DNA from: Haloarculaceae archaeon
GTDB taxonomy: Archaea; Halobacteriota; Halobacteria; Halobacteriales; Haloarculaceae
Length of the DNA stretch: 43,501 nt
Assembly (NCBI GenBank): GCA_007122455.1
Contig: SKTU01000055.1
Span: forward strand, 1 to 43,501
Direction: 5' to 3'
Shown: piece by piece, positions 1-43,501 of the stretch
Position numbering within the stretch: position 1 is the first letter of the stretch
Layout: each line of letters opens with the position of its first letter
Made by a program: the position numbers and the translations under genes
The notes under the pieces: generated by a model
Databases searched by the model: none
The model's input: only the letters and a program-made list of their open reading frames with translations
Told to the model about the DNA's origin: nothing

Positions 1-99
1 ATTTGCCAACTATTAACACGCTGGGCACACGAGTGTACTTCGGCTCCCAGAGAATCGCATGACGGCACGGATCCCCACTTCGATCGCAAGTGAACTCTC

Positions 100-134
100 G
101 TCCATAGCGGGGGACTCGAACTCCCGGAATGGAC
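100..134 (-). other. tRNA-like remnant (T-arm and stem-loop)
   Basis: On the minus strand, just downstream of tRNA-Pro, bases 111-125 form a T-arm-like hairpin (4-bp stem, loop GTTCGAG). It lies between 6-bp complementary arms at 100-105 and 129-134. A second possible hairpin (GGATTC/GAGTCC) covers about 129-149. No matching acceptor stem or normal D-arm is present, so this is not a functional tRNA. It could be a decayed tRNA or an old integration scar. The sequence is unlike the 3' end of the neighbouring tRNA-Pro, so it is not a simple duplicate of it. Confidence 0.3.
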
Positions 135-170
135 TCACGTCTTGCGAATCCGGAACGTGTGCGGGAGAAG

Positions 171-243
171 TGGGCCGGCGCAGATTTGAACTGCGGTTAC
201 GGCCACCCGAAGGCCGAAGGATACCAAGCTACCCCACCGGCCC
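171..243 (-). tRNA. tRNA-Pro (anticodon CGG)
   Basis: The minus strand folds as a cloverleaf. The acceptor stem is GGGCCGG/CCGGCCC (237-243 with 172-178). The D-arm loop contains AGCTTGGTA. The anticodon stem is CGGCC/GGCCG around loop TTCGGGT, giving anticodon CGG, which reads proline CCG codons. The T-arm is CGCAG-TTCAAAT-CTGCG, followed by discriminator A. CCA is not encoded. No intron is visible. It follows trmY on the same strand. Confidence 0.93.
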
Positions 244-266
244 GCGTTCGAATCGACGCCGCGGCC

Positions 267-276
267 AACTTTAAGG
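267..276 (-). promoter_or_regulatory. TATA-like box of tRNA-Pro
   Basis: The minus strand reads CCTTAAAGTT here, centred about 29 bases before the tRNA 5' end at 243. This is the usual distance for an archaeal TATA box. It lies in the short gap between the trmY stop and the tRNA, suggesting the tRNA has its own promoter. Confidence 0.5.
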
Positions 277-293
277 GTTGTGATCGGACCCGG

Positions 294-887
294 TCAGTAA
301 CGCGAAAACCCCGCCGTGTCGAGCCAGTTGTGCGCGACGACGATCGCGTGGTCGGCGTGTAGAACCTCCGGACCGACGGAGAGCCGTCGATCGGACACCG
401 CCCCCAGGAGTTCGGTTTCGGCGTCGGTGAACTCGCGGTGATCCGAGAGGACGAAGACGGGATCGTTCGGCGGATCGACGTCGATCGCCGGATCGCCGTC
501 CTCGTGGAGGGTGAGCACTGTCCCCCGATCGGCGGCCTCTCGGATCGTCGTCTCGCCGTCGCGCCGACTGATGTAGACGCCGGGGGAGGGATTGGCCTCC
601 ATCGCGCCGATGGCGCCCTCGCGGTTCTCGAGGGCGTTCCGGACGAGCGCAGCAGTCGATCGTTCGTCGGGGTTGAGCCGTCGGAGTTCGCTCCCCTCGA
701 ACCGAACCGTGTAGCTGTCCGCGAGGACGAGTTCGACGCGAACGTTCTCCCGGATCGCGTGGGAGAGACAGAACGCGCTCGTGACGCAGCGACAGAGCGC
801 GTCCAAACGTCCTGCGCCGGGGAGATCCTCGAGGGAGAACTCGGCCGTCGTCGGTGCCTCGTGACCCAGCACGACGAACCGTCTCAT
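294..887 (-). CDS. trmY: tRNA (pseudouridine(54)-N1)-methyltransferase TrmY
   Basis: This 197-residue protein matches the TrmY family (formerly DUF358, SPOUT superfamily), which methylates N1 of pseudouridine 54 in archaeal tRNA using S-adenosylmethionine. The N-terminus has the family signature: MRRFVVLGHEA, then FSLEDLPGAGRLDALCR and AFCLSHAIR. The C-terminal half has the region expected to form the trefoil-knot cofactor site (PVFVLSDHREF near residue 143, then LSVGPEVLHADHAIVVAHNWLD). Length is normal for haloarchaea. A longer in-frame alternative exists only in another frame and lacks these motifs. Its substrate pseudouridine is made by Pus10, encoded at 10402-11652. The tRNA-Pro gene lies directly downstream on the same strand. 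Confidence 0.95.
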   Translation of the reverse strand: MRRFVVLGHEAPTTAEFSLEDLPGAGRLDALCRCVTSAFCLSHAIRENVRVELVLADSYTVRFEGSELRRLNPDERSTAALVRNALENREGAIGAMEANPSPGVYISRRDGETTIREAADRGTVLTLHEDGDPAIDVDPPNDPVFVLSDHREFTDAETELLGAVSDRRLSVGPEVLHADHAIVVAHNWLDTAGFSRY

Positions 888-900
888 CGGCCACCGCCCG

Positions 901-2196
901 TCACCACGTCAGTCCCTCGTAGACGATCCCGTCGCGGCGGGAGACGATCCGTCGCCCGTCGACGACGACCGGTGTGGCCATCGCGTCGAACGCCGCGTCC
1001 AGCTCTGCGAACTCGGGCCAGTCCGTGACGACGCAGGCGCCGACAGCTCCCTCGAGTGCCGCCTCGGGCGTGTCGACGTAATCGACGTCGGGGAACAGCT
1101 CGGCCATCGCGTCGTTCGCGAGGGGATCGTAGGCGACGACGTCGGCGCCGCGTTCGAGAAGCCCCTCGATGACGGGGACGGCTCGCGTTCCGCGGATGTC
1201 GTCCGTCCCCGGCTTGAACGCCAGCCCCAGGACGGCTACCCGCTCGCCCGTGACGTCGACGTGGCCGTCGAGAAACTCGAGCAGCCGTTCGGGCTGTCGA
1301 TCGTTGATCTCGACCGCGGCCTCGATCATCGCGGGATCGTAGCCGGTCGTCCTCGCGGACTGTATCAACGCCGCAGTGTCCTTTGGGAAGCAGCTTCCGC
1401 CCCATCCGACGCCGGACCGGAGGAACGCCGATCCGATTCGTTCGTCCATTCCCATCGCCTCGGCGACCTCGTAGGCGTCGACGCCGAACTCCTTGCAGAC
1501 GTTGCCGATGTCGTTGATGAGGCTCACCTTCGACGCGAGGAAGGCGTTGCTGGCGTATTTGATCATCGAGGCCTCCCGTCGGCCGGTCTCGACGATCGGC
1601 GTCGCCCGCTCGGCAGTCAGCGGCTCGTACAGTTCTGTGAGTCGCTCGGCGGCCGTCCCGTCGTCGTCAGTTCCGATCACGATCCGGTCGGGAGCCATGA
1701 AATCGTCGATCGCAGTTCCCTCACGGAGGAACTCCGGGTTGATCGCGAGGGTGAACCCCTCGCCGTCGCTCGCTCCCGACGCGTCCTCGATCGCGGGGAC
1801 GATCCGCTCGTCGATCACGTCTGGAAGCACGGTCGATTTGACGACGACGAGGTGGTCGTCGTCCTTCCCTTCGATCGCCCCCCCGACGTCCCGGGCCGCC
1901 GCGACCAGACCGTTCGCGTCGATCGATCCGTCCTCGTTGGACGGCGTACCGACCGCGAGAAACGTCACGTCGGTGTCGACGACGGCGGCGTGTTCGGTCG
2001 TCGCCCGGAGCCGACTCCCGACGTGCGTCTCCAGCAGCGCGTCCAGCCCCGGCTCGTGGATCGGTGCCTCGCCGTCGTTCAGCTGAGTGACCGTCTCCTC
2101 GTCGACGTCGATCGCGACGACGTCGTGGCCGAGTTCGGCGAGACAGACCGACAGCGTGGTTCCGACGTAGCCGCTCCCGACGACGCTAACGTGCAT
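901..2196 (-). CDS. ugd: UDP-glucose 6-dehydrogenase (Ugd/AglM type)
   Basis: A 431-residue NAD-dependent enzyme that oxidises UDP-glucose to UDP-glucuronate; the Haloferax homologue AglM serves the N-glycosylation pathway. The N-terminal Rossmann motif GSGYVG lies at residues 7-12. NPEFLREGTA lies at about 153-162. The catalytic cysteine is C269 in the GWGGSCFPKD loop. The C-terminal UDP-binding domain includes LGLAFKPGTDDIR. I chose the ATG at 2196 because the Rossmann strand starts right after it; an upstream in-frame start at 2229 would add 11 unconserved residues. Thirteen bases separate its stop from the trmY start, so the two may be co-transcribed. It starts the sugar-nucleotide theme of the first 10 kb. 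Confidence 0.95.
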   Translation of the reverse strand: MHVSVVGSGYVGTTLSVCLAELGHDVVAIDVDEETVTQLNDGEAPIHEPGLDALLETHVGSRLRATTEHAAVVDTDVTFLAVGTPSNEDGSIDANGLVAAARDVGGAIEGKDDDHLVVVKSTVLPDVIDERIVPAIEDASGASDGEGFTLAINPEFLREGTAIDDFMAPDRIVIGTDDDGTAAERLTELYEPLTAERATPIVETGRREASMIKYASNAFLASKVSLINDIGNVCKEFGVDAYEVAEAMGMDERIGSAFLRSGVGWGGSCFPKDTAALIQSARTTGYDPAMIEAAVEINDRQPERLLEFLDGHVDVTGERVAVLGLAFKPGTDDIRGTRAVPVIEGLLERGADVVAYDPLANDAMAELFPDVDYVDTPEAALEGAVGACVVTDWPEFAELDAAFDAMATPVVVDGRRIVSRRDGIVYEGLTW

Positions 2197-2288
2197 GCTC
2201 GACCGTAGCCCGCGGGAGGTTAAAAACACCGGCGTCGGCGGTTCCCCGCAAGGCCAACAGTCTTAGCATCTCCGGGTATGGTGACGGT

Positions 2289-3956
2289 ATGCTCCACGCT
2301 GAAGGTCCACTGCTGACGATCGACGTGGGAACCGGCGAGGCGACGGAAACGGAGATCGACTCCCTGCTCGAGCGGGACGTCGGGGGACGCGCCGTCGCCA
2401 CCGCGCTCGCTCACGACCGGATCCCGTTCGACGCGGATCCGTTCGGCGCCGACAACCGCCTCTATCTGACAACCGGACCGCTACAATCCTCGAACATGAG
2501 CTTCACGGGACGGATGAGCCTCACCGGACTGTCACCGCTCACCGACGGCCTCGTTTCGACGAACGCCGGCGGTTACCTCTCGCGGAACTTCGCCGCGACG
2601 GGCTACTCCGCGGTCGAGTTCAAAGGAAAAAGCGAGGAACTGGTCGCGGTTCACGTCCGCGACGACGGCGTCTCCGTCGAAGCGGTCCCGGAACTCGACG
2701 GGGCGGAGGTGTCGGCGGTCTCCGACTACATGGCCGAGAACCACGACCTCGGCCCGGAACACTGCGTCGCGATCGGTCCTGCCGGCGAGAACCTCGTGCG
2801 GTTCGCGTCGGTGATGACGTTCGACTCCCGGGCGTTCGGTCGCGGCGGATTGGGTGCAGTGTTCGGTGCGAAGAACGTCAAGTGCGTCACGTTCGACGGC
2901 GACTCCCACCCCGAAATCGAGATCCCGGATCCGCCGGCGATGGACGTCCACCGCGAAGCCGCCACCAGCGACGACCTCAAGCGTCGACAGGGGACGACCG
3001 GCAGCACGGAGTTCATCAACGACAACTTCTCGCTGCCGACGCGGTACTTCAGCGAGTACTCCTTCGAGGAGGTCAACGGGATCGACGGCAACGCAGTCGA
3101 GAAGAAAAAGTACAAGAAGGGCGCCTGCTCGGCGTGCGCCTACGCGTGTAAGCTCCCGACCCGGGACGAGGAGGAGGGCGTCGAGACCGAGGGGCCGGAG
3201 TTCGAGACGGTGTACGCCTTCGGCTCGAACCAGGGCGTCGGCGACATCGTCGACGTGATGAAGGCGAACGAGCTCTGCGATCAGTTCGGGATGGATACGA
3301 TCTCTGCCGGCGTCACCGTCGCCGCCTACCTCGCGAGCGAGGACGAGTTCGGCAACGCCGAACTCGCGCGGGAGATCACCGAGAAGATCGCTCACCGCGA
3401 GGGGATCGGCGACCTGCTCGCCGAGGGCGTCGCACGCGCACACGAGGAACTCGGCGTCGACGACTGGACGGTGAAGGGGATGGAGTTCGCAGCCCACGAC
3501 GGACGCGTCCTCCACGGACAGGGACTCTCGTACGCCCTCGCGAACAGGGGGGCCGATCACATGTACGCCGCCGTGCTCTCGCTGGAGTACGCCGGCGTGA
3601 TCGACCACGAGGGCGTCGAGGGGAAGGCAGAGACCGTCATCCAGCGGGAGAACTTCGGCGCGTTCCGCGATTCGGGGATCGTCTGCGCCTTCGCCGGCGA
3701 CTACCTCGACGAGGAGCGCTACGAACAACTGTTCGACGCAGACTACGAGGACCTCATGGCGGTCGGTGCCCGCACCGTCGAGCGGGAGCGTCACTTCAAC
3801 AACCGCCGCGGGCGGGATCGAGCCGACGACAGCCTCCCGTACGATCTCGAAGGGATCGACCGGGAGATCGAACGCTACTACGAGCTGCGCGGGTGGAACG
3901 ACGACGGCACGATCTCGGAGGACGCCGTCGAAGGGTCGCCGCTCGCGGCGGACTGA
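2289..3956 (+). CDS. aor: Aldehyde ferredoxin oxidoreductase family protein
   Basis: A 555-residue member of the tungsten/molybdenum-pterin AOR family, which oxidises aldehydes to acids with ferredoxin as acceptor. The N-terminal domain shows the family pattern (VGGRAVA, residues 31-37; TGPLQSSNMSFTGR, 62-75; GYLSRNFAATGY, 95-106). The [4Fe-4S] ligands are C280, C283 and C287 (CxxCxxxC) and, further on, C466. The pterin-binding motif LCDQFGMDTIS is at about 329-339. It is a little shorter than the roughly 600 residues of the best-studied AORs. The substrate cannot be read from sequence. A MoaD/ThiS-type protein lies 0.8 kb away on the other strand, fitting a pterin-cofactor or sulfur-carrier context. 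The next gene is a dehydrogenase in the same direction. Confidence 0.92.
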   Translation: MLHAEGPLLTIDVGTGEATETEIDSLLERDVGGRAVATALAHDRIPFDADPFGADNRLYLTTGPLQSSNMSFTGRMSLTGLSPLTDGLVSTNAGGYLSRNFAATGYSAVEFKGKSEELVAVHVRDDGVSVEAVPELDGAEVSAVSDYMAENHDLGPEHCVAIGPAGENLVRFASVMTFDSRAFGRGGLGAVFGAKNVKCVTFDGDSHPEIEIPDPPAMDVHREAATSDDLKRRQGTTGSTEFINDNFSLPTRYFSEYSFEEVNGIDGNAVEKKKYKKGACSACAYACKLPTRDEEEGVETEGPEFETVYAFGSNQGVGDIVDVMKANELCDQFGMDTISAGVTVAAYLASEDEFGNAELAREITEKIAHREGIGDLLAEGVARAHEELGVDDWTVKGMEFAAHDGRVLHGQGLSYALANRGADHMYAAVLSLEYAGVIDHEGVEGKAETVIQRENFGAFRDSGIVCAFAGDYLDEERYEQLFDADYEDLMAVGARTVERERHFNNRRGRDRADDSLPYDLEGIDREIERYYELRGWNDDGTISEDAVEGSPLAAD

Positions 3957-4004
3957 CCGCCGCCGTAGAGTAACATTCACCACCCCGGTGTGCGAATCGG
4001 GGAC

Positions 4005-4763
4005 ATGCGACTCGAGGACAAGACGGTAGTTATCACCGGCGGCGGCTCCGGGATCGGACGCGAGACGGCCCGACGCTGTGCGGAGTCGGGCGCGACGGTC
4101 GTCGTCGCCGACATCGATCTCTCGGCAGCCGAAGAGACGGTCGCAGAGCTCCGGGACGGCGGCGCGACGACCGACGCCTACGAGCTGGACGTCCGCGACC
4201 CGGACGGCGTTCGGTCGGTCGTCGACGCGACGGCCGAGGAGTACGGCCTCGACGTAATGGTGAACAACGCGGGCATCGCTCACGACTACGCCGACATGGA
4301 GGAGGTTCCGCTCGACGTTCGGGACCGGGTCGTCGACATAAACGTCAACGGCGTCTGGAACGGCTGTCGGGCTGCGATCCCACATCTCAAGGCACAGGAG
4401 TCGGGAGCGATCGTCAACACGGCGTCGCTTGCGGGACTCATCGGCTCACCCGGCTCGTCGGCGTACTCGCTGTCGAAGGGGGCAGTGGTCAATTTCACCC
4501 GGACCATCGCCGCCGAACTCGGACCCCACGGCGTCCGGGCGAACGCGGTCTGTCCGGGCATCGTCGAAACGCCGCTGGTCACTGGGGACCGCGAGGAGTC
4601 CGAGTGGGAGCAGCTCCGAGATCGGATGGCCGAAAACTATCCACTCGGTCGGCTCGGCCGTCCAGAGGACGTCGCGAACGCGATCCGGTTCCTCGGCAGC
4701 GAGGAGGCGGCCTGGATCACCGGACACACCCTGACCGTCGACGGGGGCTTCTCCTGCGCCTGA
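4005..4763 (+). CDS. Short-chain dehydrogenase/reductase (SDR)
   Basis: A 252-residue classical SDR. It has the cofactor motif TGGGSGIG near the N-terminus and an acidic residue after the second strand (VVADIDLS), suggesting NAD(H) rather than NADP(H). The NNAG motif, the catalytic serine/tyrosine/lysine (TASLAG, then SAYSLSKGA) and the C-terminal TVDGGFSCA of FabG-like enzymes are all present. I chose the ATG at 4005 because it begins MRLEDKTVVITGG; a GTG at 3990 would add five residues. It lies 48 bases after the aldehyde oxidoreductase and may share its transcript, suggesting an alcohol or hydroxyacid substrate in the same pathway (inference). Its stop abuts the stop of the convergent MoaD-like gene with no gap. 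Confidence 0.9.
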   Translation: MRLEDKTVVITGGGSGIGRETARRCAESGATVVVADIDLSAAEETVAELRDGGATTDAYELDVRDPDGVRSVVDATAEEYGLDVMVNNAGIAHDYADMEEVPLDVRDRVVDINVNGVWNGCRAAIPHLKAQESGAIVNTASLAGLIGSPGSSAYSLSKGAVVNFTRTIAAELGPHGVRANAVCPGIVETPLVTGDREESEWEQLRDRMAENYPLGRLGRPEDVANAIRFLGSEEAAWITGHTLTVDGGFSCA

Positions 4764-5030
4764 TCAGCCGCCGTAGACAGCGTTCGTGAAACGGATCACG
4801 TCACCGTCGACGAGTTCGGTGTCGAGCCCGTCGCGGTGAGCGAGATACTTTCCGTTGTGAGTGACGGTGAGACCGTCGCGAACCGCCCCGTCGTCGACGA
4901 CCGAGAGCCCGTATTCGGCTTCGAGTTCGGCGAGCAGTTCGCCGGCGGTGGTGGCGTCGGTCTCCCACTGAACCGTCTTCCGTCCGACCGTCTCCCGAAA
5001 CGGGCCGAAGAACGCACATTCGATCTGCAC
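4764..5030 (-). CDS. MoaD/ThiS-family ubiquitin-like protein (SAMP-like)
   Basis: An 88-residue beta-grasp protein ending in the exposed Gly-Gly tail (NAVYGG) needed for adenylation and thiocarboxylation. The start FFGPFRETVG is typical of MoaD and of haloarchaeal small archaeal modifier proteins (SAMPs). These act as sulfur carriers for molybdopterin or tRNA thiolation, or become attached to proteins through UbaA. The family is clear; which of these roles it has cannot be decided from sequence. It converges on the SDR gene with no spacing and is divergent from the nucleotidyltransferase at 5131. A nearby tungsten/molybdenum-pterin enzyme (2289-3956) makes a cofactor role plausible. Confidence 0.85.
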   Translation of the reverse strand: MQIECAFFGPFRETVGRKTVQWETDATTAGELLAELEAEYGLSVVDDGAVRDGLTVTHNGKYLAHRDGLDTELVDGDVIRFTNAVYGG

Positions 5031-5052
5031 ACCGTCGAGTTGACGGGACGGC

Positions 5053-5105
5053 TCATAAAGATTGTAAGCCGTGGTCGATCGACCGAGTAGTCGGGAAGCT
5101 ATTTA
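5053..5105. promoter_or_regulatory. Divergent promoters for the MoaD-like gene and nucleotidyltransferase
   Basis: In the 100-bp gap between two divergent genes, CTTTATGA on the minus strand (5053-5060) is centred about 26 bases before the start at 5030. CTATTTAC on the plus strand (about 5099-5106) is centred about 28 bases before the start at 5131. Both distances fit archaeal TATA boxes of leaderless transcripts. Confidence 0.5.
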
Positions 5106-5130
5106 CGTTCGGATCGGGTTCCTTCAGGAT

Positions 5131-5868
5131 ATGCAAGCAGTCGTGCTCGCCGCTGGGGAGGGGACCCGGCTCCGACCGTTGACCGAGGAGAAACCGAAGG
5201 CGCTCGTGGAGATCGACGGCCGCCCGATCCTCTCGCACTGTCTCGATCGACTGGTCGAACTCGGCGCGGACGAGCTCCACATCGTCGTGGGGTACAGAAA
5301 GGAGGCGCTGATCAGCCACTACGGCGACAGCTACGAGGGCGTCCCCATCACCTACGCCCACCAGCGCAACCCCGAGGGGCTCGCACACGCGTTGTTGACC
5401 GTCGAAGAGCAGATCGACGACGACTTCATGCTGATACTCGGCGACAACATCTTCGAGGCGAACCTGGAGGACGTCGTCCGCCGTCAGCGAGAGGATCGCG
5501 CGGACGCCGCGTTCCTCGTCGAGGAGGTTCCCTACGAGGAAGCCTCGAGGTACGGGGTCTGTGACACCAACGACTACGGCGAGATCACGGCCGTCGTCGA
5601 GAAGCCGGACGAGCCGCCGACGAACCTCGTCATGACCGGGTTCTACACGTTCACGCCGGCGATCTTCCACGCCTGCCATCTCGTCCAGCCCTCCGACCGC
5701 GGCGAGTACGAGCTCTCCGACGCGGTCGATCTGCTGATACACTCCGGTCGGACGATCGACGCCATCCGAATGGACGGGTGGCGGATGGACATCGGCTATC
5801 CGGAGGATCGCGACCGGGCAGAGGCGCGGCTGCGCGGCGAACCCGAGGCGAGTGTCGAAAGCGACTGA
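5131..5868 (+). CDS. Sugar-1-phosphate nucleotidyltransferase (AglF-like)
   Basis: A 245-residue nucleotidyltransferase with the signature MQAVVLAAGEGTRLRPLT and the sugar-phosphate lysine region EEKPKALVEI. It also has GDNIFE for metal/nucleotide binding and EKPDEPPTN before the active-site strand. Such enzymes join UTP or dTTP to glucose-1-phosphate or a related sugar phosphate; the Haloferax relative AglF makes UDP-glucose for N-glycosylation. I chose the ATG at 5131, where the motif begins and where a TATA-like box lies at the right distance; a longer start at 5071 adds unconserved residues. It is very similar to the convergent paralogue at 6598-7305, and 86 bp (5282-5367) are identical to it in inverted orientation. 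The exact sugar is unknown. Confidence 0.9.
   Translation: MQAVVLAAGEGTRLRPLTEEKPKALVEIDGRPILSHCLDRLVELGADELHIVVGYRKEALISHYGDSYEGVPITYAHQRNPEGLAHALLTVEEQIDDDFMLILGDNIFEANLEDVVRRQREDRADAAFLVEEVPYEEASRYGVCDTNDYGEITAVVEKPDEPPTNLVMTGFYTFTPAIFHACHLVQPSDRGEYELSDAVDLLIHSGRTIDAIRMDGWRMDIGYPEDRDRAEARLRGEPEASVESD
5282..5367 (+). repeat. Perfect 86-bp inverted repeat, left copy
   Basis: This segment, codons 51-79 of the first nucleotidyltransferase, is base-for-base the reverse complement of 7069-7154 in the second. Identity includes synonymous positions and a rare AGA arginine codon, and ends sharply on both sides. A further 28-bp identical block lies closer to the 5' ends (5180-5207 and 7229-7256). 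Confidence 0.95.
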
Positions 5869-5872
5869 GCGA

Positions 5873-6601
5873 ATGAACGTCACGCTGCTCGGAACCGGGA
5901 GCGCGCTCCCGTCCCCCAAACGCGTTCAGACGGGAGTCCTGCTCGACGCCGACGACCGCCGGCTGCTCGTCGACTGCGGGAGCGGCGTCCTCCACCGACT
6001 CGCTCAGGCGGACGTCCCCGTCGAGTCGATCGACACGGTTCTGTTGACCCACCACCACCTCGACCACGTCGCGGACGTCCCCTCGCTCGCGAAAGCGAAA
6101 CTCATCGAGGGGTACGGATCGCTAACCGTCGTCGGCCCCGCGGGAACCGACGCCGTCCTCGGATCGCTGTTCGCCGTCGACGATCTAGACGAGCGCGTCG
6201 AACTCGCGGTTCGAGAGATCGACGCCGGATCCCACCGCTGTGCGGGCTTCGACATCGACGCCATGGCGGTCCGTCACTCCAAGCGGTGTTTCGCCTACCG
6301 GTTCGGTGATCGACTCGCACTCAGCGGCGACACTGAACCGTTCGAAGCGCTCGCCGATTTCGTCGACGGCGTCGACGCGCTCGTCCACGAGTGCTCTCAC
6401 CCGGACGGCATCGAGACGCCGGGACACACCACCCCGTCGGCGCTTGCCGAATCCCTCGCCGGCTGTGACGTCGATCGGCTCTATCTCACCCACCTCTTCC
6501 CCGATGCGGAACGTCGAGCGGCGGAGATTCGCGACACGGTCGCCGATTCGCTCGACTGCGACGTCTTCGTCGGCGAGGACCTGCGATCGATCGACTGTTA
6601 A
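5873..6601 (+). CDS. RNase Z-like metallo-beta-lactamase hydrolase
   Basis: A 242-residue metallo-beta-lactamase fold protein of the RNase Z/ElaC type. The metal motif is HHHLDH at about residues 62-67. Further ligands are in LSGDTEP, ECSHPDG and LTHLFPD, and the N-terminus MNVTLLGTGSALPSPKR is typical of the group. It could cleave tRNA precursors, but it is shorter than the usual ~300 residues and lacks an obvious exosite arm, so it may be a different phosphodiesterase or hydrolase. The ATG at 5873 lies four bases after the stop of the nucleotidyltransferase; the longer start at 5852 would overlap that gene. It sits between the two arms of the inverted repeat. Confidence 0.8.
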   Translation: MNVTLLGTGSALPSPKRVQTGVLLDADDRRLLVDCGSGVLHRLAQADVPVESIDTVLLTHHHLDHVADVPSLAKAKLIEGYGSLTVVGPAGTDAVLGSLFAVDDLDERVELAVREIDAGSHRCAGFDIDAMAVRHSKRCFAYRFGDRLALSGDTEPFEALADFVDGVDALVHECSHPDGIETPGHTTPSALAESLAGCDVDRLYLTHLFPDAERRAAEIRDTVADSLDCDVFVGEDLRSIDC

Positions 6602-7305
6602 CCGACCAGCCGTTCGGCGCGTTCGACGTCGGTCGGCGTGTTGACGTTGACCCGCTCGCCGCAGAGCCGAACGCTCTCGACGCGGGTTCCGCGCTCGATG
6701 AGACGATTGATCGCGTCGGCGAGTTCGTACTCGCCGCGATCGGACGGCTCGATTCGCCGGCAGGCGCGGAAGATCGCCGGCGCGAACGCGTAGAATCCGG
6801 TCGTGACGAGGTTCGTCGGCGGTTCGTTCGGCTTCTCGAGGAGTTCGACCACGTCCCCGTTCGCGTCCGTCTCGACGACGCCGGTCGTCCGTGCCTCCTC
6901 GGTCGACACCCGCTCAGTCACCAAAAGCGCAGCCGGGTCGTTGGTTCGGAATCGATCGATCGGCGATTGGAGATCCGCATGGAGAACGTTGTCGCCGTTG
7001 AGAACGACGAACGGATCTTCGACGTGGGGCTCGGCACGGGACACCGCGTCGGCGAGGCCGATCGGCTCGCGCTGGTGGGCGTAGGTGATGGGGACGCCCT
7101 CGTAGCTGTCGCCGTAGTGGCTGATCAGCGCCTCCTTTCTGTACCCCACGACGACGATCAGCTCCTCGATACCGGCGTCCAGCAGCGAATCGAAGCAGTG
7201 CGAGAGGATCGGGGTTCCCGCAACTTCGACGAGCGCCTTCGGTTTCTCCTCGGTCAGCGGCCGGAGTCGCGTTCCGCGTCCGGCGGCGGGGACGACTGCC
7301 TGCAT
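6598..7305 (-). CDS. Sugar-1-phosphate nucleotidyltransferase (paralogue)
   Basis: A 235-residue nucleotidyltransferase starting MQAVVPAAGRGTRLRPLT, with TEEKPKALVEV, LNGDNVL and EKPNEPPTN. It is a paralogue of the 5131-5868 gene, nearly identical over VVVGYRKEALISHYGDSY. The first motif has proline where most relatives have leucine (VVPAAG for VVLAAG). It is the last gene of a minus-strand run, with its start two bases from the glmS stop, so it is probably translated from the glmU-glmS transcript. Its stop overlaps the stop of the RNase Z-like gene. I chose the start at 7305 because the 69 residues before it in the longer frame are antisense to glmS and low-complexity. The substrate sugar is unknown. 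Confidence 0.88.
   Translation of the reverse strand: MQAVVPAAGRGTRLRPLTEEKPKALVEVAGTPILSHCFDSLLDAGIEELIVVVGYRKEALISHYGDSYEGVPITYAHQREPIGLADAVSRAEPHVEDPFVVLNGDNVLHADLQSPIDRFRTNDPAALLVTERVSTEEARTTGVVETDANGDVVELLEKPNEPPTNLVTTGFYAFAPAIFRACRRIEPSDRGEYELADAINRLIERGTRVESVRLCGERVNVNTPTDVERAERLVG
7069..7154 (-). repeat. Perfect 86-bp inverted repeat, right copy
   Basis: This is the reverse complement of 5282-5367 without a mismatch. It covers codons 51-79 of the minus-strand nucleotidyltransferase, the same codons and frame as the left copy. The two copies enclose 1701 bp, including the whole RNase Z-like gene. Confidence 0.95.
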
Positions 7306-7306
7306 C

Positions 7307-9094
7307 TCACTCGACGGTGACGCTCTTGGCCAGGTTCCGCGGCTTGTCGATTGATCGTCCGAGTCGGTTCGCCACGTGGTAGGCGACGAGCTGGAGCTGG
7401 ACGTTGGCGACGATCGCCGCTGCCCGCGGATGCGTCTCCGGAACCCGGAGCACGTGATCGGCGTACCGGCCGGCTTCGCTCTGACCGTCGGTGATCGCGA
7501 CGACGGGGGCACCGCGCGCTTCGACCTCCTTTATGCTCCCGATCGTCTTCGTCGCGGCCTCGCCGTCCCCGGTGACGAGCGCGAACACCGGTGTGTCGCC
7601 GGTGACGAGCGCCAGCGGTCCGTGCTTCAGTTCGCCGGCGGCGAACCCCTCGGCGTGTTCGTAGGTGATCTCCTTCGTTTTGAGCGCCCCCTCCAGCGCC
7701 ACGGGGTAGTTCAGACCGCGCCCGATGAAGAAGTAGGCGTCGCTCCCGCCGTAGGCTTCGGCGACGGCCTCGGCGTTCGACTCGTCGAGCACCGTCTGGA
7801 CGTTCGCCGGCAGATCTCTGAGTGCGGCGATGGCGTCTCGGGCGTCGCTCGGCGGCGACGCGGCGATGGTGAGGAGGTTGAGTGCGGTCTGTTGGCCGGC
7901 GAACGTCTTCGTCGCAGCGACGCCGATCTCCGGTCCCGAGCGGATGAACAGTGCTCGATTGCACTCTCGGGCCATCGTCGAGCCGACTGTGTTGGTCAGC
8001 GCGAGGGTTTCGGCGCCGCGTCTCGACGCCTCCCGGATGGCACCCAGCGTGTCCGCGGTCTCGCCGCTCTGTGAGACGCCGACGACCAGGGCGTCCTCGA
8101 TCGGCGGCGGCGACAGCGCGTACTCGTGGGCGTAGAAGGCCTGTGCGGGGATCCCGCTCTGTTGGAGCAACTGGGCACCGTAGATGGCGGCGTGATAGCT
8201 CGTTCCCGCGGCGACGAGATGGACCCGAGCGGGATCCAGTTCGCCCAGCTCCGAGAGGCTAACGCGGCCCGCCAGTTCGTCGACGCGGCCCTGGAGACAC
8301 TGCCGGAGTGCCCGCGGCTGCTCGTGGATCTCCTTCAGCATGAAGTGGTCGTAGCCGCTCTTGCCGGTGTCCTCGGCGTCCCACTCGACCGTTCGGATCT
8401 CGACGTCGATTCGGTCGCCGTCGGCGTCGGTCACCACCCACCCGTCGCGGTCGACTCTCGCGAACTGTCCGTCCTCCAGGTAGACGACGCGATCCGTGTG
8501 CTCCCTGAACGCCGGAACGTCGCTCGCGAGATACGTCGCGTCGTCGGCGAGCCCCAACACCAGCGGCGAGTCGTTTCGCGCCGCGAGAATCGCCTCGGAT
8601 CCGGCGACGACCATCGCGAGCGCGTAGCTCCCCTCGAGTCTGGCGACCGCCGAACGGAACGCCGCCTCGGGATCGAGCCCGTCGGCGATCCCGTCCTCCA
8701 CCAGGTGGGGAACGACCTCCGTGTCGGTCTCGCTTTCGAACGTGTGGCCTGCGGCCTCCAGCTCGTCCCGAAGCGGCTGATAGTTCTCTATGATGCCGTT
8801 GTGGACGACGGCGACATTGCCCGTACAGTCGACGTGTGGGTGGGCGTTCTCGTCAGTCGGCGGGCCGTGGGTACTCCATCGCGTGTGGCCGATGCCGACC
8901 GTTCCGGGGAGCGTCTCCGGGACCGCCGCGCGGAGCGCGTCGAGTTCGCCGGCCCGCTTTCGCAGTTCGATGCGATCGCCCGCCATAGCGACGCCGGCCG
9001 AATCGTACCCCCGATACTCCAGCTTCCCGAGGCTCTCGACCAGCGTCTGTAGGGTCTCGTCGCCGCGGCCGACGCAGCCGATGATTCCGCACAT
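7307..9094 (-). CDS. glmS: Glutamine-fructose-6-phosphate aminotransferase GlmS
   Basis: A 595-residue isomerising glucosamine-6-phosphate synthase, the first step of the hexosamine pathway. The N-terminal glutaminase domain starts MCGIIGCVG, so Cys2 is the catalytic nucleophile after removal of Met. It continues with GYDSAGVA, HTRWSTHG and HNGIIENY. Two SIS sugar-isomerase domains follow (AAGTSYHAA and SQSGETADT in the first; GRGLNYPVALEGALKTKE in the second), and the end KPRNLAKSVTVE is the conserved C-terminal tail that shields the channel. Its start overlaps the glmU stop (TAATG, 9092-9096), so the two are translationally coupled. The bacterial glmS ribozyme has no counterpart here because there is no leader. 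Confidence 0.97.
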   Translation of the reverse strand: MCGIIGCVGRGDETLQTLVESLGKLEYRGYDSAGVAMAGDRIELRKRAGELDALRAAVPETLPGTVGIGHTRWSTHGPPTDENAHPHVDCTGNVAVVHNGIIENYQPLRDELEAAGHTFESETDTEVVPHLVEDGIADGLDPEAAFRSAVARLEGSYALAMVVAGSEAILAARNDSPLVLGLADDATYLASDVPAFREHTDRVVYLEDGQFARVDRDGWVVTDADGDRIDVEIRTVEWDAEDTGKSGYDHFMLKEIHEQPRALRQCLQGRVDELAGRVSLSELGELDPARVHLVAAGTSYHAAIYGAQLLQQSGIPAQAFYAHEYALSPPPIEDALVVGVSQSGETADTLGAIREASRRGAETLALTNTVGSTMARECNRALFIRSGPEIGVAATKTFAGQQTALNLLTIAASPPSDARDAIAALRDLPANVQTVLDESNAEAVAEAYGGSDAYFFIGRGLNYPVALEGALKTKEITYEHAEGFAAGELKHGPLALVTGDTPVFALVTGDGEAATKTIGSIKEVEARGAPVVAITDGQSEAGRYADHVLRVPETHPRAAAIVANVQLQLVAYHVANRLGRSIDKPRNLAKSVTVE

Positions 9095-10278
9095 TAGCGA
9101 ACCACCTCCGCGCCGTCAGGAATCCGCCCCTCGAGCCGGACGCCGTGACCGACAGTCGCGCCGGCCCCGACGAGCGCTCCGGGAGCGATCGCGCTGCCGC
9201 CGCCGATCGACGCCCGGTCGGCGATCGCTGCACCGAGTCGCTGGTCCTGAAACACCCGATCGTCGACGGCGATGTCGGCCGTCCCCCCGGAGACGACCGT
9301 TCCGGTGCCGATCGAAACGTCGGTGCCCGCGACGCAGTCGACGAGCGTCGCACCCGCCCCGATGCGACTGTCGTCGTCGATCAGCGACGAGACGACCGTC
9401 GCGTTGGCTCCGACCGTCGTGTTCCGCCCGACGACGGTGTCGGAGCCGACGACTGCGCCGGCCGCGACGACGGCGTCCGGACCGACGACGGCCGGCGCCT
9501 GTAGCGCGGCGCTCTCGTGGATCTGCGCCCCGTCCGCGACCCAGACACCGGGATACTGTTCGGGGTACGGAACGCGTCCGTGGGAGAGCAGTACGCGCGT
9601 CAAATAGAGCAGGTCCCACGGGTACGTCGCGTCGACCCACAGCCCGTCGGTTCGAACCGCACGGACCGATCGCTCGGTCATGAGCGTCGCGACGATGTCC
9701 GGGAGCTGGAGCTCGCCGTCCCGCAGCTCGGTTCGATCGGCGGCGTCGAACACCGACTCGTCGAAGGCGTAGACGCCGGCGTTGATCAGCCCGACCCCGT
9801 CCGTGTCCGGCTTCTCGACGAGCTCGACGAGGCGGTCGCCCTCGATCGTGGCGGCGCCGTACTCCGAGGGGTTCGCGTGCTCGATCACTGCGAGCGTCGG
9901 CGTCCCGTCGAACGCCTCGAGCGTGTCGGCGACGATTCGCTCCTCGAGGACGCGGTCGCCGTTGACGACGAGCAGCGGCGGATCGACGGAGATCTCCGCC
10001 TGCTTGAGTGCGTGGCCGCTCCCGAGCTGTTTCCCCTGTCGAGCGTACGTGATCGGTACGTCCCGGTAGGAGTGACCGAAATGTCCCTGCACGCGCTGTC
10101 GGCTGTAACCGACGACGAGGACGAGTCGTTCGATGCCGACATCGACGAGCGTGTCGAGGACGTGTTCCAGGATCGGTCGTCCGGCGGCAGGGAGCATCGG
10201 CTTCGGCCGGTTGGAGGTGAGTGGCCGGAGTCGGGTCCCTTCACCGGCCGCGAGAACGACGGCCGTATCGATCTGCAT
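9094..10278 (-). CDS. glmU: Two-domain sugar nucleotidyltransferase/acyltransferase GlmU
   Basis: A 394-residue protein with an N-terminal nucleotidyltransferase domain (VVLAAGEGTRLRPLT, NRPKPMLPAAGRPILEH, VNGDRVL, EKPDTDG) over roughly residues 1-235. A C-terminal left-handed beta-helix of hexapeptide repeats follows (about 245-394, for example VVGPDAVVAAGAVVGSDTVVG). This arrangement fits an archaeal GlmU that acetylates glucosamine-1-phosphate and transfers UMP to form UDP-GlcNAc. Position directly upstream of glmS, with overlapping TAATG, supports this over a UDP-glucose or dTDP-glucose role. GlmM, the missing middle step, is encoded at 35992-37353. It is the first gene of the glmU-glmS-nucleotidyltransferase run; the promoter lies in the 123-bp divergent gap with pus10. 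Confidence 0.9.
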   Translation of the reverse strand: MQIDTAVVLAAGEGTRLRPLTSNRPKPMLPAAGRPILEHVLDTLVDVGIERLVLVVGYSRQRVQGHFGHSYRDVPITYARQGKQLGSGHALKQAEISVDPPLLVVNGDRVLEERIVADTLEAFDGTPTLAVIEHANPSEYGAATIEGDRLVELVEKPDTDGVGLINAGVYAFDESVFDAADRTELRDGELQLPDIVATLMTERSVRAVRTDGLWVDATYPWDLLYLTRVLLSHGRVPYPEQYPGVWVADGAQIHESAALQAPAVVGPDAVVAAGAVVGSDTVVGRNTTVGANATVVSSLIDDDSRIGAGATLVDCVAGTDVSIGTGTVVSGGTADIAVDDRVFQDQRLGAAIADRASIGGGSAIAPGALVGAGATVGHGVRLEGRIPDGAEVVR

Positions 10279-10401
10279 ACGTGATTGTCACGACGCGAGA
10301 GGTTGAAACTGTCGGCGCTTGCGGAGCGTTCCGTCGACACGCGGACCACGGAACGGCGACGAGATGGCAAGCGCCTTGCCGTCGGGTCCACGAATCCCGG
10401 T

Positions 10402-11652
10402 ATGGAGCTCATCGAGACCGCCCGCGCGCTCGTGGCGTCGGGGCCGATCTGCGACCACTGCCTCGGTCGCCCCTTCGCCGATCGGAGTTTCGGGTTGACG
10501 AACGCCGAGCGCGGTCGCGCAGTTCGAACGACGATCGCCATGGCGGACGACGTCGACTACGAGACGACGTCACCGACCGACTGCTGGGTCTGTGAAGGGA
10601 TCTGCGGGCGGTTCGACGAGCTCGCCGACGATGCGATCGATGCGCTCGGGGAGACGGAACTGTACAGTTACCAGGTGGGGAGCCGCGTACCACCGCTCGT
10701 CGAGGAGAACGACCGTCTGCTCCGGACCGAAGCCAGCCTCGAGGCGGACGCCGGCGAACCGTTGCGCTCCGAACTGAACCGGGAGGTCGGCCGCCGGATC
10801 GGAGCGCGGCTCGGCGTCGACGTCGACTTCCGCCGGCCGGACGTCCAGTTCACGGTCGATCTCGAGGACGGGACGATCGACGTCCAGCGCAACTCGATCT
10901 CGGTGTACGGTCGTTACCGGAAGCTCGAGCGCGGAATCCCACAGACCGAGTGGGATACCTACGACGAGAGTGTCGAGGAACTCGTCGCGCCGCCGCTTCT
11001 GAGCGCGTTCCGGGGCACTGAGGCGGTCTTTCACGGCGCCGGCCGGGAGGACGTCGACGCGCTCATGCTCGAAGCCGGGCGGCCGTTCGTGATGGAGATC
11101 AAGCAGCCGCGGCGACGCAGCGCCGATCTCGAGGCTCTCGAAGCCGAAATAAACGACCGAACGGCGGGGAAAGCCGCCGTTGGAGGACTGACCTTCGTCA
11201 GTTACGAGATGATCGAACGCGTCAAACAGCTGGACGCGACGAAGACGTATCGTGCGACAGTCGAGTTCGACGACGCCGTCGACGTCGACGCGTTCAGCGC
11301 GGCACTCGAGGCGCTCGACGGTGCTACGATCGCCCAGCGGACGCCCCATCGGGTCGACCACCGACGCGCGGATCTGGTTCGGGAACGGCGAGTGCTCTCC
11401 ATCGAGGGAACACTCGAAGACGACGTCTCGGCGATCGTCGAGATCCACGGTGAAGGGGGGCTCTACATCAAGGAGCTCATAAGCGGTGACGAGGGGCGAA
11501 CAGAGCCGAACCTCGCCGGAATCGTCGGCGTCGGTGCGACCGTCGTTGCACTCGACGTGATCGACGTCGAGGGCGCCGAGGAGCCGTTTCTCACCGACGA
11601 CTACCTGCTCGATCGGGACGGCGCGCCGGCGACCGGGCGCGCTCAGGGATGA
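10402..11652 (+). CDS. pus10: tRNA pseudouridine synthase Pus10
   Basis: A 416-residue archaeal Pus10, which makes pseudouridine 54 and 55 in the tRNA T-loop. The N-terminal zinc-binding region has C17/C20 (CDHC) and C61/C64/C68 (CWVCEGIC). It is followed by a THUMP-related domain and the C-terminal catalytic domain with HGAGREDVDALML, which carries the catalytic aspartate (about residues 211-223), and GRPFVMEIKQPRRR. The ATG at 10402 begins the conserved MELIETARALV; an earlier start at 10285 adds 39 residues with no family character. TrmY, which methylates the pseudouridine at position 54, is encoded at the left end. The gene converges with the nuclease-like gene, with four bases between their stops. 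Confidence 0.95.
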   Translation: MELIETARALVASGPICDHCLGRPFADRSFGLTNAERGRAVRTTIAMADDVDYETTSPTDCWVCEGICGRFDELADDAIDALGETELYSYQVGSRVPPLVEENDRLLRTEASLEADAGEPLRSELNREVGRRIGARLGVDVDFRRPDVQFTVDLEDGTIDVQRNSISVYGRYRKLERGIPQTEWDTYDESVEELVAPPLLSAFRGTEAVFHGAGREDVDALMLEAGRPFVMEIKQPRRRSADLEALEAEINDRTAGKAAVGGLTFVSYEMIERVKQLDATKTYRATVEFDDAVDVDAFSAALEALDGATIAQRTPHRVDHRRADLVRERRVLSIEGTLEDDVSAIVEIHGEGGLYIKELISGDEGRTEPNLAGIVGVGATVVALDVIDVEGAEEPFLTDDYLLDRDGAPATGRAQG

Positions 11653-11656
11653 CCGC

Positions 11657-12895
11657 TCAGATGGCGCTTCGAAGCGCCCAGACGTCCCTCTCGGGAACGA
11701 GGCGCGACGGTTCGGCGCCGCGCTCCGTGAGAATACCCGCGTGGTATAGCATCGCCTTCAGCTGAAACGTCGTCGGACTGTGGTATATCGTCGGGTCGGT
11801 CAGCGGTTCCCGCCGGAGCCCACCTCGCTCGTCGAGAACGCGCTGGCGTGCGCGGTCGGTGCCGCGGACGAACAGCTCGACGGCGAACGTCGGGTGTAGC
11901 TCGTGGAGATACGTGACGAGTTGCGGGAGGGTCGGTTCGGCGATCCCGTCGTCGTACATCCGCTGTAGCTCCTCGACGAGCAGTTCGGTTGCGGGATAGT
12001 CGAAGACGACCCGCCGCGCGAGCTGCCCCCATCTCGGTGCGACGTCGACGAACCGCCGGCTCGATCGCTTCCAGTCGTCGAACCGCTCGACAGCTGCCCG
12101 TGCGGAGCCGTGTTCCTCGATCGCGAACCGGACGACCTCACGGCCGAGAGGGGTGAGACGATCACCGGCAGGGCGCGTCTCGATCAGGCCGAGAAACGCC
12201 GCTCCCGTTCGGGCCTGAGCGGTTGCACCGACGACGTGTTCGGCGAGGAGCGTCTCGGTGTCATGGGCGGCGTACAGCGACACCGGATACGCGAGATAGT
12301 TCTTCGGGTGATTCAGGCCGAAGGATCGATCGGCGACGCCCTGAGCGGTCGCCTGCAGTCGGATTGCCGTCGTCTCGGTGGTCGTTCGGTTGCCGACGAT
12401 CCGGGGCGTTTCGAGCGGATCGACGGCCCCGCGAGGCGTGACGCCGAGTACGCCGACGTTCAGCTCGCGAGCGATCGTCCGGGCCGTCTGCGTGATCGCG
12501 TCGATCGGCGCCGCGACGTAGGCGGCGTTCGCTTCCCCGAGGCGGTCGTGAGCCTGTACGAGGGCCCCCTCGACGTCGACCGTCCCCCGGTCGGTGTACC
12601 CCTTCGCCTCGACGACGACGAGCGGCGGTTCGTCGCCGAGCCGATCGACGGAGAGCAGCTCGTTTTCGAGCGTTCGGACGCCGACCAGATCCGGGTAACC
12701 GGAACCGACACGGACGTGGTTGAACGGGGCGAGTGCCTCCCGAACGCCGTCGGGAATCCGCTCGTTCGTTCGCCACGTCTCGGTCGCGAACTGGGTGTCG
12801 ACGACGGCGTAGGAGCGGGACTCGTCTCGCTCCGGAAAGAGCCGTCGTTTGGCGTGGGCCAGCACCTGTGGTTCCGACAGCGCTTCGGCAGCCAT
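11657..12895 (-). CDS. Conserved haloarchaeal protein with PD-(D/E)XK nuclease-like core
   Basis: A 412-residue protein I cannot assign to a named family. Residues 60-130 look like a restriction-endonuclease fold: D69 in SGYPDLVGV, then E96 and K98 in PLVVVEAKG, then a helix with Q114 (ALVQAHDRLGEANAAY). This matches the D-(E)xK-Q pattern of PD-(D/E)XK nucleases. The C-terminal 200 residues look helical, with winged-helix-like stretches (LTPLGREVVRFAIEEHG; LKAMLYHAGILTERG). No membrane segment or signal is present. I chose the ATG at 12895; an in-frame ATG at 12922 and a longer frame to 13033 are possible, but the latter would overlap the stress-protein gene. The role could be DNA repair, defence or RNA processing; nothing in the neighbourhood decides. 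Confidence 0.7.
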   Translation of the reverse strand: MAAEALSEPQVLAHAKRRLFPERDESRSYAVVDTQFATETWRTNERIPDGVREALAPFNHVRVGSGYPDLVGVRTLENELLSVDRLGDEPPLVVVEAKGYTDRGTVDVEGALVQAHDRLGEANAAYVAAPIDAITQTARTIARELNVGVLGVTPRGAVDPLETPRIVGNRTTTETTAIRLQATAQGVADRSFGLNHPKNYLAYPVSLYAAHDTETLLAEHVVGATAQARTGAAFLGLIETRPAGDRLTPLGREVVRFAIEEHGSARAAVERFDDWKRSSRRFVDVAPRWGQLARRVVFDYPATELLVEELQRMYDDGIAEPTLPQLVTYLHELHPTFAVELFVRGTDRARQRVLDERGGLRREPLTDPTIYHSPTTFQLKAMLYHAGILTERGAEPSRLVPERDVWALRSAI

Positions 12896-12960
12896 GTGTC
12901 GCCGATCGGAGCCGCCGAGCATCAAGGTTGGCCCGACGCGTAGCGGTCGGGGACCGACTG

Positions 12961-12970
12961 GTTTTACCGG
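12961..12970 (+). promoter_or_regulatory. TATA-like box of the stress-protein gene
   Basis: The sequence GTTTTACC is centred about 28 bases before the ATG at 12992. This is the usual layout of a haloarchaeal leaderless promoter. No Shine-Dalgarno sequence precedes the ATG. Confidence 0.5.
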
Positions 12971-12991
12971 CGTGGGGTCCGTTGACCGGAT

Positions 12992-13432
12992 ATGTACGAA
13001 CGGATACTCGTGGCAACCGACGGGAGCGCCCACGCCGAACGGGCGGCCTCACAGGCGGTCGAACTCGCCGGGACGATCGGTGCCGAGGTTTACGCGATCT
13101 ACGTCATCGAAACGCGGACCGCGTACGACAACGCGATCGTCGATCCCGAGACAGTTCGGGAGAACTTCCGAGCGGAGGGCACCGAGGCCCTCGAATCCGT
13201 CGAACGGTTGGCCGAGCGAGCGGGCGTCGACGTGACGACGGAGATACGAGAAGGGATCCCGGGCGCCGAGATCATCGACGCCGTCGAGGAGTACCGGGTC
13301 GATCTCGTGGTGATGGGCGCAAAGGGGAGCTCGGAATTCAAGACCGTCATCCTCGGTAGCGCGACCGAAGCGGTGCTCCACGCCGACGTCGCTCCGGTGC
13401 TGATCGTGGACGGTGAGTCGAGCTCCGAGTGA
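12992..13432 (+). CDS. Universal stress protein (UspA family)
   Basis: A 146-residue single-domain Usp. The N-terminus MYERILVATDGSAHAERA gives the first strand and the aspartate of the nucleotide site. Near the C-terminus the ATP-binding pattern G-x2-G-x9-G-S is complete (GAKG, nine residues, GS in VILGSATEAVL), so this is probably an ATP-binding member. The end ADVAPVLIV is typical. Such proteins form dimers in the cytoplasm; their specific role is usually unknown. It is monocistronic, divergent from the nuclease-like gene and convergent with the phosphoesterase gene three bases away. Confidence 0.93.
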   Translation: MYERILVATDGSAHAERAASQAVELAGTIGAEVYAIYVIETRTAYDNAIVDPETVRENFRAEGTEALESVERLAERAGVDVTTEIREGIPGAEIIDAVEEYRVDLVVMGAKGSSEFKTVILGSATEAVLHADVAPVLIVDGESSSE

Positions 13433-13435
13433 GCG

Positions 13436-14101
13436 TCACGAGCCGCTCTCGAGCCGCGTCGCGGTTCGATCCGGAAGCCCGAGTTCCCTGATTTTCGCCT
13501 GTACCCGCGAAACGTCGTATTCGACGCGCCGGAGTTCGACCGCCCCGGTATCCGTGTCGAGAACACCGTAGGCGGCCCGCGGATCCCGATCCCGCGGCTG
13601 CCCGACGCTTCCGGGGTTGACGATCAGCCGACCGTCGATCGTCGCTTCGTGCTGGACGTGGGTGTGTCCGAGGACGATCCCGTCGTAGGCGTCGAGATAC
13701 GGTCGCATCTCCGGGAACTGCGCCGGACGGACGTACGCCCCGAGCCGTTCGGGATCCGGATGGCTGTGAACGAGCCGATAGCCGTCGAACTCGGTTCGGG
13801 GCGGAAGCGACGCCAGCCACGACAGCTGCTCGTCGCTCAGCTCCGCGCGAGCGTGTTCGAGTCCCGCGAACGCCATCCGGTTGTGAGCGTACCGCTCGGG
13901 CGTTTCGACGGTCCGGTCGTGGTTGCCCTGGACGACGACGTCGGCGATCGAACGTATCCGTTCGAGACACTCCCGCGGCCACGGGTTGTATCCGACGACG
14001 TCGCCCGCACAGATCGTCGCGTCGACGTCGCCGATGTCGTCGAGCACCGACTCGAGTGCGGGGAGATTCGCGTGAATGTCGGAGAGTAGACCGACGCGCA
14101 T
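13436..14101 (-). CDS. Metallophosphoesterase (YfcE/MJ0936-like)
   Basis: A 221-residue calcineurin-like phosphodiesterase. The metal ligands appear in order: DIHAN (D8, H10), CAGDVVGYNPWP, VQGNHD, HSHPDPE and GHTHVQ, followed by the conserved NPGSVGQPRD. Members hydrolyse phosphodiester or phosphomonoester bonds; the natural substrate of this clade is not established. It is convergent with the stress-protein gene and lies 67 bases downstream of the membrane kinase-like gene on the same strand, which may or may not share its transcript. Confidence 0.9.
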   Translation of the reverse strand: MRVGLLSDIHANLPALESVLDDIGDVDATICAGDVVGYNPWPRECLERIRSIADVVVQGNHDRTVETPERYAHNRMAFAGLEHARAELSDEQLSWLASLPPRTEFDGYRLVHSHPDPERLGAYVRPAQFPEMRPYLDAYDGIVLGHTHVQHEATIDGRLIVNPGSVGQPRDRDPRAAYGVLDTDTGAVELRRVEYDVSRVQAKIRELGLPDRTATRLESGS

Positions 14102-14168
14102 GCGTTCTATTAGCGTCTGGGAAGTGGTAGTGTTGACGCTCCAGTTCGGGGGCGCGGTGAAGGAGATC

Positions 14169-15641
14169 CTAGCGCTTCAACGCCGCGTAGCTACCGCCGA
14201 GAACGACGCCCCACAGCACGTGGGCGACCAGCCCGACAATGGAGAGATTCGGAAGCGGAACGTCGATCCCCACGAACCGGAGCCACAGCGGCATGATCAC
14301 TCCGGCGGCGACGAGCCACAGGAGTCCCCCCCACGCCGCGCCGGCGAACGATTCCCGAATCGGCCCGCTCGCGCGACCGCTAACGGCGGGTCTCGAACAG
14401 ATCGCGGCGAACAGCAATCCGAAGACGACGCTGTGGAAGAGATGCGTTATCCAACCGACGGGCACCGTCCCGACGCCGTAAAGGGCCCCGATAACCGGTA
14501 TCTCCCCGGTCACGAACTGGTAGAGCAGTCCCATCGCGACGCCCGCGAGAAGGCTCGCCGCACCGAGACGGGACGCGTTCTCGATCGGGACGCCGTCTCT
14601 AGTCGCGGCCACTCCTCCCGGAACCGCCTGTGGAAGCCTGACGACGGTCGAAGCTTCGCCGACGTGAACCTCACCGCCGAAGTGATCGACGAGCAGTCGG
14701 ACCGTACGTATGGCGAACGCGGTAGTGGGGGACTCTTCATCGGAACCGGTTTCGGTCGACGTCGCTTCGGACGGCGCGTTCCGATCGACCCGAATTTCGA
14801 TCCACTCGTCGGTCGTGGTGGCGTCGACTTCGACCGCGAGAGTCCCCGATTCTGACTCGGTTTCGAGCAGTTTCCGTATCGCGAGTCGTAGTCGCTGGTC
14901 GGCGAGAACGTACGATCTGTCCAGTCGATCGAAGACGATTTCGTTCCCGTCGGAAGGCTCGCGCTTCGCACGCTCCTCGCGGAGCAGTTCGTCCACGCGG
15001 AGGACAGTCGGTTCGTCGTCCAACTGTCCGCCAACGACGCCGCGACTCGACTCGACAGTCCGATCGATCCGGTCTGCGGCGTCTCGAATCGTTTCGACCG
15101 CGAAATCGGCGTCGTCAGTCGACTGCCCGAGGAGCGTCGTGTATCCGGAGATGATCGTAACGGCGTTCAGAACCTCGTGTCTGAGCTGTCCGTTCAAAAG
15201 GGACCCGAGCGCGGCCCGTAGCTCCAGTTCTCGGCGTTGATGAGCGTTGATCGCCGACCGATGTCCGATAATCACGCCACCGACGGTTCCGCCGAGTAGT
15301 ACGTTTGCCACGAAAGCTCCCGATTCGAACGGGGGCGAAGTAGCTCCCCCGAGCATCGTACCGAGCGCCGTTATCCCGACGATTAGAAGCATTCCGAGCG
15401 CACCGAGGAATCCCCACCGAGCGACGGTGTCGACGTACTCCCGCGTGTATGCGCCGACTGCGAGGACGACACCGAATGCGGTGAGGCCGAGGCCGACGAC
15501 GAGGGGAACGGCGCCGCCGACGAGAAACGGAACCACTGCCTCCACCGTGATCGCCTCCGCAACCAGTGCTCTCGTTATCGCGAAACCGAGCAGCGCGAGC
15601 GCGATCCCGCTGAGTCGAACACCGGGAATCTGGGGCCTCAC
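14169..15641 (-). CDS. Membrane sensor kinase-like protein, kinase core between two membrane domains
   Basis: A 490-residue protein in three parts. Residues 1-130 hold four or five hydrophobic segments. Residues 135-340 resemble a histidine kinase core: the H-box is GQLRHEVLNAV (H155) with a following TTLLG helix, and the end FAIRTVRLLVDHFGGEVHV resembles the last ATPase helix and strand. Residues 355-490 contain four or five more membrane segments. The ATPase part looks degraded: the segment where the N-box should be (LRLAIRKLLETE, 251-262) has no asparagine, and the DxGxG motif reads VDRNAP. It may therefore signal without kinase activity, or bind ATP in an unusual way. The divergent HalX response regulator at 15823 is a possible partner (inference). 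Confidence 0.75.
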   Translation of the reverse strand: MRPQIPGVRLSGIALALLGFAITRALVAEAITVEAVVPFLVGGAVPLVVGLGLTAFGVVLAVGAYTREYVDTVARWGFLGALGMLLIVGITALGTMLGGATSPPFESGAFVANVLLGGTVGGVIIGHRSAINAHQRRELELRAALGSLLNGQLRHEVLNAVTIISGYTTLLGQSTDDADFAVETIRDAADRIDRTVESSRGVVGGQLDDEPTVLRVDELLREERAKREPSDGNEIVFDRLDRSYVLADQRLRLAIRKLLETESESGTLAVEVDATTTDEWIEIRVDRNAPSEATSTETGSDEESPTTAFAIRTVRLLVDHFGGEVHVGEASTVVRLPQAVPGGVAATRDGVPIENASRLGAASLLAGVAMGLLYQFVTGEIPVIGALYGVGTVPVGWITHLFHSVVFGLLFAAICSRPAVSGRASGPIRESFAGAAWGGLLWLVAAGVIMPLWLRFVGIDVPLPNLSIVGLVAHVLWGVVLGGSYAALKR

Positions 15642-15822
15642 CGTCTCACCGATCCGTAACAGGAGATCAGTTTGGTGGCGGAGTACTCGGCGTACACACT
15701 GCTCCGCTCACCCTGTGGACGTATATAACGACGCGATTTCTCGAGCCCGAACGACGGCTCCGAGCCGGTCGGAACTGTCGGAATACATATCACCCCCACC
15801 TTCGAACGGGTGTAGTAGACGA

Positions 15823-16428
15823 ATGGTATCGGGAGACGACCGTCCGACTGTTCTCATCGTGGAGGACGAGCGCGCGCTCATCGAGCTGTACGTGCGCTGG
15901 CTCGAGGACGACTACGACGTTCGCACCGCCGACGGCGGCGAAGCCGCTCTCGAACAGCTCGACGAAGAGGTGGACGTGGTGCTTCTGGATCGACTCATGC
16001 CGGGGATGAGCGGGGACGAGGTGCTCTCGGAGCTTCGATCCCGCGTGCCCGAATGCAAGGTCGCGATGGTTACCGCGGTCGAACCCGACTTCGACGTGAT
16101 ACAGATGGGGTTCGACGACTACCTCACCAAGCCGGTTGAGCGTGAAGAGCTGCTCGAGACGATATCGAGACTGCTCTCCCGGTCGACGTTCGCCAGCCTC
16201 GAACAGGAGCTGTACTCTCTCGCCGCGAAGCAGGCAGCGCTTCGGGCTTCGAAACCGGCAGAGGAGCTCAACGACAGCGAGGAGTTCGCCGATCTCGAGA
16301 GACGCGTCGCCGAACTCCGCGAGCGGATCGACGACGCGCTGCCGAGCATGGAGAACGACGAGTTCGTCGCCATGGTCCGCGACATCGAAGGCGGGAACGA
16401 AACGGAGTTCGACGGGAGTGAGCGATGA
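15823..16428 (+). CDS. Response regulator with HalX domain
   Basis: A 201-residue protein. Residues 1-120 are a receiver domain with the acidic pair in VEDER, the phospho-acceptor aspartate in VVLLDRLMPGMSG, the threonine position in VAMVTAVEP and lysine in YLTKPV. The C-terminal ~70 residues are a helical HalX domain, found in haloarchaeal receiver proteins (ELYSLAAKQAALR, DLERRVAELRERID). No DNA-binding domain is evident, so the output is probably protein contact. The ATG at 15823 precedes the first receiver strand; the open frame extends far upstream but that part is antisense to the kinase-like gene. The stop overlaps the next start (ATGA, 16425-16428), so the pair is translationally coupled. 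Confidence 0.92.
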   Translation: MVSGDDRPTVLIVEDERALIELYVRWLEDDYDVRTADGGEAALEQLDEEVDVVLLDRLMPGMSGDEVLSELRSRVPECKVAMVTAVEPDFDVIQMGFDDYLTKPVEREELLETISRLLSRSTFASLEQELYSLAAKQAALRASKPAEELNDSEEFADLERRVAELRERIDDALPSMENDEFVAMVRDIEGGNETEFDGSER

Positions 16429-17006
16429 CGTACCGCGTCGGCGGGCTCGGCGAACCGGCTACTTTCGACTCCGGAGCGAGTCTCCTCATTACGGGAGAAT
16501 CCGCACTCACGAAACAGCGTCTCTTCGACGCGGTCGCTCCCGAGGCGAACGAACGAACGGTCGTCATCACGGCCGACTCGGGAGCCGAGACGGTCGTCGA
16601 CGAACTCGAATCCCGCGGCGCCTCGCGCGATCAACTCGGCGTCATCGACTGCACGAGCACCGAATCCGACGTCGAGGGCGTCCCGGTCAGACAGCTCAAC
16701 TCGCCGGGGGACCTCACCGGACTCAGCCTCGAATTCGCGAAGCTGCTCGACGACGACCCGGACCGCGTTCGGGTCGGATTCTCGTCGATCTCGACGGTGC
16801 TGATGTACGCCGAGCTCCGAACGATGTTCCGATTCCTCCACGTGTTCACGGCGAGGATACGCTCCGGTGGAATGCTCGGCGTCTTCTCGATGGATCCCGG
16901 AATGCACGAGGAGCAGGCGGTCAACACGATCCGAGCAGTCTTCGACGCCGAAGCGCGGATCGGCGACGACTCGGCCGATCTCCGGGGGATGAGGTTCGCA
17001 CAGTAG
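16425..17006 (+). CDS. KaiC/RecA-like protein of haloarchaeal signalling type (degenerate)
   Basis: A 193-residue protein resembling the haloarchaeal RecA/KaiC-like family placed next to HalX regulators (DUF7504/HTR-like group). The strand order fits a RecA core: SLLITGES, RTVVITADSG, QLGVIDCTS, RVRVGFSSIS, then SGGMLGVFSMDPGMHEEQ. The Walker A position reads ITGESALTKQ and lacks GxxxxGK[ST], so ATP hydrolysis is doubtful. It is translated from the same message as the response regulator by a four-base overlap, which suggests the two proteins work as a complex. The family name is from memory; the overall fold assignment is more secure. Confidence 0.7.
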   Translation: MTYRVGGLGEPATFDSGASLLITGESALTKQRLFDAVAPEANERTVVITADSGAETVVDELESRGASRDQLGVIDCTSTESDVEGVPVRQLNSPGDLTGLSLEFAKLLDDDPDRVRVGFSSISTVLMYAELRTMFRFLHVFTARIRSGGMLGVFSMDPGMHEEQAVNTIRAVFDAEARIGDDSADLRGMRFAQ

Positions 17007-17026
17007 CTCGTCGAACGCCTGCCGCC

Positions 17027-17857
17027 TCAGATCTCGATTCGCTCGACGAGCTCGCTCTCCTCGTCGTTGGAGTTGATGGCGACGATACGAACGTACTCCT
17101 CGATTTTCGACTCCTGAAGCTTGGATTTGAGCAGCTCGTCGACCTGGTAGACGCCGGCCGCGTTCGTCATCTCGATTTCGACCAGGACCGGGACCCGTTC
17201 GCCTGGCTGTAGCGTTACCGTTCGGATCGCGCGACTCGACAGCGTGTTGATACCGCGACCGCCCTTCTCGTATGGCTCACGCGAGCGCCCTCGCTCCATG
17301 TCGAGCCCGTCGGCGAGGCGGACCACCCCCGCTTCGGTCGTGAGCGGAATCTCCGTGGTGTGGTGACAGAGGATCGCGTGAAGCACTTCGCCCTTGATGC
17401 GGACGACGTCGTCGACGTCGTAGAAGGAAAACGTCGGCAGCAGCCTGTCGAGGAGATCCGCCGCCAGCGGGATCGAGTAGTAGGGGTGGTCGTCCCGGTG
17501 GACCACGTGACCGATGTCGTGTAACGTCGCCGCCAGCGCGATAATCACCGATTCGTCGGCCTCCTCGAGCCCCTGGTCGGCAGCCCCGTTGAACTCGACG
17601 TCGCCGGCCTTCAGTAGATCGTACAGACGGAGAGCGCTGTCACGGACGATCTCGACGTGCTTTTCGCCGTGGTCGTTGTACCCCATCCGATCGACCGGGT
17701 TCACGTTCTGGGCCTGCAGATACGCGCCGATCTCCGGGTCCTCCAGAACGACGTCGAGCACTGCGTTGAGTCGCTCGTCCGGGAAGGCGTGTTCGGCCTC
17801 CGGGTCGTAGCTTCGACCATTCCCTATGGTCGTGTCGTCGCCGACGTGTTCACTCAT
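17027..17857 (-). CDS. HD-domain phosphohydrolase
   Basis: A 276-residue HD-domain protein. The metal ligands are visible as H67 (HGEKHVEIV), the H113-D114 pair in TLHDIGHVVH, and later histidines in HDIGHVVHRDDH and LCHHTTEIP, as in dNTPase or cyclic-nucleotide hydrolases. A conserved AGVVRLADGLDMERGRS segment follows. The C-terminal ~80 residues (VTLQPGERVPVLVEIEMTN to the end) look like a beta-rich accessory domain. The substrate is unknown. I chose the ATG at 17857; 36 residues encoded upstream in frame are not conserved-looking. It is convergent with the KaiC-like gene and divergent from the secreted-protein gene. Confidence 0.88.
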   Translation of the reverse strand: MSEHVGDDTTIGNGRSYDPEAEHAFPDERLNAVLDVVLEDPEIGAYLQAQNVNPVDRMGYNDHGEKHVEIVRDSALRLYDLLKAGDVEFNGAADQGLEEADESVIIALAATLHDIGHVVHRDDHPYYSIPLAADLLDRLLPTFSFYDVDDVVRIKGEVLHAILCHHTTEIPLTTEAGVVRLADGLDMERGRSREPYEKGGRGINTLSSRAIRTVTLQPGERVPVLVEIEMTNAAGVYQVDELLKSKLQESKIEEYVRIVAINSNDEESELVERIEI

Positions 17858-18017
17858 AGACGGGACGACGCGAGCAGTGCTGAAAAAACGTCCGGGGCAA
17901 GACGAGGTCGGAGGCGCCGTTTCGACGACGTCGTAATCGAGATCTGTCGTGGGGGCATCGCTCACCGACCTTCAGACGACCGCCACACATACCGAACGAA
18001 CCAGTATCGAATTTCGA

Positions 18018-18057
18018 AAATCAATTAAAAATATTATAAATATTGATAACTTAAGTA
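18018..18057 (+). promoter_or_regulatory. AT-rich promoter region of the four-repeat secreted protein
   Basis: In the 251-bp divergent gap 17858-18108, bases 18018-18053 are almost entirely A/T (AAATCAATTAAAAATATTATAA and beyond is the densest part), in sharp contrast to the GC-rich surroundings. Several TATA-like matches lie here, the nearest (TTAAGTA) about 51 bases before the ATG at 18109. This suggests a short untranslated leader and a strong or regulated promoter. Confidence 0.5.
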
Positions 18058-18108
18058 CAGTTCTTGTGAAAATAACAATCCTCGTGGCTGCCGATCGTCG
18101 TCGCGGAT

Positions 18109-19755
18109 ATGTCCAGTAAGATCCCGAAGAACGGGCAATTCGGCGTATCGAGACGGAGAGTTTTGGCGACGGGAGCAGTCCTGTCCGGAGCTGCACTGGT
18201 CGGTCCAGCCACGGCCGAGACGGAACAGGACAACGATGACGAGGACGACGTGTCGATCGTTGCCTGCGGCGACGTGATCAACCGCGAACTCACGCCCGAG
18301 GACGAGACTGGGTTCCGAAGCGACCTCCACTATCACGACGCCTACGGGTTCGATTGCGAGCAAGGGGAGTTCGTTTCGATTTCGATGAGCGTGATGCACG
18401 ACGACGGGGACGAACCGGACGACAACGATTACGAACCACCGGGGGGCCCGTACCTCTACCTGCTCGGTCCCGACGGGACGATCGTCGCCGAAGACGACGA
18501 CAGTGGCGGAGATCTCAACGCACACATTACCGTTCCCAGACTCCCGGAGTCGGGGCGCTACACGATCGTCGCGACGAGCTGGGGAGAGGAGGATTTCTTC
18601 GAATACCGGCTCGCGGTCGAGTGTGGCGATCCCTTCGATCGCGAACCGATCGCCTGTGACGAGACCGTCGTCGGCGAACTCACGCCGGACGATCCAACCG
18701 GATTCCTGAGCGACGAACACGCACACGACGCCTACGGGTTCGAGGGAACTGCGGGGGAGTTCGTCGAGATTTCGATGGACGGACTCGACGTCCCGATCAA
18801 CGACGACTGCGACACGACGTTCCCCGATCCGCTGTTGGTACTGCTCGACCCCGACCTCGAGTTAATCGCGTGGGACGACGACAGTGGCGGGAACCTCAAC
18901 GCGCGGATCAACACGCGACTCCCGATGGACGGATCCTACACGCTGATCGCGACGAGCTGGGCGCCGAGGATGTACTTCGCCTACGAGCTCTCGCTAGCGT
19001 GCAGGGCGCCGCGCGACCCGGAGCCGATCGAATGCGGTGAGACGATCGCGGGCGAGCTCTCCCTGGATGACGACAGCGGCATCCGAAACGAGTTCGGCCG
19101 ACACGTCCACGACACGTACGTCTTCGAGGGAGCGGCGGGGGAGTACGTGACGATCACGATGCAGGCGGATCGGTTCGCGACGAACCACGAACATCACGAC
19201 TACCCGCTGGGTGATCCGTACCTCTACCTGTTCGATCCGGACGGACAGCTGATCGCCGAAGACGACGACAGTGCGGGCGACTTCGGGGCGATGATTCAAC
19301 AGCTGTTGCGCTCGGACGGCGAGTACGTCATCGTCGCGACGAGCTTCGACGCCGGGGAGTTCTTCCCCTACGAGCTGACGCTCGCCTGTGAGGATGAAGG
19401 CCCGCCGCTACCAGAGCCGATCGCGATCGAGTGCGGCGAGACGGTCCTTGAGGCGATCGAACCGACCGACTCGACCGGCTTCCTCAGCCCCGGTCATTTC
19501 CACGACCACTACGAGTTCGAGGGCGCCGCTGGCGACCTCGTCACGCTCTCGATGTCCTCCACTGACGGGGATCCGTTCGTCGTACTGTTGGATCCAGAGA
19601 GTGAGATCGTCGCCTGGGACGACGACAGCGGCGGCGGATTCGACGCCCTGATCTCGAACGTTGAACTCGACGCCAACGGGACGTACTCGATCGTCGCGAC
19701 GAGCTTCGGACCGGCACAGTTTTTCGATTACGAACTGACGATTCAGTGTCTGTAG
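18109..19755 (+). CDS. Secreted Tat substrate with four tandem PPC-like repeats
   Basis: A 548-residue exported protein. The N-terminus carries a twin-arginine signal (SRRRVLATGAVLSGAALV, residues 14-31) ending near PATAE, with no lipobox cysteine. The mature part has four homologous domains, about residues 50-172, 178-298, 305-427 and 432-548. Each starts with a pattern like EPIxCGETVxGEL, continues with TGFxSxxHxHDxYxFEGxAGExV, then DPxLxLLDPDxxxIAxDDDSGG, and ends with YxIVATSWxxxxFFxYELxLxC. This resembles bacterial pre-peptidase C-terminal (PPC) beta-sandwich domains. The acidic DDDSGG turn could bind calcium, and the cysteines at each end could form one disulfide per repeat (inference). 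No catalytic domain is seen, so a binding or surface role is likely. Two tatA genes follow on the same strand. Confidence 0.85.
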   Translation: MSSKIPKNGQFGVSRRRVLATGAVLSGAALVGPATAETEQDNDDEDDVSIVACGDVINRELTPEDETGFRSDLHYHDAYGFDCEQGEFVSISMSVMHDDGDEPDDNDYEPPGGPYLYLLGPDGTIVAEDDDSGGDLNAHITVPRLPESGRYTIVATSWGEEDFFEYRLAVECGDPFDREPIACDETVVGELTPDDPTGFLSDEHAHDAYGFEGTAGEFVEISMDGLDVPINDDCDTTFPDPLLVLLDPDLELIAWDDDSGGNLNARINTRLPMDGSYTLIATSWAPRMYFAYELSLACRAPRDPEPIECGETIAGELSLDDDSGIRNEFGRHVHDTYVFEGAAGEYVTITMQADRFATNHEHHDYPLGDPYLYLFDPDGQLIAEDDDSAGDFGAMIQQLLRSDGEYVIVATSFDAGEFFPYELTLACEDEGPPLPEPIAIECGETVLEAIEPTDSTGFLSPGHFHDHYEFEGAAGDLVTLSMSSTDGDPFVVLLDPESEIVAWDDDSGGGFDALISNVELDANGTYSIVATSFGPAQFFDYELTIQCL

Positions 19756-19941
19756 CGTAGTCACCGGACACCCTACTTTCGGTGGTTCTGCCGCCGGCTC
19801 GTCACCCGGAACCCCCGACGTTCTTCTATGACGTACACGACTGCACGTTTCGTCCGTGCAATGTGATACCCGGCTCCGGGCGTCCCACCGAGAGCGGCGG
19901 CGTTCGGGAGAGTATTCGCGGCCGCTATTCCGCTTAGAGCG

Positions 19942-19962
19942 CCGTTTAATCCGTCTAAACGG
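19942..19962. other. Inverted repeat in the gap before tatA
   Basis: CCGTTTA and TAAACGG form perfect 7-bp arms around a 7-base loop. It lies in the 278-bp gap 19756-20033 between the secreted-protein gene and the first tatA, about 70 bases before the tatA start. It could be an operator or a transcript-end hairpin. The rest of the gap has no coding potential that I can support. Confidence 0.35.
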
Positions 19963-20033
19963 AACCGTGACCCGCCACTCGAAACCGCGAGCGACGGCGA
20001 AAGGCCTACAACAGGGGCCACGAATCCGTAGGT

Positions 20034-20294
20034 ATGGTTGGTACACTGTCGTTGCAGCTCGGCATTCCCGGCGGGCCGGAGCTGCTCATCATCGTTGCGA
20101 TTGCCGTGCTGCTGTTCGGCGCGAGCAAGATCCCGAAGCTCGCCCGCTCGATGGGCCAGGCCACCGGAGAGTTCAAGAAAGGCCGCGAGGACGTCGAACA
20201 GGAACTCGAGGAGATGAAGGAACCGACGAACGTGGACTCGAACACCGGTACGGAGGAGGAGTCCGACCTCGAAACCGATCGGTCGAATGCCTGA
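20034..20294 (+). CDS. tatA: Sec-independent translocase component TatA (first copy)
   Basis: An 86-residue TatA-type protein: a short periplasmic-side N-terminus, one membrane helix (about residues 14-31, PELLIIVAIAVLLFG), the hinge GASKIPKLARS, then the amphipathic helix with GEFKKG. The C-terminal tail is short and acidic. TatA forms the pore-like assembly that moves folded proteins with twin-arginine signals, a route haloarchaea use for most secreted proteins. It is followed 49 bases later by a closely similar copy. A Tat substrate lies just upstream, but most haloarchaeal secreted proteins use Tat, so this adjacency alone does not prove pairing. No tatC is in the window. Confidence 0.92.
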   Translation: MVGTLSLQLGIPGGPELLIIVAIAVLLFGASKIPKLARSMGQATGEFKKGREDVEQELEEMKEPTNVDSNTGTEEESDLETDRSNA

Positions 20295-20310
20295 TCGACG
20301 AGGAAAAAGC

Positions 20311-20317
20311 CTATAAT
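20311..20317 (+). promoter_or_regulatory. TATA-like box of the second tatA
   Basis: CTATAAT is centred 30 bases before the ATG at 20344, inside the 49-bp gap between the tatA copies. This suggests the second copy can be transcribed on its own. Confidence 0.5.
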
Positions 20318-20343
20318 CGAGTCTGGGCTAGCTGAGAACAGAG

Positions 20344-20730
20344 ATGGTTGGTACACTGTCGTTACAGCTCGGCATTCCCGGTGGGCCGGAGCTGCTCATC
20401 ATTCTGCTCATCGCCGTCCTGCTGTTCGGCGCGAACAAGATCCCGAAGCTCGCCCGCTCGACCGGGGAAGCGATGGGGGAGTTCCAGAAGGGTCGCGAAG
20501 AGGTCGAACAGGAACTCCAGAGTATGCGCGATGGAGTCTCCGGCGACGTCGAAGGCGACGACGATGAGAGGGACGCCGACGAAGAGGTAGATTCCGACGC
20601 CGAAGCTGACGTTGACGCCGATGCTGACGAAGAAGACGAGTTCGAGATCGCCGACGCGGAGGGAGACACCGACACGGAGGTCGAAGCCGAATCGGAATCG
20701 GAGTCGGAGACCGACACCGAACGAACCTGA
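20344..20730 (+). CDS. tatA: Sec-independent translocase component TatA (second copy, long acidic tail)
   Basis: A 128-residue TatA. Residues 1-60 are almost the same as in the first copy (MVGTLSLQLGIPGGPELLII, hinge GANKIPKLARS, amphipathic helix to VEQELQSM). It then carries about 68 extra residues made almost wholly of Asp, Glu, Ser, Ala, Val and Thr, including DADVDADADEEDEFEIADAE. Such a tail would be cytoplasmic and disordered even in high salt. The pair looks like a tandem duplication with divergence confined to the tail, which might change assembly or partner choice (inference). tRNA-Arg follows 24 bases after the stop. Confidence 0.92.
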   Translation: MVGTLSLQLGIPGGPELLIILLIAVLLFGANKIPKLARSTGEAMGEFQKGREEVEQELQSMRDGVSGDVEGDDDERDADEEVDSDAEADVDADADEEDEFEIADAEGDTDTEVEAESESESETDTERT

Positions 20731-20754
20731 ACTGATCGCAGCTCTTTTCGTCCC

Positions 20755-20827
20755 GGGCGTGTGGCCAAGCGGATACGGCGGGAGGTTCCTAACCTTCAGA
20801 TCGCGGGTTCGAATCCCGTCACGCCCG
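20755..20827 (+). tRNA. tRNA-Arg (anticodon CCT)
   Basis: A cloverleaf fits well: acceptor GGGCGTG/CACGCCC (20755-20761 with 20820-20826), D-arm GCC-AAGCGGATAC-GGC, anticodon stem GGAGG/CCTTC around TTCCTAA (anticodon CCT, reading AGG), T-arm GCGGG-TTCGAAT-CCCGT, discriminator G. No intron, and CCA is not encoded. AGG is a minor arginine codon in this GC-rich genome. Confidence 0.94.
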
Positions 20828-20859
20828 TTATCGTGCTGAGCGTAGCGAAGCCGATGACG

Positions 20860-20885
20860 GATCGTGCGGGGTTCGAACCACGAGA
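20860..20885 (+). other. T-arm-like fragment downstream of tRNA-Arg
   Basis: The sequence CGGGGTTCGAACCACG resembles a tRNA T-arm but has an imperfect stem and no other cloverleaf parts. It lies about 40 bases after the tRNA-Arg 3' end. It does not match the last bases of that tRNA closely enough to call a direct-repeat attachment site. It may be an old integration scar or chance. Confidence 0.25.
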
Positions 20886-20925
20886 AAATCGAAGTGGAAC
20901 GACGGCAGCTCGGATCCTGTCGTGT

Positions 20926-20943
20926 CTGTTCACCTGTGAACAG
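20926..20943. promoter_or_regulatory. 18-bp palindrome (possible operator or hairpin)
   Basis: CTGTTCAC-CT-GTGAACAG is a perfect inverted repeat with 8-bp arms. It lies between tRNA-Arg and the small membrane protein gene, 74 bases before the ATG at 21017, and is followed by A/T-rich sequence (20958-20993) that could hold that gene's TATA box. It could be the site of a dimeric regulator, or a transcript-end hairpin for the tRNA. Confidence 0.4.
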
Positions 20944-21016
20944 TGAAAACGCCACAGACATTTTATTTCTCGAAATAACCTTCGAATTTATTGTGTGGTG
21001 GTACGGAATCTAAACC

Positions 21017-21274
21017 ATGGCCGTAGTCATCGGGTACGGTGTGATGTTCGTGGGGCTGTGGCTGTCGCTCTACTCGACGTGGATACTCGTTCGGGGACCG
21101 TTCGCCGGATATCCGCTCCCTTCGGGGGAGTGGATCCTCCTCGCCACCGGCGGATTCGTCGTCGGCGTCGTTCTGTTCGCCTGGGGCGTTCAGCGCGTTC
21201 TCTTCAGTTCCGGGAGCCAGCGCCCGGATCTCGACGAGCAGCACGACCACACGATGGACTGGATTCGGCGCTAG
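21017..21274 (+). CDS. Small membrane protein, two predicted helices
   Basis: An 85-residue protein of unknown function. Residues 3-25 (VVIGYGVMFVGLWLSLYSTW) and about 40-63 (ILLATGGFVVGVVLFAWGVQ) are hydrophobic enough to span the membrane, with a short loop between them and a polar tail with DEQHDH. The codon use and the acidic/His-rich tail look like a real gene. An A/T-rich stretch and a palindrome precede it. I recognise no family. Confidence 0.65.
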   Translation: MAVVIGYGVMFVGLWLSLYSTWILVRGPFAGYPLPSGEWILLATGGFVVGVVLFAWGVQRVLFSSGSQRPDLDEQHDHTMDWIRR

Positions 21275-21368
21275 CCGTCATCCCCCTCGCTCGTGAGTGA
21301 AGAGCTCCACGTTCACGTACCGTTACGCGCGAAGACCACCCGCGACGAAAACATCTCGAGTGCGTCAC

Positions 21369-22049
21369 TCAGTCGCTATTCGCTCCACTCGTCCCCCCGT
21401 TGCCGGAGTTCGTCGGGTTCAGGAGCGCCATCAGTAAGTGTGTGCGGGCTACCGTTTTCTCGTCCGGGTCGTACTCGAGGAGCCCGACGTCCGCCAATCT
21501 CGGCAGATCGACGTGGTGGAGTCTGCGTGAGAGGGGGAGTTCGTCTTCATCGCACCCCGTCGTCGACGAGACTCGCTCGCGCGACGTCAGTTCGGTAGCG
21601 AGTTCCTCCAGCGTGAGTGGGCGGTGCCGATCGGCGACGATCGATGCCAGATCCTGGCGAAGCGGGCGGGCGAGGAACGCGTCGATCACGTCCCCGGGAG
21701 GGCCGTCGGACGTCAGCAGGGTGGGCGGAGAGTCCGCTTCGGCTATGGGAGACGAATCGATGACGACGATACCCTCGGGAGTTCGCTCGATCCACTCCGC
21801 CGCTTCCAACTTCGGAAGACAGCGGTGGTGCAGATCCAACTGGATCGGCTGGAGCTGTTCGTCGGTAACGTCTGCCGGAGGGACACCGACCTCTTGGACG
21901 GCGAGCTGGACGGCGATATCGCGCTCGGTCATCGGCCGAGATCGACCAGCCAGAACGGAAAGTATCCGCAGTTGACGTGGATGACCGAGTATCGACAACT
22001 CCTCGCGAGAGAGATCCCCACCGGAAAACCTCGATATATCCCTGCCCAT
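21369..22049 (-). CDS. Transcription regulator with two winged-helix (DUF7344-type) domains
   Basis: A 226-residue protein with two similar winged-helix regions. The first starts SREELSILGHPRQLRILSVLAG and continues to LPKLEAAEWIERTPEGIVV (about residues 13-100). The second starts DAFLARPLRQDLASIVADRHRPLT and continues to HHVDLPRLADVGLLEYDPDEKTV. This doubled arrangement, with HLDLPRLA-type helices, is common in haloarchaeal regulators of the DUF7344 group. The ligand and targets are unknown. I chose the ATG at 22049, which gives MGRDISRFSGG; the 65 residues encoded upstream in frame are not protein-like. It lies 71 bases downstream of the Bat-like gene on the same strand and might be co-expressed. 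Confidence 0.8.
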   Translation of the reverse strand: MGRDISRFSGGDLSREELSILGHPRQLRILSVLAGRSRPMTERDIAVQLAVQEVGVPPADVTDEQLQPIQLDLHHRCLPKLEAAEWIERTPEGIVVIDSSPIAEADSPPTLLTSDGPPGDVIDAFLARPLRQDLASIVADRHRPLTLEELATELTSRERVSSTTGCDEDELPLSRRLHHVDLPRLADVGLLEYDPDEKTVARTHLLMALLNPTNSGNGGTSGANSD

Positions 22050-22120
22050 GATACAGTTAAGAAGCCACCCGAGAGGCCATAATCCGTTTGCCGAAAATTT
22101 GTGACTGGGAGACGTCGCTC

Positions 22121-24103
22121 TCAGGGTTCCTCGAAGATCACGTCGAGGAGTTTCTTTTCGGCCTTTCGGACGTGCTGGTGGAACGTCGGTGCACCGATGC
22201 CGAGCGACGCAGCGACCTCTTCGCCGGAGCGATCTCGGGGCCACTCGTAAAATCCCCCGAAATACCCCGCCTCGAGCGCCGCCCGCTGGCGATCGGTCAG
22301 TCGTTCCGAGAGGAGTTGCATGATTCGCCGGGGTGACAGATCGGAGCGCGTCCGCTGTTGTCGCATTACCATCTCTGCCTCGGGGAAGGTTTCCGTCACC
22401 GTGTCGACGATGTGGCGAACATCCGCAGTCGGTGGAAGGTGAACGCGGATCGTGTACTGCCCGTCCTCGACGCGGGCGTCGTGGACGTAGCCGCCGGAAT
22501 CCACGACTGTCGGCAGAAACGACGGCTCGACCAACCGGAGTTCGAAACGGATCTCGTCGTCACTGGATTCGAGGACGTGTACCGGTTCCGAGTGGGGAGT
22601 GCGCTCCGAGTCGACCATCGCTCGCACGATCTCCATGGCGTCGCCGGTCGCAACCCCGTACTCGAGGAAGGTACCGTCGCCGAGAGGGAGTATCCGATCG
22701 AATACGACCCGACCGCTGTTCGACTCCGGAAGGGCGAGTTTCTCGACGTCGTACATCCGGAACGCGAGTTCGACGACTTCGTCGCTCAAAAGCGCCCGCT
22801 TGCGTTCGACTGCGGCGATCGCGTGACCGACGATCTCGCCGAGTTGATCGACTATCTCCCGCTCGTCCTCCTCGAAGGCGTCGGGTCGCTCCGAGTAGAG
22901 GCCGATTACACCGTACAGCGTCTCCTCGTGGACGATCGGGATTGCGGCCGACGACCGATATCCGTACTCGCGGGCGTATTCGTGCCACAGTTCGAAGTCG
23001 GGGTCGTCGCGGACGTTCCGCGCTATCTGCAGTTCCCGCGTGAGCATGGCCTTTCCAGTCGGTCCCTGTCCGGCCGGGACGTCCGGGTCCGTCGAGAGCG
23101 GAATCTCCTCGAGATAGCCGTCGACGCCGGCCTCGGCCCGTGGTTCCACCGACTGCGTACTCGAATCGACCGCACAGATCCAGGCGAAGCGGTAGGATTC
23201 GGAGTTCGCCAGACGATCGCACACCACCTGCTCGATTTCGTTGCGGGTGGACTGTTCGATGACCGCTTCGGCGATTCCGCGGACGACGTCGTTGACGTAG
23301 TTGAGCGCTTCGAGTTGCTCGCGCTGGCGATCGATTTTCCGGAGGCGAGCGCGACGCTGTTGCAGCTGCTCGGTCCGATCGAGAGCCGCTTCGACGTTCG
23401 CCGCGAGGACGCGGGCGAGCGAGACGTCGACGTCATCGAACTGCGCGACCGCGGGCGAGGAGGCGTTCAGTACACCGTGGCCTCCCAGCGGGAGGATGAG
23501 TTCGCTCCGAACGTCCGTTTCGGGGTTAAGCAGGTTCTGCTCGGAGGAGATGTCGTCGTACACCCGGTACGTTCCCGCTCGAAAGACCTCGCCGGCGAGG
23601 CTCCCATCGATGGGAAAATCCGGTGGAACTCCGTATCGCTCGACTCCCGGCTCCGTCCACGCCATCGGTTCGAGGACCGCTCGTTCGGGATCGTACATCC
23701 AAAGGCCGCTCAGCGACAGCCCGAGGATCCGATGAGCCGCTTCGACCGCGATATCGCAGACGTCCCCACACGTTTCGGCGTGCATCAATCGACGGCTGGC
23801 GTCGTGCAGCTGTCGGAGCGCTCGCTCGCGTTCCATGGCCGGGTGGCCTGTGTCGACCGTCGTGGTCCGATCTCCTGACTGGGCGGGCTCCGTGCGCCAC
23901 CAGATCCGGCCACGGGCACCGACCTTCTTCGTGGCTAACTCGCCCTGCTCGGAGAGCGTCGTGAGCTTCTGGTGGGCGGTCCGCCGAGCACAGTCGACGA
24001 GGTCGGCGACTTCGGGGGCAGTGAGCGGGGCCCTCGGCCGATCTTGCTGTTCGAATACTGCGAGAACGTCTTCGAGCGTGACGGACGGCGTATTCGATCC
24101 CAT
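22121..24103 (-). CDS. Bat-type multi-sensor regulator (winged helix, two GAF, HTH-10)
   Basis: A 660-residue member of the bacterio-opsin activator group. Domains in order: N-terminal winged helix with TAPEVADLVDCARRTAHQKL (about 5-70); GAF-like sensor (about 90-240); second GAF domain (about 265-415, with IPIVHEETLYGVIGLYSERP); the beta-rich BAT domain (about 420-590); and the C-terminal HTH-10 (LTDRQRAALEAGYFGGFYEW, then EEVAASLGIGAPTFHQHVRKAEKKLLD). Such proteins are thought to sense redox, light or small molecules and control transcription; the signal and targets here are unknown. The extra N-terminal winged helix gives it DNA-binding modules at both ends, which is less usual than PAS/GAF-BAT-HTH alone. 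No rhodopsin or carotenoid gene is in the window. Confidence 0.88.
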   Translation of the reverse strand: MGSNTPSVTLEDVLAVFEQQDRPRAPLTAPEVADLVDCARRTAHQKLTTLSEQGELATKKVGARGRIWWRTEPAQSGDRTTTVDTGHPAMERERALRQLHDASRRLMHAETCGDVCDIAVEAAHRILGLSLSGLWMYDPERAVLEPMAWTEPGVERYGVPPDFPIDGSLAGEVFRAGTYRVYDDISSEQNLLNPETDVRSELILPLGGHGVLNASSPAVAQFDDVDVSLARVLAANVEAALDRTEQLQQRRARLRKIDRQREQLEALNYVNDVVRGIAEAVIEQSTRNEIEQVVCDRLANSESYRFAWICAVDSSTQSVEPRAEAGVDGYLEEIPLSTDPDVPAGQGPTGKAMLTRELQIARNVRDDPDFELWHEYAREYGYRSSAAIPIVHEETLYGVIGLYSERPDAFEEDEREIVDQLGEIVGHAIAAVERKRALLSDEVVELAFRMYDVEKLALPESNSGRVVFDRILPLGDGTFLEYGVATGDAMEIVRAMVDSERTPHSEPVHVLESSDDEIRFELRLVEPSFLPTVVDSGGYVHDARVEDGQYTIRVHLPPTADVRHIVDTVTETFPEAEMVMRQQRTRSDLSPRRIMQLLSERLTDRQRAALEAGYFGGFYEWPRDRSGEEVAASLGIGAPTFHQHVRKAEKKLLDVIFEEP

Positions 24104-24228
24104 CGCTCGAACCCTCTACCGGGGAGATACTAAAGTATGCCGTCAACGGTATCGACGGAACACTGAGGAGTTTCGGCGACTACCGTTCGCCCGCCCCTTT
24201 TTACCGCATCGATGCGGAGGGAGATACG

Positions 24229-25032
24229 ATGGCGCACGTCGAACGACTTCGAATCTATCCGATAAAGGGACTCGACGCGATCGAACTCGCGGAGAGCCAC
24301 ATCACCGACGCCGGGACGATGGCCGGCGACCGGGCGTACGCGCTCACTATCCAGGGTGCAGACGAAACCCCGGAGTCGATCAACGGCAAACAGTCGGAGC
24401 GATTCCACGAACTCTCGACGGATTTCGATCCCGAAACGAAGCTGCTGTCGGTCCGGACCCCAGAGGGAGAGCACGAGCAGTTCAACCTCCAGCGGGATCT
24501 CGACTCTGCCGGCGAGTGGCTCTGCTCGTTTCTCGACGTCGAGGCGACGCTGCGCCGCCGCGAGCCGCCGGCGTTCGTAGATCGCCCCGCCGCCGGCCCG
24601 TCGGTGATAAGCACCGCGACGCTCGAGGAGGTCGCTAGCTGGTTCGACGGAATGAGCGTCGAGGGAGCACGGCGGCGGCTGCGGGCGAACGTCGAAGTCG
24701 GCGGCGTGCCGGCGTTCTGGGAGGATCAGTTCGTCGGCGAAGCCGCACCGGGGTTCGAGGCCGGCGGGGTCCGGTTCGAGGGCGTCGAGCCGTGTGCACG
24801 GTGCGTCGTCCCGAGCCGAGATCCGGACACCGGCGAGCCGCTGCCCGAATTCCGCGAGCGGTTTCTCGAGCGCCGCGAGGCCACGTTCCCCGAGTGGGCC
24901 GACAGAGAGGCGTTCGACCATCTCTACACGCTCATGCTCATCGCACGCGTCCCGGAGCCGAGCCGCGGGACCACGATCGCCGTCGGCGATACCGTCGACG
25001 CCGACACCGAACTACCGGGGCGTACCGCGTGA
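24229..25032 (+). CDS. MOSC-domain protein (MOSC N-terminal beta-barrel fused)
   Basis: A 267-residue protein with the MOSC N-terminal beta-barrel (VERLRIYPIKGLDAIELAES, AGDRAYALTI) and a C-terminal MOSC domain. The latter has the conserved cysteine in EGVEPCARCVVPSRDPDTGE, the position that binds sulfur or the molybdenum cofactor in mARC-type enzymes. Known relatives are the human mARC amidoxime reductases and YcbX, which reduce N-hydroxylated compounds. No ferredoxin-like domain is fused here, so an electron donor must come from elsewhere. It is divergent from the Bat-like gene across a 125-bp gap. Confidence 0.88.
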   Translation: MAHVERLRIYPIKGLDAIELAESHITDAGTMAGDRAYALTIQGADETPESINGKQSERFHELSTDFDPETKLLSVRTPEGEHEQFNLQRDLDSAGEWLCSFLDVEATLRRREPPAFVDRPAAGPSVISTATLEEVASWFDGMSVEGARRRLRANVEVGGVPAFWEDQFVGEAAPGFEAGGVRFEGVEPCARCVVPSRDPDTGEPLPEFRERFLERREATFPEWADREAFDHLYTLMLIARVPEPSRGTTIAVGDTVDADTELPGRTA

Positions 25033-25089
25033 ACTACTTGTAGTACTTACGGGGAGATGAGTAGCCCGTAGAGGAGGTCGCACAGCCAC

Positions 25090-25245
25090 TCAGACGGTGG
25101 TGTTTGCAACCAGTACGTCGCGGATACACTGCTCGTTGAGTGTGCTCATTGGTCGTTTGGTGATCTGGTAATAGCAATGGACTGATTCAGTGGAGGGAGA
25201 GGCGATCTGTGTAAGCTCTTCGACGACGTCCTCCCAGAGACGGTA
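25090..25245 (-). pseudogene. Possible decayed coding fragment
   Basis: In the 215-bp gap between the MOSC gene and the metallo-beta-lactamase gene, the minus strand is open for about 50 codons. It has a plausible amino-acid composition (WEDVVEELTQIASPSTES, then HCYYQITKRPMSTLNEQC) and noticeably lower G+C than the neighbours. There is no start codon near the beginning except a late internal Met. It could be the tail of a lost gene or transposase, or chance. Just after the MOSC stop there is also a small inverted repeat (ACTAC-TT-GTAGT, 25033-25044). Confidence 0.3.
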
Positions 25246-25247
25246 AC

Positions 25248-26288
25248 TTAAACGCCGGGTTGGTTCTCCGGGTCGATGACGTCCGAGACGTCCGGGAACA
25301 GCCCGTCCAGCTCGGGGTCGTCGTCGAGCAGCTCGTACACGCGACCGTCGAGTCGAACGATTCCCGCGTCCTCGAGGTGGTCCAGGTGGGAGAACGCTTC
25401 GCCAGGACCGTGCATGATGTGGATGGTCGACAGCGAGCCGAACAGTGCGGCGCTCACTTCCCACGCCGTCGCGGGACCGTCCCTGAGGACGTCGATCACT
25501 CTCTCGGTGCGTTCGCGGTGGTGGACGATGATGTCGGCAGCCCGTCCCGGCGGATCGATTATCGGTCCACGGTGCCCGGGCCAGGCGCGGGTGTATCCGC
25601 GATCGACGATCGCCGAGAGCGTCTCGAGATACTTTCCAAGCGCGCCCTCGACGCGGGTGTCCGCGCCGCCGACGTTCGGCGTATAGTACGGCAACAGCGC
25701 GTCGCCGCTGAAAACCTCCTCGCCGTCCCGTCCGTCGAAGGCGAACCCCGTCAGCCCGTCCGTGTGTCCCGGCATGTGGACCGCCTCCAGGTCGACGGAG
25801 CCGAGATCGAAGCGATCCCCGCCCGTAAACGGCGTGACGTCGGCGCCGATGCCGTCGTTGTCGGTACTCTCGAGGAACGAGAGCAGTTCGTCCTGCTTTT
25901 CGTCCGGCATTCCCCACTCGTCGATACAGCGACGGAGGCTGTTTTCCTTCTCCGAGATCGCTTCGGGCGTCTGGGTGACCAGCGCCGCGTCCAGTTCGTG
26001 GGCGTACACCGGACAGTCCGCGATCGACTGGATCTCGCCGGCGAGTCCGGCGTGGTCCGCGTGAAAGTGCGTCAGGAGGATCTGCTCGACGTCCTCGAAG
26101 CCGATCCCGTGAGCGTCGAGCCCCGACGCCAGGTCGGATCGTGTCCGATCCGAGGAGATGCCGGTGTCGACGAGTGTCGTCGTTCCGGTCGGTTCCGTCC
26201 CGAGCACGTAACAGTTGTTCCGCCCCTCGAAAGCGCGGTTGCCGAGCGGGACGATCCCGAGTTCGAACGGGAGCCTCGGGTCACTCAT
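25248..26288 (-). CDS. Metallo-beta-lactamase hydrolase with C-terminal winged helix
   Basis: A 346-residue hydrolase. The N-terminal ~240 residues form a metallo-beta-lactamase fold of the glyoxalase II/LACTB2 type: the metal motif is THFHADHAG, later ligands are HMPGHTDG and the aspartate in FSGDALLPYYTPNVGG, and the last histidine is in AWPGHRGPI. The C-terminal ~80 residues (ERTERVIDVLRDGPATAWEV to VYELLDDD) look like a winged helix, as in LACTB2-like nucleases and thioesterases. It could act on thioesters or RNA ends. I chose the ATG at 26288, giving MSDPRLPFELG; a start 14 residues earlier is possible. It follows the VOC gene on the same strand by about 100 bases. Confidence 0.88.
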   Translation of the reverse strand: MSDPRLPFELGIVPLGNRAFEGRNNCYVLGTEPTGTTTLVDTGISSDRTRSDLASGLDAHGIGFEDVEQILLTHFHADHAGLAGEIQSIADCPVYAHELDAALVTQTPEAISEKENSLRRCIDEWGMPDEKQDELLSFLESTDNDGIGADVTPFTGGDRFDLGSVDLEAVHMPGHTDGLTGFAFDGRDGEEVFSGDALLPYYTPNVGGADTRVEGALGKYLETLSAIVDRGYTRAWPGHRGPIIDPPGRAADIIVHHRERTERVIDVLRDGPATAWEVSAALFGSLSTIHIMHGPGEAFSHLDHLEDAGIVRLDGRVYELLDDDPELDGLFPDVSDVIDPENQPGV

Positions 26289-26390
26289 CGGCACGCCTCC
26301 GACAGAACGTGATCGAACGCGGCGTGTCAACGGTAGACGGAGCGTACATACCAGCCGTGGGACGCCCCTCCGTCAAAGCTTTTCGCTTCC

Positions 26391-26999
26391 TCACACGCCG
26401 GCGCCCGTCGGCGCGTCGGCCTCGTGGGTCGGCGTCGGATCGAGGCCGAGATCCTCGAGAGCTGCCTGCATGTGCTCGTCGTCGACGAAGCCGGCACCGG
26501 CCTTGACGCGCTTTTCGTGCGCGAGCGCGAGTACCTCGCCGCGTCGATCGTCCGGTATCTCGTATTTCTCGACGACGAGTTCGACGACGAGGCCGATCGG
26601 GTCCTGCGTGTACAGCGAGTGAAAGGCGCCCCGATCGAACTCGTTGTAACCGTAGTCGGCTGCCTGCAGCGCCTGCTTCGTCTCCTCGAGTGCCGACGGT
26701 GCGATCTTGTAGGCGAGGTGGTGGACGTTCCCGGGGCGTCGAGACGGTTGCACGGGCATGTCCTCGCCGACGAAGAACGTCAGGATCCGTCCGTCGCCCG
26801 TGTCGAAGAACAGATGCGTGAGCTCGGGCTGATCGAGGTTCGGCTGCTCGAGAACGAGCGGCATCCCGAGGAGGTCCCGATAGAACGCGATGACGCTGGC
26901 GGGGTCGCCGCCCATGACGGTCATGTGGTCGGTTCCGAGCGTCCGGATCGGGCTCTCCGGCGCGTCCGCGGTGATCTCCTGCTGAGGCTCGTGTTCCAT
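26391..26999 (-). CDS. VOC-family protein (glyoxalase/dioxygenase fold)
   Basis: A 202-residue vicinal-oxygen-chelate protein. Likely metal ligands are the histidine in TLGTDHMTVMGGD (start of the first module), the histidine in NVHHLAYKI (start of the second), and the glutamate in DPIGLVVELVVEKYE. FYRDLLGMPLVLEQPN is the typical post-strand motif of extradiol dioxygenases and glyoxalase-like enzymes. The substrate is not clear. I chose the ATG at 26999 (MEHEPQQE); an earlier in-frame start would add 11 residues. It is adjacent to a hydrolase of metallo-beta-lactamase type, so a shared degradative step is possible but unproven. Confidence 0.85.
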   Translation of the reverse strand: MEHEPQQEITADAPESPIRTLGTDHMTVMGGDPASVIAFYRDLLGMPLVLEQPNLDQPELTHLFFDTGDGRILTFFVGEDMPVQPSRRPGNVHHLAYKIAPSALEETKQALQAADYGYNEFDRGAFHSLYTQDPIGLVVELVVEKYEIPDDRRGEVLALAHEKRVKAGAGFVDDEHMQAALEDLGLDPTPTHEADAPTGAGV

Positions 27000-27070
27000 A
27001 CGACGGCGTACACACTCCAGCCTCAAGTACACCCCCGTGATATCGGTGCTACCCGGTTACACTCCCGTTA

Positions 27071-27649
27071 CTACCCGATCGTCGTGGCGACGCCCTTCGT
27101 CTGTCGGTAGTCGCTGTCGAGGATCGCCGCGAGCCGTTCGACGAGTGCCTCGCGATCCTCGCCGCTCCAGTCGGCCGGTTCCTTCACCGGAACGACGAGG
27201 AATCCGCGACCCCGTACGTCCGTGGCGTGGACGTTCGCCGCGTCGGCGGGGAGCTTTTCGGCCTGCGTCGTAAACGCTCGGAGAAGGTACGCCACCGCCT
27301 CGTCACCCACGCCGACGAGTATGTGGGCGTTGATCGCTCTGAGCTCCGCGTCGATGAACCGCTCGAGATCACGCGGATCCCCCGGTGAGAGACGGAGGTA
27401 CGAGAGATAACAGTTGTCGAGCACTGGTTCGTCGCTGTAGGGCTCCTCGGCGAAACCGAGATCGTGGAGGACGCTCTGCAGACGCTCGCCGGTGATCGAG
27501 TCGGTGAACGGGACGCCCGTCGAGGCGCCGCCGTGTTCGGTCGCACTGCCGCCGACGACGTGGAAGTCGGCGTTGACGTCTCCGTAGCCGTAGACGGCGG
27601 GATCGCCGGGGGCACGCATCCCGAACGGGTTCGACACCCGATCAGTCAC
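27071..27649 (-). CDS. Uracil-DNA glycosylase family protein
   Basis: A 192-residue protein resembling the haloarchaeal branch of the uracil-DNA glycosylase superfamily. Visible elements are MRAPGDPAVYGYGDVNADFHVVGGSA (first strand and loop), GVPFTDSITGERLQSVLHDLGF, the NCYLSYLRLSPGDPR segment, and AHILVGVGDEAVAYLL. No iron-sulfur cysteine set is present. The activity is predicted, not proven. I prefer the GTG at 27649 as start, giving MTDRVSNPFGMR; the frame continues upstream for about 100 codons but that part is antisense to the halocyanin gene. A possible TATA box lies at about 27680 (TTTTTGTA on the minus strand). Confidence 0.75.
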   Translation of the reverse strand: MTDRVSNPFGMRAPGDPAVYGYGDVNADFHVVGGSATEHGGASTGVPFTDSITGERLQSVLHDLGFAEEPYSDEPVLDNCYLSYLRLSPGDPRDLERFIDAELRAINAHILVGVGDEAVAYLLRAFTTQAEKLPADAANVHATDVRGRGFLVVPVKEPADWSGEDREALVERLAAILDSDYRQTKGVATTIG

Positions 27650-27698
27650 TCGCTTCACGCCGACCGGTAGGTCTGCGGAGGTACAAAAAGACCGCGGC

Positions 27699-28178
27699 TC
27701 ACTCGACGCTGATCGCGCCGAGCATCCCCTGTCCCTCGTGGGGGGTGCAGACGTAGAACTGCTGTCCGGGGTCCTCGAACGTCTGCTCGAACGTCGCCCC
27801 TTCCGAGCTCGTGAGATCGCTCTCGAAGTCGGTAGCGGAGTCATCGGTCGAAACGACGTTGTGACCGCCGCCGGCGCCGGTCCACTCGAAGACGACGGTC
27901 GTGCCGGCGTCGATGGCAATCGCGGCCGGGCCGTAGGCGAGACCGCCGTCGCCCGCACCGACCGCGACGACGACTTCGTCCGCTCCGGTGCCGTCCGCGA
28001 TCCGGCCGTCGTAGCCCCGCGCGTTGGCGAGGAACTCGTCGATCTCCGCGGGAACGTCGTCGAGCATCTCGTAGTCGGGACCGTCGTCGCCGTTGCCCGT
28101 ACAGCCGGCGAGACCGCCGACGACGAGCGCGGCGGCCGTCCCTCGAACGAACCGACGACGGGGAAGCTTTCGAGCCAT
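27699..28178 (-). CDS. Halocyanin-type blue copper lipoprotein
   Basis: A 159-residue type-1 copper protein for electron transfer on the outer face of the membrane. The N-terminus has a twin-arginine signal (RRRFVRG) and a lipobox GGLAGC, with C26 as the expected lipid-modified residue. The copper ligands are H106 (GGGHNVVS), C144, H147 and M152 (YVCTPHEGQGM). It has one copper domain, whereas some halocyanins have two. It is probably monocistronic; an A/T-rich promoter lies just upstream (TTTTTGTATTCGAAA on the minus strand, about 28195-28210). Confidence 0.93.
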   Translation of the reverse strand: MARKLPRRRFVRGTAAALVVGGLAGCTGNGDDGPDYEMLDDVPAEIDEFLANARGYDGRIADGTGADEVVVAVGAGDGGLAYGPAAIAIDAGTTVVFEWTGAGGGHNVVSTDDSATDFESDLTSSEGATFEQTFEDPGQQFYVCTPHEGQGMLGAISVE

Positions 28179-28308
28179 CGGTTAGCGATTAGGATTTCGA
28201 ATACAAAAATCCGTTTTGACGTGTGCCACCAGGCTGCTCGGTCGGCGCGGAATCAGTTATTCGGGCGGGCGAGAACGCTTTTGAGACCCGCCCCCCAACG
28301 ACTCGACG

Positions 28309-29580
28309 ATGAGCATCGACGACCATGCCGAGGAGCTCGCCTCCGCTCTCGGCGTAGACAAAGAGGAGGTCATGGAAGACTTGGAGAAACTCGTCTCGTA
28401 CTCGGTCCCGATCGACGAGGCGAAACAGAGCCTGCGCCGCAAATACGGCGACGGAACCGGCGGCGGGGGAGCCGAACCGGTCGAGACGGATATCGCCGAC
28501 GTCACGCCGGACGACGGGAACGTCAGCGTGACGGCCCGCGTCCTCACGGTCGGAAAGCGGTCGATCAGATACCAGGGGGACGATCAGGTGATCTTCGAGG
28601 GCGAACTCGCCGACGAAACCGGCCGCATCTCCTACACCGCCTGGACCGACTTCGGCCTCTCCGTGGGAGATACGATCTCGGCGGGTAACGCCGGCGTTCG
28701 CGAGTGGGAGGGCGAACCCGAGCTGAATCTCGGCGAATCGACGACGGTGACGATCCGCGACGAGACGCTGGAGGTCCCCTACGAGGTTGGTGGCGAGCGA
28801 GCGCTCGAAGCGCTCGAGCCGGGCGATCGGGGACGGACGGTAGCCGTGACCGTCCTCGACTGCGAGCGGAAGACGATCGACGGTCGCGACGGGGAGACGG
28901 AGATCCTCAGCGGCGTCCTCGGCGACGAGAGCGCCCGTCTCCCGTTCACCGACTGGGACCCCCACCCCGAGATCGAGGAGGGGAGCTCCGTCCGGATCGA
29001 GAACGTCTACGTTCGGGAGTTCCGCGGCGTCCCGTCGATCAACGTCTCGGAGTTCTCGACGGTCGAGCCGACCGCGCCCGTCGACGTCGAGGATTCTGCA
29101 CGATCGATGTCGGTTCGCGAGGCCGTCGCCGCGGGCGGGATCTTCGACGTCGAACTCGTCGGGAACGTCATCGAGGTACGCGACGGCTCCGGACTCATCG
29201 AGCGGTGTCCGGAGTGCGGTCGCGTCGTTCAGAACGGCCAGTGTCGAAGCCACGGGGAAGTCGACGCCGAGGACGACATGCGGATCAAGGCGATCGTCGA
29301 TGACGGGACGGGCACCTGCACAGCCGTACTCGGCCGTGAGATAACCGAACGCATCTACGGCGGGACGCTCGCCGACGCGCTCGATGACGCTCGCGACGCG
29401 ATGGACCGCGAGGTGGTGGCCGAGTCGATCGCCGCCGAACTCGAAGGGAGGGAGTTCCGCGTTCGGGGGACACTGTCGGTCGACGAGTACGGCGCGAACC
29501 TCGACGCGAGCGAGTTCGCACCCCACGACGCCGATCCGGCCGACCGCGCTCGCCAGCTGCTCGCGGAGGTGGGCCAATGA
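28309..29580 (+). CDS. rpa1: Replication protein A (Rpa1-type, OB folds plus zinc finger)
   Basis: A 423-residue single-stranded DNA-binding protein. The N-terminal ~50 residues form a helical segment (MSIDDHAEELASALGV), then come OB folds at about 62-155 and 165-255, and a third at about 275-405 that carries a zinc finger with C300, C303, C312 and H315 (CPECG, QCRSH). It coats single-stranded DNA in replication, repair and recombination. Its stop overlaps the start of rpap1 (ATGA, 29577-29580), and rpe follows, matching the rpa1-rpap1-rpe operon known from Haloferax. Length is close to that of Haloferax Rpa1. Confidence 0.95.
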   Translation: MSIDDHAEELASALGVDKEEVMEDLEKLVSYSVPIDEAKQSLRRKYGDGTGGGGAEPVETDIADVTPDDGNVSVTARVLTVGKRSIRYQGDDQVIFEGELADETGRISYTAWTDFGLSVGDTISAGNAGVREWEGEPELNLGESTTVTIRDETLEVPYEVGGERALEALEPGDRGRTVAVTVLDCERKTIDGRDGETEILSGVLGDESARLPFTDWDPHPEIEEGSSVRIENVYVREFRGVPSINVSEFSTVEPTAPVDVEDSARSMSVREAVAAGGIFDVELVGNVIEVRDGSGLIERCPECGRVVQNGQCRSHGEVDAEDDMRIKAIVDDGTGTCTAVLGREITERIYGGTLADALDDARDAMDREVVAESIAAELEGREFRVRGTLSVDEYGANLDASEFAPHDADPADRARQLLAEVGQ

Positions 29581-31121
29581 GCAGCTCCGGCTCCGGACCC
29601 GGCCGACGGGAGGTCGCCTACCGGCTCTTCGCGGCGGAGTTCGACGACGCCGAGCTCTCCTACAGCGAGAGCGACGAGGAGCGCGCGCCGAACTACGTCG
29701 TGACGCCAACGGGCGCACGCGTCAACCGGCTGTTCGCCGTCGGCGTGCTCACCGAGGTCGAGCGCGTCAACCCGGAGATGGTTCGCGGTCGAGTCGTCGA
29801 CCCGACCGGCGCGTTCGTCACCTACGCCGGCCAGTACCAGCCGGACGAGCTGACGTTTCTCGAACGAACCGAACCGCCGGCGTTCGTCGCACTGTCCGGC
29901 AAGGCGCGGACGTTCGAGCCCGAGGACGGTGATCGGATCTTCACCTCCGTCCGCCCCGAGGCGATCAGCGCCGTCGACGCAGAGACGCGCGACCGGTGGA
30001 TCGTCACGACGGCGGAGCGAACCCTCGAACGGATCGGCATCGTCGCGTCGGCGATCGAAGCAGAACTCGCCGGGGACGAACTTCGCGCGGCGCTCGAAGC
30101 GGAGGGGGTCGACGACCGGCTCGCCGACGGAGTCGCCCTTGCGCTCGATTACTACGGAACGACCCCCGCCTACCTCGAGGCACTCCGCGAGGTCGCGCTC
30201 GACGCGGTTCGTGTCGTCGCGGGAGAACGGGACGAGGCGGGACGGCTCGAGGTGGCACCTGACGAGGGAATGGGAGACGCCTCGGGGCTGGCGACCATCG
30301 ATCTCGCGGGGAAACCGACGCCCGAAACCGCCGCAGCCGCAGCCGGCGTCGGGTCGTCGGAGCCGACGTCCGGCAGTGAGACCGAGAGCGGGTCGGCGGT
30401 CGCCGAGTCCGAACTCGAATCCGAACCCGAGTCGGACGAATCGACGACGGAGGACGCAGTCGAAGCGGACTCCGTCGCGGAGAGCGAGCCAGAACCGGAA
30501 ACGGAACCGGAATCGGAACCCGATCCCGCCGAGAGAACCGTGAGTACGGACCCGAATACGGATACGGATCCCGAACCACAGCCGGGATCGGAGATTGCCG
30601 AACCGGCGGAATCGATCGAAACCGACGACGAAATCGGATCGTTCGAGTCCGATCCGGAGGAGTTCGACCCCGAAGAGTTCGATCTTGACGAAGAGACCCG
30701 AGAGGAGGTCGAAGCGGAGTTCGGAACCGAGTTCTCGACCGCGGACGAGGTTGCCGAGCCGGGGGAGTCGGATCTCGACGCACCGACGCCGGAGCCCGAT
30801 TCAGCTTCCGAACCGGAATCGGGAACGGAGCCAGATTCCGAACCGGAAGCAGAACCGGAACCGGAGGTCGACGACGAAAGCGAACCTGATCCCGGGGACG
30901 ACTCGGACGATTCGGAAGACGAACCGGTCGACCTCGAGGATGCAGTGGTGGAGACGCTAGCGGCACTCGACGACGGGGACGGCGTCCCCAGAGAGGAGCT
31001 CGTCGCAGCGGTCGTCGACGAACACGGGGTGGCGTCGGCGGAAATCGAGGACGCGATCCAGGGCGCGCTGATGAGCGGGCAGTGTTACGAGCCGTCCGAC
31101 GGCGTCTACAAACCGATCTGA
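29577..31121 (+). CDS. rpap1: RPA-associated protein Rpap1
   Basis: A 514-residue partner of Rpa1. Residues 1-115 are an OB fold (VAYRLFAAEFDDAEL, NYVVTPTGARVNRLFAVGVL, DPTGAFVTYAGQYQP) and residues 120-250 are helical. Residues 265-445 are a long disordered acidic stretch rich in Glu, Ser, Pro and Asp with many ESEPEPE-type repeats. The last ~65 residues (DLEDAVVETLAALDDGDGVP to SDGVYKPI) resemble a winged helix as in RPA2. In Haloferax, Rpap1 interacts with Rpa1 and the operon is needed for DNA repair. The reading frame is uninterrupted, so the repeats are not a frameshift artefact. Both flanking genes overlap or abut it. Confidence 0.9.
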   Translation: MSSSGSGPGRREVAYRLFAAEFDDAELSYSESDEERAPNYVVTPTGARVNRLFAVGVLTEVERVNPEMVRGRVVDPTGAFVTYAGQYQPDELTFLERTEPPAFVALSGKARTFEPEDGDRIFTSVRPEAISAVDAETRDRWIVTTAERTLERIGIVASAIEAELAGDELRAALEAEGVDDRLADGVALALDYYGTTPAYLEALREVALDAVRVVAGERDEAGRLEVAPDEGMGDASGLATIDLAGKPTPETAAAAAGVGSSEPTSGSETESGSAVAESELESEPESDESTTEDAVEADSVAESEPEPETEPESEPDPAERTVSTDPNTDTDPEPQPGSEIAEPAESIETDDEIGSFESDPEEFDPEEFDLDEETREEVEAEFGTEFSTADEVAEPGESDLDAPTPEPDSASEPESGTEPDSEPEAEPEPEVDDESEPDPGDDSDDSEDEPVDLEDAVVETLAALDDGDGVPREELVAAVVDEHGVASAEIEDAIQGALMSGQCYEPSDGVYKPI

Positions 31122-31856
31122 ATGCTGGAGCCGATTCCCGGCGAACCAGCGGCCGTCGCCCACTGCGGAGCCGAGCGCGTGCTCGTCGTCGCGGATTACC
31201 ACGCGGGGCTCGAGGTCGGACTCCGCCGAGACGGCGTCGAGATCCACAGCCACGCCGACGAACGCCGGGAACAGCTCCTCGAACTGTTGGTCGACAGCGA
31301 CGTCGATCGTCTCCTTCTCCTCGGTGATCTCGGCGACGCGATCGGGACTCCCTCCCAGGAGGAGCGGACGGAGCTGATCAATCTCGTCGACGCCACGGCC
31401 GAGATTGTGCCGACGACGGTGACGAAAGGGAACCACGACGGCGGTATCGAGGCCGTCATCGGGAATCGTGAGGGCGTAACGGTCACCGGCGGCGACGGCG
31501 TCCGGATCGGCGACGTCGGGTTCTGTCACGGCCACACGTGGCCCGCTGACGCCGTCGTTGCGGCGCCGCAGGTCGTCTCCGCCCACGAGCATCCGACCGT
31601 CAGACTGACCGACGAGGTCGGCGGGTGGCGGACCGAGCGCGTCTGGCTGCGTGGGGCTCTCGACCCCGAAGGATTTCCGGAGTACGACGCGGTCGGCGAC
31701 CGACTCGTCGTCTCTCCGGCGTTCAACGATCTCGTCGGCGGGACGTGGGTGAACGAGAGCGACGGCTTCCTCTCGCCGTTCCTGCCTGCGGGGTTGGACG
31801 ACGGCGAGGCGTATCTCCTCGACGGGACGCGGCTCGGAGCGTACCGGCACGTCTGA
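31122..31856 (+). CDS. rpe: RPA-associated phosphoesterase Rpe
   Basis: A 244-residue calcineurin-like phosphoesterase. Metal ligands appear as VADYHAGLE (D and H), LLLGDLGDAIG, TKGNHDGG and FCHGHTWP. It is the third gene of the conserved rpa1-rpap1-rpe operon and starts at the base after the rpap1 stop, which points to coupled translation. The reaction is unknown; a role on DNA ends or nucleotides at RPA-coated DNA is a reasonable guess from context only. Confidence 0.92.
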   Translation: MLEPIPGEPAAVAHCGAERVLVVADYHAGLEVGLRRDGVEIHSHADERREQLLELLVDSDVDRLLLLGDLGDAIGTPSQEERTELINLVDATAEIVPTTVTKGNHDGGIEAVIGNREGVTVTGGDGVRIGDVGFCHGHTWPADAVVAAPQVVSAHEHPTVRLTDEVGGWRTERVWLRGALDPEGFPEYDAVGDRLVVSPAFNDLVGGTWVNESDGFLSPFLPAGLDDGEAYLLDGTRLGAYRHV

Positions 31857-31874
31857 ATACCCCGGAGCGGTTCG

Positions 31875-31880
31875 TTTAAT
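31875..31880 (+). promoter_or_regulatory. TATA-like box of lhr
   Basis: TTTAAT is centred about 27 bases before the ATG at 31904, in the 47-bp gap after rpe. So lhr can probably be transcribed separately from the RPA operon as a leaderless message. Confidence 0.5.
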
Positions 31881-31903
31881 CCGCTCGCGACCGAACGTCG
31901 CCC

Positions 31904-34738
31904 ATGATCGATGGCGGGGTGGTCGGTGCCGACGCGTTCTCACACCTCCAGCCCGGGGTTCGCGACGCGCTCTCGGAGCGCGGCTTCTCGACGCCGACCG
32001 AGCCCCAGCGGAAGGCCATCCCGCCGCTCGCTGCCGGCGAGAACGGGCTCGTCGTGGCGCCGACGGGCTCCGGGAAGACGGAGACGGCGATGTTGCCCGT
32101 GCTGTCGGCGATAGACGCACGCGGCAGGCGTCACGGGATCCAGGCGCTCTACGTGACGCCGCTCCGTGCGCTCAATCGGGACATGCGCGATCGACTCGAG
32201 TGGTGGGGCGAGACCCTCGAGATCGACGTCGACGTTCGTCACGGCGACACGACCGACTACCAGCGGAGCAAGCAGGCCGAGAACCCCCCGGACGTGCTCG
32301 TCACGACGCCGGAGACCCTGCAGGCGATGTTCACCGGCGAGAAGCTCCGGCGCGCGTTGGCGGACGTCGAACACGTCGTCGTCGACGAGGTCCACGAACT
32401 CGCGGCGGCAAAGCGCGGGGCACAGCTGACGATCGGTCTGGAACATCTCCGTGAACACGCCGGGCCGTTCCAACGGATCGGCCTCTCGGCGACCGTCGGC
32501 GATCCCGCGGAAGTCGGGCGGTTCCTGACCGGGGATCGCGGCTGTCGCGTCATCGAAGTCGAGGCCGGATCGAACCTCGACGTTCGCGTTCAAGAGCCCG
32601 AAATTACTCCGGTCGACGAGCGGGCGGCGAGCGAACTCCTCACCGATGCCGCGGTGGCGAGTCACGTCCGCGTGATCGACGAGATCGTCACCGAACACGA
32701 GTCGACGCTCGTCTTCGTGAACACGCGACAGAGCGCGGAGGGACTCGGATCGCGTCTCAAGGCCTACGGGACCGACGTCGGGATCCATCACGGATCGCTC
32801 TCGAAGGAGGCACGGATCGACGTCGAGGACCGGTTCAAGACCGGTGAACTCGACGCGCTGCTCTGTACGTCCTCGATGGAGCTGGGGATTGACGTCGGCA
32901 CAATCGACCACGTGGTTCAGTACTCGAGCCCGCGCGAGGTGCGGCGACTACTCCAGCGGGTGGGGCGTGCTGGGCACCGCCGCGACGAGATCTCGGCGGG
33001 AACGGTGGTCACGACACGGCCGGACGACAGCTTCGAGGCGATGGCGATCGTCGACCGCGCCGAGCGCGGACTCGTCGAATCCGCGGGAATTCACCACGGA
33101 AGCCTTGACACGGTCGCGAATCAGATCCCCGGACTGCTCATGGGATTCGGCGAACTGCGGGCACGGCGGGCCTACGAGATCGTCACGCGGGCGTACCCGT
33201 TCCGGGAGCTCACCGAAACCGATTTCAAGGACGTGGTTCGCGAACTCCACGAGAACCGGATCCTCTGGCTCGATGAGAGCGAGGATCGAATCGAGAAGTC
33301 GGGCGGCACGTGGCAGTATTTCTACGGCAACCTCTCGATGATTCCCGACGAGGCGAACTACAGAGTGAAGGACATGGCCTCCGGTCGGATCGTCGGGACG
33401 CTCGCCGAGCGGTTCGTCGTCACGTTCGCCGCACCTGGTGAGAGCTTCATCCAGGGCGGCGACATGTGGCGGATCACCGAAGTCGACGACGAGGCCGAGG
33501 AGGTTCTCGTCTCGCCGGTCGAGGATCCGACGGGCGAGATACCTTCGTGGGTCGGCCAGGAGATCCCGGTCCCGAGGGACGTCGCCCAGCAGGTCGGGCG
33601 GATGCGGCGCCGTGCCGGCGAGCGGTTCGCCGACGGCGCGAGTCGCGAACTCGTCGCCCGTGGATTCGCCGAACGGTACGCAACTGACGAGCACACGGCG
33701 AGCGAGGCGCTCGAGCGAATCGAACGCCACGACGCGCCGATACCGACGGACGATCGGATCGTCGTCGAGGGGTTCGGTCGCGATGTCGTCGTCAACGCCG
33801 CGTACGGGCACACGATCAACGAGACGATCGGCCGGCTCCTCTCGGCGCTGATCGGCCAGCGGACCGGCTCTTCGGTCGCGATGGAGGCCGATCCGTACCG
33901 GATCGAACTGGAGGTGCCCAGCGGCGTCACCATCGGGGACGTCGTCGAGGTGCTGGAGACGACCGAGCCGGCTCACGTGGCGGGACTCATCGAACTGAGC
34001 CTCAAAAACAGCGACGCGCTGAAGTTCACGCTCGCACAAGTCGCCGAGAAGTTCGGCGCGCTGAAGCGCTGGAAGGGTCGGGGGAGTTCGCAGTTCGGAC
34101 GAGATCGGTTGCTGAGCGCGCTCCAGGGGACGCCGGTGTACGACGAGACGATCCGCGTCGTGCTGCACGAACAGCTCGACGTCGACGGTGCGGCGGCCGT
34201 CCTCGATGGGATCCGATCGGGAGACATCGAACTCGCAACCGCGAGCGAGCGAACGCCGATCGGACTCGGCGGAACCGGGTCGGGACGGGAACTGCTCTCG
34301 CCGGAGAACGCGGACGCGTCGGTGATCGAGACCGTCCGCGAACGGATCGACAACGACCGGGTGCTGCTGGCGTGTCTCCACTGCAAGGAGTGGGACAGAC
34401 GTCAGCAGGTCAAGCGCGTCCCGGAGCAACCCGACTGCCCGAACTGCGGGTCGACGAGGATCGCGGCGCTGAACCCGTGGGCCGACGAGGTGGTGGACGC
34501 CGTGCGGAGTGACGAGCGCGACGAAACACAGCGAAAGCAGACCCAGCGGGCCTACCGGGCCGCGAATCAGGTGCAAAGTCACGGAAAGAAGGCGGTCATT
34601 GCGCTCGCGGCGCGCGGCGTCGGACCGCGAAACGCCGCCCGAATCATCAACAGACACCGGGAGAGCGAGGAGGCGTTTTACCGGGACATCCTCGCCAGAG
34701 AGCGCGAGTACGCCCGGACGAAGTCGTTCTGGGATTGA
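31904..34738 (+). CDS. lhr: Lhr-type ATP-dependent helicase (Lhr core)
   Basis: A 944-residue superfamily 2 helicase. The Q-like motif TEPQRKAIPPL, Walker A APTGSGKT (residues 52-59), DEVH box (161-164), motif III LSATVG, and the second RecA domain with VFVNTRQSAEGL, IHHGSLSKEAR and LQRVGRAGHR are all present. They are followed by a winged helix and the beta-barrel of the Lhr core. The C-terminal ~120 residues carry CLHCKEW and CPNCGS, a zinc-binding pair, then a helical tail. Lhr proteins translocate 3'-5' on single-stranded DNA and act in repair; position after the RPA operon fits that. Confidence 0.94.
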   Translation: MIDGGVVGADAFSHLQPGVRDALSERGFSTPTEPQRKAIPPLAAGENGLVVAPTGSGKTETAMLPVLSAIDARGRRHGIQALYVTPLRALNRDMRDRLEWWGETLEIDVDVRHGDTTDYQRSKQAENPPDVLVTTPETLQAMFTGEKLRRALADVEHVVVDEVHELAAAKRGAQLTIGLEHLREHAGPFQRIGLSATVGDPAEVGRFLTGDRGCRVIEVEAGSNLDVRVQEPEITPVDERAASELLTDAAVASHVRVIDEIVTEHESTLVFVNTRQSAEGLGSRLKAYGTDVGIHHGSLSKEARIDVEDRFKTGELDALLCTSSMELGIDVGTIDHVVQYSSPREVRRLLQRVGRAGHRRDEISAGTVVTTRPDDSFEAMAIVDRAERGLVESAGIHHGSLDTVANQIPGLLMGFGELRARRAYEIVTRAYPFRELTETDFKDVVRELHENRILWLDESEDRIEKSGGTWQYFYGNLSMIPDEANYRVKDMASGRIVGTLAERFVVTFAAPGESFIQGGDMWRITEVDDEAEEVLVSPVEDPTGEIPSWVGQEIPVPRDVAQQVGRMRRRAGERFADGASRELVARGFAERYATDEHTASEALERIERHDAPIPTDDRIVVEGFGRDVVVNAAYGHTINETIGRLLSALIGQRTGSSVAMEADPYRIELEVPSGVTIGDVVEVLETTEPAHVAGLIELSLKNSDALKFTLAQVAEKFGALKRWKGRGSSQFGRDRLLSALQGTPVYDETIRVVLHEQLDVDGAAAVLDGIRSGDIELATASERTPIGLGGTGSGRELLSPENADASVIETVRERIDNDRVLLACLHCKEWDRRQQVKRVPEQPDCPNCGSTRIAALNPWADEVVDAVRSDERDETQRKQTQRAYRAANQVQSHGKKAVIALAARGVGPRNAARIINRHRESEEAFYRDILAREREYARTKSFWD

Positions 34739-34741
34739 TCG

Positions 34742-35539
34742 TCAGATCCCCAGGCCGGCGTGCCAGTGGTCGACGCCGGCGTCGGCCTTCGCTCGGTCCA
34801 TCTCCGCGAGGATCGCCGCGGCCAGCGACGCGGTCTCCGACGCGCGCCTGTCGCCTTCGGTGCGAAACTCGCCAGTGACTCGGTTGGCGTACGCCGAACA
34901 GACGGCTCCCGCTCGGAGCCCGTAGAGGCTCGCGATCGTGAGAATCGCGCTCGCCTCCATCTCGAAGTTCAGTACCCCGGCGGCCTGGAGTTCGTCGAAC
35001 CGGTCGGCCGCGTCGGCCGCCTCGAAGCCGCCGAACCCGGGACGTGACTGGCCGGCGTAGAACGAATCCGTCGAGCAGGTGACGCCGACGTGGTAGTCGT
35101 ATCCGAGTCGCTCGGCAGCGGTGACCAGTGCAGTGACGACCTCTCCGTGAGCCGCCGCGGGGTAGTCCGACCGGACGTACTCGTCGCTCGTTCCCTCCTG
35201 CCGAACCGCCGCGGACGTGATGACCAGATCCCCGACGTCGATTTCCGGTTGGATCGCGCCGCAGGAGCCGACCCGCAGGAACGTGTCGACGCCGACGCGT
35301 GCGAGTTCCTCGACCGCGATACCGGCCGACGGTGCACCGATCCCGGTCGAGGTGACCGCCACCGGCGCCCCGTCGTACTGGCCGCGGAGCGTCCGGTACT
35401 CCCGGTGGTCGGCGACCGCCTCGACGGAGTCCCACGTGTCGGCGATGACGTCGACGCGGTCCGGATCACCGGGGAGCAACACCGGACCGTCGATCTCGTC
35501 GGGTCCGACCTCGATGTGGTACTGGACGTCGTCGCTCAT
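34742..35539 (-). CDS. udp: Uridine phosphorylase (nucleoside phosphorylase family)
   Basis: A 265-residue PNP/UDP-family enzyme that splits nucleosides with phosphate. Visible motifs are LLPGDPDRVDVIADTWD (phosphate loop), TSTGIGAPSAGIAVEEL, LRVGSCGAIQPEIDVGD and NFEMEASAILTIASLYGLRA (ribose-binding glutamate). The pattern favours uridine phosphorylase over purine-specific enzymes. Its start overlaps the stop of cdd (35536-35539), so cdd and udp form a coupled salvage pair: cytidine to uridine, then to uracil. Three bases separate its stop from the convergent lhr stop. Confidence 0.93.
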   Translation of the reverse strand: MSDDVQYHIEVGPDEIDGPVLLPGDPDRVDVIADTWDSVEAVADHREYRTLRGQYDGAPVAVTSTGIGAPSAGIAVEELARVGVDTFLRVGSCGAIQPEIDVGDLVITSAAVRQEGTSDEYVRSDYPAAAHGEVVTALVTAAERLGYDYHVGVTCSTDSFYAGQSRPGFGGFEAADAADRFDELQAAGVLNFEMEASAILTIASLYGLRAGAVCSAYANRVTGEFRTEGDRRASETASLAAAILAEMDRAKADAGVDHWHAGLGI

Positions 35540-35928
35540 CGCAGATAACTCCCGGAGAACGTCGCGGGGAGGAGCTCTCCGAGCGTGTACGACGCGACCC
35601 CATCGCCCTCGTCACAGAGGATCCGCAGCGGTCCGTCGTCGAACTCCGCGAGGGACTGTCGACACATCCCACACGGTGTGACTCCGTCCCGGCGGTTCGA
35701 GGCGACGGCGACGGCGTCGAAGGACCGATGTCCCGCCTCGACAGCCTTCGAGAGCGCGAGCTCCTCGGCGTGGACGCTGTTGGAGTAGTTCGCGTTCTCG
35801 ACGTTACAACCCGTGTAAACGGGACCGTCGGCGGTTCGAATGGCTGCGCCGACCCGGTACGTCGAATACGGCGCGTACGATCGCTCGACGGCTTCCCTCG
35901 CCTTCGAAACGAGTTCGCTGTCGTCCAT
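35536..35928 (-). CDS. cdd: Cytidine deaminase
   Basis: A 130-residue homotetrameric-type cytidine deaminase that converts cytidine or deoxycytidine to uridine. Zinc ligands and catalytic glutamate are C86 and C89 in TPCGMC, and C41 or the HAE motif (H53-A54-E55) preceded by GCNVENANYSNSVHAEE. Both motifs are intact. It is upstream of and overlaps udp by four bases. The 63-bp gap to glmM may hold the promoter for the salvage pair. Confidence 0.95.
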   Translation of the reverse strand: MDDSELVSKAREAVERSYAPYSTYRVGAAIRTADGPVYTGCNVENANYSNSVHAEELALSKAVEAGHRSFDAVAVASNRRDGVTPCGMCRQSLAEFDDGPLRILCDEGDGVASYTLGELLPATFSGSYLR

Positions 35929-35991
35929 GTAAACGGATCGGACGCCGCGTTCAAATAGCTGTGCGAACTGCGTCCCTGCAAAAATCGGTCG

Positions 35992-37353
35992 TTACTCCGT
36001 GGCCCTCGCGTCGTCGACCGCCGCCTCGATCGCCGCGACGACGGTCTCGGTGAGCCCGTCGACGGCGTCGCTCTCCGCGTAGACGCGGACGTACGGCTCG
36101 GTACCGCTGGGGCGAACGAGCGTCCACGCGCCGTCGTCGAACGACAGTCGGACCCCGTGTTCGGTGGTAACTGACGCGTCGGGAAAGGAGTCCGGGAGCG
36201 TCCGCTCCAACTGATCCATCACGGCAGTTTTTGATTGCTCCGGACAGTCGACGCTCATCTTCCGGTACGGCCGCTCGGAGATCGGCTCCCGGAGCGAGTC
36301 GAGCCCGTCGCGGGCGACGAGGGCGGTGAAGACGGCCGCGCTGACGACCCCGTCGATCCATCCGCCGAACTCGGGGTGGACGTGCTTCCACGGTTCGGCG
36401 GCGAAGACCACCGCCGCGTCCGAACCCCCGTGCTCGGCGGCGGCGATCCCCTCGTGGAGTGCTCCGAGACGGATCCGTTCGACCCGCCCCCCCTTCGTCT
36501 CGACGTGCGCGTCTATCCGCCCCGACGCGTTCGGCGTCGTCACCGTGACGGGATCGTCCGCATCGCTCTCGGCGGTGTAGAAGCCCGCGACTATCGCGAG
36601 CACCGTGTCCTCGTGGACGACGTCGCCGTCGGCGTCGACGACGACGATCCGGTCGGCGTCGCCGTCGTGGGCGATACCGAGATCGAACGCCCCGTCGGCG
36701 ACGAACGCGCGGAGGTCCGAGATGCTCTCGGTGGTCGGTTTCGAGGCCCGTCCCGGGAAGTGACCGTCGACGTTCGCGTTCAGCGCGACAACGTCGGCAC
36801 CGAGCCGATTGAGTACCTGCGGCGTCGCGAGGCTCGCCATCCCGTTTCCACAGTCGACGGCGACGCGAACGTCCGAGCAGCGTCCGACGTGCTCTCGGGT
36901 GTACTCGATAACCGCGTCCCGGTACGTCGGGAGGGGGTCGTCGTTCCGCCCACCACCCCACCGTTCCCACCCGACCGGATCCGGGTCCGCGGCGATCCGC
37001 TCGGCGATCGTCGCCTCGGCGCTTTGGTCGTACTCGACGCCGTCGACGAAGAACTTCAGACCGTTGTCGGTCGGCGGATTGTGGCTCGCGGTGACCATGA
37101 TTCCCCGCCGTCCCCGCGAGGCGTACGCGAGCGTCGGTGTCGGCACCTCGCCGATCCGGACGACGTCGGCGCCGGCGCTCTCGATCCCAGCCTCCAGAGC
37201 CGCGGTGAGCGCCGGGCCGGTCGTTCGACCGTCGCGGCCGACGACGACCGTCGAGCCGTCGACGCCGGCGGCTCGCCCCGCTTTGAGCGCGAGTGACGGT
37301 GTCACGTCCGTTTCAGCGTTTCCGCGGATGCCCGCGGTTCCGAACAGGTCCAT
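35992..37353 (-). CDS. glmM: Phosphoglucosamine mutase/phosphohexomutase GlmM
   Basis: A 453-residue alpha-D-phosphohexomutase. The phosphoserine loop TASHNPP (S90), the metal loop HDGDADRI (about 224-231) and the C-terminal phosphate-binding loop VRPSGTEPYVRVYAES are intact. Starting FGTAGIRG, it fits the GlmM/phosphomannomutase group. A role in glucosamine-6-phosphate to glucosamine-1-phosphate conversion would supply the GlmU encoded in this window, but archaeal relatives can have mixed specificity. I chose the ATG at 37353 before DLFGTAGIRG; an in-frame start at 37377 adds eight residues. A TATA-like TCTTAAGTG lies just upstream of the start on the minus strand (about 37376-37386). Confidence 0.88.
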   Translation of the reverse strand: MDLFGTAGIRGNAETDVTPSLALKAGRAAGVDGSTVVVGRDGRTTGPALTAALEAGIESAGADVVRIGEVPTPTLAYASRGRRGIMVTASHNPPTDNGLKFFVDGVEYDQSAEATIAERIAADPDPVGWERWGGGRNDDPLPTYRDAVIEYTREHVGRCSDVRVAVDCGNGMASLATPQVLNRLGADVVALNANVDGHFPGRASKPTTESISDLRAFVADGAFDLGIAHDGDADRIVVVDADGDVVHEDTVLAIVAGFYTAESDADDPVTVTTPNASGRIDAHVETKGGRVERIRLGALHEGIAAAEHGGSDAAVVFAAEPWKHVHPEFGGWIDGVVSAAVFTALVARDGLDSLREPISERPYRKMSVDCPEQSKTAVMDQLERTLPDSFPDASVTTEHGVRLSFDDGAWTLVRPSGTEPYVRVYAESDAVDGLTETVVAAIEAAVDDARATE

Positions 37354-37425
37354 GTCGGCGTCTGGTCCGCACGACACTTAAGATGATAGCGAATGGTGGG
37401 CGGATTCACCCAAACGAGACACGTG

Positions 37426-38052
37426 TCAGGCGATGTCGCGGCTGGTGTCGATCGAGACCTGTTCGGTGAGTTCGAGCTTGATGATGTCCTGCAGCGCCCG
37501 GCCGCCGCGGAACTTGCGGACGCCGAGCCGGTTCTCGATCCGGTCACCGTTGACGCGCGTTTCTAGTTCGAAGACGACGTCTGCCATGTGTTTGGTCGTG
37601 TCCCGCAGCGGCGGAACATCGTGGCCGTCGAGACAGTGGAGCAGCGCCAACCCGCCCGTGTTCGCGATGTGGTTCTGAAGTTCGTTGAGGAAGATCCGGT
37701 AGCGTGCCGGCTCGTGTCGCTCCAGAACGTCGATCGGATCGATGATGAGATTCGACGACTCCGGGAGCGCGGTGACGAGTTTCGACGCGTTGTCGAGCGG
37801 CGCGTCGCCGGTGACGTCCCGGATCGTCGGCTTGCCCGTGCGGGTCGTCGCACTGTCGAAGCTCTGTTTCACCGCGTCGCTGGTTCGATCGAGCGTGAGA
37901 TAGAGCGTTCCCCGGGTGGCGGAGAGTTCGTAGAGAAACAGCTCCGCCTGGCTCGCCGGATCCGCGGAGAGCGCCACGATGCTACCGGCTGGGATCCCGC
38001 CGCTGAGCTTGCGGTCGAGAACCTCGATTCCGGTACGTAGACGCTCCGGCAT
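37426..38052 (-). CDS. RecA/KaiC-like ATPase family protein lacking Walker A
   Basis: A 208-residue protein with the N-terminal pattern of KaiC/RadA-like proteins ([21 protein letters not shown]) but with [18 protein letters not shown] where GxxxxGK[ST] should be, so the ATP site is lost. Later parts fit a RecA core: [30 protein letters not shown] (Walker B-like) and [11 protein letters not shown], then [27 protein letters not shown]. Such proteins are common in haloarchaea; function unknown. I chose the ATG at 38052; the 29 residues upstream in frame are arginine-rich and not conserved-looking. It is divergent from pyrB across a 112-bp gap. Confidence 0.75.
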
Positions 38053-38164
38053 GCAGGGATCTGGACGCCCGACCGAGTTAAACGTTCTGGCGAGACGAGG
38101 TGTTACTCCAGATCGACGACGGCGGGTCGGGACATTCAAGGCGGTTCGGGGCGGCTATCCGGTA

Positions 38165-39067
38165 ATGCGGCACGAGCACCTTATCAGCGCGAAACAGCTC
38201 TCGCGCGAGGATATCGAAACGGTGTTGGACCGGGCCGCGGAGATCGCCGCCGACCCGGAGGCCGTCGCCGAGGCGTGTGACGGCTCGCTCCTCGCGCTCT
38301 GTTTTTTCGAACCGAGCACCCGGACGAAGATGAGCTTCGAGACGGCGATAACGCGCCTCGGAGGGGACGCAACCGACATGGGGGGCGTCGAGTCCTCGTC
38401 GGTCAAGAAGGGCGAATCGCTGGCCGACACGGTTCGCGTCATCGAGGGATACGCCGACGCGATCGTTCTCAGACATCCGAGCGAAGGTGCCGCAAAGCTC
38501 GCCAGCCAGTTCGTCGACGTTCCGGTGATAAACGCTGGCGACGGTGCGGGACAGCACCCCACCCAGACGCTCCTGGATCTCTACACGATCCGCGAGAACG
38601 CGGGGTTCGACGACCTCTCGGTCGGAATCATGGGAGATCTCAAATACGGCCGAACGGTCCACTCGCTGGCACACGCGCTGACGAACGTCGACGCGAATCA
38701 ACATTTCATCAGCCCCGAATCGCTCCGACTCCCCCGATCCGTTCGGTACGACCTCCACGAGGCCGGCGCGAACGTCCACGAGTACACCGAGATCGACGAC
38801 GTTCTCGGCGCGCTCGACGTCCTCTACGTGACGCGGATACAGCGGGAACGGTTCCCCGACGAGAACGAGTACCGGCAGGTTGCCGGGGAGTACCGGATCG
38901 ACGCCGAACTCCTCGAGTCGGCCGACGACGAGCTGACGGTGATGCACCCGCTCCCGCGCGTCGACGAGATCGCTGCCGACGTCGACGAGACCAATCACGC
39001 GACGTACTTCGAGCAGGCGCACAACGGCGTTCCAGTCCGCATGGCGCTCCTAGAGGCGATGCTATGA
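38165..39067 (+). CDS. pyrB: Aspartate carbamoyltransferase catalytic subunit
   Basis: A 300-residue enzyme that makes carbamoyl-aspartate, the committed step of pyrimidine synthesis. The carbamoyl-phosphate site STRT (residues 51-54, in [13 protein letters not shown]), the HPSEGAAK segment, the [17 protein letters not shown] segment and [10 protein letters not shown] are all typical. I chose the ATG at 38165 because [13 protein letters not shown] is the family start; the frame upstream is antisense-like. Its stop overlaps the pyrI start (ATGA), so the two subunits are coupled. Confidence 0.97.
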
Positions 39068-39525
39068 CCGACACCGAACTCCGCGTTTCGAAGATCCGCA
39101 ACGGAACCGTCATCGACCACATCACGGCCGGACAGGCGATCAACGTGCTCGCCATTCTCGGGATCGACGGCTCCTCCGGCGAGGAGGTCAGTGTCGGAAT
39201 GAACGTCCCCTCGGACCGACTCGGTCGAAAGGACATCGTCAAAGTCGAGGGGCGAGAACTGAGCCAAAACGAGGTCGACGTCCTCTCGCTCATCGCCCCC
39301 GCGGCGACGATCAACATCGTTCGCGACTTCGACGTCATCGAGAAACACCGCGTCAGCCGTCCCGACGTAGTTTCCGGCGTCCTGTCGTGTCCCAACGCCA
39401 ACTGCATCACCACGGGGGACGAGCCGGTCGAATCGCAGTTCGAAGTTCTCGACGACGGCGTGCGGTGTACGTACTGCGAGACGATCATCCGCGACTCGAT
39501 CGCGGCACACATCAGTGTCGCCTAG
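39064..39525 (+). CDS. pyrI: Aspartate carbamoyltransferase regulatory subunit
   Basis: A 153-residue regulatory chain that binds nucleotides and joins catalytic trimers. The nucleotide-binding N-terminal domain starts [20 protein letters not shown]. The C-terminal zinc site has four cysteines in C-x4-C-x22-C-x2-C spacing (SCPNANC, RCTYCE). Four-base overlap with pyrB. With both chains present, allosteric control by CTP and ATP is expected. Confidence 0.97.
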
Positions 39526-39593
39526 GGAGTCGAGGCCGTCCCGTCCGCAGTCGGGAGCTCGACCGACCGAGGAACAGCTACCCGGGGGAAAAC

Positions 39594-39599
39594 CTATAC
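39594..39599 (+). promoter_or_regulatory. TATA-like box of the 22-residue peptide gene
   Basis: CTATAC is centred about 30 bases before the ATG at 39626, the usual distance for a leaderless haloarchaeal gene. It is the main reason to take the very short frame seriously. Confidence 0.45.
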
Positions 39600-39625
39600 C
39601 GACCGGTAACCAACCTACATACGGA

Positions 39626-39694
39626 ATGTCCAAGAAGACCCTCGCGCTCGTTGTCGTGGCCGCTGCCGTCCTGCTGTACGTAGCGAAGCGATAA
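39626..39694 (+). CDS. 22-residue single-helix membrane peptide
   Basis: ATG to TAA encodes 22 residues: a MSKKT start, a hydrophobic core (LALVVVAAAVLLYVA) long enough for a membrane helix, and a KR end. Positive charges at both ends and a hydrophobic middle are not what a random frame gives, and the codons are typical of the genome. A TATA-like box lies about 30 bases before the ATG. It sits in the 259-bp gap between pyrI and the glycoside-hydrolase-like gene. Function unknown; it could be a subunit of, or regulator for, a membrane protein. Short frames can arise by chance, so confidence is moderate. Confidence 0.5.
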   Translation: MSKKTLALVVVAAAVLLYVAKR

Positions 39695-39784
39695 CTCATC
39701 CCGCGTCCGAACCGGGCGGAACCGAACCGACATCCGATCACCTTTTCCGAACGACTTACGCCGAGCGAGCGCTCAGTGAGGCCC

Positions 39785-40648
39785 ATGTACGGTGTCGTCA
39801 CGCGAAACGCCGAGGAGACCGGGTGGGCGGAGTTCGACCTGGCGTTCTACGAAGTGAAGGACGTCTCGGGACGATCCGCTGAACCTGTCGACGGCGCGGT
39901 GAGCATGATCTCCTGCTTCGGCGACAACGCGGCGGCCGAGGAGAACCCGGATCTGGTCCCGGTCAATCCGGACGGACAACCCGCCACTCGCGACCGGACG
40001 TACTTCGACTGGGCGTACATCTGTCCGACCCATCCGCGATATCGGGATGGGTTGCTCGAAATCGTCACGGACTGCACCACAGTCGGTCCGGACGTTCGTC
40101 TCGACGACGTCGGCTTCCCGCGCCCCGAGTACTGCTACTGCGATCGGTGTAACCGCCAGTTCGAGGAGTGGCTCGAAGCCCGACACGACGACGGAGGACC
40201 ACCGCCGGAGGCGTCGACGATCGACGACCGGTACGCCTGGCGCGCCGAACTGATTACGGCCTTCCTCGAAACGGCGGTCGATCGGATTCCCGGACGGACG
40301 TACATGACGCTCTACCCGGATCCGTACGACGATCACCTCTACGAGCGGGCGGGTATCGATCTGGCGGCGATCGAATCGCTCGTCGACGAGTTTGTCGTGC
40401 CGCTGTACGACACCCACTACGGAACGACCTACTGGCTGGAGACGATCGCGAAGGGGTTCGAATCAAGACTCGACACGCCGTTCAGTATCGAACTGTACGC
40501 GGTCGACGTCGATATCGACAACCTGATCCACGCGACCGACGTGGCCGAGGAGTACGCCGAATCGGTGCTGTTCGGCTACGACGCCGCGAACGCACGCGCC
40601 GCGCTACGGCGACGGGGGGCCGACGCGCGCGAAGGTGTCGAGTGGTGA
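39785..40648 (+). CDS. Putative glycoside-hydrolase-like (TIM-barrel) protein
   Basis: A 287-residue cytoplasmic protein without signal or membrane segment. The central motif VRLDDVGFPRPEYCYCDRCNRQFEEW (given here in parts: LDDVGFP and CYCDRCNRQF) resembles hypothetical glycosyl-hydrolase families, in which an acidic pair on a strand is followed by a CxCxxC loop. Strand-like segments follow in order (RTYMTLYPD, DEFVVPLYDTHYG, FSIELYAVDVD, SVLFGYDAANA), compatible with a TIM barrel. The cysteines could bind a metal. I assign no substrate. I chose the ATG at 39785; a GTG three codons earlier is possible. A TATA-like GACTTACG lies about 27 bases upstream. Confidence 0.5.
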   Translation: MYGVVTRNAEETGWAEFDLAFYEVKDVSGRSAEPVDGAVSMISCFGDNAAAEENPDLVPVNPDGQPATRDRTYFDWAYICPTHPRYRDGLLEIVTDCTTVGPDVRLDDVGFPRPEYCYCDRCNRQFEEWLEARHDDGGPPPEASTIDDRYAWRAELITAFLETAVDRIPGRTYMTLYPDPYDDHLYERAGIDLAAIESLVDEFVVPLYDTHYGTTYWLETIAKGFESRLDTPFSIELYAVDVDIDNLIHATDVAEEYAESVLFGYDAANARAALRRRGADAREGVEW

Positions 40649-40657
40649 GCGGAGCGA

Positions 40658-40879
40658 TCAGACGCCGGTCGTCACGAGTTCGAAGGCCCACCAGACCAGT
40701 CCGAGCAAGAGGACGACGATTATCACCGCCTCGATGCCGCGACGGAGTTTGTACCGGTTGTCCGCGTTGAAAAAGTCCGCGATCGGACCGAGATACTCTC
40801 TCGCGTACCGCTGAAGCGGGTGTTCGGCGTCGATATCGACTTCATCGTCCGAGCCCGAAGACGGCGATTCCGTGCTCAT
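40658..40879 (-). CDS. Small C-terminally anchored membrane protein
   Basis: A 73-residue protein: an acidic Ser/Asp/Glu-rich N-terminus (MSTESPSSGSDDEVDID), a charged middle (PLQRYAREYLGPIADFFNAD, then YKLRRG), and one hydrophobic helix near the C-terminus (IEAVIIVVLLLGLVWWAFEL). It looks like a tail-anchored protein facing the cytoplasm. No family is recognised. I chose the ATG at 40879; a start three codons earlier is possible. A TATA-like element (GTATAGTTTTACG on the minus strand) lies about 30 bases upstream. It converges with the glycoside-hydrolase-like gene, nine bases apart. Confidence 0.7.
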   Translation of the reverse strand: MSTESPSSGSDDEVDIDAEHPLQRYAREYLGPIADFFNADNRYKLRRGIEAVIIVVLLLGLVWWAFELVTTGV

Positions 40880-41131
40880 AGGTATCACGTCTATCGTGGA
40901 CTGACGTAAAACTATACCAACGGCTACGCATCGATCAACTCGAGGAACGGCCGTCGGATCTCCGGTCGTAGTATCCCCATACCGGCGTGAGGTGGCGACG
41001 TCGAGTCCGTAGTCGTATCCGTCTCGTACGACAGGTCAGACAAACGTCATCCGGAAAGGTTGCTTTTTTCAACGTTTTTCGGGTGTAATCCACCGAAGGA
41101 GATAAGTAGATGGTGGTCGGTACCAAGTATC

Positions 41132-42172
41132 ATGACAGATGATGACACTACTGGACCGGTAGACCGACGGAATGTGCTCAAAGGTGCGGCCGGCCTCGGA
41201 GTCGCAGGACTGGCCGGCTGTCTCGGCGGCGACGACGAAATCGTCGAGATCGTCGCGGGATGCTCTTCCCGCGGCTCGACATCGTTCTCGAGTTGCCAGG
41301 CGATGCAGGCAGTCGCCGACAGGCACTCCGAAAACCTCGAGTTCACGGTAACCGCACCGGGCGGCGATCCTGCATCCATCCGCGGTCTCGACGAAGGCGA
41401 GGTCGACCTCTACACTTCAGGAAGCTACATCGTCCAGCAGGCAGCCGCCGGCAACGATCCCTTCGCCGACGATCCCGTCGACGGCGTCGGGGGCATGGTG
41501 ATGTCGTACATCACGATCGACATGTACATGATGCAAAAAGAGGAGGCCGGCTACGAGGACTTCCAGGACGCCATCGACCAGGAGGCGGATATCTGGGGCT
41601 TCCCGGCCGGCTGGGGCCTTCGACGTCTGTTCATGAGGCTCCTCGAGGAGGCCGGAATGCGAGAGGAGGTCGAACCCCTGCTTCAGGACATGGCCGCCGA
41701 GGACGTCGCCGGTGCACTCGAGGAAGACCGGGTCGAAGTGTTCACCGGCTACGGGAACAGCGGCGTCGGCCTCGCCGGCTGGGAGGTCGAGGTCGACTCC
41801 CGGGTCGACGTCGAGTGGCTCGAAATGCCGGACCGCTACTGGGATGGCGTCGAAGCCGGACCGGCGCTTCTCAACCAGATCCCGCCGTACGGCTGGGAGC
41901 AAGACATCAACTCGCCCGACGAGTTCAACGCCTGGGTCGACGGGTTCAACATGTACGCGGATGAGGACCTGTCGTCCGACGTGGTGTACGAGCTGCTCGA
42001 GTTGGCCACCGAGTATCCCGACGAACTCCGTGACGCGGAGCCGAACTGGCTCGATGGAAACGATCCGGAGAACCTGACGGTCGGGTTCTGGGATACCGAG
42101 CTCCATCCCGGCGCTGCGGAGTTCTTCGACGACCACGACGTCGACATTTCGCCGGCGATCGATCCGAGATAG
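41132..42172 (+). CDS. TAXI-family TRAP transporter substrate-binding lipoprotein
   Basis: A 346-residue extracytoplasmic binding protein. The N-terminus has a twin-arginine signal (DRRNVLKGAAGLG) and lipobox LAGC with C30, so it is exported by Tat and anchored by lipid. The mature part fits the TAXI group of TRAP transporters (EIVAGCSSRGSTSFSSCQAMQ, then LEFTVTAPGGDPASIRGLDE, DLYTSGSYIVQQA). The solute is not evident; TRAP systems often take organic acids. The 252-bp gap upstream holds T-rich and GGAG elements and a possible 10-codon upstream frame (41110-41142) whose stop overlaps the start region; I do not assign it a function. The permease gene follows after 193 bases. Confidence 0.9.
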   Translation: MTDDDTTGPVDRRNVLKGAAGLGVAGLAGCLGGDDEIVEIVAGCSSRGSTSFSSCQAMQAVADRHSENLEFTVTAPGGDPASIRGLDEGEVDLYTSGSYIVQQAAAGNDPFADDPVDGVGGMVMSYITIDMYMMQKEEAGYEDFQDAIDQEADIWGFPAGWGLRRLFMRLLEEAGMREEVEPLLQDMAAEDVAGALEEDRVEVFTGYGNSGVGLAGWEVEVDSRVDVEWLEMPDRYWDGVEAGPALLNQIPPYGWEQDINSPDEFNAWVDGFNMYADEDLSSDVVYELLELATEYPDELRDAEPNWLDGNDPENLTVGFWDTELHPGAAEFFDDHDVDISPAIDPR

Positions 42173-42282
42173 AACTGTCGTCCGGGCGGCGTCCTCGTGG
42201 CCCTCGTCGTCGGGGCCGCGTGCCGAGATGCCGCACGTCACTACATGATAACGACAAAAGCGGCTTTGTTGGACATCCGTGC

Positions 42283-42369
42283 ATGAGACACCCAGACAAG
42301 CGGCATGATGGATACGACCCGTATCGAACCACCACCGACCGACTGGACCTGATCGATCGAGCGCCATGA
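42283..42369 (+). CDS. Possible 28-residue leader peptide before the TRAP permease
   Basis: ATG to TGA encodes 28 residues, rich in Asp, Arg, His and Thr, beginning MRHPDKRHDG. Its stop overlaps the permease start as ATGA (42366-42369), the same coupling seen between real gene pairs in this window. It has no hydrophobic part and no recognisable family. It may be a coupling leader, or a chance frame in the 193-bp gap. Confidence 0.25.
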   Translation: MRHPDKRHDGYDPYRTTTDRLDLIDRAP

Positions 42370-43501
42370 GTACGATATCGTTCCGTGGGACGGAGTACAC
42401 GCCGGCCGAAACCGTCGAGAAGACGCTGCTCGGTCTCTGCGTCCTCATCTGGGCGTTCGTTATCTACTACGCCTGGCAGATCCCGATGCCGAGGGACCGC
42501 TTCGGGATCATCTTCCTCTGTGGGATGATGATAATCTTCCTCGTTAGCGAGATGGTCGACGCAGTCGAGGAGAGCAGCCGGTTCGACATCCTCCTGATCA
42601 GCGTCAGTATCGTGGTGACGCTGATTACGGCGGTCTACATGAACATCATGTACGACACGCTGATCAACCACCGGCTGGGGTACGCGCTCCAGCACGAGTA
42701 CATTCTCGGCCTGCTGTTCGTCATCACGCTCGTCTATCTAACCTACCGCGCCTACGGCCTCGTCTTCTGTGCAGTCGTGGTGAGCGTGCTGTACTACACG
42801 TACTTCGGGTGGATGTTCCCCGGCATCCTCCGGCACGCCGGCTTCTCCTGGACCCGACTCGTCAACGTCCTGGTCTGGGAGTTCCAGTTCTCGGGGATGT
42901 TCGGATCGATCAACCAGATCGTCGCCGCGTGGGTGGCGCTGTTCCTGCTGTACGCGGGACTACTCCGTGGCTACGGCGCCTTCGATCTGATTCTGCGGGT
43001 CGCGATCAGGGCGGGGAACCTGATCGAATCCGGCGTCTCACAGGCGGCGATCACCGCCAGCATCATCATCGGGTCGATCACCGGCAGCCAGATGGCTAAC
43101 GCCGCCATCACCGGTTCGTTCACTATCCCGATGATGAAGGACAGCGGCCTCACCGGGGAAACCGCGGGCGGCATCGAATCCGTGGCGTCCTCCGGCGGCC
43201 AGCTCATGCCACCAATCATGGGCGCGGCAGCCTTCGTGATGGCGTCCATCCTCGGCATCGGCTACGTCAACGTCATCATCGCCGGACTCGTCCCAGCCTT
43301 CATCTTTTACGCCTCCGCCGTCGTCGCCGTCCACTACATCACCGTCAACGAACTCCAGGGACGCGAGATGGTCGACATGCGGGAATACCTGGACTCGAAC
43401 CTCACCACCACCGAAGTGTGGTACGAGTCAGTCCGGTTTCTGATTCCCTTCGGCGCGCTGATCTACACCCTCGGGATCGCCCGATGGACCGTCACGACCG
43501 C
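42366..43501 (+). CDS. TRAP transporter permease, fused 4TM/12TM type (partial, runs off right edge)
   Basis: 378 codons are visible, without a stop. The first ~150 residues hold four helices (KTLLGLCVLIWAFVIYYAW; FGIIFLCGMMIIFLV; ILLISVSIVVTLITAVY; ILGLLFVITLVYLTY), as in the small DctQ-like subunit. The rest starts the large DctM-like domain, with conserved loops IIGSITGSQMANAAITGSF and ASSGGQLMPPIMGAAAF. Fusion of the two permease subunits is typical for TAXI-type systems. The partner binding protein is the preceding gene. Energy comes from an ion gradient, probably sodium in a halophile (inference). The full protein should be about 650-870 residues. Confidence 0.92.
   Translation, partial: MSTISFRGTEYTPAETVEKTLLGLCVLIWAFVIYYAWQIPMPRDRFGIIFLCGMMIIFLVSEMVDAVEESSRFDILLISVSIVVTLITAVYMNIMYDTLINHRLGYALQHEYILGLLFVITLVYLTYRAYGLVFCAVVVSVLYYTYFGWMFPGILRHAGFSWTRLVNVLVWEFQFSGMFGSINQIVAAWVALFLLYAGLLRGYGAFDLILRVAIRAGNLIESGVSQAAITASIIIGSITGSQMANAAITGSFTIPMMKDSGLTGETAGGIESVASSGGQLMPPIMGAAAFVMASILGIGYVNVIIAGLVPAFIFYASAVVAVHYITVNELQGREMVDMREYLDSNLTTTEVWYESVRFLIPFGALIYTLGIARWTVTT

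Follow-up and report, generated by a model that had tools for sequence, protein, structure and literature searches.

Invertible-segment switches of the shufflon type work with a dedicated recombinase, short sites and several orientations. Among archaeal paralogues, partial gene conversion was reportedly described by Archibald and Roger in 2002 for euryarchaeal chaperonin genes. Concerted evolution of paralogues via gene conversion has been documented across prokaryotes, with tuf and mtrA as examples (PMC6053082). Experiments with the polyploid haloarchaeon Haloferax volcanii have established that its chromosome copies undergo gene conversion (PMC11276520), and in the same species the near-identical genes sod1 and sod2, which share about 600 bp of identity in direct orientation, recombined by a crossover whose product was a split chromosome (PMC6063281).

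Here we describe two convergent nucleotidyltransferase genes, A and B, that share an exact 86-bp inverted repeat. They lie in a window of 43,501 nucleotides, the whole stretch of DNA that was analysed, which constitutes one contig (C138) among the 149 of a draft genome from a haloarchaeon (2.93 Mb, 87% complete). The identity of the two arms is very probably the trace of a recent, one-way gene conversion of the ordinary ectopic kind, from A into B.

Gene A, gene B and their shared block

The gene order at the locus is ThiS-like (minus strand), A (plus), RNase Z-like (plus), B (minus), glmS (minus) and GlmU-like (minus), and the features that matter here are as follows.

5131 to 5868, plus strand: gene A, an AglF-type UTP-glucose-1-phosphate uridylyltransferase of 245 aa (NCBIfam NF041313, Pfam NTP_transferase), probable donor of the block
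5282 to 5367, plus strand: arm 1 of the exact 86-bp inverted repeat, within gene A, from codon 51 position 2 to codon 79
5873 to 6601, plus strand: RNase Z-like MBL-fold gene between the arms (TIGR02651, 130 bits, cut-off 293)
6598 to 7305, minus strand: gene B, an AglF-related nucleotidyltransferase of 235 aa (NF041313, below cut-off), probable recipient of the block
7069 to 7154, minus strand: arm 2 of the exact 86-bp inverted repeat, within gene B; A-type sequence inside a B-type gene
7307 to 9094, minus strand: glmS, codirectional with gene B and immediately upstream of it (TIGR01135, 698.8 bits)
9094 to 10278, minus strand: GlmU-like bifunctional nucleotidyltransferase, a third paralogue (TIGR03992, 270.8 bits, cut-off 292)

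Gene A reaches 431.9 bits against NF041313, above the curated cut-off of 400 for AglF, and its closest solved structures are sugar nucleotidyltransferases of the RmlA and GalU type. This AglF gene is kept across haloarchaea, with orthologues in most of the genomes searched, and within the genus most of them are about 80-84% identical to A in nucleotides, the closest at 84%. Gene B scores 348.2 bits, under the same cut-off, and is an AglF-related paralogue rather than an established AglF. In relatives the B-type genes lie elsewhere in the genome and do not adjoin glmS; indeed, a gene B beside glmS-glmU was absent in all 13 relatives examined. The cluster arrangement is not conserved among relatives, and the genus carries A and B-type genes at separate loci. 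Gene B is a deep lineage, and the genus lacks an orthologue of it at this position. Side-by-side tandems of an A-type and a B-type gene occur in two genomes from a different genus of the family (L115 in G152 and L123 in G162); the two neighbours share no long exact tract there.

The RNase Z-like gene that separates the arms is an additional copy, which no other genome examined has at this position. It is 47% identical to a second copy on contig C108 of the same genome, and it is that C108 copy whose orthologues occur in the genus (61-68%). The RNase Z-like gene and gene B may have arrived together. Further along the window, a 458-aa open frame at 11657-13033 (minus strand) has no Pfam match. 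Within 18262-19749 lie four direct repeats (families D6, D8, D9 and D20), each roughly 360-390 bp long and diverged, and a 177-bp direct repeat of 85% identity, with a start-to-start spacing of 310 bp, lies at 20034-20520.

The initial annotation had noted an exact inverted repeat covering codons 51-79 of both genes in the same frame, and both its coordinates and its frame were confirmed. Bases 5282-5367 match the reverse complement of 7069-7154 exactly, and a mismatched base flanks the match at either end. In both genes the block begins at codon 51 position 2 and ends at codon 79 position 3, and 1,701 bp separate the two arms. Overall identity between A and B is 68% in the DNA codon alignment and 58% at the protein level. 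All 28 whole codons of the block, each of them degenerate, are identical between the genes, as compared with 62 of 101 shared residues (61%) outside it (Fisher p = 1.2e-5). Divergence between A and B, which the same annotation had suggested following along the two genes, falls to zero only in this block. None of 100,000 codon-preserving shuffles reached 86 bp (mean 18, maximum 53 bp), and a simple estimate puts the chance expectation of such a stretch at 4e-5.

A scan of the window for exact repeats found no other of this size. The remaining matches of at least 22 bp were one direct repeat near 20126/20436 and a 28-bp inverted run, the next-longest between A and B (5180-5207 and 7229-7256, about codons 17-26), which is perhaps the remnant of an older exchange. 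The GlmU-like paralogue has no long exact tract in common with either gene, the longest strings that it shares with A and B being 17 and 11 bp, respectively.

Affinity of the block and of the rest of gene B

Within codons 51-79 gene B has the character of an A-type gene. Its diagnostic residues there are 10 A-type and 0 B-type, as compared with 4 A-type and 9 B-type in codons 80-110, and 2 A-type and 10 B-type in codons 204-235; B-type residues P6 and R10 stand near its start, and its tail is also B-type. Gene A, for its part, is A-type at 10 of 10 diagnostic positions in the block and at nearly all outside it, including head and tail. Trees built by segment place B inside the A clade for the block only, and in the non-converted parts the split between A and a group of B plus B-type genes has a support of 99.8. 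Similarly, where A has a DNA state that few of its orthologues have, B agrees with A at 7 of 8 sites in codons 51-79 and at 13 of 43 elsewhere.

Comparison with relatives also sets the block apart. Here the A orthologues of the genus match A at 69-82% of bases, so that 18-31% differ, and the B-type genes of the genus show only about 29-57% residue identity. For B-type genes elsewhere the corresponding protein values are 66% (the tandem pairs of another genus) and 69-79% (genus g13). Downstream of the block, in codons 80-155 and 204-234, the protein identity of B is mostly 47-58% with B-type genes and about 30-33% with A. Tract and flank thus belong to different lineages on the 3′ side (codons 80-155) and in the tail; on the 5′ side (codons 1-50) the signal is mixed. 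Four genes of another genus (L110, L111, L112 and L120, in G145, G146, G031 and G143) have A-like codons 51-79 (69-79% in protein) in a remainder that is largely B-type; possibly, these are old conversions of the same region.

Since gene B combines an A-type block with B-type variable parts, and shares A's rare states in that block, the tract very probably derives from this lineage's own A. Because its 86 bp contain 0 differences, against 18% or more in the corresponding block of relatives, the event is recent relative to the split from the sampled relatives. It was also non-reciprocal, the donor A being unchanged and A-type throughout. What B originally carried in the block must be deduced from distant B-type genes, as the genus has no orthologue of B at this place. 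The fallback reading of the initial annotation, a recent gene conversion between diverged paralogues, is therefore well supported, and a direction from A to B can be added to it. In the mechanism that we propose, homologous repair or recombination would have copied codons 51-79 of gene A one way into its inverted neighbour B, replacing B's own sequence there and leaving A, and B outside this stretch, as they were. The molecular route would be RadA-dependent, non-crossover repair, and the host is probably a polyploid haloarchaeon. The tract itself is presumably without function, with no switching role indicated.

Outside the block the history of B is not purely B-type, because codons 1-50 and 156-203 are somewhat A-like. 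In these segments A and B are 73% and 83% identical in DNA, respectively, and B is closer to A than to B-type genes with support of 99.5-99.9; it nevertheless falls outside the A clade and has few of the rare A states. Either an older conversion or slower evolution could explain the pattern, and for older conversion these comparisons are suggestive only.

AglF-family pairs in other haloarchaea

In a survey of 63 within-genome pairs of AglF-family genes, no tract was less likely by chance than that of A and B, if one pair of identical copies is set aside. Exact tracts of 115, 104, 95, 94, 92, 89 and 71 bp were found in other genomes between copies that are 82-91% identical, mostly on different contigs or far apart. 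Their chance expectations range from 4e-4 to 0.03; since these figures treat regions under different constraint alike, only the strongest cases can be taken as firm. This small survey suggests that tracts of this sort between AglF copies occur in several other haloarchaea. Long exact tracts between B-type and A-type genes were found in none of the other surveyed genomes, where such matches reached 30 bp at most. A recurrent hot spot was considered as well and rejected: the tracts occupy different codons among the 63 pairs (192-228, 173-201, 36-66, 112-145, 82-112, 52-102, 142-164, 121-150 and 97-109), and there is therefore no fixed site of conversion. The pair of identical copies set aside above (L171 and L172, on contig C3 of G106) agrees across the 720 bp compared and lies about 89 kb apart, which may reflect either a recent duplication or a complete conversion.

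Alternative explanations and known systems

Conversion from A into B has to be weighed against several other origins for the repeat. Purifying selection could in principle hold the same sequence in both genes with no recombination at all, as the proteins are homologous and the segment falls within their fairly conserved N-terminal half. However, selection of this kind does not sit well with 28 of 28 degenerate codons being identical in the block against 61% outside, and it is contradicted by the relatives, whose A orthologues differ at 18-31% of the block's bases and whose B-type genes retain only about 29-57% of its residues; we consider its probability practically negligible. It is extremely improbable, too, that gene B is a recent inverted duplicate of A that diverged everywhere except in the block. 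The DNA identities of 73% in codons 1-50 and 83% in codons 156-203 speak for such an origin, but a recent duplicate would be nearest to A throughout, and the reading thus fails on codons 80-155 and 204-234, where the identity of B is about 30-33% with A but mostly 47-58% with B-type genes from other loci. An assembly artefact, in which a chimeric join or a wrong orientation produced the repeat, deserves attention in a draft genome of 149 contigs and 87% completeness, the more so as it may stay unsettled which way round a segment lies when the inverted repeat that encloses it exceeds the assembly k-mer. An assembler would not be expected, however, to put 86 identical bases midway in a divergent open gene, and each arm is flanked by gene-appropriate sequence, with heads and tails that agree with the assembled orientation; an artefact is accordingly very unlikely. 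Lateral transfer of a gene B that had already acquired its block from the gene A of a close relative would fit the absence of B and the adjoining RNase Z-like gene from this place in the sampled relatives. Yet the block has this genome's own rare A states with zero mismatches, so that transfer requires a near-identical donor strain, and we regard it as highly unlikely.

The main reading put forward in the initial annotation was that recombination between the arms could invert the 1.7 kb between them and exchange the C-terminal parts of the two enzymes. The geometry of this proposal holds: the arms are exact, inverted and in frame, and inversion of 5368-7068 in silico gives two open hybrids of 235 and 245 aa. 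Ectopic recombination between sod1 and sod2, which rearranged the chromosome of Haloferax volcanii (PMC6063281), also offers a precedent. If the arms were a live crossover, the segment would be inverted in part of the population or among the chromosome copies of one cell, and the sugar-binding halves would be swapped to form two hybrid nucleotidyltransferases. Such an occurrence, however, receives no support from the observations. The assembly contains one orientation only, and in it A and B are not swapped, since their heads and tails match their own lineages (A is A-type at both ends; B has P6, R10 and a B-type tail). Pfam recognised no recombinase among the nearest 15 genes, one of which (11657-13033) has no Pfam match. 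Moreover, the tracts of other AglF pairs lie elsewhere in the gene and between unlinked copies, the arrangement is absent from relatives, and conversion alone accounts for the tract. A live inversion is thus very unlikely, and conversion from A into B is the reading that we retain.

Set beside the known systems, the A/B locus resembles shufflon-like switches in having inverted identical segments within coding sequence, but the hallmarks of those switches, a dedicated recombinase, short sites and several orientations, were not seen here. With sod1 and sod2 it has in common ectopic homologous recombination between haloarchaeal paralogues; it differs in that the identity extends over only 86 bp, is inverted and, in the assembled state, apparently arose without crossover. 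As in the concerted evolution of the tuf and mtrA type, copying between paralogues has made copies, or parts of them, alike against the orthologue tree. In those cases, however, the process is recurrent, long-term and between similar copies, whereas A and B show a single short tract between genes that are only 68% identical. The tract points to no new mechanism and is best seen as an ordinary event. Because segments can move between paralogues, whole-sequence trees and function calls for AglF-like genes can mislead. The euryarchaeal chaperonin genes are likewise a case of conversion between archaeal paralogues, in a gene family different from AglF, and beside them A and B constitute a clean, polarised case of partial conversion between distant archaeal paralogues.
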